Below the pieces are notes generated by a model. That model made no database searches, was not told the DNA's origin, and was given only the letters and a program-made list of their open reading frames with translations. A stretch of DNA of 38,725 nucleotides. It comes from Acidobacteriota bacterium (GTDB taxonomy: Bacteria > Acidobacteriota > Terriglobia > Terriglobales > Acidobacteriaceae). The translations under genes were made by a program, and so were the position numbers. The stretch's first letter is position 1. Each line of letters starts with the position of its first letter. This document shows positions 1-38,725 of the stretch, in pieces. The stretch spans positions 1 through 38,725 of the forward strand of contig QIAH01000352.1 of the NCBI GenBank assembly GCA_003225465.1. The letters are read 5' to 3'.

Positions 1-250
1 CCACCTGCGAGTCCTCGTTTGCAATCTGGCCCCATGCGGGCCACGGCCCGGCGTCCTTCATGGGAACGTAAATGTCCTCAAAAATTTCACGCGGTGCGAT
101 GCGTTCGGATCCGTCGGAGGAAAGAACAAGATAGTCGCCTTTCCGTCCGGAGTGTTCGCGGCCGAGGCAGTCGACAAAGGTAAGGGGCGCGTCAAGTTGC
201 CGGGCTTTGATTAAGAAGCGAGTGCGATAGGTTATCCATTCACCGATCAT
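1..250 (-). CDS. Hypothetical protein, PGDYG-like motif (3' part cut off)
   Basis: This minus-strand reading frame is open from an ATG at 250 and runs off the left edge, giving 83 residues with no stop. It begins MIGEWITYRTRFLIKARQL and contains a RKGDYLV segment followed by IAPREIFEDIYVPM. The pattern (basic residue)-GDYLV, a short polar stretch, then EIF..(I/T)Y.P resembles the PGDYG small-domain family, but this is recognition by eye only. An in-frame GTG lies at 259, and the frame stays open upstream, so the start is uncertain. It is divergent from the amidohydrolase gene at 767. No function can be assigned; it is likely a cytoplasmic protein because no signal peptide is visible. Confidence 0.55.
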   Translation of the reverse strand, partial: MIGEWITYRTRFLIKARQLDAPLTFVDCLGREHSGRKGDYLVLSSDGSERIAPREIFEDIYVPMKDAGPWPAWGQIANEDSQV

Positions 251-766
251 TTCATTCACTAGATCTGCATCCTTCCGGGGGAGGAGGATGGGATTGCGGA
301 TTCGGGTTGTTTGGATTGGGCCGCTTGCGAGTTCAGGTTGTGGGTTGGTGATATGCCGAGTGCGGGTCTGCGGACTCGAGTTGCCTGGCTGGGCGGCTCA
401 CGCGGCAGCGGAGAATCTTGTGATTAGTGTGGCGACTGTACTCGCGGGCGCAGGGAGGGTCAATTCCATATTGTTGGTGCAGTGGGCAAAAAGTAGCAGA
501 GGAATTTGTGGAAGAGCAGGCCCGAAGAAAAGTTCAACAGAAGTGATGAAAAGTGCGCTATAGCAGCGTGATCCGCATGACGCCAACTCGGCAGCCAAAT
601 CTGCTACACTCGCCCGCCGGATTTCCACAGGCCGGCCACAGGAAATGCAGAAAAACAGTCGACAGTCGTCCAGTCGTCAGCGGCCAAGGTTGGGTCGTTG
701 ATCGTCGGTCGTCGTTAATTTGCCTCATGGGTTGGAGCAGTTCAGGGTTGATAGGGAGAGTCGAAC
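251..766. other. Intergenic region with a dyad-symmetric sequence
   Basis: About 500 bases separate the left-edge gene from the amidohydrolase. Small overlapping reading frames here have atypical composition and no ribosome binding site, so no gene is called. Two things stand out. At 621-646 there is an interrupted palindrome: ATTTCC, ACA, GGCCGGCC, ACA, GGAAAT. At about 660-716 there is a degenerate run of GTCGT/GGTCGT words that recalls the clean 14-base tandem repeat near 35249. No convincing sigma-70 promoter was found for the gene at 767. Confidence 0.5.
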
Positions 767-2068
767 ATGATTCGTCGGCAACTGATTGCTTTATTCGGCA
801 CGGTGCTCGTGACGACAGCGGTGACCTTCGCACAAAAAGAAAATGCCCCCGCTGATCAACTCGTTTTTGTGCGTTGCGGAGCGCTGCTCGATGGCAGATC
901 GGAGACTGCTCGAAAAAACGTCGTTGTCGCGATCCACGGCGAAAAGATTACCGAAGTCAGCACGAAAGAACCGACGGGTGCGCAAATCGTCGACCTCTCG
1001 CGCGAAACCTGTCTGCCTGGATTGATTGATACCCACACACACGTGCTGCTGCAGGGCGATATCACGGCGGCGGATTATGACGAGCAGTTGCTTAAGCAGT
1101 CACCCGAGTATCGGACGATTCTGGCGACAGTGAATGCGCGGCGCGCGCTGGAATACGGCTTCACGACCATTCGTGACGTCGAAACCGAGGGCGCCGGGTA
1201 TGCCGATGTGGATGTGAAGAAGGCCATCAATACCGGAGTGATTCCGGGTCCGCGCATGCAGGTAGCAACGCGAGCTATGGATGTAACCGGTGCGTATCCG
1301 CTGTTGGGCTATGCACCCAATGTGAGCGTGCCGCACGGTGTTCAGGTTGTGGACGGCGCGGACGCCGCCCGCACGGCCGTGCGCGAACAGATTTCTCACG
1401 GGGCCGACTGGATCAAGGTGTACAGCGATCGCAGCTACCGGGTACGCGAAGATGGCGTGCTGGATGATATCCCGACATTCACGCTGGAAGAATTGAAGGC
1501 CATCGTCGACGAGGCACATCGGGAGCGCCACAAAGTAGCCTCGCATGCGATGGCGCTCTATGGGGTTCACAATTCGATTGAAGCGGGTGTTGATTCGATC
1601 GAGCACGGAAACTACATCGCTGACGAAGACATGAAGGCGATGGTGGCGCATGGAACTTTTTATGTGCCGACGATCTATGTGGGCGCGTATGTCGCCGAAG
1701 GACGGGCCGCCGCGGGAGCTCCGGTGTGGGTGCAGATGCTCAGTATCCACGAGGAAACTTTTCGCCGCGCGATGAAGGCGGGCGTGAAGATCGCGTTCGG
1801 CACAGATGCGGGTGGCTTCGCGTGGACGGTGAATCCCGCGAAGGAATTTGCCTACATGGTGAAGTGGGGCATGACGCCGGCACAAGCTTTGCGTTCCGCG
1901 ACCACTTCTGCTGCGGAATTGCTGGGGTGGTCCGATCAGGTTGGATCGATCGAGGCGGGGAAATTCGCGGATATCGTCGCAGTGCCCGGTGATCCCCTGG
2001 CGGACGTCTCGCAGCTTGAGAAAGTGGATTTCGTGATGAAAGGTGGGAAGGTTTACAAGAAGCCTTGA
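767..2068 (+). CDS. Exported amidohydrolase family protein
   Basis: A 433-residue metal-dependent hydrolase of the amidohydrolase superfamily, close in pattern to the imidazolonepropionase / prolidase-like secreted group. Residues 1-22 form a signal peptide ending TFAQ, so it should act in the periplasm. The small beta-sandwich wraps the barrel at both ends: residues 30-85, then a C-terminal GSIEAGKFADIVAVPGDPL segment. Metal-site residues are visible: H90-T-H92, the probable carboxylated lysine K217 in WIKVYS, H260 in ASHAM, H280 in IEHG and D347 in GTDAG. The ATG follows an AGGGAG at 753-758, which supports the start. It stands alone; no operon partner is evident. The substrate cannot be read from the sequence, but members of this group often hydrolyse dipeptides, lactams or other cyclic amides. 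Confidence 0.9.
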   Translation: MIRRQLIALFGTVLVTTAVTFAQKENAPADQLVFVRCGALLDGRSETARKNVVVAIHGEKITEVSTKEPTGAQIVDLSRETCLPGLIDTHTHVLLQGDITAADYDEQLLKQSPEYRTILATVNARRALEYGFTTIRDVETEGAGYADVDVKKAINTGVIPGPRMQVATRAMDVTGAYPLLGYAPNVSVPHGVQVVDGADAARTAVREQISHGADWIKVYSDRSYRVREDGVLDDIPTFTLEELKAIVDEAHRERHKVASHAMALYGVHNSIEAGVDSIEHGNYIADEDMKAMVAHGTFYVPTIYVGAYVAEGRAAAGAPVWVQMLSIHEETFRRAMKAGVKIAFGTDAGGFAWTVNPAKEFAYMVKWGMTPAQALRSATTSAAELLGWSDQVGSIEAGKFADIVAVPGDPLADVSQLEKVDFVMKGGKVYKKP

Positions 2069-2136
2069 TGGACGTGCGCCTCATCCGGCAATAAGGCGGA
2101 AGAGCGAGTGCTCGCCGCTCATCGCTGCTGTTTGAA

Positions 2137-2298
2137 TCAGGAATCAGTCGGTGTGGTACGCAATTTTTCACGATTGCGTGCTCGCGCATCCAAGGCCTCC
2201 AGAAGCTCTTCAAGCAGCGCATTGAGTTGCTTAGCATCCTTCGTGCGCAGTACTTCCTCACAGATTTCGCGCCAGTCTCTGCCATTAACTGGACCCAT
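2137..2298 (-). CDS. Small charged helical protein (53 aa)
   Basis: A 53-residue protein beginning MGPVNGRDWREICEEV and followed by a leucine-heptad-like stretch, LNALLEELLEALDAR. The frame is open further upstream to 2556, but the ATG at 2298 has a good GGAGG ten bases ahead on the minus strand, and the upstream extension looks non-coding. The protein should be a short alpha-helical hairpin or coiled coil. The DWREIC(E) start followed by a helix with repeated leucines is a pattern I associate with small proteins present in many copies in Acidobacteriota; this is recollection, not a search result. The protein encoded divergently at 2584 has a similar helix. Function unknown. Confidence 0.6.
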   Translation of the reverse strand: MGPVNGRDWREICEEVLRTKDAKQLNALLEELLEALDARARNREKLRTTPTDS

Positions 2299-2426
2299 GA
2301 AATCAAGCCCTCCCCGTTCAAATCGCTGTTTGAAAAAGCATGCGGCGTACCAAAGTCCTAAGTGATTGCGCGTGGGTGCACTGGGAAAGAAGGGCGTGTA
2401 GTATGCGCTCGAATACAGGGCACAAT

Positions 2427-2448
2427 CGGGACTCGTAAGGCAGTCCCG
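2427..2448. promoter_or_regulatory. Perfect inverted repeat, possible operator
   Basis: CGGGACT and AGTCCCG form perfect 7-base arms around an 8-base spacer. They sit between the two divergent small-protein genes (starts 2298 and 2584), which is where a shared operator would be expected. No other evidence supports binding. Confidence 0.25.
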
Positions 2449-2583
2449 TACTGTCCGCATAGGCACAGGTGGGGTGATTTGCTTATCAGGAAGTCCGGAG
2501 AAGGAAATACAGTCTTTCTTGTATCGACTGGTCTGTAGAGTGGACCTTAGGGTCACTGTACTCCAACTGCAGGGTTCTCACCG

Positions 2584-2772
2584 TTGGACCACAAACGCCT
2601 TGAGGATCGAATTCACGCGTTGCTCGCGAAGGTGATCGATACGACCGATACTGAAGAACTCGAGTCCCTGATCACGGAACTCAGGTCAGCGCTGAACGAA
2701 CATATAAAGCGGCTGAGAGAAATGGCGGCCTCCAGAACGGGCCTGCGCCGGCGCGCCACAGATTTACCCTAA
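2584..2772 (+). CDS. Small leucine-rich helical protein (62 aa)
   Basis: A 62-residue reading frame starting at TTG (2584) with only a weak AGGG 12 bases upstream. The sequence MDHKRLEDRIHALLAKVID followed by LESLITELRSALNEHIKRL predicts two amphipathic helices, like the divergent 53-residue protein at 2137-2298. Codon usage is consistent with coding, and a clear terminator follows at 2820-2848. It has no signal peptide and no membrane segment. It may be a paralogue of its neighbour, because both pair an acidic first helix with a leucine-rich second helix. Function unknown and start uncertain. Confidence 0.55.
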   Translation: MDHKRLEDRIHALLAKVIDTTDTEELESLITELRSALNEHIKRLREMAASRTGLRRRATDLP

Positions 2773-2819
2773 ACGGAGACCTTTGATTCTCCGGGAACGA
2801 CGCTCCTCCTAGTAAAACG

Positions 2820-2848
2820 AAAAGCCCCAGACTCGTGCTGGGGCTTTT
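2820..2848. terminator. Bidirectional intrinsic terminator
   Basis: AAAAGCCCCAG and CTGGGGCTTTT form a perfect 11-base stem with a 7-base loop. It yields a U-rich tail on both strands: TTTTCG on plus, CTTTTCGTTTT on minus. It lies between the end of the 62-aa gene (2772, plus) and the end of the superoxide dismutase gene (2897, minus), so it probably serves both. Confidence 0.88.
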
Positions 2849-2896
2849 CGACTTGCATGTAATTTCGAGATCCGCTGACAGGAACTTCCGCCGTGG

Positions 2897-3538
2897 TTAG
2901 CGGTGGGCCATCGCGGGTTCTTTTGCGCCCTTGAAGGCCTGGTAGCGCTTGTTGACCTCGTCCCAGTTAACCACGTTCCACCACGCTTGCAGGTATTCCG
3001 GACGGCGATTGTTGTACTTGAGATAGTAGGCGTGCTCCCAAACGTCGTTGCCAAAAATGGGATGCAGGCCTTGCGTCAGGGGATTGTCCTGGTTGGGGGT
3101 GGTGACGATCTGGACTTCGCCCTTGGCGTTGCCCGCCAGCCACACCCAGCCGCTGCCGAACTGTTTTGCGCCGGCATCATTGAACTTGGTCTGAAAATCC
3201 TTGAAGTTGCCGAACGTCTTGCTGATCGCTTCCGCGATCGGCCCGCTGGGATCACCGCCGCCTTTGGGTTTCATGATTTTCCAGAACATAGTGTGATTCA
3301 CGTGGCCGCCAGCGTTGTTGCGCACCGCGGCGCGAATGTCTTCCGGGATGGCATTGAGATCGCGAATCAGGTCTTCCGCGCTCTTGGATTGCAAGTTGGA
3401 ATGTTTTTCGAGCGCGGCATTGAGGTTCTTTACGTAGGCCCCGTGGTGCATGTCATGATGCAGGTGCATCGTCTTCTCATCGATGATGGGCTCAAGGGCG
3501 GTGTAGTCGTACGGCAGTGCTGGTACTTCATGCGCCAT
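2897..3538 (-). CDS. sodA: Superoxide dismutase, Mn/Fe family (Mn-type active site)
   Basis: A 213-residue superoxide dismutase that converts superoxide to hydrogen peroxide and oxygen. Metal ligands are visible at H27 (in HLHHDMHH), H82 ([10 protein letters not shown]), D165 and H169 ([10 protein letters not shown]). The GG at 77-78 and the Gln in NQDNPL (Q150) match the Mn-type layout, in which the active-site Gln comes from the C-terminal domain, so Mn is the likelier metal. The frame opens earlier at a TTG, but GGAGG sits just before MAHEV, so 3538 is the start. No signal peptide is present, so it is cytoplasmic. A TATAAT -10 and tandem 13-base direct repeats lie upstream (3599-3627), and a strong terminator lies downstream. 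Confidence 0.96.
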
Positions 3539-3598
3539 GATTTTTTCCTCCAAAACCTTAAAGATGACGGGAAATAGAACGGGGATTCAGATGCCCAC

Positions 3599-3627
3599 AT
3601 TATATAGGAGTTGCATACAGGAGTTGC
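3599..3627 (-). promoter_or_regulatory. sodA promoter -10 with tandem direct repeats
   Basis: On the minus strand a perfect TATAAT lies at 3604-3599, about 60 bases before the sodA start. Overlapping and upstream of it are two head-to-tail 13-mers, ATATAGGAGTTGC (3602-3614, plus-strand reading) and ATACAGGAGTTGC (3615-3627), which differ at one base. A weaker GGGAGTTT follows at 3633-3640. No good -35 box is seen, which fits a promoter controlled by a regulator bound at the repeats. Confidence 0.5.
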
Positions 3628-3679
3628 GGTGTGGGAGTTTGAAGCAAGCAGCCGACGGGCAACCGCTATCAGCCATCAG

Positions 3680-5017
3680 CTATCTCGTTACATAGATCGG
3701 GTTCGCGAAGATCCAGAGCGTCCAGCGGCGCCAACCGGTGAGGCCAGGTTGGCGCAAGTAGGCTTCCGTCCGGTAACGTCCGGGACCCGGGATGGGAAGA
3801 TCGAGAGATTGCGTTTCCTGACGCGCGATTTCGCGGCCGTCGCGAAGAACACGGATCACTGCAGAGTTTGCAACTGACGGAACTTTGACGTGCAGGACTT
3901 CGCCTTCTCGCCACGGAATCGTGTTGCCCGGTCCCGCGGAAGCGGTCGCGGAGGAGACGGTCTGCGTGAATCCCTCCGCGGGCGCCAGGGCGTCCACCGC
4001 GCAGAAGGAGTTCCCGGACTTGATTGCCTCCAGAATCTCGTCGGCTCCTGCTTTGTCGGGATCCTGGCCTGCCACGTCGGGCACCAGAACGTGCTGCCGA
4101 GCGAGGCTGAAAACCGAAAGATAACTTGGGAAGTGGGCGATGCTGAAGCGATCGAACAGGAGATTCGCGTGCGCATCGGAGCCGCAGATGCCGGCCACGG
4201 GCCGTTCCGCGAGGAGTTCGTCCCACTTGGCGAAGTTCTCGTTGGGCGTACGCGCAAGCCGCAGCAGCGCCAGTCGCGAATTCACAGGATAAATAAGGGC
4301 AGCGATAGCGATATCGATGATCTTGTTCTTGCGCCAGATGGCGTCGTCATTGAAGATTTCGATTCCGTCGTAGTCCTGAGCGCCCCAGTCGGACCAGCGA
4401 TCGCGGAGCCCGTAAGGGTGAGCGATGAAGTTCACCGCACCATGCGCGCGTGAGGAAGCCAGCAGCGCACGTGCGTCGTAACCGGGACCGCGAATCCAGC
4501 GGCTGTCGGAAACACCCAGCGCGAGGTAATGTCCCGAGGCAGTGCTGACTTCTTCGCCATCAATGACGGCAAACTCGGGCGGATCCGCGGCCGCGACCTC
4601 GGCGTCCGAAAGAGTGAGATTGTGGTCGGTGATGGCAAGGAACGAGAGATCGGCTTCTTTAGCAGCGGCAATCACCTGCGAAAGAGTGCCGCTCCCACAA
4701 GATGCATTGGTGTGCACGTGAATGACGCCAACACGCTCGCCTCTCGCCGGTGCGCCCGCGAGGCTGGGAAGACGTGTGAGGAACCCATCCAACCAGACGG
4801 TGAGAACGAAGCCGACCAACAAAAGTCCAAAAGAATATAGGACACGGCGAAATATCTTTCGTTTTGGAGCAATGCTAGGGTAGGCTCCGGCGTCAGGTTG
4901 CTGCGGAGCCGAAGGTGAAGGGGTAACACATACGCCCTGGAGCGTAGAACTCAAACTTTGCCGAGTGTGACCTCGCGCATGGATTGGTGTCAAGGGAAAA
5001 CGGCATGAATGAACCAA
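3680..5017 (-). CDS. CehA/McbA-like PHP-domain metallohydrolase, membrane anchored
   Basis: A PHP-domain phosphoesterase-like protein of up to 445 residues. After a proline-rich N terminus comes one membrane segment (about residues 58-76, after a KRK.FRR basic stretch) and then the catalytic domain outside the membrane. PHP metal motifs are clear: H100-V-H102, D131-H132 (AITDHN), GEEVSTASGH (H163), H200 (IAHPYG) and D281-H283 (GSDAH). The last ~100 residues form a beta-rich domain typical of CehA-like proteins. The frame begins at a TTG (5017) that would overlap the divergent gene at 5005; no in-frame ATG exists in the first 50 codons, so the true start is unresolved and may be another TTG near 4955. 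The natural substrate is unknown; the family hydrolyses phosphodiesters or carbamates. Confidence 0.82.
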   Translation of the reverse strand: MVHSCRFPLTPIHARGHTRQSLSSTLQGVCVTPSPSAPQQPDAGAYPSIAPKRKIFRRVLYSFGLLLVGFVLTVWLDGFLTRLPSLAGAPARGERVGVIHVHTNASCGSGTLSQVIAAAKEADLSFLAITDHNLTLSDAEVAAADPPEFAVIDGEEVSTASGHYLALGVSDSRWIRGPGYDARALLASSRAHGAVNFIAHPYGLRDRWSDWGAQDYDGIEIFNDDAIWRKNKIIDIAIAALIYPVNSRLALLRLARTPNENFAKWDELLAERPVAGICGSDAHANLLFDRFSIAHFPSYLSVFSLARQHVLVPDVAGQDPDKAGADEILEAIKSGNSFCAVDALAPAEGFTQTVSSATASAGPGNTIPWREGEVLHVKVPSVANSAVIRVLRDGREIARQETQSLDLPIPGPGRYRTEAYLRQPGLTGWRRWTLWIFANPIYVTR

Positions 5018-6375
5018 CGATCAAGAGCAGGTACGGCATGAGCAAAGCTGCGTTGATGGTGTGGATGGTTGCAGCCATCGCGCATTTGCAAGGGCAGGTC
5101 GTAGCAGACCCGTCACTGCTCGCCGAAATCGATAAGATCAAAGCGGTCGACAATCACACGCACGTGGTGAAGGTCGTCGCCCCGATGGAACAGGATCGGG
5201 ATTTTGACGCGCTCCCCTGTGACGTGATTGAGGGCGGCGCGGACACGTTGGCGGCGCGCGCAGATAATCCCCAGTTTCTGGAGGCGTGGCGAACTCTATA
5301 CGGATACAAGTACAACGACCGGGAACGGCCGCACGTTCAAGAATTAATCGCCGCCCGCGAGAAGGTAATGCGCGAGCAGGGTGACAATTTTCCATCCTGG
5401 GTTCTGGACCGGCTGGGTATCCAATATATGTTCGCGAACCGCGTCGCGATGGGCCGAGGTCTGAACCCTCCACGCTTCCTGTGGGTGCCGTTCGATGATG
5501 CGCTGATGACGCCGCTCGCCGCCGATTCGGTCGCGGACACACCGGACAAAAAAGTCTTCTACGGCCAGGAAACGAAGCTACTGAAGACGTATATGTCGCA
5601 GGCGGGAGTGAGCGCACTGCCGGACACTCTGGACGAATACGTTGGGAAGGTGATCACACCCACGCTCGAAGCGCAGAAGAAGGCAGGCGCACCGGCGATC
5701 AAGTTCGAGGCGGCCTATCTGCGCCCGTTGAGCTTTGGGCATGCGCCCGGAGCCGAAGAGCGAGCGGAAACTCAGAGAATTTACGGGCGCTACGCCAAAG
5801 GGGACCTGGCGTCTCGCGCGGAAGTGCTGCAGGTCCAGAATTTTCTTTTCCGCACGATTGCCCGCGAGGCCGGTCGCCTTGGAATGGCGGTGCACATTCA
5901 CACCGGCCAAGGATGCGGAAATTATTTTGACCTCGCCGGATCACGGCCAACCCAATTGGAATCGGTGCTGGACGATCCTTCGCTGCGCAAGACGAATTTC
6001 GTGCTTCTGCACGGAGGCGCCGGTCCTTACACACACGAGGTGGCCGCGCTGCTGGCAAAACCCAATGTCTACGCGGATTTCTCTGAGCAGGACGCCCTCC
6101 TTCCAGCGCGCCCGTTGAGTGCAGTGATCCGTGAATGGTTGGAGTGGTATCCGGAGAAAGTGCTTTATGGCACCGACCTGGCGCCCGGACCGCCGCAGCA
6201 AGATTGGGACGTCATCGGATACTCCACGAACCGAACCGCGCGTCAGGCGCTCGCCATCGCGCTGACCGGCATGATGAACGACAAAGAAATTACGCGTGCG
6301 CAGGCTTTGATCCTCGCACGAATGGTGTTGCGTGAAAATGCGATCAAGCTCTATGGGCTCAAAGAGATTGAGTAA
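5005..6375 (+). CDS. Exported amidohydrolase (amidohydrolase-2 type)
   Basis: A 456-residue TIM-barrel metal hydrolase. The ATG at 5005 has AAGGGA eight bases upstream; an internal ATG at 5038 would still leave a signal peptide (ALMVWMVAAIAHLQG). Metal-site motifs are H51-T-H53 (VDNHTHV), a lysine in AIKFEAAYL, HIHTG, LLHGGAG and YGTDLAPG. The short HxH directly after the signal peptide, with no N-terminal beta-sandwich, is the layout of COG2159-type enzymes, which include decarboxylases and lactonases. It is divergent from the PHP-domain gene with almost no spacer, so the two probably share a control region. Substrate not identifiable. Confidence 0.87.
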   Translation: MNEPTIKSRYGMSKAALMVWMVAAIAHLQGQVVADPSLLAEIDKIKAVDNHTHVVKVVAPMEQDRDFDALPCDVIEGGADTLAARADNPQFLEAWRTLYGYKYNDRERPHVQELIAAREKVMREQGDNFPSWVLDRLGIQYMFANRVAMGRGLNPPRFLWVPFDDALMTPLAADSVADTPDKKVFYGQETKLLKTYMSQAGVSALPDTLDEYVGKVITPTLEAQKKAGAPAIKFEAAYLRPLSFGHAPGAEERAETQRIYGRYAKGDLASRAEVLQVQNFLFRTIAREAGRLGMAVHIHTGQGCGNYFDLAGSRPTQLESVLDDPSLRKTNFVLLHGGAGPYTHEVAALLAKPNVYADFSEQDALLPARPLSAVIREWLEWYPEKVLYGTDLAPGPPQQDWDVIGYSTNRTARQALAIALTGMMNDKEITRAQALILARMVLRENAIKLYGLKEIE

Positions 6376-6425
6376 TTCGGCGATGGGGAAATGGAGTGAT
6401 TGGGAGATTTGCCGGTTCAGAAGCT

Positions 6426-6474
6426 GTCATCGTGAGCGAAGAGAGGCGCCAGCCGAACGGAGTCGAACGATCCC
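6426..6474 (+). repeat. Dispersed GTCAT...GAGTCGAA intergenic repeat
   Basis: The stretch starts GTCATCGTGAGCGAAG and ends GGAGTCGAACGATCCC. It matches in pattern a short repeat (GTCATCCTGAGCGAAG ... GAGTCGAAGGATCCC) that I recognise as common between genes of Acidobacteriota and some other soil bacteria. It lies between convergent genes. No function is assigned. Confidence 0.55.
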
Positions 6475-6540
6475 ACTAAGCTCAGGAACGCCACTGACCT
6501 GGACGGTATTTTCTATACCTGCCATGACAATAACGAGTCC

Positions 6541-6573
6541 AGAAAAGAATTAGGGTGACCTTTCGGCCACCCT
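6541..6573 (-). terminator. Intrinsic terminator of the beta-barrel gene
   Basis: On the minus strand AGGGTGGCC, a GAAA tetraloop and GGTCACCCT form a 9-base stem with one G/T pair, followed by AATTCTTTTCT. It lies 25 bases after the stop of the gene at 6598-7122. Confidence 0.8.
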
Positions 6574-6597
6574 GAGAAGTCGAACAAGTCTGAGGCG

Positions 6598-7122
6598 CTA
6601 GTAGCGCAGCAACAGACCGGTGGAGATGCGCATGTTGTTGTTATCAGAGTTTCCATTGGAATGCAGTGAGAGCCAGTCGAACTGGATCGCGCGCACGCCG
6701 ACATGCCGCGTCGCTTTCACGTCCACTCCACCGCCGAACATCATGGCGAATCCATTAGTGGAACCGGACACTCCGCTAAAGGAAGCAGAGGCACGGTAGC
6801 CACCCGCCAGGAAGTGCGCGAAGGGAGTGAAGGTCTCGTTGTGACGATAGGAGACCACCGGCCCAAAGGTGTACGTATAGTTGTTGAAACTCACACCATT
6901 CTGAGACTTGTAGGCACCGCTGAAATCACCAGCAATGCCGAACCAGTTGTTCAGATTTCCTGTGACGGCTCCATTCCAGCCGTTGGCGTTCGTGCCGCCG
7001 TCGAACCGGGTGTACTGATAGCCGCCGAAGATTTCAGCCTTGGGCGCTGTCGCCATCTCTTGTGCGAAAGCTGACACCGCAAACATCCCGAGCAACAAGC
7101 CGAGCCCTATGAATTTACGCAT
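6598..7122 (-). CDS. Small outer-membrane beta-barrel protein (OmpA/OmpW-like)
   Basis: A 174-residue exported protein. Residues 1-20 are a signal peptide (MRKFIGLGLLLGMFAVSAFA), followed by alternating hydrophobic/polar strands rich in Gly, Asn and aromatic residues: FGGYQYTRFDGG, FGPVVSYRH, FMMFGGGVDV-like segments. It ends RISTGLLLRY, a typical C-terminal membrane strand. The size suits an 8-stranded barrel. GGAGGGG lies 8 bases ahead of the ATG, and a terminator follows the stop, so it is a single-gene unit. It could be a structural or adhesion-type barrel; nothing points to a particular ligand. Confidence 0.87.
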   Translation of the reverse strand: MRKFIGLGLLLGMFAVSAFAQEMATAPKAEIFGGYQYTRFDGGTNANGWNGAVTGNLNNWFGIAGDFSGAYKSQNGVSFNNYTYTFGPVVSYRHNETFTPFAHFLAGGYRASASFSGVSGSTNGFAMMFGGGVDVKATRHVGVRAIQFDWLSLHSNGNSDNNNMRISTGLLLRY

Positions 7123-7219
7123 CTACTGTGCCCCTCCAAACTGAATTTGCACTTTTCTCCGAACGCATGGCCACGGGGCCAGCCAATCAGAGGCGTCCAA
7201 GTGCTCGGTCTAGTGAAAT

Positions 7220-8383
7220 TCAGTACGGCAAGACGGGCAAGTAACTGAAGACCCGACCTTTGGTAACTAGCGGGAGAGTATCCGCAACGCTGTGTTGTTC
7301 CAGCTCTTCGGAAGGATGACGGCGGAGGACGGGACCATTGCTGGGGCCATCTCCGGGCTGATGCCGCCGCAGTATCGGACGATCGGACCAGGTGAGCCTG
7401 GCTTTGACTTCCTGAAACGCGCTGGTATCGATGATGTAGTCGTTTTTGTTGGGGAGGAGTTCCGGGATTTCCGCTTGCAGCTTTTGAATGCGCTCTTCGG
7501 TGGGCGGATAACTCGAGAAGGCGTGGCCAATCTGGGTATGCAATGGCACTTTGGCCACGACTGGCATGGCCTTGGTGACGCGCGCTCCAATGGCGGTCTC
7601 TTTGCTGTGCAGTTTTTCTAGAGCCTCCACAAAAACCTGCGGATCGTAGCCGGCGGCGTACTGGTACTCGATCCCGAGCAAGTCAGCTTCGAGTTCCGAG
7701 TTGCGGCTGAATTTCTTCAGCGAAAGAGGGCCGATCTGTCTGGTTGCCAGAGAAGCCGGTCCGGCAAAGAAAGTGAGCGGAATCGAGAGCAGGCTCCAGC
7801 CGTACTGCCGGGTGGCGAAGCGAGTCGCGTGGCGCGCGGCCACATGGGCAATCTCGTGTGCCATCAGGGCAGCAAGTTCGGCTTCGCTGTCCATTTCCAT
7901 AATCAAGCCCTTGTAGACGTAGAGAAAGCCGCCCGGCAACGCGAAAACCTTGCGATCGGGAGAATCGATGACCTTGACAGTAAAAGGCACCTCGGCGTCG
8001 GAGTAACGCCCGATTTTCTGGGCAAGCCGTTCTATGTAGTCCCTGGTCTCCGCATCGTCGATGAACTTAGAGCCGCGATCCACCTGCGCCGCCATGGCCT
8101 CACCCAAGGCACGCTCTTTTTGCAGGGAGTACATATTGAGTCCGTGGCCGATACTTCGCTGTCCGATGCGGTTCACGTCGTACTTACCGGGTTTTAGGGG
8201 TTTTTCTTCGGCGATGGACGGGCTGGAAGCGGCTGACGACTCGGATTTCGATGCTTGCGCCGTAGCTTTGGCCAGGTCAGGCGCCTTTGGATCGGAGGCC
8301 AACAGGTGCTGCGAGCACAACAGCAAGCCGGTGCAGAGAATAAGCCGTGCGCAAGGACGAACGGGAGAAGAAAGGCGTTTCAT
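7220..8383 (-). CDS. Exported M48-family zinc metalloprotease
   Basis: A 387-residue periplasmic zinc peptidase of the M48 family (BepA/YfgC and LoiP relatives, which act in outer-membrane quality control). Signal peptide at 1-30 (LILCTGLLLCSQHLLA). The catalytic helix holds H176-E177-I-A-H180, with E230 and D234 (SELEADLLG) as the third zinc ligand and its partner. The motif ALPGGFLYVYKGL, typical of the family, precedes it. No TPR domain follows, so it resembles the short single-domain members. The C-terminal tail repeats a basic motif, RPILRRH (335-341) and GPVLRRH (350-356). The frame is open 90 codons further upstream, but the ATG at 8383 has AGGGG eight bases before it and starts the signal peptide. 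Confidence 0.92.
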   Translation of the reverse strand: MKRLSSPVRPCARLILCTGLLLCSQHLLASDPKAPDLAKATAQASKSESSAASSPSIAEEKPLKPGKYDVNRIGQRSIGHGLNMYSLQKERALGEAMAAQVDRGSKFIDDAETRDYIERLAQKIGRYSDAEVPFTVKVIDSPDRKVFALPGGFLYVYKGLIMEMDSEAELAALMAHEIAHVAARHATRFATRQYGWSLLSIPLTFFAGPASLATRQIGPLSLKKFSRNSELEADLLGIEYQYAAGYDPQVFVEALEKLHSKETAIGARVTKAMPVVAKVPLHTQIGHAFSSYPPTEERIQKLQAEIPELLPNKNDYIIDTSAFQEVKARLTWSDRPILRRHQPGDGPSNGPVLRRHPSEELEQHSVADTLPLVTKGRVFSYLPVLPY

Positions 8384-8989
8384 CCGGGACCCCTGGGTTG
8401 GTCGCGAACTATATACCACCTCCGGGCCAATTACCACCGCTATTGCACTACTCAGGCCTGTGAAAGTCCTTTCACATTTAGGCGAGGTCCCCGGGTTTGA
8501 AGCCCGCGCATTCTTCAGACGTATTATCGGCTCAGCCTGTTGGAAAGACGGGAAATCGAAGGCCCGAAGAAGCATTTGCTCACCCCAACGGCAGTCTCCG
8601 CAGAGTCCTGCACGTTCCAGCTCTGGAAGGGTGTGGAGCACGGGGAAGTCCAAAGCTCGCTTTTGTTCGTATCAGGGCACGCCTTCACGGGCTCGGGGAA
8701 AACTCGGCTTCGTTCGCTTCGCGTAGGAGCAGACGCCCCGCCAGCCCAGCCGGGCGAAACTCGGCTTCAGTCAGTCGCCCACCAGCGGTGTCGCCTTGGA
8801 CGGAAAACAGGTAGGAATGATGGCTACTTGCCAATTTGGAGAGCCGAGCTGGCTCGAAGCAAGCTGCCGCCGGCTTGCTCCCGGCCGCCCAAGACGAGGG
8901 CATCTCGACCCCCTCAAGCCAAAAACGGGCTTGATGGGGACCCGGCGTCTGGGCTTACGTGTGTGCATCGCGTCTCGCCGTCCGCGCCA
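8384..8989. other. Intergenic region with hairpin-repeat debris
   Basis: About 600 bases with no credible gene: overlapping frames lack ribosome sites and have shuffled composition. It lies upstream of the M48 gene (minus) and after the end of the alcohol dehydrogenase gene (minus). The part from about 8715 to 8958 is made of pieces of the dispersed GC-rich hairpin family also seen at 36131-36219, for example GTAGGAGCAGACGCC near 8726. The best copy is annotated separately. Confidence 0.6.
8881..8958 (-). repeat. GC-rich hairpin repeat split by an internal hairpin
   Basis: Read on the minus strand this begins GTAAGCCCAGACGCC and ends CCTCGTCTTGGGCGGCCGG. The same two halves are joined directly at 36176-36206 (GTAGGCCCAGACGCC then CTCGTCTGGGCGGCCGG). 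Here they are separated by about 45 bases that form their own stem: TCAAGCC (8914-8920) and GGCTTGA (8928-8934), extended by CCCC/GGGG with one bulge. Confidence 0.65.
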
Positions 8990-9988
8990 CTATGAAACTT
9001 GCAGCACGCCAGCGGCTTCCAGGTGGCTATGCTTCAAGTCCTGCAGGGCACGGTTGGCATCGGCGAGTGGATAAAGCTGAATACGAGGTCGAATGGGAAT
9101 TTCGGCAGCCACGCGCAGGAATTCCCGGCAGTCCTCGCGCGTGCTGTTAGCGACGCTGCGCACAACCCGTTCTTGATAGAGAAGCGCGTAATCGAGGGCT
9201 GGGATCTCGGTCATAGTAATTCCAGCGAGGGCCAGCGTGCCGGCTTTGCGAAGCACGCGCAAGGCTTGCGGCACCAGCGATCCGGCGGGCGCGAAGATAA
9301 TGGCGGCATCGAGCGGCTGCGGTGGAGTGTCCTCGGCAGCGCCGGTCCAGACAGCTCCGAGTTCTTCCGCCACCTGGCGGTGCGCAGGGCTTCGCGTGAA
9401 TACGTATCCTTCACATCTTTGATGACGCGCTAATTGCAAAACCAGATGTGCGGAGGCTCCAAAACCGTAAAGTCCTAAGCGTTGGCCCGGCTGGGCACCG
9501 CTCAGGCGGTACGCGCGGTAGCCGATCACGCCCGCACAGAGCAGCGGCGCGGCGTACTCGTCGGAGAAGGCCGCGGGCAGCGGGTGCGCAAAATCTTCGC
9601 GCACGACGCAGTACTCGGCGTAACCGCCATTCTCGTGGTATCCGGTAAAGCGGGCTTGCTCGCAGAGATTTTCGCTGTGACGGAGGCAGTACGGGCAAGT
9701 GCCATCGGTCGAGTACAGCCAGGGAATGCCCACCCGGTCTCCGGCCTTCAGCGTGTGAACGCCTGAACCGAGGGAGTCGACGGTGCCAACGATCTGATGT
9801 CCAGGCACGAGGGGGATTTTGGGGAGGGGCAGGTCGCCCTCAACGATGTGCAGGTCGGTATGACAAATCGCGCAGCACCGAATCCGCACACGGACTTGGC
9901 CGCTCGTCGGTTCGGGCATAGGAAAATCCGCTAGCCGGAGGGGCGAGTTGTCCGCGGGCTGCGGAGATTCGAGCACCAGAGCGCGCAT
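8990..9988 (-). CDS. Zinc-dependent alcohol dehydrogenase (MDR superfamily)
   Basis: A 332-residue medium-chain NAD(P)-dependent alcohol dehydrogenase, predicted to interconvert alcohols and aldehydes. The N-terminal GroES-like domain has catalytic zinc ligands C42 (AICHTD), H64 and C151 (LLCAG); the Rossmann loop is GFGASAH at 175-181. Two unusual residues: Q65 replaces the usual Glu in GHE(I/V), and the structural zinc lobe reads D95-G-T-C98-P-Y-C101-x7-C109, so the first of the four usual cysteines is Asp. GHQ also occurs in a recognised sub-branch of these enzymes. The ATG at 9988 is the natural start. It appears to be a single gene; the substrate is unknown. Confidence 0.9.
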   Translation of the reverse strand: MRALVLESPQPADNSPLRLADFPMPEPTSGQVRVRIRCCAICHTDLHIVEGDLPLPKIPLVPGHQIVGTVDSLGSGVHTLKAGDRVGIPWLYSTDGTCPYCLRHSENLCEQARFTGYHENGGYAEYCVVREDFAHPLPAAFSDEYAAPLLCAGVIGYRAYRLSGAQPGQRLGLYGFGASAHLVLQLARHQRCEGYVFTRSPAHRQVAEELGAVWTGAAEDTPPQPLDAAIIFAPAGSLVPQALRVLRKAGTLALAGITMTEIPALDYALLYQERVVRSVANSTREDCREFLRVAAEIPIRPRIQLYPLADANRALQDLKHSHLEAAGVLQVS

Positions 9989-10053
9989 GCCGATATTTTA
10001 GTACCGTCGATCTGGGCCTGCTTTCGGAGGCGAACAAGCTGATCGTTGGAGAG

Positions 10054-10071
10054 TCGGGCGTCCTCGCCCGA
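10054..10071. repeat. TCGGGCG-TCCT-CGCCCGA hairpin
   Basis: A perfect 7-base stem with a TCCT loop, upstream of the alcohol dehydrogenase gene. The same GGGCG-TCCT-CGCCC core recurs at 35369-35390, so it is a member of a dispersed hairpin family rather than a terminator (no U tract). Confidence 0.6.
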
Positions 10072-10163
10072 GACTGGACGGACAAGATGCCCATCGCTTC
10101 ACCCCTGCGGCTGGCCTCAGGTTCCGTAGTGGGGGGACTGGTTATTATTGGCTCTGGAGGTAC

Positions 10164-10268
10164 ATGACCTTTCTGCGGTTGAGCAAGATGCAGAGTTCGA
10201 CGAGAATCAACCAGAGATCACCGCGGAATTGCCGCTGGAGACTGCTTTGGTACTTCGACGTGCACTGA
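10164..10268 (+). CDS. Possible 34-aa leader peptide
   Basis: ATG at 10164 is preceded by GGAGG only four to five bases upstream and opens a 34-codon frame beginning MTFLRLSKMQ and rich in Arg, Ser and Trp. Its TGA at 10266-10268 falls inside the start of the next gene (TTG 10247), in another frame. That layout would allow translational coupling. It has no recognisable family, and a chance ribosome site is possible. Confidence 0.25.
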   Translation: MTFLRLSKMQSSTRINQRSPRNCRWRLLWYFDVH

Positions 10269-10714
10269 TCACTGCCGTATTGCTGGCCGGAACACAGCTG
10301 GTGCTGGCCAAGGACGTCGCCCTGATTACGAACAAGGGCAGCGCGGTCGCGGCGATGACGATGCCAGACCTGGTGAAGCTCTGCAAAGCTCAGGTCGGAC
10401 ATTGGCCGGATGGCAAGTCGGTGACGCTGGTGATGCGGGATCCGGCCTCGCCGGAAATGAAAATGGTGCTGGAAAAAATCTACAGCATGACGCCGCAGGC
10501 CTTGAACGAGTTGATCGTAACCGCGAATCATGCGCGAGCGGGGCATCCGGCAATTATCGTTGTAGGGTCGGACGACGATCTGGTGCACAAGGTGGCTTCC
10601 ACCCCCGGCGCTGTCGGCTTGGTGGACGTATATGCCATCAACAGTTCTGTCGACGTGATGAAGGTGGGCGGCAAGCTCCCCTTCGAGCCCGGGTATCCGC
10701 TCCACGGGAATTAG
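10247..10714 (+). CDS. PstS-like phosphate/anion-binding domain protein
   Basis: A short exported solute-binding protein of the PBP / PstS-like superfamily. From the TTG at 10247 (GGAG six bases upstream) it is 155 residues, with a signal peptide, MVLRRALITAVLLAGTQLV, cleaved near LAKD. The mature part has features of the small PstS-like family: ALITNKGSAV, a VTLVMRDPASPEM segment and the late PGAVGLVDVY segment. At about 135 mature residues it is roughly half a PstS, like the single-lobe proteins often found beside outer-membrane or signalling genes. The frame extends to a TTG at 10148, which would bury the signal peptide, so the shorter start is preferred. No transporter genes are nearby. 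Confidence 0.75.
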   Translation: MVLRRALITAVLLAGTQLVLAKDVALITNKGSAVAAMTMPDLVKLCKAQVGHWPDGKSVTLVMRDPASPEMKMVLEKIYSMTPQALNELIVTANHARAGHPAIIVVGSDDDLVHKVASTPGAVGLVDVYAINSSVDVMKVGGKLPFEPGYPLHGN

Positions 10715-10778
10715 GCTGGTTTCTGGTAGTTCGCGTCGCGTTTTTGACGCGCTCACGAAAACAGCAAAAGCTTGTAAG

Positions 10779-10821
10779 CGCAAAGTTCGCGAAGAAAAGC
10801 CGCGAAGGACGCGAAGAAAAA
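10779..10821 (+). repeat. CGCAAAGTTCGCGAAG-type repeat, copy 1
   Basis: A purine-rich run beginning CGCAAAGTTCGCGAAG and ending GGACGCGAAG. A related run in the same orientation lies at 11265-11307, so the two flank the PilZ gene. This type of sequence is a common dispersed intergenic repeat of unknown origin. Confidence 0.6.
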
Positions 10822-10884
10822 TTTCCGGCTCAGAACGCCGTATTCTAGTCCGTTGCAAGCTGTCACAGTACACCCATAAATTGA

Positions 10885-11244
10885 ATGACTAGCAGCGCGC
10901 CAGGACGAAAAAAGACTGCTTCGTATACGCGAAGATACCCGCGCCATCCCATGGACGTGCGCATGAACGTGCAGGTTTTCCGCGCGGGTCAAGTGATTTA
11001 CTTGTGGGGACGGTCGACGGAGTTGGGACAGGACGGAATCGGCGGCACGCTGACAGGAGATCTGGAGCCTGGAGAAGTGGTGTCGATGGAGTTTCCTCTC
11101 CCGTTAAGTCCCTACCCTCTGAAGTTGCGCGCGATTGTGCGTTACCGTATTGGCTTGCATTATGGATTCGAGTTCCTGACGCCAACGCCGGAACAGCGCA
11201 CCGCCCTCGATCGCGTGTGCCAATTGCTGGCCGCCGGCGGCTAG
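10885..11244 (+). CDS. PilZ domain protein (probable c-di-GMP receptor)
   Basis: A 119-residue single-domain protein. The N-terminal RRYPRH (16-21) matches the RxxxR c-di-GMP binding motif. The second motif, usually (D/N)xSxxG, appears as ELGQDGIGG, so the serine is replaced and binding is likely but not certain. The remaining beta-barrel strands (VVSMEFPLPL, KLRAIVRYRIGLHYGFEF) fit PilZ well. It has no signal peptide or membrane segment. It is a separate unit upstream of the hybrid histidine kinase; a shared signalling role is only a guess. Direct repeats lie on both sides. Confidence 0.85.
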   Translation: MTSSAPGRKKTASYTRRYPRHPMDVRMNVQVFRAGQVIYLWGRSTELGQDGIGGTLTGDLEPGEVVSMEFPLPLSPYPLKLRAIVRYRIGLHYGFEFLTPTPEQRTALDRVCQLLAAGG

Positions 11245-11264
11245 ATCCGCTTTCAAACATTCAC

Positions 11265-11307
11265 CCGCAAAGTCCGCCAAGAACACCGCCAGGCACGCAA
11301 AGATAAA
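11265..11307 (+). repeat. CGCAAAGTCCGCCAAG-type repeat, copy 2
   Basis: Begins CGCAAAGTCCGCCAAGAA and ends GGCACGCAAAGATAAA. It aligns with 10779-10821 at most positions, in the same orientation, on the other side of the PilZ gene. Confidence 0.6.
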
Positions 11308-11438
11308 CCTCTGCCGGGCCGACCTACCTTGTTTCACCCTCCTCTTAGACGCGCACGGTCTCGAATTACCTCCGTAACTTTCTGGTAGGCGGAGTGGATT
11401 TTAAGATTTGTGGCAGTCCGTTCGAGAGGAAAACCCGA

Positions 11439-13964
11439 ATGGGTGAGGACATCACCCAACCCACTCAGTCCGCCGGGTTCGTGCGCGCCAAGTACTTGAA
11501 AGACGCGCTCCGTCGCGGCTCTCCGCCTGCGATGAGCGATACCGGGCCGCTGATGCAGGAGGTCGCCGCCTGGGGAGAAGACGACCCAGTCATCCAAAAG
11601 GCGTACCTCGATCAGTTGGTGGAGTGCGCTCCAGAAGCGATCACTATTCTGGATTCGTGTCACCAGGTCACGCGCATCAATTCCGAATTCACGCGCATGT
11701 TTGGCTTCACGATCGAAGAGGCATTGGGCAGGCCGCTGGATGAACTGGTCGTGCCTCCAGATCGCACTGCGGAAAGCGATTGGATTCAAGAAGCGGTCGA
11801 AAAAGGACAGAAAGTCACGCTCGAGACCAAGCGTCGACGCAAAGACGGCACTCTGGTGGACGTCTCCGTATCGTGCGCTCCCGTCATGGTAGGCGCCAAG
11901 CGGGTCGGTATTTGCGTGCTCTATCGGGATATCGAGGAGCACAAGCGCGCCCAGACTCTGAGTTCCGCGCTGTACCGCATCGCTGAACGGACGAGTGCCG
12001 CATCGCACCTGCAGGGGTTCTACGCGTCCATCCACAACATCGTTGGCGAGCTGATGAACGCGCGGAACTTTTATATCGCGCTCTATGATCCTGCGACAGA
12101 GTTGCTGACCTTCCCGCATTTTGTCGACGAGCATGATCCGGCGCCTGCACCCAAGCGCCTGGGGCGGGGCCTGACGGAATATGTTCTGCGCACGGGTGAG
12201 CCGCTTCTGGCGACTCCCAAAGTATTTGAGGAACTCGTAGCCAAAGGTGAAGTCGAGCTGATTGGAGCTCCTTCGCTCGACTGGATGGGAGTGCCACTAC
12301 GTGCGGGCGGTCAGACATTCGGAGTGCTCGTGGTGCAGAGTTATCGCGAGGATGTGCGTTTCGGAGAACGCGATAAGGAAGTCCTGACCTTCGTTTCGCA
12401 ACAACTCGCCAGCGCGATCGATCACAAGCGTCATGAAGAGGCGCTCCGCCAATCTGAGTCCCGCTACCGATCGCTCGTTCAAAGCGCCGTGTACGGAATC
12501 TACCGATCGAGCGTCGACGGACGATTTCTGGATGTGAATCCTGCGCTGATCCACATGCTGGGCTACGATTCGGCGGACGAGGTGGTGAAACTCGATCCGC
12601 AGCGGGAAGTTTTTGTCGAACCGGCGGAGCACGAACGGCTACTTCAGGAATTTCAGCGAACCGGATGTCTCGACAGTGCGGAAGTCCGTTGGAAACGGAA
12701 GGACGGCAGCGTCATTACCGTAAGACTCAGCGGACGAGCGGCAACCGAACTCGATGAAGCCGACCAGGCGCTCGAAATCATTGCCGAAGATATAACTGAG
12801 CGGCGCGCGCTGGAAGATCAGTTCCGGCAGGCGCAAAAAATGGAGGCTGTCGGCCGTCTCGCTGGTGGCGTGGCCCACGACTTCAACAACCTCCTGATGG
12901 TGGTCAGCGGGTACACCGAAGTTCTGATGGAAGCGCTGGATCAGAACGATCCTCTGCTGGTCAAGGTTCAGGCCATTCAACAGGCCGCGGATCGGGCAAC
13001 CACGCTCACCCGGCAACTGCTCGCCTTCAGCCGGAAGCAGTTGCTGGAACTCAAAGTGGTGGACGTGAATTCCATCGTTGCCGATATGGAGCGACTGTTG
13101 CGTCCTTTGATCGGCGAAAACATTGACCTCACCACCAAGCTGACTCCGAACGTGGGACATACGCGCGCGGATGCCGGCCAGTTGGAACAGGTGATCATGA
13201 ACCTGGTCGTCAATGCCAAAGACGCGATGCCCGATGGCGGCCGAATTCTGATTCAGACCAGCGAAGCAGACCCGGATACCGCGCGCCGCGAACATTCGTT
13301 GATTGAGCCCGGCACCTATATCCTGCTTTCGGTTTCGGATACCGGCGCAGGCATGGACAGAGAAACCCAGTCGCGCATTTTCGAACCTTTCTTCACCACC
13401 AAGGAAAAAGGCAAAGGCACCGGCCTGGGGCTTTCGACGGTCTACGGAATCGTCAAGCAGGGCGGAGGCTACATCTTCGCGCAAAGCGAACCGGGATGCG
13501 GCACAACCTTTCGCATTTACCTCCCACGCGTTGCCGATCCGGCGGATTCTCCGCGTGTGGACAAGCACGCGCAAGCCGCCGCGGGCGGATCGGAAACGGT
13601 GCTGCTGGTGGAGGATGAGGAATCCGTGCGCGAACTGGTCCGCGAGACGTTGAAAACGCGAGGCTACAGGGTGATCGAAGCGAGCGATGGAATCGCGGCC
13701 ATGCGCGTCTCGGAAGAGTATCAGGGCAACATCGAAATCTTGATCACCGATGTTGTCATGCCCGGAATGAGCGGACGCGAATTGGCCAAGCGCGTGGCGG
13801 CGGCGCGTCCCAATATCAGGGTGCTTTATCTCTCCGGCTACACCGAAGATGCCATCATCCACGAGGGCGCTCTGGAGCCCGGCACTGGCTTCCTGCAAAA
13901 GCCGTTCACCCTGCAAGTGCTGGCGAGAAAAGTGCGCGAAGTTCTGCAGGGCGAGTCCGACTGA
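11439..13964 (+). CDS. Hybrid sensor histidine kinase, PAS-GAF-PAS-HisKA-HATPase-REC
   Basis: An 841-residue soluble hybrid kinase. Order of domains: PAS (about 45-150), GAF (170-330), PAS (335-460, followed by ITERRALEDQ), HisKA with phospho-acceptor H480 in VAHDFNN, HATPase_c (about 520-700; N box VMNLVVNAKDAM, G1 SDTGAGMD, G2 GTGLGLSTVYG) and a C-terminal receiver with phospho-acceptor D771 in ITDVVMPG. No transmembrane segment is seen, so it senses a cytoplasmic signal. The receiver without an output domain suggests phosphorelay to another protein or feedback control. An in-frame GTG at 11394 is possible, but the ATG at 11439 has GAGAGG nine bases upstream. Partner regulator and signal are not encoded in the window. 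Confidence 0.95.
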   Translation: MGEDITQPTQSAGFVRAKYLKDALRRGSPPAMSDTGPLMQEVAAWGEDDPVIQKAYLDQLVECAPEAITILDSCHQVTRINSEFTRMFGFTIEEALGRPLDELVVPPDRTAESDWIQEAVEKGQKVTLETKRRRKDGTLVDVSVSCAPVMVGAKRVGICVLYRDIEEHKRAQTLSSALYRIAERTSAASHLQGFYASIHNIVGELMNARNFYIALYDPATELLTFPHFVDEHDPAPAPKRLGRGLTEYVLRTGEPLLATPKVFEELVAKGEVELIGAPSLDWMGVPLRAGGQTFGVLVVQSYREDVRFGERDKEVLTFVSQQLASAIDHKRHEEALRQSESRYRSLVQSAVYGIYRSSVDGRFLDVNPALIHMLGYDSADEVVKLDPQREVFVEPAEHERLLQEFQRTGCLDSAEVRWKRKDGSVITVRLSGRAATELDEADQALEIIAEDITERRALEDQFRQAQKMEAVGRLAGGVAHDFNNLLMVVSGYTEVLMEALDQNDPLLVKVQAIQQAADRATTLTRQLLAFSRKQLLELKVVDVNSIVADMERLLRPLIGENIDLTTKLTPNVGHTRADAGQLEQVIMNLVVNAKDAMPDGGRILIQTSEADPDTARREHSLIEPGTYILLSVSDTGAGMDRETQSRIFEPFFTTKEKGKGTGLGLSTVYGIVKQGGGYIFAQSEPGCGTTFRIYLPRVADPADSPRVDKHAQAAAGGSETVLLVEDEESVRELVRETLKTRGYRVIEASDGIAAMRVSEEYQGNIEILITDVVMPGMSGRELAKRVAAARPNIRVLYLSGYTEDAIIHEGALEPGTGFLQKPFTLQVLARKVREVLQGESD

Positions 13965-14128
13965 TCGCTGTCGTTAACCACATCATTCCATCCACGGAAC
14001 AGTCCCGAACGCTGGCGGACGGGCGCCGCAGCATGCGCTGGACAAACGAAAGGAAACGATATAAAAAGAAAGTCGAAGGAAAGCAGACGGTAAGCGCACG
14101 CGCTCGCATTGTGGACCCAGGAGCTGGT

Positions 14129-14890
14129 TTGCTGAACGAAGAGCGTCGCCGGGCGATTCTCGAAATTCTCAACCGGGAGAGCCGCGTACTCGTATTGGAC
14201 CTGGCCAGGCGGTTCGAAACCTCGCAGGTTACGATTCGCAAGGATCTGGAGACGCTGCACGCGCACGGACTGATTCACCGGACGCATGGAGGGGCTCTCC
14301 CAGCGCATGAACGAGCACTGGAAGATCCGACCCTCCGCGAAAAGGAAAAGCTCCATCGGCAAGAGAAGATGCGTATCGCCGAAGCGGCGGCTGGCAGAGT
14401 GCAGGAGGGCCAGGTGGTGATCCTGGATTCCGGAACCACCACTACCGAGATTGCGCGCGCTCTGCGCAACTTTCGCAATCTTACGATTGTGACCAACGCC
14501 GTGAATATCGCGGCCGAACTCTCGGGCACGGCGCTCGAGGTGATTCTGACCGGAGGCACGCTGCGCAAGAATTCGTTCTCGCTGGTCGGACCGATCGCGG
14601 AAGAAACGCTGCACCGTCTTCACGCCGATCTGCTGTTTCTCGGAGTCGACGGATTTGATGTGCAATATGGCTTGAGCACGCCTAATTTGCTGGAGGCGAA
14701 AGTGAACCGGGTCATGGTGGAGATCGCGAAACGGAAGGTTGCGGTGTGCGATTCAAGCAAGTTCGGCCGAAAAAGCCTCTCGCTGATTGCTCCGCCTTCC
14801 GCCCTGGATGAAGTGATCACGGATCATGGAATACCGAAGGCGGACGCGCGCGCTCTGAAGAAGACTGGGATTGAGGTGACCCTTGTCTAA
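14129..14890 (+). CDS. DeoR/GlpR-family transcriptional regulator
   Basis: A 253-residue DeoR-type repressor. The N-terminal winged helix reads LNEERRRAILEILN ... VTIRKDLETLHAHGLIHRTHGG, and the C-terminal sugar-phosphate sensing domain contains VILDSGTTTTEIAR, LTGGTLRKNSFSLVGP and VAVCDSSKFGRKS. The TTG at 14129 with AGGAG five bases upstream gives the usual family start (M-L-x-E-E-R) and length. An upstream ATG at 14033 would add a basic 32-residue leader; a weak TGGACA/TATAAA pair at 14039-14065 lies within that leader, favouring the shorter form. It overlaps the SIS gene by 8 bases and probably represses its own operon until a phosphorylated sugar binds. Confidence 0.92.
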   Translation: MLNEERRRAILEILNRESRVLVLDLARRFETSQVTIRKDLETLHAHGLIHRTHGGALPAHERALEDPTLREKEKLHRQEKMRIAEAAAGRVQEGQVVILDSGTTTTEIARALRNFRNLTIVTNAVNIAAELSGTALEVILTGGTLRKNSFSLVGPIAEETLHRLHADLLFLGVDGFDVQYGLSTPNLLEAKVNRVMVEIAKRKVAVCDSSKFGRKSLSLIAPPSALDEVITDHGIPKADARALKKTGIEVTLV

Positions 14891-16052
14891 GAAGCGAAGC
14901 AACGGCCGGACGAGAGAACGAAAAACCGTGTCTGTCGTATCTTCTGCAGCCTCTTCCCGCTCGTCTTCTCCGGGAGCATCCACACTCATCGAAATCCTGA
15001 GCCAGCCGTTGTGCTGGACAACTTGCCTCAAGGACCTGCATGAGAGCGGCACGTTGAAGAGCATCGCGGCGAGGTTTTCGGGAACACAGGAATGGCTGTT
15101 TGTCGGATGCGGATCGAGTTACTACGTGGCCCAGGCTGCGGCCGCCACGATGACGGCCCTCACGGCAAAGCCTTCGAGAGCAGTGGCGGCATCGGAGATC
15201 CTGCTATTTCCCGAGTTGATCCTCATTCCCGAAGGGTGTTTGCCCGTGCTGATTTCGCGCTCGGGACGCACTTCCGAAGTCTTGAAGGTGGCCGAGTTGT
15301 TGCGAGCGCGTGGTATTGACACCCTGGGCATCAGCTGCGCGCCGGGACAGAAGCTCGAGACGCTGGTGACGACCGCGATTGTTTTACCGCCTGCTGACGA
15401 ACAGAGCACCGTAATGACGCGCTCTTTCACATCGATGCTGATGGCATTGCAGGCGCTGGCCGCAACCATATGCGGCCGCGAGGACTTTCTCGCGTCGCAA
15501 CAGGCAATCATCAGGCCGGCGGAAAAATTGCTTGATGCTTTGCCGCGGCGGGTAAGCAAATTCGTGCAGCAACACCAGTTCGCCGACTACGTGTGTCTGG
15601 GACAGGGTCCTCTATTTGGTATTGCGTGCGAATCGGCACTCAAGTTGACCGAGATGTCGCTGTCTTACGGCCAAAACTTCCATACGCTGGAGTTCCGGCA
15701 CGGACCCAAGTCGATCGTCAGCAAAGATACCCTGATCATGTTTCTTCTATCCGAGAGCGGATTCAAGTCGGAAGTAGAAGTGCTCGAGGAAATCAAGGCA
15801 CTGGGCGGCACAATCATGGTGGTTGCGAACCGGGCCAGTGAGCGCGTTCGGGCCGCCGCCGATTTGCTGATCGAACTGGACATCCCGGCTCCGGAATTGG
15901 CGCGGCTGCCACTCTACCTGCCGCCCCAGCAGTTAATGGGGCTGTATACCGGTCTCAAGAAGGGCCTCGACCCCGACAATCCCAAAAATCTGAGCCGGGT
16001 CGTGTTGCTGGCTGACGAATCTTCTGAAACATCCGAACATGCCACGCTTTGA
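14883..16052 (+). CDS. SIS-domain sugar-phosphate isomerase/deaminase (AgaS/GlmS-like)
   Basis: A 389-residue protein with two SIS domains (about 60-200 and 230-360), as in AgaS and the isomerase half of GlmS. Phosphosugar-binding motifs are visible: GCGSSYYVA (75-83), SRSGRTSEV (125-133), and in the second half ALKLTEMSLSYGQNFHTLEFRHGPKS, given here as ALKLTEM and LEFRHGPKS. There is no glutaminase domain. It likely isomerises or deaminates an amino-sugar phosphate in the cytoplasm. Start TTG 14883 follows GAGGTG and overlaps the deoR-type gene; a GTG at 14928 is an alternative. Its end overlaps the kinase gene by 14 bases, so the three genes are translationally coupled. Confidence 0.9.
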   Translation: MSKKRSNGRTRERKTVSVVSSAASSRSSSPGASTLIEILSQPLCWTTCLKDLHESGTLKSIAARFSGTQEWLFVGCGSSYYVAQAAAATMTALTAKPSRAVAASEILLFPELILIPEGCLPVLISRSGRTSEVLKVAELLRARGIDTLGISCAPGQKLETLVTTAIVLPPADEQSTVMTRSFTSMLMALQALAATICGREDFLASQQAIIRPAEKLLDALPRRVSKFVQQHQFADYVCLGQGPLFGIACESALKLTEMSLSYGQNFHTLEFRHGPKSIVSKDTLIMFLLSESGFKSEVEVLEEIKALGGTIMVVANRASERVRAAADLLIELDIPAPELARLPLYLPPQQLMGLYTGLKKGLDPDNPKNLSRVVLLADESSETSEHATL

Positions 16053-16974
16053 CGTCACGCTGGCCGGGGAACTGAATCTCGATCTGATTCTTTACGGGCT
16101 GCCGGCGGAACTCCCCGCGGAGCGCGAACTCCTCGCGCGCCACATGATGCTCACGTTGGGGAGTTCGGCCGCGATCGTTGCGCACAATCTGGCCGCGCTC
16201 GGATGCCGGGTAGGATTTATCTCCCGCATCGGCGACGATCCTCTCGGCCAGGTTGCGATCGATCGGCTGGCCGCCGGTGGCGTGGATGTAAGCAAGGTCC
16301 GAAGAGTTGCCGGAGAAAGTAAGACGGGACTCACGTTAATCCTGCAGCGCGAACTGGAGCGCAATATTTTCACGTATCCTGGAACGATTTTTGATCTGAC
16401 GCTTGCGGACCTGGATTTCGACTACCTCACCGACTCACGGCATTTTCATCTTTCCTCGTTCTACCTGCAGCGCGGGTTGCGGCCGCAAGTGCCGGAGTTG
16501 TTCCGCCGACTGAAGGCCGAAGGGCTGACCATCTCACTCGACACAAACGATGATCCTGGTGGCAAGTGGGAAGGCGGATTGATGGACGTGCTGCAGTACG
16601 TCGACGTGTTTCTGCCCAATGCGCGCGAGGCCCGGAGAATTACGGGGATTGAGGATCTCGAAAAAGCGGCGGCAAGGCTCGCCGAGATGGTGCCCCTGCT
16701 GGTCATCAAGTTGGGCGAGCAAGGAGCGATGGCCCTGCGCGGAAGGGAACGTTTTCAGAGTGACGCGGCAAAAGTCGACTTCGTGGACCCAGTGGGAGCG
16801 GGAGACAGCTTCGATGCCGGATTTCTCGCACAGTACCTCCAAGGGGCGGATTTGCAAACCTGTCTTGCATCGGGAAACCTGGCAGGTGCCTTTTCAACCA
16901 CGATGGCTGGCGGCACGGAGGCGTTTCGGGATCGAGAGTGTCGGGAGAAGTTTTGGAGGGAACGCGGCTACTAG
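16039..16974 (+). CDS. PfkB-family sugar kinase
   Basis: A 311-residue ribokinase-like kinase. The N-terminal strand GELNLDL, GFISRIGDDPLGQ (59-71, the first PfkB signature area) and the second signature DPVGAGDSFDAGF with catalytic base D256 and anion hole GAGD (253-256) are all present. It should phosphorylate a sugar or sugar phosphate with ATP. Third gene of the deoR-SIS-pfkB operon, overlapping the SIS gene by 14 bases. Regulator plus SIS isomerase/deaminase plus PfkB kinase fits the end of galactosamine/glucosamine or fructosamine-type catabolism, in which the kinase makes the bisphosphate. The substrate cannot be settled from sequence. No aldolase or transporter gene follows. Confidence 0.92.
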   Translation: MPRFDVTLAGELNLDLILYGLPAELPAERELLARHMMLTLGSSAAIVAHNLAALGCRVGFISRIGDDPLGQVAIDRLAAGGVDVSKVRRVAGESKTGLTLILQRELERNIFTYPGTIFDLTLADLDFDYLTDSRHFHLSSFYLQRGLRPQVPELFRRLKAEGLTISLDTNDDPGGKWEGGLMDVLQYVDVFLPNAREARRITGIEDLEKAAARLAEMVPLLVIKLGEQGAMALRGRERFQSDAAKVDFVDPVGAGDSFDAGFLAQYLQGADLQTCLASGNLAGAFSTTMAGGTEAFRDRECREKFWRERGY

Positions 16975-17378
16975 CTGCTGGCTGAGCTATCGTGTCGCTC
17001 ATGTTTTTGTCATTCCCACGCCGCGCAGCGGCGGAGGAATCTGCGACGCCAAGAGGCGTGCGTATGCGACCAATTCAGACGGCGCACGCAGCTGTGGCAA
17101 AAAGGTTCCTCCGCCGTTCCGGCTTCGGAATGACAAGGCTTGAGGAAACCTGTCCCGTCGCCGGGTAACACGTTACTCTCGCCCTTGCACTCTGGAGTCA
17201 AGCCACAGAGCCCACGCGGCGCAACCTTTCTGCTAAATTCCTATTCTATATAGACAACATATTTGGGGGCAGCAAAGACGCCGGGCGTGGGGCGCGTGCT
17301 GATGGCATCGTGCGCAACTTTGCTCTCAACCTCGGGTTCAATCCATTTACTTTCACTATGAGAGGCGGAGGCGTCGTC
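16975..17378. other. Intergenic region holding a MITE-like element
   Basis: Downstream of the kinase gene. It holds an inverted-repeat element (17007-17136, separate entry) and an AT-rich patch at 17232-17265 (TCTATATAGAC, AACATATTT) that may contain the promoter of the lipoprotein gene. No other gene is seen. Confidence 0.5.
17007..17136. mobile_element. MITE-like element with terminal inverted repeats
   Basis: TTGTCATTCC at 17007-17016 is exactly complementary to GGAATGACAA at 17127-17136. The match resumes further in: GGCGGAGGAATCT (17030-17042) against AGGTTCCTCCGCC (17103-17115) with one mismatch. The 60-base core has no open frame. A half-copy with the same outer words (TTGTCATTCC ... 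GAGGAATCT) lies at 31662-31689, so this is a member of a dispersed family. No transposase is nearby; it would be moved in trans if mobile. Confidence 0.7.
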
Positions 17379-18956
17379 GTGTCCATCGCTAGTGCTTCAG
17401 GGTCTTCCTTCAAGATTGTTTCTTCCAAATTCACGAACAAGATCATGGTAGCGGGCCTATGTGGATTGCTCGCGTTCGCGCTCGGATGCGGCTCGAGTAG
17501 CAGCTCGAGCGGCAGCGGTCCATTTAGCAACGCCAGCTTGAATGGTTCGTATGTGTGTCAATTGGTCGGGAACGACTCGTTTATCGACTCCGCCAATAAT
17601 CTGCAGAGCGAGTCTTACACCGAGACCTTGGTTATCACGACCGATGGAGCCGGCCACCTGAAGGGAGTAGAGGACTTCAATTCGAGCCTGCCAGCCACGG
17701 GATTCGTAGCGGGAACCGCGTTCACCGGAACTTACACCGTCGGGCACGACGGAAACGGGTCGATGACGATCAACTTCAGTGCCCCCTCCAGTGGGCAGAT
17801 TAATTTGTCGATCACGATGGAGAACACGTCGAAGTTCTACGCGGTGGAGGCCGATGCGTTCGCGAACTTCAGCGCGAATGCCGCTGGAGAGGGTGTCAAG
17901 CAGAACAGCAGCGCACTCAGTACTCCGCCTACCAGCGCCAGCTTCGTCATGCGTGCGCACCAGGAACTGCCATCATCTTCGGCAACGGTGGGAACGTTGA
18001 ACACTAGCAGTGCCACGAGCATTACCGGAACCATCGATGTGCTTCGCGCGGGCGCGTTGCTGCCCCAGTTGACGCTGACGTCAGGGACGCTCTCGGCTCC
18101 GGACTCGAATGGCCGTGGCACGCTGGTGTACACGGATAGCGCATCCTCACCGGTGACGACCCACTACGAGTACTACATCCTCGACACAAACACATTCTTG
18201 TTGATGCAGTCCGACCCGACGTTGCTGGGAACGGGACTCGCGGAAGCGCAGGCGAGCGGCGCCTTGACGCTCGCGGGAAATTACGCCTTCGGAAGCCGTG
18301 GCGACACGGATACAAGCATTGGAGGCGTGCGCAGTGTCGGAGTGTTCACCGCGAGCGGAGGATCGATTACCTCCGGCAAGCTCGATTCCGCGCAGGATGG
18401 CACGTCGATCTTCTTTAACCAGGATTTCACTGGAAACTATACGCAGGGCTCAAACGGGCGAGTGCAGGTAACCTTGATCCCCTCAGGTGGGGCTTCGGTG
18501 ATGATTCCGGAAGTATTCTGGATGGTCAGCCCGTCACGCGCTTTCTTTCTCGTCAATGCCAATAACAAGGTCGAGGATGGCACCGTCGACGTGCAACAGC
18601 AGAGCACATTCGCCGCCGCCGACGTGAAGGGCCAGTACGCGCTCGTAATGGACGGGTACAATGCCAGCAATCTCCTTACTCGCGCAGGCACGCTGATTTC
18701 CGACGGCAACGGCAATTTGCAACTCAACGAAGAGGCAAATTCGTTTGTTCCAGGCAATCTGCCGGGACTCATCAACGATCCGCCCACTTTGCCGGGCAAC
18801 TACACAGTGGACTCGAACGGCCGCGTTTCGGCGACGATCAGTTCGGTCTCCAGCAATCTGGTGATCTACATGGTGTCGCCGAGTCAGGCATACATCTTGC
18901 AGAACGATCCATCCACCGAGATTTCGGGGACGCTCCAGTTGCAGACTTCGCCGTAG
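17379..18956 (+). CDS. Repeat-containing lipoprotein of unknown function
   Basis: A 525-residue exported protein. GTG at 17379 has GGAGG seven bases upstream; an upstream GTG (17310) and ATG (17358) in frame are less likely. The hydrophobic stretch VAGLCGLLAFALGC ends in a lipobox-like cysteine followed by a serine linker, so it is probably a surface or periplasmic lipoprotein. The rest is beta-rich, with about four divergent units of 100-130 residues. The clearest are units beginning GNYAFGSRG and GQYALVMDGY: both have an F/P-(T)-GNYT...NGRV strand pair and end MVSPS(R/Q)A(F/Y)...GT(V/L). I do not recognise a named domain. Such proteins are frequent in Acidobacteriota, which is recollection. 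No enzymatic motif is seen. Confidence 0.75.
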   Translation: MSIASASGSSFKIVSSKFTNKIMVAGLCGLLAFALGCGSSSSSSGSGPFSNASLNGSYVCQLVGNDSFIDSANNLQSESYTETLVITTDGAGHLKGVEDFNSSLPATGFVAGTAFTGTYTVGHDGNGSMTINFSAPSSGQINLSITMENTSKFYAVEADAFANFSANAAGEGVKQNSSALSTPPTSASFVMRAHQELPSSSATVGTLNTSSATSITGTIDVLRAGALLPQLTLTSGTLSAPDSNGRGTLVYTDSASSPVTTHYEYYILDTNTFLLMQSDPTLLGTGLAEAQASGALTLAGNYAFGSRGDTDTSIGGVRSVGVFTASGGSITSGKLDSAQDGTSIFFNQDFTGNYTQGSNGRVQVTLIPSGGASVMIPEVFWMVSPSRAFFLVNANNKVEDGTVDVQQQSTFAAADVKGQYALVMDGYNASNLLTRAGTLISDGNGNLQLNEEANSFVPGNLPGLINDPPTLPGNYTVDSNGRVSATISSVSSNLVIYMVSPSQAYILQNDPSTEISGTLQLQTSP

Positions 18957-19220
18957 TCTTTTTCGAATGATTCGGCCGACCTCCAGTGCACCGATCACGT
19001 GCATACGTGTAGTTCATCACAGCGCAGAGGCGCTGGTTGACACATACTGTGGACCTCCAGCAGGAAATCGGGCTGTATCCGTCCTGGACAGTGGCAAAGG
19101 GGAGCAACCTGCTTGCTCAACTTCCGCCCCGCAGGACGGAATCTCTTGCTGTGAAATCAACAGACGGATTCTGAGCTGGAGACTGAACTGATTTTGTGGA
19201 GAGGCGGGAGTCCGCGCCTG

Positions 19221-19251
19221 CATGGACGGGCGAGACGTCCGTCGCTCCATG
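19221..19251. repeat. Compound hairpin at the end of the MOSC gene
   Basis: CATGGA ... TCCATG outer arms enclose CGGGCG-AGA-CGTCCG, forming a long imperfect stem. It sits within 3 bases of the MOSC stop codon (19254). It resembles the dispersed GACGGGCG hairpins elsewhere in the window and lacks a U tract, so a terminator role is only possible. Confidence 0.45.
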
Positions 19252-19253
19252 TG

Positions 19254-19988
19254 TTAAGTCGCCGCACGGAGCAGTATTGGCTGTCCGACCGCCACTCGAC
19301 CTACGCGAGTGACTGCGCCGTACACTCCCGCGTTGTTCTGGTTCGCACGAACAATCGCTTTCATCACTTCTGGAGCCAGACTGGCTGAGTCGGGATCAAG
19401 GTTCACCATCGAGCAGCGGAGATCGCGCATGGTGGCGGTAATGGCAGGGGCGTCATCTCCCTCGCCGAACGAGAGCACACTGCCAACCCACTCATCTTCC
19501 TGGAAAGGAAGCGACCGCAGTAAACGAACCACAACATTCGGGCGAAATCGGCGCACGTCCAGGCTCCGCCCTGAGAGTCGTCCGATCTCGTGCACCGTAT
19601 CGGAAGCGATCACGGAGATTGTCGCGTCATCGAAGATGCCGTTCTTCAAATGCATCATCTGAACTGGAGAACCGTACCGGCGTCCTACCTCCGTCGCCAA
19701 GTCCTCCCCAAAGATCGGCGTCTCTTCGCCATCCGGCGTGCGAATATGCGTGGGAAGGTCTCCCTGAGCACCGCCTTGACGGCGCTGCGGAGCAAACAGG
19801 AGCAGGTCGGGAAGCTTGCTGGCTGTTAGCCATGGAATCCCGCCGCGGTCATCCAGGCGCCGAAATGCCAAGCGTCGGTCACCCTCGAGGCCGTGCCAGC
19901 CCAGGTTGGCGGCCTCCAGTCGTTCGCCGCCCATGGACTTCACCGGATACCGGAAGATCGCCTCCACGTATCCGATTTCTGTGAGCAT
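19254..19988 (-). CDS. MOSC domain protein with N-terminal MOSC_N domain
   Basis: A 244-residue protein of the YiiM/YcbX/MOSC superfamily, which moves sulfur to or uses the molybdenum cofactor. The N-terminal MOSC_N barrel has YPVKSMGGE (14-22) and the GLEGDRRLAF turn (33-42). The MOSC core has RRFRPN (146-151) and the conserved cysteine C192 in RDLRCSMVNLDPDS, which would bind Mo or carry persulfide. No ferredoxin domain follows, unlike YcbX. ATG at 19988; cytoplasmic. It stands alone between convergent and same-strand genes. The reaction is unknown; the fold is reliable, and detoxification of N-hydroxylated compounds is known for relatives. Confidence 0.9.
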   Translation of the reverse strand: MLTEIGYVEAIFRYPVKSMGGERLEAANLGWHGLEGDRRLAFRRLDDRGGIPWLTASKLPDLLLFAPQRRQGGAQGDLPTHIRTPDGEETPIFGEDLATEVGRRYGSPVQMMHLKNGIFDDATISVIASDTVHEIGRLSGRSLDVRRFRPNVVVRLLRSLPFQEDEWVGSVLSFGEGDDAPAITATMRDLRCSMVNLDPDSASLAPEVMKAIVRANQNNAGVYGAVTRVGRVAVGQPILLRAAT

Positions 19989-20107
19989 GCTTGGCCAACT
20001 CTAACATGGGGCGGACGCGGATCAGGCGCGGAGGGCCGATCCTAGATTTCAGATTGCAGATTTGAGATCTCACATTGCAAGTCTCCCATCGAATTGTGTC
20101 TTCCATC

Positions 20108-22339
20108 TCAGTGACTCGCCTCCAGAAGCAGGTGGCCCGTGAAATCGACGGCCAGCTTCGGAGCCTTGCCGGGCGCAGATTCGACCATGCCCAGGTCTTT
20201 TCCTTCCACGTAATCTGTGACGTGATACCTGCCCGGCTTTAGCCCACGCAACTCCACGTCCCCTTTCCACGCACCGTTTTGTTGCGGCGCGAAGAAAGCG
20301 TAATACATGCTGCCATCTTTTTGGATAGCGTAGGCTTCAGGGACGTCGTAACCGTAGGTGTACAGATTCAGGAAAGTGCCCTTGGAAAGCATTTTTGAGT
20401 TATAGAGGGCAATCCATTTTTTCCAGACTTCATCCTTGTGCTCGGTGAGGTTGACCTCTTTGAAGCGCGGGCCGAGTTCCGGCCAGACGAACTTGGTGCC
20501 GACCACACCGCCGGTTCCTACCGTGGAGGCAAAGTCTTCTCCATGCTCACGCCAGTTATTGCCGATGCGGTCCATGGTGGAGAGTTCGACATGATCGCCG
20601 TATACGGCCGAGTCCGGCCCCAGCAACGCCTTATACATTTTGATGCGGCGGCGGACTTGAGTTGCTCCCACGGGATCAGCCGTGACGGCCTGATCCATAT
20701 AGGGCAACCATGCGAGCGAGGGAGGCGTGCCGCAAGGGCAGCTCTGCGTCACGCTATTGGGCTTGAGCGCGCGCGTGGTCTGGAAGATGGTCTTGTAGAC
20801 GTCGGCAAGGGCATTCACGGAATCCTGCGGCGACTTGTGATGGTGCGCCGGGTTGTAGCACATGGGCACGGTGTAGATGTTGTCGAGCTTCGAGCCATCG
20901 TATCCCCAATCGCGAATGAATTTCTCCGTGAGCTGCTTGTAGTAAGCCTGAACTTCGGGGACGGCGGGGCAAAGAGCGGCCAGATTGCGCGTTATGCGTC
21001 CGTGCTTGCCATTCTTATCCAGGATGAGCCACTCGGGATGTTCCTGCACGACTTTGGACACGATGTACTTGTGCGACTCCCACTTCCCTTCGCCGTCCTC
21101 CGCCGCCAAGGGCAACCACCAGAGTTGCACCAGCATGCCCTGCTTGTGGAAGTCATCGGTCATTTTCTTGATGGAATCGTCAGGGAACGTATCGGTACGC
21201 GGGTTCCAATCGCCGTATGTATCGAACCAGCGATCGTCAAGCGTGGCCCACTTAATACCCATCTCCTTTAACTTCGGGATGGTCCCTTCCATCAACGCCG
21301 GCGTGACATTGAACTCGTATCCCCATCCGCACCAACTGACGTTGTAGGCCTCGCCCGAAGGCTTGGGAAGATTCCAGCCTCCCTTCTGCAGAACACCCGA
21401 CCACATCCGCAACGGCTCGTAGAAATCTCCCGCATAGACCGCGACAAAGCTGCGCGGGGTCGAGTAGGTTTCGCCGGGTTTCAAGGTAGTTTGCGCGGGG
21501 ATCGCAATGCCGGCGTCGACCCGGGCGTCGGCATCGACTTTGACGGGAAGAGAAAGCGTCAGAGGCAAGGTCTCGACGTGCCCGATGGCTTCGCCAACCC
21601 TCGCTGTCCAGAAAGCAACAACCGGAATGCCGCCTCCGTAGCCGCCTTTGACTGCCTGTCCCATGGCGTTCGGCTGCGACGTGGTGCGCTGGAGTTGGAA
21701 GATGTCGTCTTTGCCCCAATCGTAACTTGCGCCGTCATATGACCACATTTCCCACGGTTGCGCCTTGGGCTCCGCGAGCTTTGCGTTGAATCGGTGCTGC
21801 TGCTCAACCACGCGCTCGATCGCGAAATCAGCGCTGCCAACGTTCTTGTATTCCACGGTGGAGAGGAGGAGATTGGGAAAGTCGTCGAAAGCCTCAAGCG
21901 TAAGCGTGCGCTGCAAGTTGGTGCCCGAGGGGCCAAGCGGGTGGGCGGGAATCTCGATGTGCTTTCCACGCCCCAGTTTCCCGACCGCTTCCAGTACCTT
22001 GGCCTGATCAAATTCGAGAACGAAATGGATCTCCTTTCCGCCTTGCACGAGGTAGTCGCTTTCGTCGGGTTGTCCGAGCTTGGGCTCGTCCAGAGTGAGG
22101 CGCTTGCCATCGCGCAGCAGAAACGCCTGTATGTACCCCGAAGGGCCGATTTCAAATGCAGCCGCACTCGTGGTCAGCACAAGTGGGCCGCCGGAAGCCG
22201 TCTCGACTTTGATGGCGGAAGGCTGGGAGGGCGCTTCCTTGACCCGATGCTTTGGCTGGACGCGATTACAAGCGAGTGCGAGAACCATGCTGAGCGCGAT
22301 CGTTGCAAGGGACGTGACACGAAGAAGCGGCGACTTCAC
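20108..22339 (-). CDS. Clan GH-D glycosidase, alpha-galactosidase-like lipoprotein
   Basis: A 743-residue exported glycoside hydrolase. Residues 1-24 form a lipoprotein-type signal ending LALAC. An N-terminal beta-sandwich (about 45-320) precedes the TIM barrel (about 330-640), and a small beta domain ends the protein. Barrel motifs fit clan GH-D (GH27/GH36/GH97-like): WCGWGYEF, the TLDDRWFDTYGDW region (367-379), and K484-L-D486, where D486 is the likely nucleophile. The GTG start (22339) follows AAGGAGG and overlaps the stop of the upstream amidohydrolase as GTGA, so the two are co-translated. It probably releases alpha-linked galactose or a related sugar outside the cytoplasm. The exact specificity and GH family number are uncertain. 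Confidence 0.82.
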   Translation of the reverse strand: MKSPLLRVTSLATIALSMVLALACNRVQPKHRVKEAPSQPSAIKVETASGGPLVLTTSAAAFEIGPSGYIQAFLLRDGKRLTLDEPKLGQPDESDYLVQGGKEIHFVLEFDQAKVLEAVGKLGRGKHIEIPAHPLGPSGTNLQRTLTLEAFDDFPNLLLSTVEYKNVGSADFAIERVVEQQHRFNAKLAEPKAQPWEMWSYDGASYDWGKDDIFQLQRTTSQPNAMGQAVKGGYGGGIPVVAFWTARVGEAIGHVETLPLTLSLPVKVDADARVDAGIAIPAQTTLKPGETYSTPRSFVAVYAGDFYEPLRMWSGVLQKGGWNLPKPSGEAYNVSWCGWGYEFNVTPALMEGTIPKLKEMGIKWATLDDRWFDTYGDWNPRTDTFPDDSIKKMTDDFHKQGMLVQLWWLPLAAEDGEGKWESHKYIVSKVVQEHPEWLILDKNGKHGRITRNLAALCPAVPEVQAYYKQLTEKFIRDWGYDGSKLDNIYTVPMCYNPAHHHKSPQDSVNALADVYKTIFQTTRALKPNSVTQSCPCGTPPSLAWLPYMDQAVTADPVGATQVRRRIKMYKALLGPDSAVYGDHVELSTMDRIGNNWREHGEDFASTVGTGGVVGTKFVWPELGPRFKEVNLTEHKDEVWKKWIALYNSKMLSKGTFLNLYTYGYDVPEAYAIQKDGSMYYAFFAPQQNGAWKGDVELRGLKPGRYHVTDYVEGKDLGMVESAPGKAPKLAVDFTGHLLLEASH

Positions 22340-23538
22340 TGGACCTCCTTATTCAGACTGCTCGTCGAGTTCGGGTGGAAGCGGCTGAACAGCCGCTCCG
22401 CATTTTTATGATAGAGCTTCTTCAGGACTTCGTCCGGAAGCGCGAGGCCGCTGATCTTGAAACGGCCCTGCCCGGGGGCGCCCCAGTAATCGAAATACTC
22501 GTCGGCGGTTTCGAGCCACCGGAAATTATTGCGGTACATCGCCTCGGTAACTTCATTGTCGGTGCCAAACATCACGCGATCCTGATATTTCAAAAACAAT
22601 TCGCGGGTGCGGCGAGGCTGGCGTCCGAGTTCGGCTTCCCGGGCTCCGAACTCCACCATCACATTGGGATATTGATCGAGCATCGCCTGCACCCAGTCGA
22701 GGTTTTCCGGCCAGCCCATGTGCAGTGAAACGAAAGTAGTGTGTGGATGCCTGGCAAACACGCGGTTCCGCGCTTCGAGCATGGACTGCAGGCTGGGAAA
22801 ATCGTGACCATAGAAACTCCAGTCAGGATGCTCGATGAGTTCCTCGTAGCGTTCGTTGGTTGCGTCGGTGGGATGGAAGAACGCCTCGGGATCGCCGCTG
22901 TGGATGAATACGGGGATGCCCAGACGTCCGCATTCCTCCCAGACAGGATCGAGGCGGGGATCATCGATCGTGAGCAACTTTCCCGACTTGTCGCGCACGC
23001 CCAGTCCGAGATCCTTCAAGAGTTTCAGACCACGCGCTCCTCGGACGACCGCGTCGTGGATTTGCGCGACCATCTCTGTGCCGAAGTTGGGGTCGTCGAC
23101 CTTGCTCCAATCCAGTTGCGTGAAGACCATGAAACGCCCGGGGTAGGGCTTGACCATCTCGTCGACTACGGCCTGCAACTTGTCACCCCAGAGGCCGGTG
23201 AGGATGACAATGGTCTTCACATTGGTGCGATCCATCACTTCGACGACGCGCTCGGGCGGCATGTGCTCATCGATGCGCGCGGCATCGTTGACGTGGTTAT
23301 GCACGTCGATCACATAGAACTTGGCCCGGTCGATTTCATGTGCGGGAACGTGGAGCATCGAGACAGGTTTGAAGTCTTTGAGGAGCAGCGTCTTTTTCTG
23401 CTCGGCATCCGCGGCCGACTTGTATCCGATCTGGGATGATTGTGTCGGGCTCTGAGCCAGCAACAGGTCGAATCCGAGCGCCCACAGAAACATCAGTCGG
23501 CAAAGGAATGTAATGTGGGCTCGCGGACGTCCTCTCAT
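22336..23538 (-). CDS. Exported amidohydrolase family protein
   Basis: A 400-residue TIM-barrel metal hydrolase of the COG2159 type. Signal peptide near residues 8-29 (LCRLMFLWALGFDLLLA). Motifs: H80-N-H82 (VIDVHNHV), GLKLLKDLG, VFIHSGDPEAFF, VSLHMGWPEN and MFGTDNE with the catalytic Asp. ATG 23538 has AGGAAG upstream; the long open extension to 23853 is rejected because it would cross the divergent promoter. It is the first gene of a two-gene operon with the GH-D glycosidase, so its substrate may be an ester, lactone or carboxylate derived from a sugar conjugate (inference). Related enzymes include decarboxylases and lactonases, so the reaction is open. Confidence 0.87.
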   Translation of the reverse strand: MRGRPRAHITFLCRLMFLWALGFDLLLAQSPTQSSQIGYKSAADAEQKKTLLLKDFKPVSMLHVPAHEIDRAKFYVIDVHNHVNDAARIDEHMPPERVVEVMDRTNVKTIVILTGLWGDKLQAVVDEMVKPYPGRFMVFTQLDWSKVDDPNFGTEMVAQIHDAVVRGARGLKLLKDLGLGVRDKSGKLLTIDDPRLDPVWEECGRLGIPVFIHSGDPEAFFHPTDATNERYEELIEHPDWSFYGHDFPSLQSMLEARNRVFARHPHTTFVSLHMGWPENLDWVQAMLDQYPNVMVEFGAREAELGRQPRRTRELFLKYQDRVMFGTDNEVTEAMYRNNFRWLETADEYFDYWGAPGQGRFKISGLALPDEVLKKLYHKNAERLFSRFHPNSTSSLNKEVQ

Positions 23539-23843
23539 ACCGCTTCCTGCCTTTCGAATTGTTTCCATTTGCTTCGGGATGCCGAGACCCGCCCGGCAAG
23601 ACGCCGAAAACAGCCGGGGCCTGCCAAAACGCGTCTGCCACATACGAGACTCCCATTCTGGGCTTCCCGGCCAAAAAGGCTGGCGATGAAGTTCAATCTT
23701 GACATCGCTCGCAATCGAAAGTAAAAGTAAGAGTTCGTAATATACCATCAGAGCCAGGCTGTTCCTCTGTTTTCTTTGTGAAAGCGCAAGCCCGCGGCCG
23801 AGGCATGAATTTCGAAACTTGCCGCCTTGCAAAGGAGCGTGCC
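23539..23843. other. Divergent control region
   Basis: Separates the amidohydrolase/glycosidase operon (minus) from the TonB-dependent receptor gene (plus). It contains a promoter candidate for the receptor (separate entry) and a CCGGCC-AAAAA-GGCTGG hairpin at 23668-23684. No gene is seen. Confidence 0.5.
23699..23727 (+). promoter_or_regulatory. Candidate sigma-70 promoter of the TonB-dependent receptor
   Basis: A perfect TTGACA (23699-23704), a 17-base spacer and TAAAAG (23722-23727). This predicts a start near 23734 and a leader of about 110 bases. Confidence 0.45.
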
Positions 23844-26800
23844 ATGCAAGCATCGCGATTGTTCCACTTCATTTCACTCTTGCTGTGCGTTCTCGCCGGC
23901 AGCTTGTGCTTTGCGCAGAAAGATAGCGGCAGCATCGTGGGCACGGTGACCGATCCCAGCGGCGCGGTGGTCAGCGGGGCTCGGGTCACGGTCACCGATA
24001 TCGAGCGGGGTCAGAACTTTCATACTACGACGAGTGCCTCCGGAGAATATGTGGCCAGTCCGCTGCGCATCGGCCGCTATACGGTTACCGTCGAGATGGA
24101 AGGCTTCAAGAGGGCCGTCTCGGAAATGATCGTACTCGATGTCCAACAGCGGGCAGCTGTGAACGTGAAGCTAGAGGTGGGCCGCCAGAACGAACAAGTC
24201 CTGGTAACCGGAGTGACGCCTCTGTTGGAGACCGAGACCAGCGAACTGGGACAAGTCGTCGACAGCCAGCGCGCAGCAACCCTCCCCCTGAATGGTCGCA
24301 ACTTTGCGCAATTGGCCCTGCTGACCGCAGGCACCTCCCCCAGCGAACCGGGCGCGCGCGATGAGAACAGCTTTGGATTCAGTTCGAATGGCGCGCGCTC
24401 GCTGCAAAATAATTTCTTGCTCGACGGCGTCGATAACAACTCGAACCTACCCGACTTGCTGAACGAAACCAACTATGTCATTCAACCGCCAATCGAAGCC
24501 CTGCAGGAATTCAAGGTACAAACCAACGCCTACAGCGCGGAATTTGGTCGCGGCAACGGTGCCATCGTCAATGCCGTCATCAAGTCCGGCACAAACCAGT
24601 GGCATGGCAGTGCGTGGGAATTCTTGCGGAACGAAAGTCTGGATGCTAAGAACTATTTCGACGATCCCACTATACCCACACCCTCATTCAAGCAAAACCA
24701 GTTTGGATTCACGTTTGGCGGCGCGATCGTGAAGAACCGCACCTTCTTCTTCGTGGATTACGAGGGCTATCGGCTGCGCCAGGCGCAGACCCAGTCGGTG
24801 CTACTGCCCAGCCCTGCGGAGATTGGCGGAGACTTCAGCGAAATCCTGAGCAACACTCCGGCGCTGGACCCGAATGGCAATCCGGCTCTGGACTGCAACG
24901 GCCACCCCACGTTCTCGGGCGAAATCTTTGATACCCGCCTGACCCAGCAGAATGCGAGTTTCGCTACCGGCTTGTGCGGCGTGCCATTCGGATACGACGC
25001 CAGCGGGAATCCCCTGAACATCATCCCGGCGACGCCGGCGGCGGCCGGGGCCGGCTCGCTCGATCCTCTCGCGTTGCGGCTGGCTGCGCTCTATCCGCCC
25101 CAGAACGTGGCTAATAACCCTGCACTCAATTACACCGCCAATCCGGTGCGCTCTGAAAACCGCAACAACTTCGATATCCGAGTCGATCAGAAATACACCG
25201 AAAAAGACTACGGTTTCTTTCGCTTCAGCTACGAAAGCCAGCCCAGTTCGATTCCAGGCACCTTTCCGGGTCTAGCCGATGGGGGAGGCTTTTTCAGCGG
25301 CATTGAAGACAATTCCTATCGCAGCTTCGCGACCAGCTGGACCCACCTGTTCCGTCCCACGCTGGTGAACGAATTCCGCCTCGGCTACAACCGCATCAAT
25401 TCCCACCGCTTCAATTTTTTCTACAATCAAAACATCTCGGATCAGCTCGGCTTCCCCGGCGTTCCCTTTGGCCCCGATATCGGCGGCCTGCCGCAGTTGA
25501 CGTTTGGAGACGGCAGTGCGCCCACCCTGGGCAGCCCCACATTCCTGCCGTCGCGAGAGCTTCAGAATACTTATGTCTTGAACGAGAACCTCACGGTCGT
25601 AAAGGGGCGCCAGACTCTGAAGTTCGGTACCGAAATCCGCCGCGAAGAATTCACGATCTTTCAGCCCGCAGCTCCCCGGGGCACTCTGGACTTCAGCACC
25701 TCGATGACTGACAATCCCGCGGCGCCGGGAAGCGGAGGATCGGGCTTCGCCTCCTTCCTCGCGGGACTCACCGATGGCGGCAGCATCAACAATCTGCACA
25801 ATGTCGATTACTTCCGCCCCATTTATGCATTCTTCGCGCAGGATGACATCAAGCTCACCCCCAAGCTCACGCTCAACCTCGGGGTACGTTATGAACTGTT
25901 CACGACCGTGAAAGAGCGATTCAATGCGCAGGGCACTTTCGACCTGAATGATCCCGCCAATCCCACGGTGATTGTGCCGAAGGGACAAACCGCGCAGCTC
26001 ACACCGACCCTGGCCAGCCAGATCACTCTGAGTCCCACAGCCAGCCGCGGCCTGATCTCACCGGACAAGAACAATTTCGCGCCCCGCATTGGCATGGCAT
26101 ATCAACTGCAAGACAAGACCGTACTACGCGCCGGATATGGAATTTTCTACGGCGGCCAGGAAAATGGGCCATACTCCAACCCCAGCCCCGGATTCAACCC
26201 GCCGTTCTTCGTAACCCAGTCGTTCAACAGTCCCTGTTCGGCTTCTTCTGCGAACCCGAGTCAGCTGGATTGCTCGATTCCGGGAATTCCATCACTGCAA
26301 AATGGTTTTCCGGCGAATTCGCTCTCCGATCCGAACACCCCTTTTCTGTATTCACTCGATCCAAAGCTGGTCACGCCCTACATGCAGCAATGGCATCTTT
26401 CGATTGAGCGTGAGTTACCGGCTGACAGCGTGCTCGAAATCACCTATGCCGGGTCGAAAGGGAACAAACTGTTTGTGTTCCTCAACGGCAACCAGGCTGC
26501 GCCTACACCCGATCCCACCGCGGACCTCGCCCCACGCCGGCCCGTGCCGCTCATCGACAATGGGATTGACTGGTTCCGCTCGATCGGCGCGTCGAGTTAC
26601 AACTCGTTGCAGATGCATTACGAGAAGCGGTTCGGGCACGGGTTGCAGTTTCAAGCCTCCTACACCTGGGCGCATTCCATCGACAACGCTTCCAATGCGA
26701 ACCTCGGCCCCACGCAGAACAACAGCGACTTTCGCTATTTCAGGGATCCGCAAGCGGAGTACGGGGACTCCGACTTCGGCGTGCGGCACAGGTTCGTCGC

Positions 26801-27359
26801 CAGCTACATCTACGAATTACCGTTCGGGCGCGGAAAGAAATTTATGGGCCAAGCCGGCGGCTTCGCGAACCAGTTGATCGGAGGATGGCAGATCGCCGGA
26901 ATTACCAGCGTATCGAGCGGAAACTGGTTTACGGTGCTCGATTCCAATGGAAACTTTGCGAACTCCGACGGCGGCGTGGGTGGCGTCTCGCAGCGTCCGG
27001 ATTTCGGGCTCACGCCCGGATGCGTGCCGGCCACGGGAAAGCTAGTGTTTTTCAATACCTGCTTGTACCACGATCCGGCGCTGGGATCGTTTGGCAACGT
27101 CGGGCGCAACACTCTGCAGGGGCCTGGCTACCAGATCTGGGACTTCACGCTCGGCAAGCATTTCCCCGTGACTGAGCGTTTCAAGCTGGAGTTCCGCGCG
27201 GACTTCTTCAACATCTTCAATCATCCCAATTTTCTGGTGGCGACCTCAGGGCCGCAGAACTCGAATAACAGCACCGTTCTCGGAACCGCGCAATTCGGTT
27301 TCCTGACCGCGGCTCGCGATCCTCGGCTGGTGCAGCTTGCATTGAAGCTGAGTTTCTGA
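23844..27359 (+). CDS. Oar-type TonB-dependent outer-membrane receptor
   Basis: A 1171-residue outer-membrane protein. Signal peptide at 1-24 (LLLCVLAGSLCFAQ), then a carboxypeptidase-regulatory-like Ig domain (about 27-110: GSIVGTVTDPSGAVVSGARV, GRYTVTVEMEGF). The plug follows, with LPLNGRNFAQLALLTAG and FLLDGVDNN, then a long barrel with many aromatic strands ending VQLALKLSF. This is the Oar/CarbopepD_reg-TBDR architecture very abundant in Acidobacteriota, used for uptake of large or glycan-derived ligands. AAGGAG lies six bases before ATG 23844; the frame also opens at GTG 23778. It is divergent from a glycosidase and an amidohydrolase, suggesting it imports their substrate or product. 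No TonB box was identified. Confidence 0.93.
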   Translation: MQASRLFHFISLLLCVLAGSLCFAQKDSGSIVGTVTDPSGAVVSGARVTVTDIERGQNFHTTTSASGEYVASPLRIGRYTVTVEMEGFKRAVSEMIVLDVQQRAAVNVKLEVGRQNEQVLVTGVTPLLETETSELGQVVDSQRAATLPLNGRNFAQLALLTAGTSPSEPGARDENSFGFSSNGARSLQNNFLLDGVDNNSNLPDLLNETNYVIQPPIEALQEFKVQTNAYSAEFGRGNGAIVNAVIKSGTNQWHGSAWEFLRNESLDAKNYFDDPTIPTPSFKQNQFGFTFGGAIVKNRTFFFVDYEGYRLRQAQTQSVLLPSPAEIGGDFSEILSNTPALDPNGNPALDCNGHPTFSGEIFDTRLTQQNASFATGLCGVPFGYDASGNPLNIIPATPAAAGAGSLDPLALRLAALYPPQNVANNPALNYTANPVRSENRNNFDIRVDQKYTEKDYGFFRFSYESQPSSIPGTFPGLADGGGFFSGIEDNSYRSFATSWTHLFRPTLVNEFRLGYNRINSHRFNFFYNQNISDQLGFPGVPFGPDIGGLPQLTFGDGSAPTLGSPTFLPSRELQNTYVLNENLTVVKGRQTLKFGTEIRREEFTIFQPAAPRGTLDFSTSMTDNPAAPGSGGSGFASFLAGLTDGGSINNLHNVDYFRPIYAFFAQDDIKLTPKLTLNLGVRYELFTTVKERFNAQGTFDLNDPANPTVIVPKGQTAQLTPTLASQITLSPTASRGLISPDKNNFAPRIGMAYQLQDKTVLRAGYGIFYGGQENGPYSNPSPGFNPPFFVTQSFNSPCSASSANPSQLDCSIPGIPSLQNGFPANSLSDPNTPFLYSLDPKLVTPYMQQWHLSIERELPADSVLEITYAGSKGNKLFVFLNGNQAAPTPDPTADLAPRRPVPLIDNGIDWFRSIGASSYNSLQMHYEKRFGHGLQFQASYTWAHSIDNASNANLGPTQNNSDFRYFRDPQAEYGDSDFGVRHRFVASYIYELPFGRGKKFMGQAGGFANQLIGGWQIAGITSVSSGNWFTVLDSNGNFANSDGGVGGVSQRPDFGLTPGCVPATGKLVFFNTCLYHDPALGSFGNVGRNTLQGPGYQIWDFTLGKHFPVTERFKLEFRADFFNIFNHPNFLVATSGPQNSNNSTVLGTAQFGFLTAARDPRLVQLALKLSF

Positions 27360-27408
27360 GGGGGCGTTCGATCCATAGTCTGCGATCAAACCAAGCGAGT
27401 CGGCGAGT

Positions 27409-28971
27409 TTACCCCACTTGCCACACCGTATCGAGCACGGTCCCGTCCACCCATTTCACCACCGCGACTGGACGATCGCCGAGTTTGGGACGGGCAGGTC
27501 GACCTCCGCAGATTTGCTCCACTTCCGTCTTGATGTCCTGAATCGGCCGGATGGGGAGCTTCGAACCTTTGACAGCATCGAGCAGATCCTTGCGCAATGG
27601 GTTGATAGCGATGCCTCGTTCAGTGACGACGACGTCGATCATTTCGCCAGGGCCGGTAAGAGTAGTGACTTCATCGACGATCACTGGGATGCGGTCGCGG
27701 AAGGACGGCAGCCCGAGAATGCTGCACCCGGAGAACAGGCAATTCTGCCATCCGCCGATGCCGTGCAACAGACGGCCGTCGGAGTGAGTAACCACGTTGG
27801 CGTTGAAATGGACGTCGACTTCAGTCGCGCCCAGCACGACCGCATCGACCATCGAGGCAAAATTCCCCTTGCTGTGGTAGTTGTAAGACGTGAACGGCGA
27901 GGTCGCGACGTGGCGCAGATCGTTGGCGATCGACTTCACACCGTCCAGGTCGAACGTCTGGCCATCGAGGATGTAATCGGTCAGGCCTTCCCGCAACAAA
28001 TCGACCAAGTATTTTGTCGAACCGCCCCGCACGAATCGCGCTTTCACACCATCTTCTTTCATCATGCGGCGGAGGTAGTCGACGAAGGCGAGCGCGATGC
28101 CTCCGGCTCCCGCCTGAAACGAAAATCCATTCTTCATGATCCCTGCATCGCGCAGAAAGCGAGCCACGAACTCCGCAATGCGCAGGCGGTCGGGCGAACG
28201 CGTGATCTGCGTGGTGCCGGAAACAATTTTCGCGGGATCGCCGATGCAATCGACCTCGACCACATAATCGACGTTGTTACCCTGAATCTGCCAGGGCACG
28301 CATGGGAACGGAACGAGATTGTCCGTCACGACAATCACGTGGTCGGCATAGGTGGAGTCAGCGAGCGCGAACCCGAGCGAACCGCAGGCAGACTTCCCAT
28401 GTGAGCCGTCGGCATTGCCGAAAGCGTCCGCCGTGGGAGCGGCAATCACCGCAATGTCAATGTGTACTTCGCCATCCTGGATCGCCTGCCAGCGCCCGCC
28501 ATGAGACCTCAGCACGCCCATGCCGCGCATCTTGCCCTGCGTGCAGTAGTCACCCAGGGGCCCGTTCATCGAGCCTTCGATGTGGTGGATGACCCCTTTC
28601 TCCATCAGGCCAATGGCATCCTTCTGTGAAGGAAACGAGGCGCTCGGAAACCAGAGCAGGTCTTTCACGCCCATCTTCGCGGCAGCTTCCAGCATCATGA
28701 GCGCGACCCTGTCGCCGTCGCGCAAGTGGTGATGGTTCGAAATAACCATCCCATCCCGAAGGCCACATTTGCGGAGGGCAGTTTCGAGGTCAGGCAGACG
28801 CTTGTCGCCGTTCTCGGGATAATCCTTGCTCGAGCGAACCGGCGGAGCCTGCTTGCGCCCGCGCGGCTGGTACTTGCCCACTCCCAGATAGGGGATCTGC
28901 GGCTTGCCGTTCACCATGGTGGGCACGCGCCGCTGGGCGGCATTGTGGGCGAGTTCGACGCGTTCGGTCAT
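27409..28971 (-). CDS. citF: Citrate lyase alpha subunit (citrate-ACP transferase)
   Basis: A 520-residue protein matching CitF along its length (usual length about 510). In the citrate lyase complex CitF swaps the acetyl group on the acyl carrier for citrate, giving citryl-ACP for CitE to cleave. Family segments visible: ETALRKCGLRDGMVISNHHH, HHIEGSMNGPLGDY, DAFGNADGSHGKSACGSLG and FSFQAGAGGIAL, the last two typical of CoA-transferase-like folds. It is the last gene of the six-gene minus-strand cluster and lies 78 bases after the CitD-CitE fusion. It ends 49 bases from the convergent receptor gene, with no obvious terminator. Cytoplasmic. Confidence 0.94.
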   Translation of the reverse strand: MTERVELAHNAAQRRVPTMVNGKPQIPYLGVGKYQPRGRKQAPPVRSSKDYPENGDKRLPDLETALRKCGLRDGMVISNHHHLRDGDRVALMMLEAAAKMGVKDLLWFPSASFPSQKDAIGLMEKGVIHHIEGSMNGPLGDYCTQGKMRGMGVLRSHGGRWQAIQDGEVHIDIAVIAAPTADAFGNADGSHGKSACGSLGFALADSTYADHVIVVTDNLVPFPCVPWQIQGNNVDYVVEVDCIGDPAKIVSGTTQITRSPDRLRIAEFVARFLRDAGIMKNGFSFQAGAGGIALAFVDYLRRMMKEDGVKARFVRGGSTKYLVDLLREGLTDYILDGQTFDLDGVKSIANDLRHVATSPFTSYNYHSKGNFASMVDAVVLGATEVDVHFNANVVTHSDGRLLHGIGGWQNCLFSGCSILGLPSFRDRIPVIVDEVTTLTGPGEMIDVVVTERGIAINPLRKDLLDAVKGSKLPIRPIQDIKTEVEQICGGRPARPKLGDRPVAVVKWVDGTVLDTVWQVG

Positions 28972-28985
28972 GAGGTAAAAATCTT

Positions 28986-29008
28986 CTTCACCACAGAGTC
29001 ACAGAGAA
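28986..29008 (+). repeat. CACCACAGAGTCACAGAGAA dispersed repeat
   Basis: CTTCACCACAGAGTCACAG followed by AGAAC lies in the citE-citF gap. The same words form a longer array at 31567-31632, in the same orientation, between two other genes of the cluster. Confidence 0.65.
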
Positions 29009-29049
29009 CTTCCCCGGGGCGGGTGCCCACCCAAGCTCCACTTCGGTCT

Positions 29050-30246
29050 TTACGCCAGACCCATCGACTTCGCGCGCGCCACTAACTTCAAGGCGCGCTG
29101 GACCACGGGAGGATCGATCATCTTCGATCCCAAACTCACCACCGCGACGCCGCGCTGCTGGGCGTCCTCGAACGCGCTCACAATCCTTTGCGCCTTTTCG
29201 ATCTCGGCGGCCGAAGGCGCGAACGCCGCATGAATCACCGGGATCTGCGCGGGATGGATGCAGCCCATGCCTTCGAAGCCGAGCGCGCGCGCGGCTTCTG
29301 CCCACTGCTTCAGGCCTTCCATGTCGCCGACGTCGCTGTACACAGAATCAATCGCCTGCACACCGGCTGCGCGCGCAGCATTGACCAGGCGCGTGCGCCC
29401 ATATTGCGACTCACGGCCTTCGGCAGTTTTCACAACGCCTAAGTCGGCGGTGTAGTCTTCGAGACCGATCGTCAGGGCAACGACATTTTCCGTGGCGGCC
29501 GCGATGGGAGCGGCGCTCTCGATTCCCTGCCCCGATTCGAGAATCGGCATCAGCCAGATCGGGCGATTGATCTGGTGTCGCACCTTCAACTCCGCAATCA
29601 TGTTATCGACCTGCGTGACTTGGCCGGGATGCTCGACCTTGGGGATGAGGACGACGTCGGGCGCTTCCGGAATGATTTCGGCGAGGTCTTCGAGGCCGAG
29701 AGGCAGTTGGTTGATGCGCACCATGCGCTCGCAGGCGCCAAAGCTCACAGCACGCAGAGTATTGCGAACGAGAGTGCGGGCCGCATCTTTCTCCGCCGGA
29801 TGGACCGAATCCTCAAGGTCGAGAATGATGGCGTCGGGCCCATGGAGGCCAGCGTTGATTGCGTACTTGGGCTCGGTGCCGGGAAGATAGAGGCGCGAGC
29901 GGCGCAGGCGATCTATGGCCGAAGGTGCGGGCGGCGCGATTTTCTCCGGCAGAGCTTTGTGGCTGTTGGCGAGCCCGGCCCGGCGGACGGCCGTCTCGAT
30001 GCGGGCCGCAATCACGTAGGGCAGTGCACCTTCATCGTGGATGGAAACTTTCGCGTTCTTTACGCCCAGCGTTTCGAGCACGTGACGAGCCTGCGTAAGA
30101 ATCGCCTCTCCATAATAAGGGCCGACGCGGGATTCGAGGCCGAGTTCGATGCCGCCCGAGTCGCGAGGTTCGATGGCGACATGGAGGTCGGAGCGGACAT
30201 CTTTTCCCGAATGTCCAGCCTCGGCGGATTTTCTATCGGCGGTCAT
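29050..30246 (-). CDS. Citrate lyase acyl carrier (CitD) - beta subunit (CitE) fusion
   Basis: A 398-residue fusion. Residues 1-90 match CitD: LHVAIEPRDSGGIELGLES, a YYGEAI segment and SIHDEGALPYVIAARIE, which align with the known carrier protein. Residues 113-398 match CitE: RSRLYLPGTEPKYA, ILDLEDSV (Mg site), MVRINQ, LIPKVE, GLEDYTADLGV and GCIHPAQIP. A proline-containing linker (91-112) joins them. CitE cleaves citryl-ACP to oxaloacetate and acetyl-ACP; fusing the carrier replaces the separate citD gene of the usual operon. The carrier serine normally lies in an ESSD/ESGD motif; here the aligned site is R18-S19-D20, so S19 is the likely but unproven attachment residue. ATG 30246 follows GGGGAG. 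Because citE-like lyases also cleave other acyl-CoA thioesters, the substrate may not be citrate. Confidence 0.88.
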   Translation of the reverse strand: MTADRKSAEAGHSGKDVRSDLHVAIEPRDSGGIELGLESRVGPYYGEAILTQARHVLETLGVKNAKVSIHDEGALPYVIAARIETAVRRAGLANSHKALPEKIAPPAPSAIDRLRRSRLYLPGTEPKYAINAGLHGPDAIILDLEDSVHPAEKDAARTLVRNTLRAVSFGACERMVRINQLPLGLEDLAEIIPEAPDVVLIPKVEHPGQVTQVDNMIAELKVRHQINRPIWLMPILESGQGIESAAPIAAATENVVALTIGLEDYTADLGVVKTAEGRESQYGRTRLVNAARAAGVQAIDSVYSDVGDMEGLKQWAEAARALGFEGMGCIHPAQIPVIHAAFAPSAAEIEKAQRIVSAFEDAQQRGVAVVSLGSKMIDPPVVQRALKLVARAKSMGLA

Positions 30247-30338
30247 AAAAAAACTGCTCCCCAAACGACACTCAGGACATGAAGGTCAACCTATGTTAAG
30301 GCAATTGCGCTCTGAGTCTTCGTGTCCACTCTGGTTCC

Positions 30339-31535
30339 TCAGAGCTTCGCCAGGATGGCATCGGTCATTTGCACCGTGGAAGCCGCGCCCTGGCTGATCG
30401 ACTTTGCTCCGCCGGAGATGCGCATCATGTCGTAGGTGCGGACTTTGCCTTCTTTCACAACCTCGGCAACGGCGTTGCGAATACGTTCGGCCTTATCGTT
30501 TTCGCCTACGTGCTCGACCATCATGGCCGCGGAAAGAATCATGGCAATCGGATTCACAATGGGTGGATTCAACTCGGCATACTTGGGGGCGGAACCGTGC
30601 GTGGGCTCGAAGACGGCAACCGTGTCGCCGATGTTGCCCGAGGCGGCGAAGCCGAGTCCGCCAACCAGCCCGGCGAATGCGTCCGACAAAATGTCGCCGA
30701 AAAGGTTCGAGGCTACGATCACGTTGTAGTCTTCGGGATTCTTGTTGAGCCACATCAGCTGCGCGTCGATGTTGGTGGACCAGAGCTGGATCTCGGGATA
30801 ATTCTTCTTTACTTCCTTGGCGGTCTCTTCCATCATGCCGGAAGTTTCGCGCACCACGTTGGGTTTCTCGCAGATGGTTACGCCCTTGAATTTCTTCTTC
30901 TTCGCGTATTCGAACGCGGCGGTGACGATGCGGCGGGCAGCCGGGCGCGTGATGATCCGTACGCTCACGGCGAGGTCCTGCCCGGGAACGTTGGCGAAAG
31001 CTTTGAACTTGGCATGAGAGTTCAGGGCAGTGCGCACGATCTCGGGCGGGTTCGTCCACTCGATGCCGGCATACATGCCTTCCGTATTCTGGCGGAACAC
31101 TGTGGTGTTGATGTGCGGCTCCTCGAAGCCGCCGTCGGTGCGTTTGCGAATGTAGTTCAGCGGGTTCCCGGTGAAGCCGACGCAGGGACGCATGCAGATG
31201 TCGAGATTGAATTTCTGTCGCATGGTCACGATGGGCGAGTAATAGACGTAGCCTTTGCCTTGCAGTTCGGGCTTGAGTTCCGCCTGCGCGGCCTTGTTTG
31301 GTTTGGAGGTGATGGCGCCGAACAGACCCAGCTCGTGCTTTTTCAGAAGCTCAATCGTGCGCTCGGGCAGCGCGTTGCCGTTGTTACACCAGCAGTCCCA
31401 GCCAATGTCGGCATGAACATAATCGGCGTCAAAGCCGACCGCCTTGAGCACACGCAGTGACTCGGGCAGAACCTGGTTGCCGATGCCGTCGCCCGGCATC
31501 GTGACTACGGTATGTTTGGACATGAGAGAGCGCAT
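30339..31535 (-). CDS. Isocitrate/isopropylmalate-type dehydrogenase
   Basis: A 398-residue beta-decarboxylating dehydrogenase. Family motifs: GDGIGN (15-20), the substrate arginine segment SPIVTMRQ (100-107) and MRP (115-117), NTEGMYAGIE (150-159), SVRIITRPAARRI, KPNV with NVVRETSGMM, and the metal-site signature NLFGDILSD with D281 and D285. The nucleotide region EPTHGSAPKYA looks NAD-type. It oxidises a 2-hydroxy acid with loss of CO2: isocitrate to 2-oxoglutarate is most likely, but isopropylmalate- or homoisocitrate-type substrates cannot be excluded. An in-frame ATG at 31523 (MSKHT) is an alternative start; the AAGGAG is poorly spaced for both. It lies between the aconitase-like gene and the CitD-CitE fusion. 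Confidence 0.9.
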   Translation of the reverse strand: MRSLMSKHTVVTMPGDGIGNQVLPESLRVLKAVGFDADYVHADIGWDCWCNNGNALPERTIELLKKHELGLFGAITSKPNKAAQAELKPELQGKGYVYYSPIVTMRQKFNLDICMRPCVGFTGNPLNYIRKRTDGGFEEPHINTTVFRQNTEGMYAGIEWTNPPEIVRTALNSHAKFKAFANVPGQDLAVSVRIITRPAARRIVTAAFEYAKKKKFKGVTICEKPNVVRETSGMMEETAKEVKKNYPEIQLWSTNIDAQLMWLNKNPEDYNVIVASNLFGDILSDAFAGLVGGLGFAASGNIGDTVAVFEPTHGSAPKYAELNPPIVNPIAMILSAAMMVEHVGENDKAERIRNAVAEVVKEGKVRTYDMMRISGGAKSISQGAASTVQMTDAILAKL

Positions 31536-31566
31536 TTCTCCTTAGCTCAATATCAAAAACGTTTTC

Positions 31567-31632
31567 ACCACAGAGTCACATAGTCAAAGAGTCAAAGAGT
31601 CACAGAGTCACAGAGTCACAGAGTCACAGAGA
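31567..31632 (+). repeat. 10-base tandem repeat GTCACAGAGT/A
   Basis: After TTTTCACCACAGAGTCACA the sequence runs in a 10-base period: two AGTCAAAG units, then four AGTCACAG units. It fills the gap between the aconitase-like and dehydrogenase genes. There are no spacers, so it is not a CRISPR array. Confidence 0.85.
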
Positions 31633-31661
31633 GATTGGGTTTGCAAACAAGACTAATAAAA

Positions 31662-31689
31662 TTGTCATTCCGAGCGGAGCGAGGAATCT
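31662..31689 (+). repeat. TTGTCATTCC...GAGGAATCT half-copy
   Basis: This shares the outer words of the MITE-like element at 17007-17136, but the second terminal repeat is missing. Confidence 0.5.
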
Positions 31690-31708
31690 TTTTCTGATCA
31701 TCTCCCAT

Positions 31709-33661
31709 TCACGAGTTCAGTCCCAATCTCTTCGCGACCAGATTCTCCACTCCTTCGGCAATGACCAGCGATTGGGGCACGCTTCCCAGCGGCGGGAACG
31801 CAAATTTCTCTCCCTGCCACGTGATTGCGCTCGACGTGAAATCGATGTCGATCTCGTCGCCCGGAATGATCGTCTTCTCTTTGGCCGCAATTTCTTTTGC
31901 GAACTGCTCGCGCAGGCGCTTCACCAACTCCGGAACCTCCACGCACAGAAAGCCGTTGTTATACGCATTTCGCAGGTAAGTCTGAGAAAAGCTGGCAGCA
32001 ATCACTAACGGAATGCCTTTCGCTTTCAGGCACGTGACCGCCTGTTCCCGGCTGGAACCGGTGCCGAAATTGAAGCCTCCGACAATTACATCGCCCGCGC
32101 TAGTGCGCGCCCCGAATTGCGGATCGTAGTTTTCCATGACGACTTTCGCCATCATCTCTTTCGTCATGTCGTCGCGGTAGGTGTAGTCCTTGCCATAAAT
32201 GGCGTCGGTATTGATGTTGTCCTGCGGCATGAACACCAGGCGCCCTTTTACACGCGCTGGAAAGCCTTTGAGGATTTCGACTTTTTCGACGCTTCCACCA
32301 CGGTTCGCCGCAAGTTCCGTATAGCGGCGCTCGGGATGGCGGTCGGCGAATTCGTGCGGCCCGCGGATGTATCCGGCCACGGCTGACGCCGCCACTACTT
32401 CGGGACTGGCGAGATAGCACTGCGCGTCGCGCGATCCCATGCGTCCCTTGAAATTGCGGTTGGTGGCGGAAATGCCAACTTCGCCTTTCTCCAGCAGGCC
32501 TACGCCGAGCCCAATGCACGGTCCGCATCCGGCGGGCAGCGGACGTGCGCCCGCGTCCATGAGCGTCTGCCAGGTGCCACGCCTTTCGGCTTCTTCCTGC
32601 ACCCATTTGCTGGCTGCGCCCAAATAGAACTGCACACTCTGCGCGACCTTTTTCCCTTTCAGAACTCTTGCCGCGGCGTCCAAGTCTTCGAGCCGCGAGT
32701 TCACGCAGGAGACGAGATAGGCCTTATGAATCGCCACTTTCTTGCGCTCCATCTCGGCCAGCGATTGCATCACCTGCACCGTGTCGGGCCCGGAGACGTG
32801 AGGGGTGACCTGCGCGAGGTCGAGCGTGATCTTCGCAGCGTAGGCGGCGTGGGCATCAGGGTGCGGCGAATTCTTGGTCCAGCTCTCGAGGTCGGCCTCG
32901 GTGAAGCGCTCGATGCCTTGTGCTTTCAACCGCTGGTGCACTCCGCGCAAGTAAGCGATCGTGACTTCGTCGACCGGAAACCATCCCACCAGCGGTCCCC
33001 ACTCAGTGGTCATGTTTGAGATCGACAGGCGCGCGTCCATGGAGAGCGAGGCCACACCGGGTCCGGTGAATTCAATAGCGGCGTTCAGGACCTCGTCATG
33101 GTTGTAGAGACCGCAGAGCGTGATGATCACATCTTTGCCGGTCGCTCCTTCGGGCAACTTGCCTTCGAGGCGCACTTCAATCGAACGCGGGATCTGCCAC
33201 CAGAATTCGCCCGTGGCCCAAACGGCAGCCGCATCCGTGCGCACGATAGGTGTGCCGATCGCGCCGAGCGCACCGTACATGTTCGAGTGCGAGTCGGACG
33301 CCACAACGAAAGACCCGGGCACGACGTAACCGCGCTCGACCATGATCTGGTGCCCGATGCCAGAACCGGCGGGATAGAAGTCGACGCCGTGCTCTTTGGC
33401 GAAGGCTTCGATAGCGCGATATTTTTTCTGATTCGATTCGTCCTGGTTCTGGATATCGTGGTCGAGCGCAAAGACGAGCTGTTTCGGATCATGAATTTTC
33501 TTAGCGCCAATGCCTTTAAACTTGCTCATCACGGCGGACGTATTGTCGTGGGTCATAACGCGATGCGGGCGAATAGAGAGAAAGTCTCCCGCGCGCAAAG
33601 GCCGCGATGGGCCCTCGGCCATGTGGCTCTGAGCAATTTTTTCAACAACAGTTTGAGGCAT
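31709..33661 (-). CDS. Aconitase-family hydratase, fused large and small domains
   Basis: A 650-residue protein that combines the [4Fe-4S] domain and the swivel domain (separate LeuC/LeuD in most bacteria) in one chain, as in aconitase and fungal homoaconitase. Iron-sulfur ligands: C319 (LVSCVNSR), C379 and C382 (PAGCGPC). The usual CTNS is CVNS here. Other motifs: ASDSHSNMYG (121-130), DNINTDAIYG (481-490) and the active-site GTGSSRE (533-539). It should isomerise a 2-hydroxy tricarboxylate through the dehydrated acid: citrate/isocitrate, 2-methylcitrate or a homologue. It ends GLNS. ATG 33661 is the start. Its place between a PrpD-family gene and an isocitrate-type dehydrogenase fits a stepwise pathway. 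Confidence 0.92.
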   Translation of the reverse strand: MPQTVVEKIAQSHMAEGPSRPLRAGDFLSIRPHRVMTHDNTSAVMSKFKGIGAKKIHDPKQLVFALDHDIQNQDESNQKKYRAIEAFAKEHGVDFYPAGSGIGHQIMVERGYVVPGSFVVASDSHSNMYGALGAIGTPIVRTDAAAVWATGEFWWQIPRSIEVRLEGKLPEGATGKDVIITLCGLYNHDEVLNAAIEFTGPGVASLSMDARLSISNMTTEWGPLVGWFPVDEVTIAYLRGVHQRLKAQGIERFTEADLESWTKNSPHPDAHAAYAAKITLDLAQVTPHVSGPDTVQVMQSLAEMERKKVAIHKAYLVSCVNSRLEDLDAAARVLKGKKVAQSVQFYLGAASKWVQEEAERRGTWQTLMDAGARPLPAGCGPCIGLGVGLLEKGEVGISATNRNFKGRMGSRDAQCYLASPEVVAASAVAGYIRGPHEFADRHPERRYTELAANRGGSVEKVEILKGFPARVKGRLVFMPQDNINTDAIYGKDYTYRDDMTKEMMAKVVMENYDPQFGARTSAGDVIVGGFNFGTGSSREQAVTCLKAKGIPLVIAASFSQTYLRNAYNNGFLCVEVPELVKRLREQFAKEIAAKEKTIIPGDEIDIDFTSSAITWQGEKFAFPPLGSVPQSLVIAEGVENLVAKRLGLNS

Positions 33662-33693
33662 ACTTAACCTCCGTATTCAAATGAACCACGTAG

Positions 33694-33732
33694 GCACAGG
33701 TGCCCCACCTGTGCAGGCGAGCGCAGCTCGCC
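33694..33732. repeat. Two tandem perfect hairpins
   Basis: GCACAGGTG-CCC-CACCTGTGC (33694-33714) is followed directly by GGCGAGC-GCA-GCTCGCC (33716-33732). Both stems are perfect and neither has a U tract. They sit between the MmgE/PrpD gene and the aconitase-like gene. Confidence 0.75.
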
Positions 33733-33767
33733 TTGTCTTTGCGGCGAGCATTATCTCCAGCCCTCAA

Positions 33768-35231
33768 TCATCTGCGCTGTTGCGTTCTTGTTCTGGCCTT
33801 AGCACCGGCCTTTGCGACTAAAGGCTTTCGTGCTCGTACATCCGCCTTCATCAGCGCCATCAGCTTCGAAACCGAGCTGATCTTCTCCAAACCCCAAATC
33901 GCATCTTTCAATTTCTTTTGGGCTTGAGGAGACAAAACGCCCTCCGCCAGCGCCGAGAACTTCTCTTCGATTTCCTGATCGGTGAGCGGATTGCGCGGAT
34001 CGCCCTTGGGATAATCGAGTTGCTCGGTGAAGCTCTGGCCCTCGGTAGTTGTGATGGTCACGATCACCCGCTGCAGTGCCGGAAACACCTTCTCAATTTC
34101 CGGATCGGCGACGACTTCCACCTTCTTCAGTTGCGCCCGAATGACAGGATCCATGATCTTCGCCATCTCGAATTGCGCGGGCGTGACCTGGCGATCGACC
34201 AGGGCCGCCGCGATCACATACGGCAGCGAGTGGTCGGCAGTTTCTTTGGTGTGCGGATCGTACTTGCTCGGGTCGGAGAGGATATCGGCAGCGCGAGCCA
34301 GCGAACGAATTTGAATTTTCGCGACCTGGTCCGGATGCAGGTCGTTCTTCTTCACGAGATCCAGCACGGCGGAAATTGGTGCGTGCGTGAGCGCTTCTGT
34401 CGGGAAGAACTTCATGCCGCACTGCGTGATGCGCCAGGAATCCCCCAGCCCGTCAGTAAGCAGGTTGAGCTTCCACTCGGGCCCGAAGCAATGCACCAAC
34501 CCCTCTTTGCCGTCGATTACATGCTCCGGTCCGGTATAGCCCTTTTCCGCCAGCAGCGCGGCGAACATGCCGCTCTGCGTGGCCATGGGATCGACCGTGT
34601 TCTTCATCATGGTAAGTTTTCCGGCGGTCACCGCGCCCAGGGTACAGTGACGGCTGGCGGAGATGCCGACGGCGTGCTGGATCTGCTCCCATGACAAACG
34701 TAAGGCCCGGCCCGCCACGAAAGGAGAGACGAAGGCGGTAAGCGTCGCATGATGCCAGCCACGCTCGCGAATGCCCGGAAAGGCGGCCTCGCAGAGCCGC
34801 ATTTCGAACTCGTGTCCCAGCACGAAGCCGACCATGAGTTCCTTGCCGCCCGACTTCGCGCGCTCGCAACCGGCCATCGCTGCGGGAAATATGTCCGACG
34901 GATGCGACGGGTCTTGCTTCCAATAGATGTCGTTGTAGTCCATGCAACGAATCATCAGCGCATTGGCAAGAGAAGCGGACACGGGATCCACCTTCTTGCC
35001 AGTTCCAATCACGGTGGCCGGACCCCGCCCGGCGACTTCGTCCAGCACCTGGAGCGCGATCTTTACGTCGTGCTGTTGATATCCGCCGAGCGCGCAGCCT
35101 ACGGAATCGAGCAGAAAGCGCTTGGCCTGATAAACCGCCTCCTGCGAGAGGTGCGCGTAATCGAGAGCGGCGGCCCAGCGGGCCATTTTGGCGGTGATGG
35201 TCTCTTTGAGGGTTGCGGCAGTGGCGGACAA
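33768..35231 (-). CDS. MmgE/PrpD family dehydratase
   Basis: A 487-residue protein of the 2-methylcitrate / iminodisuccinate dehydratase fold. Family landmarks: the N-terminal all-alpha domain with AKRFLLDSVGCALGG, SLANALMIRCMDYND, HPSDIFPAAMA (the HPSD/HPGD motif), HEFEMRLCEA, WHHATLT (150s) and ASRHCTLGAVTAGK. The lid domain lies about 290-410 (KKFFPTEALTHAP-like MKFFPTEALTHAP). The family dehydrates citrate-like acids to aconitate-type acids without an iron-sulfur cluster. The C-terminal 30 residues are basic and low-complexity (KAGAKARTRTQQRR) and look like an extension. It is the second gene of the cluster, 188 bases after the HD-domain gene; substrate inferred only from context. Confidence 0.9.
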   Translation of the reverse strand: MSATAATLKETITAKMARWAAALDYAHLSQEAVYQAKRFLLDSVGCALGGYQQHDVKIALQVLDEVAGRGPATVIGTGKKVDPVSASLANALMIRCMDYNDIYWKQDPSHPSDIFPAAMAGCERAKSGGKELMVGFVLGHEFEMRLCEAAFPGIRERGWHHATLTAFVSPFVAGRALRLSWEQIQHAVGISASRHCTLGAVTAGKLTMMKNTVDPMATQSGMFAALLAEKGYTGPEHVIDGKEGLVHCFGPEWKLNLLTDGLGDSWRITQCGMKFFPTEALTHAPISAVLDLVKKNDLHPDQVAKIQIRSLARAADILSDPSKYDPHTKETADHSLPYVIAAALVDRQVTPAQFEMAKIMDPVIRAQLKKVEVVADPEIEKVFPALQRVIVTITTTEGQSFTEQLDYPKGDPRNPLTDQEIEEKFSALAEGVLSPQAQKKLKDAIWGLEKISSVSKLMALMKADVRARKPLVAKAGAKARTRTQQRR

Positions 35232-35248
35232 TCTGTTTTCTCCGGTCA

Positions 35249-35360
35249 GTCGTTGGTCCTTGGTCGTTGGTCCTTGGTCGTTGGTCCTTGGTCGTTGGTC
35301 CTTGGTCGTTGGTCCTTGGTCGTCGGTCTTGGTTGTCGGTCTTGGTCGTCCGTCCTTTGT
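35249..35360 (+). repeat. 14-base tandem repeat GTCGTTGGTCCTTG
   Basis: Five perfect, contiguous copies (35249-35318) are followed by two 13-base variants (GTCGTCGGTCTTG, GTTGTCGGTCTTG) and a frayed third. It lies between the HD-domain gene and the PrpD-family gene. Copies are head to tail without spacers, so it is a minisatellite rather than CRISPR. A degenerate relative is at 660-716. Confidence 0.92.
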
Positions 35361-35368
35361 CGGTGGAG

Positions 35369-35390
35369 CGACGGGCGTCCTCGCCCGTCG
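35369..35390. repeat. CGACGGGCG-TCCT-CGCCCGTCG hairpin
   Basis: A perfect 9-base stem with a TCCT loop, directly after the 14-base repeat. Same family as 10054-10071. Confidence 0.7.
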
Positions 35391-35419
35391 GCCTTACTGC
35401 ATATTCACCTCTCGGCCCC

Positions 35420-35977
35420 CTATCGCTTCTTAACGTTCTTCGGATTCTTGAACGGCAAGTACGCCATGAAGTCGGCGTGATGGACGATGTAAGCCTCGGT
35501 AGTGCGTTTCACCTGGTCCCCTTCCGCTGCATGGGCCGCGATAATGTGGCAGACTTCGTCAGGAACTCCACACTCGAGGGCCAACGCTACTCCTGTGAAG
35601 GGGTGCCGGAGAGCCTCGCCGCGCTCGCTTTGGCGTGCCTGACCATCCGGTCCAATTTCGTACTCCAGAAGCTTGCCGACGTCAGCAAGGATCGCACCCG
35701 CAATCACGGTATCGACGTTCACCGGCAACGCGCGCCCCATGAATTCCTTCATGGCCTCGGCGCTCTTGCGTGCAACGTGGACAACGCAGCGCTTGTGCTC
35801 CATAAACGTGATCGGGCAGTGCGGAACCAGCAGCGTGAACGGAATGTAATTGAGATCGTCGGGCTTCAGCGGACTGCGTTCGAGGGCCTTGGTCCAGGTC
35901 ATGGCCACTTGCTCGCGCAATTTGGCGTCCTGGATCCACTGAATTTCGGGCCAGAGTTTATTGACCGCCTCGCGCAT
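35420..35977 (-). CDS. HD-domain-like protein with altered HD dyad
   Basis: A 185-residue cytoplasmic all-alpha protein of the HD phosphohydrolase fold. The expected positions are H67 (VVHVARKSAE), the dyad, H125 (RHPFTG), H149 (AAHAAEGD) and the final HHAD (166-169). The dyad itself reads A98-D99 in AILADVGKLLEYE, where an HD protein would have HD. The other metal ligands are kept, so it may be a one-metal enzyme or a non-catalytic relative. GGGAGG sits close to the ATG at 35977, a strong start. It is the first gene of the tricarboxylate cluster, so it may regulate or tune that pathway. Function unknown. Confidence 0.75.
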   Translation of the reverse strand: MREAVNKLWPEIQWIQDAKLREQVAMTWTKALERSPLKPDDLNYIPFTLLVPHCPITFMEHKRCVVHVARKSAEAMKEFMGRALPVNVDTVIAGAILADVGKLLEYEIGPDGQARQSERGEALRHPFTGVALALECGVPDEVCHIIAAHAAEGDQVKRTTEAYIVHHADFMAYLPFKNPKNVKKR

Positions 35978-36452
35978 AGAGGCCTCCCTCGGTACTCCAG
36001 AAACCCCTTAGCTTATCGCGTGGAAGGGCGGGCGTCGAGGGCAACGGGCCACATGGCGGATGACTTATGTCCCAAAAGAGTACGCCAGTTCGCGGGATTA
36101 AAGAATGCGATAGTCGAGCCCACCTCGCAAGCCGAGCTATCGCTCGGCCGGGCAGATGAGACGTCTGCTCCTGCGTAGGCCCAGACGCCCTCGTCTGGGC
36201 GGCCGGGCGATAGCCCGGCGGATTGCGAAACTTTGGGCCGTCGTCCGCTCGCGGCTCATATCAGCGCTGAAAATCACCTTCAATTACTAAAAGTTAAAAC
36301 GCGTCTGACTAGTGGCACATTAGCTGTCCCATTGCTGGATTGTGCATGCGACAATGTGCGCGCGGGAATGCGCCACACTCGCTTGCCTCAGACGAAAACC
36401 GGTCACGGCAGGGACGATGGTGCATCCAATGGTGGGGCCCGGAAATAAAAAT
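35978..36452. other. Intergenic region with hairpin cluster, upstream of the tricarboxylate cluster
   Basis: Divergent gap between the HD-domain gene and the Ig-like gene. It must hold both promoters, but no clear -35/-10 pair was found. Its main content is the three-hairpin repeat at 36131-36219. A frame open over 36342-36452 lies upstream of the Ig-like gene's preferred start and is not called. Confidence 0.5.
36131..36219. repeat. Cluster of three perfect GC-rich hairpins
   Basis: GCCGAGC-TATC-GCTCGGC (36131-36148), GCCCAGACG-CCCT-CGTCTGGGC (36179-36200) and GCCGGGC-GATA-GCCCGGC (36202-36219). All stems are perfect and loops are four bases. The second and third recur, in part, on the minus strand at 8881-8958. 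Confidence 0.8.
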
Positions 36453-37142
36453 ATGTCAGCAATGTGTTCAAGTCGGAAGCACGCAGTGCTGTCCCTGATT
36501 TTTCTAATGCTGAGTGCGGCAGCCGCACAGCAAGCCCCCGATCCTGCCAAGCTCGCACTCGACCCCGCCACCCTGCCCCCGGCGTCTCCAAAGCACCCGT
36601 ACAAATTCCAATTTCAGGCGCATGGCGGCATTCCTCCTTATAAATATGCATTCACCGAGAGCGTCCTGCCCCCGGGAACGACGCTGGGCGCGGATGGCCT
36701 ACTCAGCGGGACGCCCCCTGCGCGTGGCCAATTTCGCTTCACGGTTTCCGTGACTGATAGCAGCACTCCTCCGCAGAGTGCATCCCGGCTCTTTGTGTTG
36801 CGTGTAGTGGCGCCCCTGTTGATGGAGTGGAAGAAATACGCCCACGTGTCCGGAAACCGGGTGGACGGGTCGGTGGTGGTCAGCAATGGCACCGAAGATG
36901 ACTTCGATTTTACGTTCGTCGTGCTGGCGGTGGCAGAGGACGGGCGCGCGACGGCAATCGGCTATCAGCATTTCCCGCTGAAGAGCGCTACCGACTCGTT
37001 CGAAATACCGTTCGGAGACACGCTCCCCAGGGGAACGTACATGGTGCACGTCGATGCTGTCGCCGAAGTTCCACCCAAGGACGCCATTTATCGGACGCGG
37101 CTCCAGACGAAGGAGAAGCTGCAGGTCATGGTCGGGCCTTGA
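36453..37142 (+). CDS. Exported protein with He_PIG-type Ig-like domain
   Basis: A 229-residue secreted protein. Signal peptide MSAMCSSRKHAVLSLIFLML, cleaved near SAAAAQQ. A proline-rich stretch precedes a putative Ig domain: GGIPPYKYAF, LPPGTTLGADGLLSGTPP, FRFTVSVTDSS, the He_PIG signature. A second beta-rich domain follows (NRVDGSVVVSNGTEDDFDFTFVVLAV, shown partly as VDGSVVVSNGTEDDFDFTF). ATG 36453 is preferred because it begins the signal peptide; the ribosome site is weak (GGAAAT). It is probably a periplasmic or surface adhesion-type protein. It has no enzyme motif and no operon partner. Confidence 0.75.
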   Translation: MSAMCSSRKHAVLSLIFLMLSAAAAQQAPDPAKLALDPATLPPASPKHPYKFQFQAHGGIPPYKYAFTESVLPPGTTLGADGLLSGTPPARGQFRFTVSVTDSSTPPQSASRLFVLRVVAPLLMEWKKYAHVSGNRVDGSVVVSNGTEDDFDFTFVVLAVAEDGRATAIGYQHFPLKSATDSFEIPFGDTLPRGTYMVHVDAVAEVPPKDAIYRTRLQTKEKLQVMVGP

Positions 37143-37288
37143 GTCGCTGAGGCGCCCTTGTCGCGCTCGTACAAGCCCTCCGGTACCATTGATTTAACTC
37201 TGGTATCCTAAGAGACTTCAGAGTGGGCAAAACGCCCATCGGTCATTAGCGTGTCTGGTGAATTACCCCATTGACTGCAGCGTCAATT

Positions 37289-37705
37289 ATGGAACTGTTG
37301 CTCAATCTTGTCTGGCTGCTGCTGGCATTCCCCGCCTTCTGGGTTTGGCGCATCGCGAAAGATCGTCCGTGGCCGAGGCAGCAATCCCGTTGTTGTTGGC
37401 TGACTCTCGCCTGCATTTTGATTCTTCTGTTCCCAGTGGTATCGGCGACCGACGACCTACAGGCCATGCGGCCAGAGATGGAAGAGGCCAGTTCTCAGGA
37501 TGCGCTCGGAAGCCCGCATCACGGGAAGCTCTTGGCCTCAGTTCGGACTGCATGCGATTCTTTTGCTTCGCCGGCAACGCTTTGTTCTGTACGTCCGGAG
37601 CCAGCGATTTCTGGATTGGTCGCGCAGCCAACCTTGCTGCCGTCGGCAAACCATCTAGTGATCACGCGTGCGGGGCGCGCGCCACCTCTGTCCTTCCTCG
37701 GGTAG
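37289..37705 (+). CDS. Small membrane protein upstream of an efflux gene
   Basis: A 138-residue protein with two hydrophobic helices: ELLLNLVWLLLAFPAFWVW (about 2-20) and LTLACILILLFPVVSATDD (about 38-56). A polar C-terminal part follows, ending RAGRAPPLSFLG. The helix-basic loop-helix-TDDL pattern is one I associate with Acidobacteriota proteins encoded just before TolC-type efflux genes, from memory only. The ATG at 37289 has a weak ribosome site; a TTG at 37271 is in frame. It lies 121 bases upstream of the TolC-like gene and may be co-transcribed with it. Function unknown. Confidence 0.6.
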   Translation: MELLLNLVWLLLAFPAFWVWRIAKDRPWPRQQSRCCWLTLACILILLFPVVSATDDLQAMRPEMEEASSQDALGSPHHGKLLASVRTACDSFASPATLCSVRPEPAISGLVAQPTLLPSANHLVITRAGRAPPLSFLG

Positions 37706-37826
37706 CAGACAATTCGTCACTTACTCTGTAACGAATTTCCCTGTTGAATACACAGTTGTAAGCCGGAATAAGCCGTTAGCTCGCGCTCCGGGCAGCACAG
37801 CGAAGGCCGTGGGAGCCATTGAGTAC

Positions 37827-38725
37827 ATGATTCGAAGAGCATTTTGGTTGAGCGGCATGCTGCTGATGCTGCTGCGACCGGGAGCGGAGGCGCAGAACAA
37901 ATCGCTGACCTGGGAACAGGTGCGCGAACGCTTCGAAACCAGCAATCCAACTCTGATCGCAGGACGGCTGAACGTTGACGAATCCAAGGCACAGGAGATT
38001 ACAGCGTTTTTGCGCCCCAATCCCACCTTTACCGTCTCCGCCGACGGGACGCAGATTGTCCCTCACAAAGGCGTCTGGCAACCTCTCGCGGGTACGTTTG
38101 AAACTCCCAGCATCAGCTACCTTCACGAGCGCCAGCACAAACGCGAATTGCGCCTGGAGAGCGCCCAGAAAGGCACCTCGATTGCCACTTCGCAGCAGGC
38201 CGACCTGGAACGAAGTCTCTTATTCAACCTGCGAAGCGCGTTTGTCCAGACGCTGCAGTCTAAGGCCGTGTTGGACGTCTCGAAGGCGAACCTCGAGTAC
38301 TACGACCACGTCCTGTCGGTGAGCAATGAGCAGTACAAGGCGGGCGACATTGCACAGATCGATCTCGACCGCCTGCAACTGCAACGCGTGCAGTTCGAGG
38401 CGGACGTCCAAACGGCCGAGGTGAATCTGAGGACAGCCAAAATCCAATTGCTCCAACTGCTGAACGATCGCACGCCGGTGGACCAGTTCGATGTGGTCGG
38501 ACCGTTCGATTTCGGCGAGCAACTCCAGTCGCTCGACGACTACCGTAAAGTCGCGCTTGACGCGCGTCCCGATCTGCGCGCGGCCTTGGAATCCGTCGAC
38601 AAGGCGAAGACTGACCATAAGCTGGCGATCGCCAATGGCTCCGCCGATCCCACGTTCGCTACGTGGTATACACACAATTCGTCCAACAACAATCCGTTTG
38701 GCACCGATACTCTGGGCGTGAGTGT
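37827..38725 (+). CDS. TolC/CzcC-family outer-membrane efflux protein (3' end cut off)
   Basis: A reading frame of 299 codons with no stop before the window ends. Signal peptide MIRRAFWLSGMLLMLLRPGA, then an N-terminal segment (SLTWEQVRERFETSNPTL) and long helices with heptads: the LFNLRSAFVQTLQSKAVLDV region and KAGDIAQIDLDRLQLQRVQFE. The latter is the first TolC repeat motif (GDIAxxDxxR.xLQ). The sequence ending ALESVDKAKTDHKL starts the second repeat. It should be the outer-membrane channel of an RND or heavy-metal efflux system (CzcC-like), with pump genes expected beyond 38725. The ATG follows GGGAG at a rather long 11-base spacing; a GTG at 37809 is an alternative. Confidence 0.88.
   Translation, partial: MIRRAFWLSGMLLMLLRPGAEAQNKSLTWEQVRERFETSNPTLIAGRLNVDESKAQEITAFLRPNPTFTVSADGTQIVPHKGVWQPLAGTFETPSISYLHERQHKRELRLESAQKGTSIATSQQADLERSLLFNLRSAFVQTLQSKAVLDVSKANLEYYDHVLSVSNEQYKAGDIAQIDLDRLQLQRVQFEADVQTAEVNLRTAKIQLLQLLNDRTPVDQFDVVGPFDFGEQLQSLDDYRKVALDARPDLRAALESVDKAKTDHKLAIANGSADPTFATWYTHNSSNNNPFGTDTLGVS

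Follow-up and report, generated by a model that had tools for sequence, protein, structure and literature searches.

A covalent CoA-like arm is the defining feature of citrate lyase, a textbook enzyme. In the canonical system CitG makes the precursor of the prosthetic group, CitX attaches it to the carrier protein CitD, and the ligase CitC acetylates the carrier thiol. How, then, might a citrate-lyase-like enzyme work in which the carrier is fused to the lyase subunit CitE and has an arginine where the acceptor serine belongs? Such a protein is encoded in a contig of an Acidobacteriota bacterium (QIAH01000352.1); the whole stretch of DNA that we analyzed, 38,725 nucleotides, is called the window below. 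A sequence-only reading of this DNA had proposed that the serine next to the arginine is a new attachment site, and that the fused carrier ties the covalent thioester to its cleavage domain.

The gene, here citDE, lies at 29050 to 30246 on the reverse strand, with its ATG at 30246 and its stop at 29050, and encodes a protein of 398 amino acids. The open reading frame spans 29050 to 30264 on the same strand, with an alternative in-frame TTG upstream at 30264; a purine-rich sequence, GGGGAGCAG, stands just 5' of the ATG. Translation from this ATG, from which the motif numbering V17-R18-S19-D20 is counted, begins MTADRKSAEAGHSGKDVRSDLHV. Pfam matches within this one reading frame bore out the CitD-CitE fusion that had been claimed: PF06857 (CitD/MdcC-type ACP) covers residues 17-90 (69 bits, cut-off 25.1) and PF03328 (HpcH/HpaI, CitE) residues 116-332 (178 bits). 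Both scores against the NCBIfam equivalogs fell below cut-off (citE, 247 bits, cut-off 443; citD, 63.1 bits, cut-off 63.5).

Residues 1-98 (29953 to 30246, reverse strand) make up the carrier-derived domain. When the PDB was searched with its sequence, we obtained chance matches and a weak match to MdcC (E 1.4 and 0.26), so a comparison of structures was needed. The whole CitDE chain was modeled by AlphaFold2 with a mean pLDDT of 96, and the top structural match of the modeled carrier domain alone was MdcC (5vit_C, Z 9.6, rmsd 2.3, 83 residues). The CitD/MdcC carrier fold, a beta-sheet and two helices with the acceptor loop, is present in the N-terminal domain of CitDE. Residues 113-398 (29053 to 29910, reverse strand) form a TIM-barrel lyase domain of the CitE type (HpcH/HpaI) with the conserved residues R177, E237, and D264. 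Since the pTM for the whole chain was 0.93, a value that covers CitDE alone and bears on neither CitF nor CoA, the two domains are predicted to be held in a fixed arrangement, although AlphaFold could dock a carrier domain that really swings.

Among 297 genomes of the window's phylum, PF06857 was found in 40: 36 with a CitD-CitE fusion, three with a separate CitD, and one with MdcC. In a wider scan, restricted to a single genome for each species, 571 relatives of our alignment were found, and we kept the best 80. By their titles, these best 80 of 571 relatives belong to groups such as Acidobacteria, Bacteroidetes, Ignavibacteria/Chlorobi, Planctomycetes, Gemmatimonadota, Chloroflexi, Krumholzibacteria, Eisenbacteria, Cloacimonadota, Calditrichota, Zixibacteria, Marinimicrobia, WOR-3, KSB1, and Desulfuromusa. 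An assembly artefact is ruled out, as the fusion recurs in more than 100 genomes. CitDE of the RSD type is a conserved family across many phyla and not a local oddity. We found no description of CitDE fusions in the literature searched, a body of work with most subscription journals outside it.

We then compared 106 fusions with ten canonical CitD and CitE pairs in one alignment. R18 fell on the acceptor serine of the ten canonical CitDs (Ser14 in Klebsiella numbering) and S19 on the Ser or Gly that follows it, so the numbering and coordinates of the motif had been read correctly: R18-S19-D20, at 30187 to 30195 on the reverse strand, takes the place of the acceptor motif [E/Q]-S-[S/G]-D. Position 18 was Ser in all ten canonical CitDs and Arg in 99 of the 106 fusions, the remaining seven having Lys, His, Asn, Ser, or Gly. 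It was one of eight positions in the whole chain, and no more, that separated the fusions from the canonical proteins under the criterion used. Asp occupied position 20 in 106 of 106 fusions. At position 19 we found Ser in 102 fusions, Ala in three (L056 from genome G082 of the window's phylum, L125, and L183), and Asn in one (L175); L056 and L125 lie in complete six-gene operons. In the 79 loci with a readable N-terminus among the best 80 of 571 relatives, the motif was RSD in 70, KSD in three, RAD in two, and HSD, NND, SSD, and GSD in one each. The SSD and GSD motifs belong to two Desulfuromusa fusions (L180 and L182), both without CitX in the genome, and it is possible that they are intermediates or reversions.

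Conservation of the RSD triplet in fusions had been suggested as support for S19 as the attachment site. The triplet is indeed conserved, but this does not discriminate S19 as a site because position 19 is also Ser in nine of the ten canonical CitDs (Gly in the other), where it is not the acceptor. Close to the motif, no hydroxyl other than that of S19 is conserved. S19 is not the sole acceptor nearby as had been stated: S13 is also close, although it is not conserved in the alignment of 106 fusions.

Family searches detected neither CitX nor CitG, a family that includes MdcB, in the window's genome. Both were also missing from every one of the 36 fusion genomes in the phylum sample, and both were present in each of its three genomes with a QSSD or ESSD CitD. 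The MdcC genome of the same sample had a member of the CitG family without CitX, as expected. Outside the phylum, CitX and CitG were missing from 49 of 50 fusion genomes, which brings the total to 85 of 86. In the exception (G323), CitXG is encoded inside a canonical operon that is complete and has a separate ESSD CitD, CitE, and CitF. The association of CitX and CitG with carrier type gave a Fisher p of 4e-7 with genomes taken as independent, which they are not, and kinship ignored. CitC gave no match in the window's genome; true CitC, at 212-224 bits, occurred in the phylum sample in the three canonical genomes only, and matches of 20-29 bits in other fusion genomes were discounted against those scores. 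Most of the fusion genomes are MAGs, and gaps may explain some of the absences, but hardly nearly all of 86. A separate citD used in place of the fused domain had been named as a further possibility; the window's genome encodes no second PF06857 protein, and this single match rules out a second carrier elsewhere in it. Genome G323, of the Chlorobi type, offers a natural comparison, as it holds the canonical operon with fused CitX-CitG and elsewhere a carrier-altered CitDE (L197, G323:C198).

The catalytic residues of the lyase domain are intact. R177, E237, and D264 were invariant in the 106 fusions and in canonical CitE and, matched by motif context, are the probable counterparts of the catalytic Arg, Glu, and Asp described in malyl-CoA lyases (PMC3832036). 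Characterized CitE-like enzymes use free acyl-CoA, the phosphates of which are bound by Arg, Lys, or His (PMC3832036). Position 200 was Arg in every canonical CitE and hydrophobic in the fusions, as it is in the solved free-CoA relatives. Together with the loss of the carrier machinery, this residue suggests that CitDE uses free acyl-CoA.

The transferase subunit is encoded next door. A CitF-type protein of 520 amino acids (27409 to 28971, reverse strand; PF04223, 427 bits; TIGR01584, 474 bits, cut-off 501) follows citDE directly, and citF adjoins citDE downstream in nearly all loci whose contig extends far enough. The CitF proteins of fusion loci form a clade of their own (support 1.0) with 37-43% identity to canonical CitF, and about 25 positions are fixed in this clade and differ in canonical CitF, for example GGWQN versus GGHSD. 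Convergent with citF, at 23778 to 27359 on the forward strand, is a gene for an outer membrane protein of 1193 amino acids that resembles carboxypeptidase-regulatory and TonB-dependent-receptor proteins, as named from its translation.

We consider it probable that CitF and CitDE form a citrate-lyase-like complex that has given up the covalent carrier and works with free CoA thioesters. CitDE would then be a lyase subunit without the covalent 2'-(5''-phosphoribosyl)-3'-dephospho-CoA arm. CitF would transfer CoA from acetyl-CoA to a citrate-type acid. The acyl-CoA so formed would be cleaved by the CitE domain, with acetyl-CoA and a 2-oxo acid as products. The net reaction, in what we infer to be its direction, would convert the citrate-type acid to acetate and a 2-oxo acid with free CoA as a catalyst. 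The former carrier domain would be a rigid element by which CitF is docked to the lyase domain, and R18, in place of the acceptor serine, may grip the adenosine-phosphate end of free CoA. In malonate decarboxylase, MdcC bridges the complex and links transferase and decarboxylase, its acceptor loop faces the transferase active site, and the ribose 2'-OH of the modeled arm lies about 10 A from Ser25, the residue that bears the prosthetic group (PMC5534430). By analogy, free CoA bound in CitF could be held at its phosphates by an arginine at the tip of this loop. Two observations count against parts of this proposal: Ser at position 19 in 102 of 106 fusions is above expectation for a neutral position under the free-CoA model, and the seven fusions with a residue other than Arg at position 18 speak against R18 as a CoA clamp.

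The strong conservation of S19, the sole conserved hydroxyl near the motif, and an intact carrier fold could instead mean that the prosthetic group sits on S19, placed there by an unrecognized attachment system, and that the fused carrier feeds the thioester to its own lyase domain. An unrecognized attachment enzyme, or a different cofactor, may indeed be beyond the reach of family searches. However, S19 is an unlikely site on the sequences compared here because CitX and CitG are missing, because Ala or Asn replaces Ser in four fusions, two of the three Ala cases being in complete operons, and because Ser19 of canonical carriers is not an acceptor. Since most canonical carriers also have Ser at position 19, its conservation needs no new role. 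Neither the new attachment site nor the covalent thioester tied to the cleavage domain, as proposed in the sequence-only reading, is therefore supported, and we regard covalent attachment at S19 as very improbable. It could also be speculated that the carrier domain is a dead remnant, with CitE alone acting as a CoA lyase and CitF belonging to another pathway; CitE-like enzymes without a carrier do work in other organisms. This we think improbable, as the domain was intact in 79 of the 79 readable loci among the best 80 of 571 relatives, across phyla, D20, D71, A74, and R82 were invariant in 106 of 106 fusions, and nearly all loci with enough contig have CitF as a neighbor.

A further possibility concerns the substrate, and it can hold together with the free-CoA explanation, of which it is a substrate variant: the substrate of CitF and the carrier-free CitE may be homocitrate or a different homologue of citrate, with PrpD, homoaconitase, and homoisocitrate dehydrogenase as further enzymes of the pathway. 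This would lead from 2-oxoadipate to acetate and 2-oxoglutarate, or the reverse. The operon of the window and of its nearer relatives reads HD - PrpD - homoaconitase-like - Iso_dh - CitDE - CitF, all on the reverse strand. Family scans and the conserved neighborhood identified an MmgE/PrpD-family dehydratase-like protein (33768 to 35231) and an isocitrate/homoisocitrate dehydrogenase-like protein (Iso_dh, 30339 to 31535); the conserved neighborhood also marks the first gene, for an HD-domain metal-dependent phosphohydrolase-like protein of 185 amino acids (35420 to 35977). Between the PrpD and Iso_dh genes, a fused aconitase (31709 to 33661) matched the homoaconitase model TIGR00139 with 766 bits (cut-off 530). 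In other loci, two aconitase-type enzymes replace PrpD and the fused aconitase. The PrpD and HD genes are separated by a gap that holds a tandem array (35249 to 35366) of 8.6 copies of the 14-base unit GTCGTTGGTCCTTG, with 90% matches.

Two dehydratases and a beta-decarboxylating dehydrogenase fit citrate no better than they fit a homologue of it such as homocitrate. Homoisocitrate dehydrogenase models outscored isocitrate ones for Iso_dh, further aconitases, Iso_dh proteins, and citrate synthase are encoded outside the operon in the window's genome, and the CitF positions fixed differently from canonical CitF (GGW-N versus GGH-D) also favor a homologue. On the other hand, all dehydrogenase equivalogs scored below cut-off, and many members elsewhere, among the best 80 of 571 relatives, have no aconitase neighbors. 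In some Bacteroidales and relatives (L140, L141, L145, L162, L174, L185, and L186), genes for a carboxyltransferase and an OadB-like sodium-pump subunit lie upstream of citDE-citF, and these would fit decarboxylation of oxaloacetate or another acid; the substrate may therefore differ between lineages. The carboxyltransferase, named from the sequences, is of the methylmalonyl-CoA decarboxylase type. CitDEF as the sole source of citrate is not general, as 30 of 36 genomes tested, the window's included, have citrate synthase. The Melioribacter genome paper reported no ATP-citrate lyase and left open another enzyme. The substrate of the operon may be citrate or a homologue of it; a homologue as the substrate of the carrier-free enzymes is a serious possibility that we would not assume. 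Possibly the HD - PrpD - homoaconitase-like - Iso_dh operon is an undescribed citrate-homologue pathway common to several phyla. More doubtful is the combined proposal of a widely distributed, CoA-dependent, ATP-independent class of lyases in which the Arg-bearing former carrier is a non-covalent domain for both CoA holding and docking, the substrate is a citrate homologue, and the pathway is an undescribed one of the homoaconitase-like and homoisocitrate-dehydrogenase-like type.

The free-CoA complex that we favor can be set beside several known systems. The ATP-independent citrate lyase of Klebsiella, E. coli, and lactic acid bacteria (CitD-CitE-CitF; EC 4.1.3.6) has homologous parts in one gene cluster, with identities of 34-43% for the carrier domain, 34-43% for CitE, and 37-43% for CitF. 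Both systems keep the catalytic residues of CitE and have the CitF gene beside CitE. In CitDE, however, the carrier is fused to CitE, Arg replaces the acceptor Ser, and CitX, CitG, and CitC are missing; the two also fall in separate clades (CitF support 1.0), and the citE and citF equivalog cut-offs are not reached. MdcC, the malonate decarboxylase carrier (PDB 5vit), shares its fold with the CitDE domain and has its acceptor loop equally placed, but the position of its Ser25 is Arg in CitDE, which lacks the attachment enzymes. Malyl-CoA lyase, CLYBL, M. tuberculosis CitE, and RipC have the TIM-barrel and the Arg/Glu/Asp set in common with CitDE and, like it, are hydrophobic at position 200, in contrast to the Arg of canonical CitE. 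Unlike CitDE, these free-CoA lyases stand alone, without a carrier domain or a CitF partner. In Hydrogenobacter, citryl-CoA synthetase and citryl-CoA lyase cleave citrate via free citryl-CoA. That route shares the free citryl-CoA of our proposal but is ATP-dependent and relies on the citrate synthase family and not on CitE and CitF.

These data suggest that the labels citrate lyase acyl carrier protein and citrate fermentation may be wrong for such genes. CitDE would provide a step for the cleavage of citrate or homocitrate in phyla of which few members have been cultured. A carrier that is kept, in many phyla, while both the serine and the enzymes needed for attachment are lost would show how an enzyme with a swinging arm can return to the use of free CoA.
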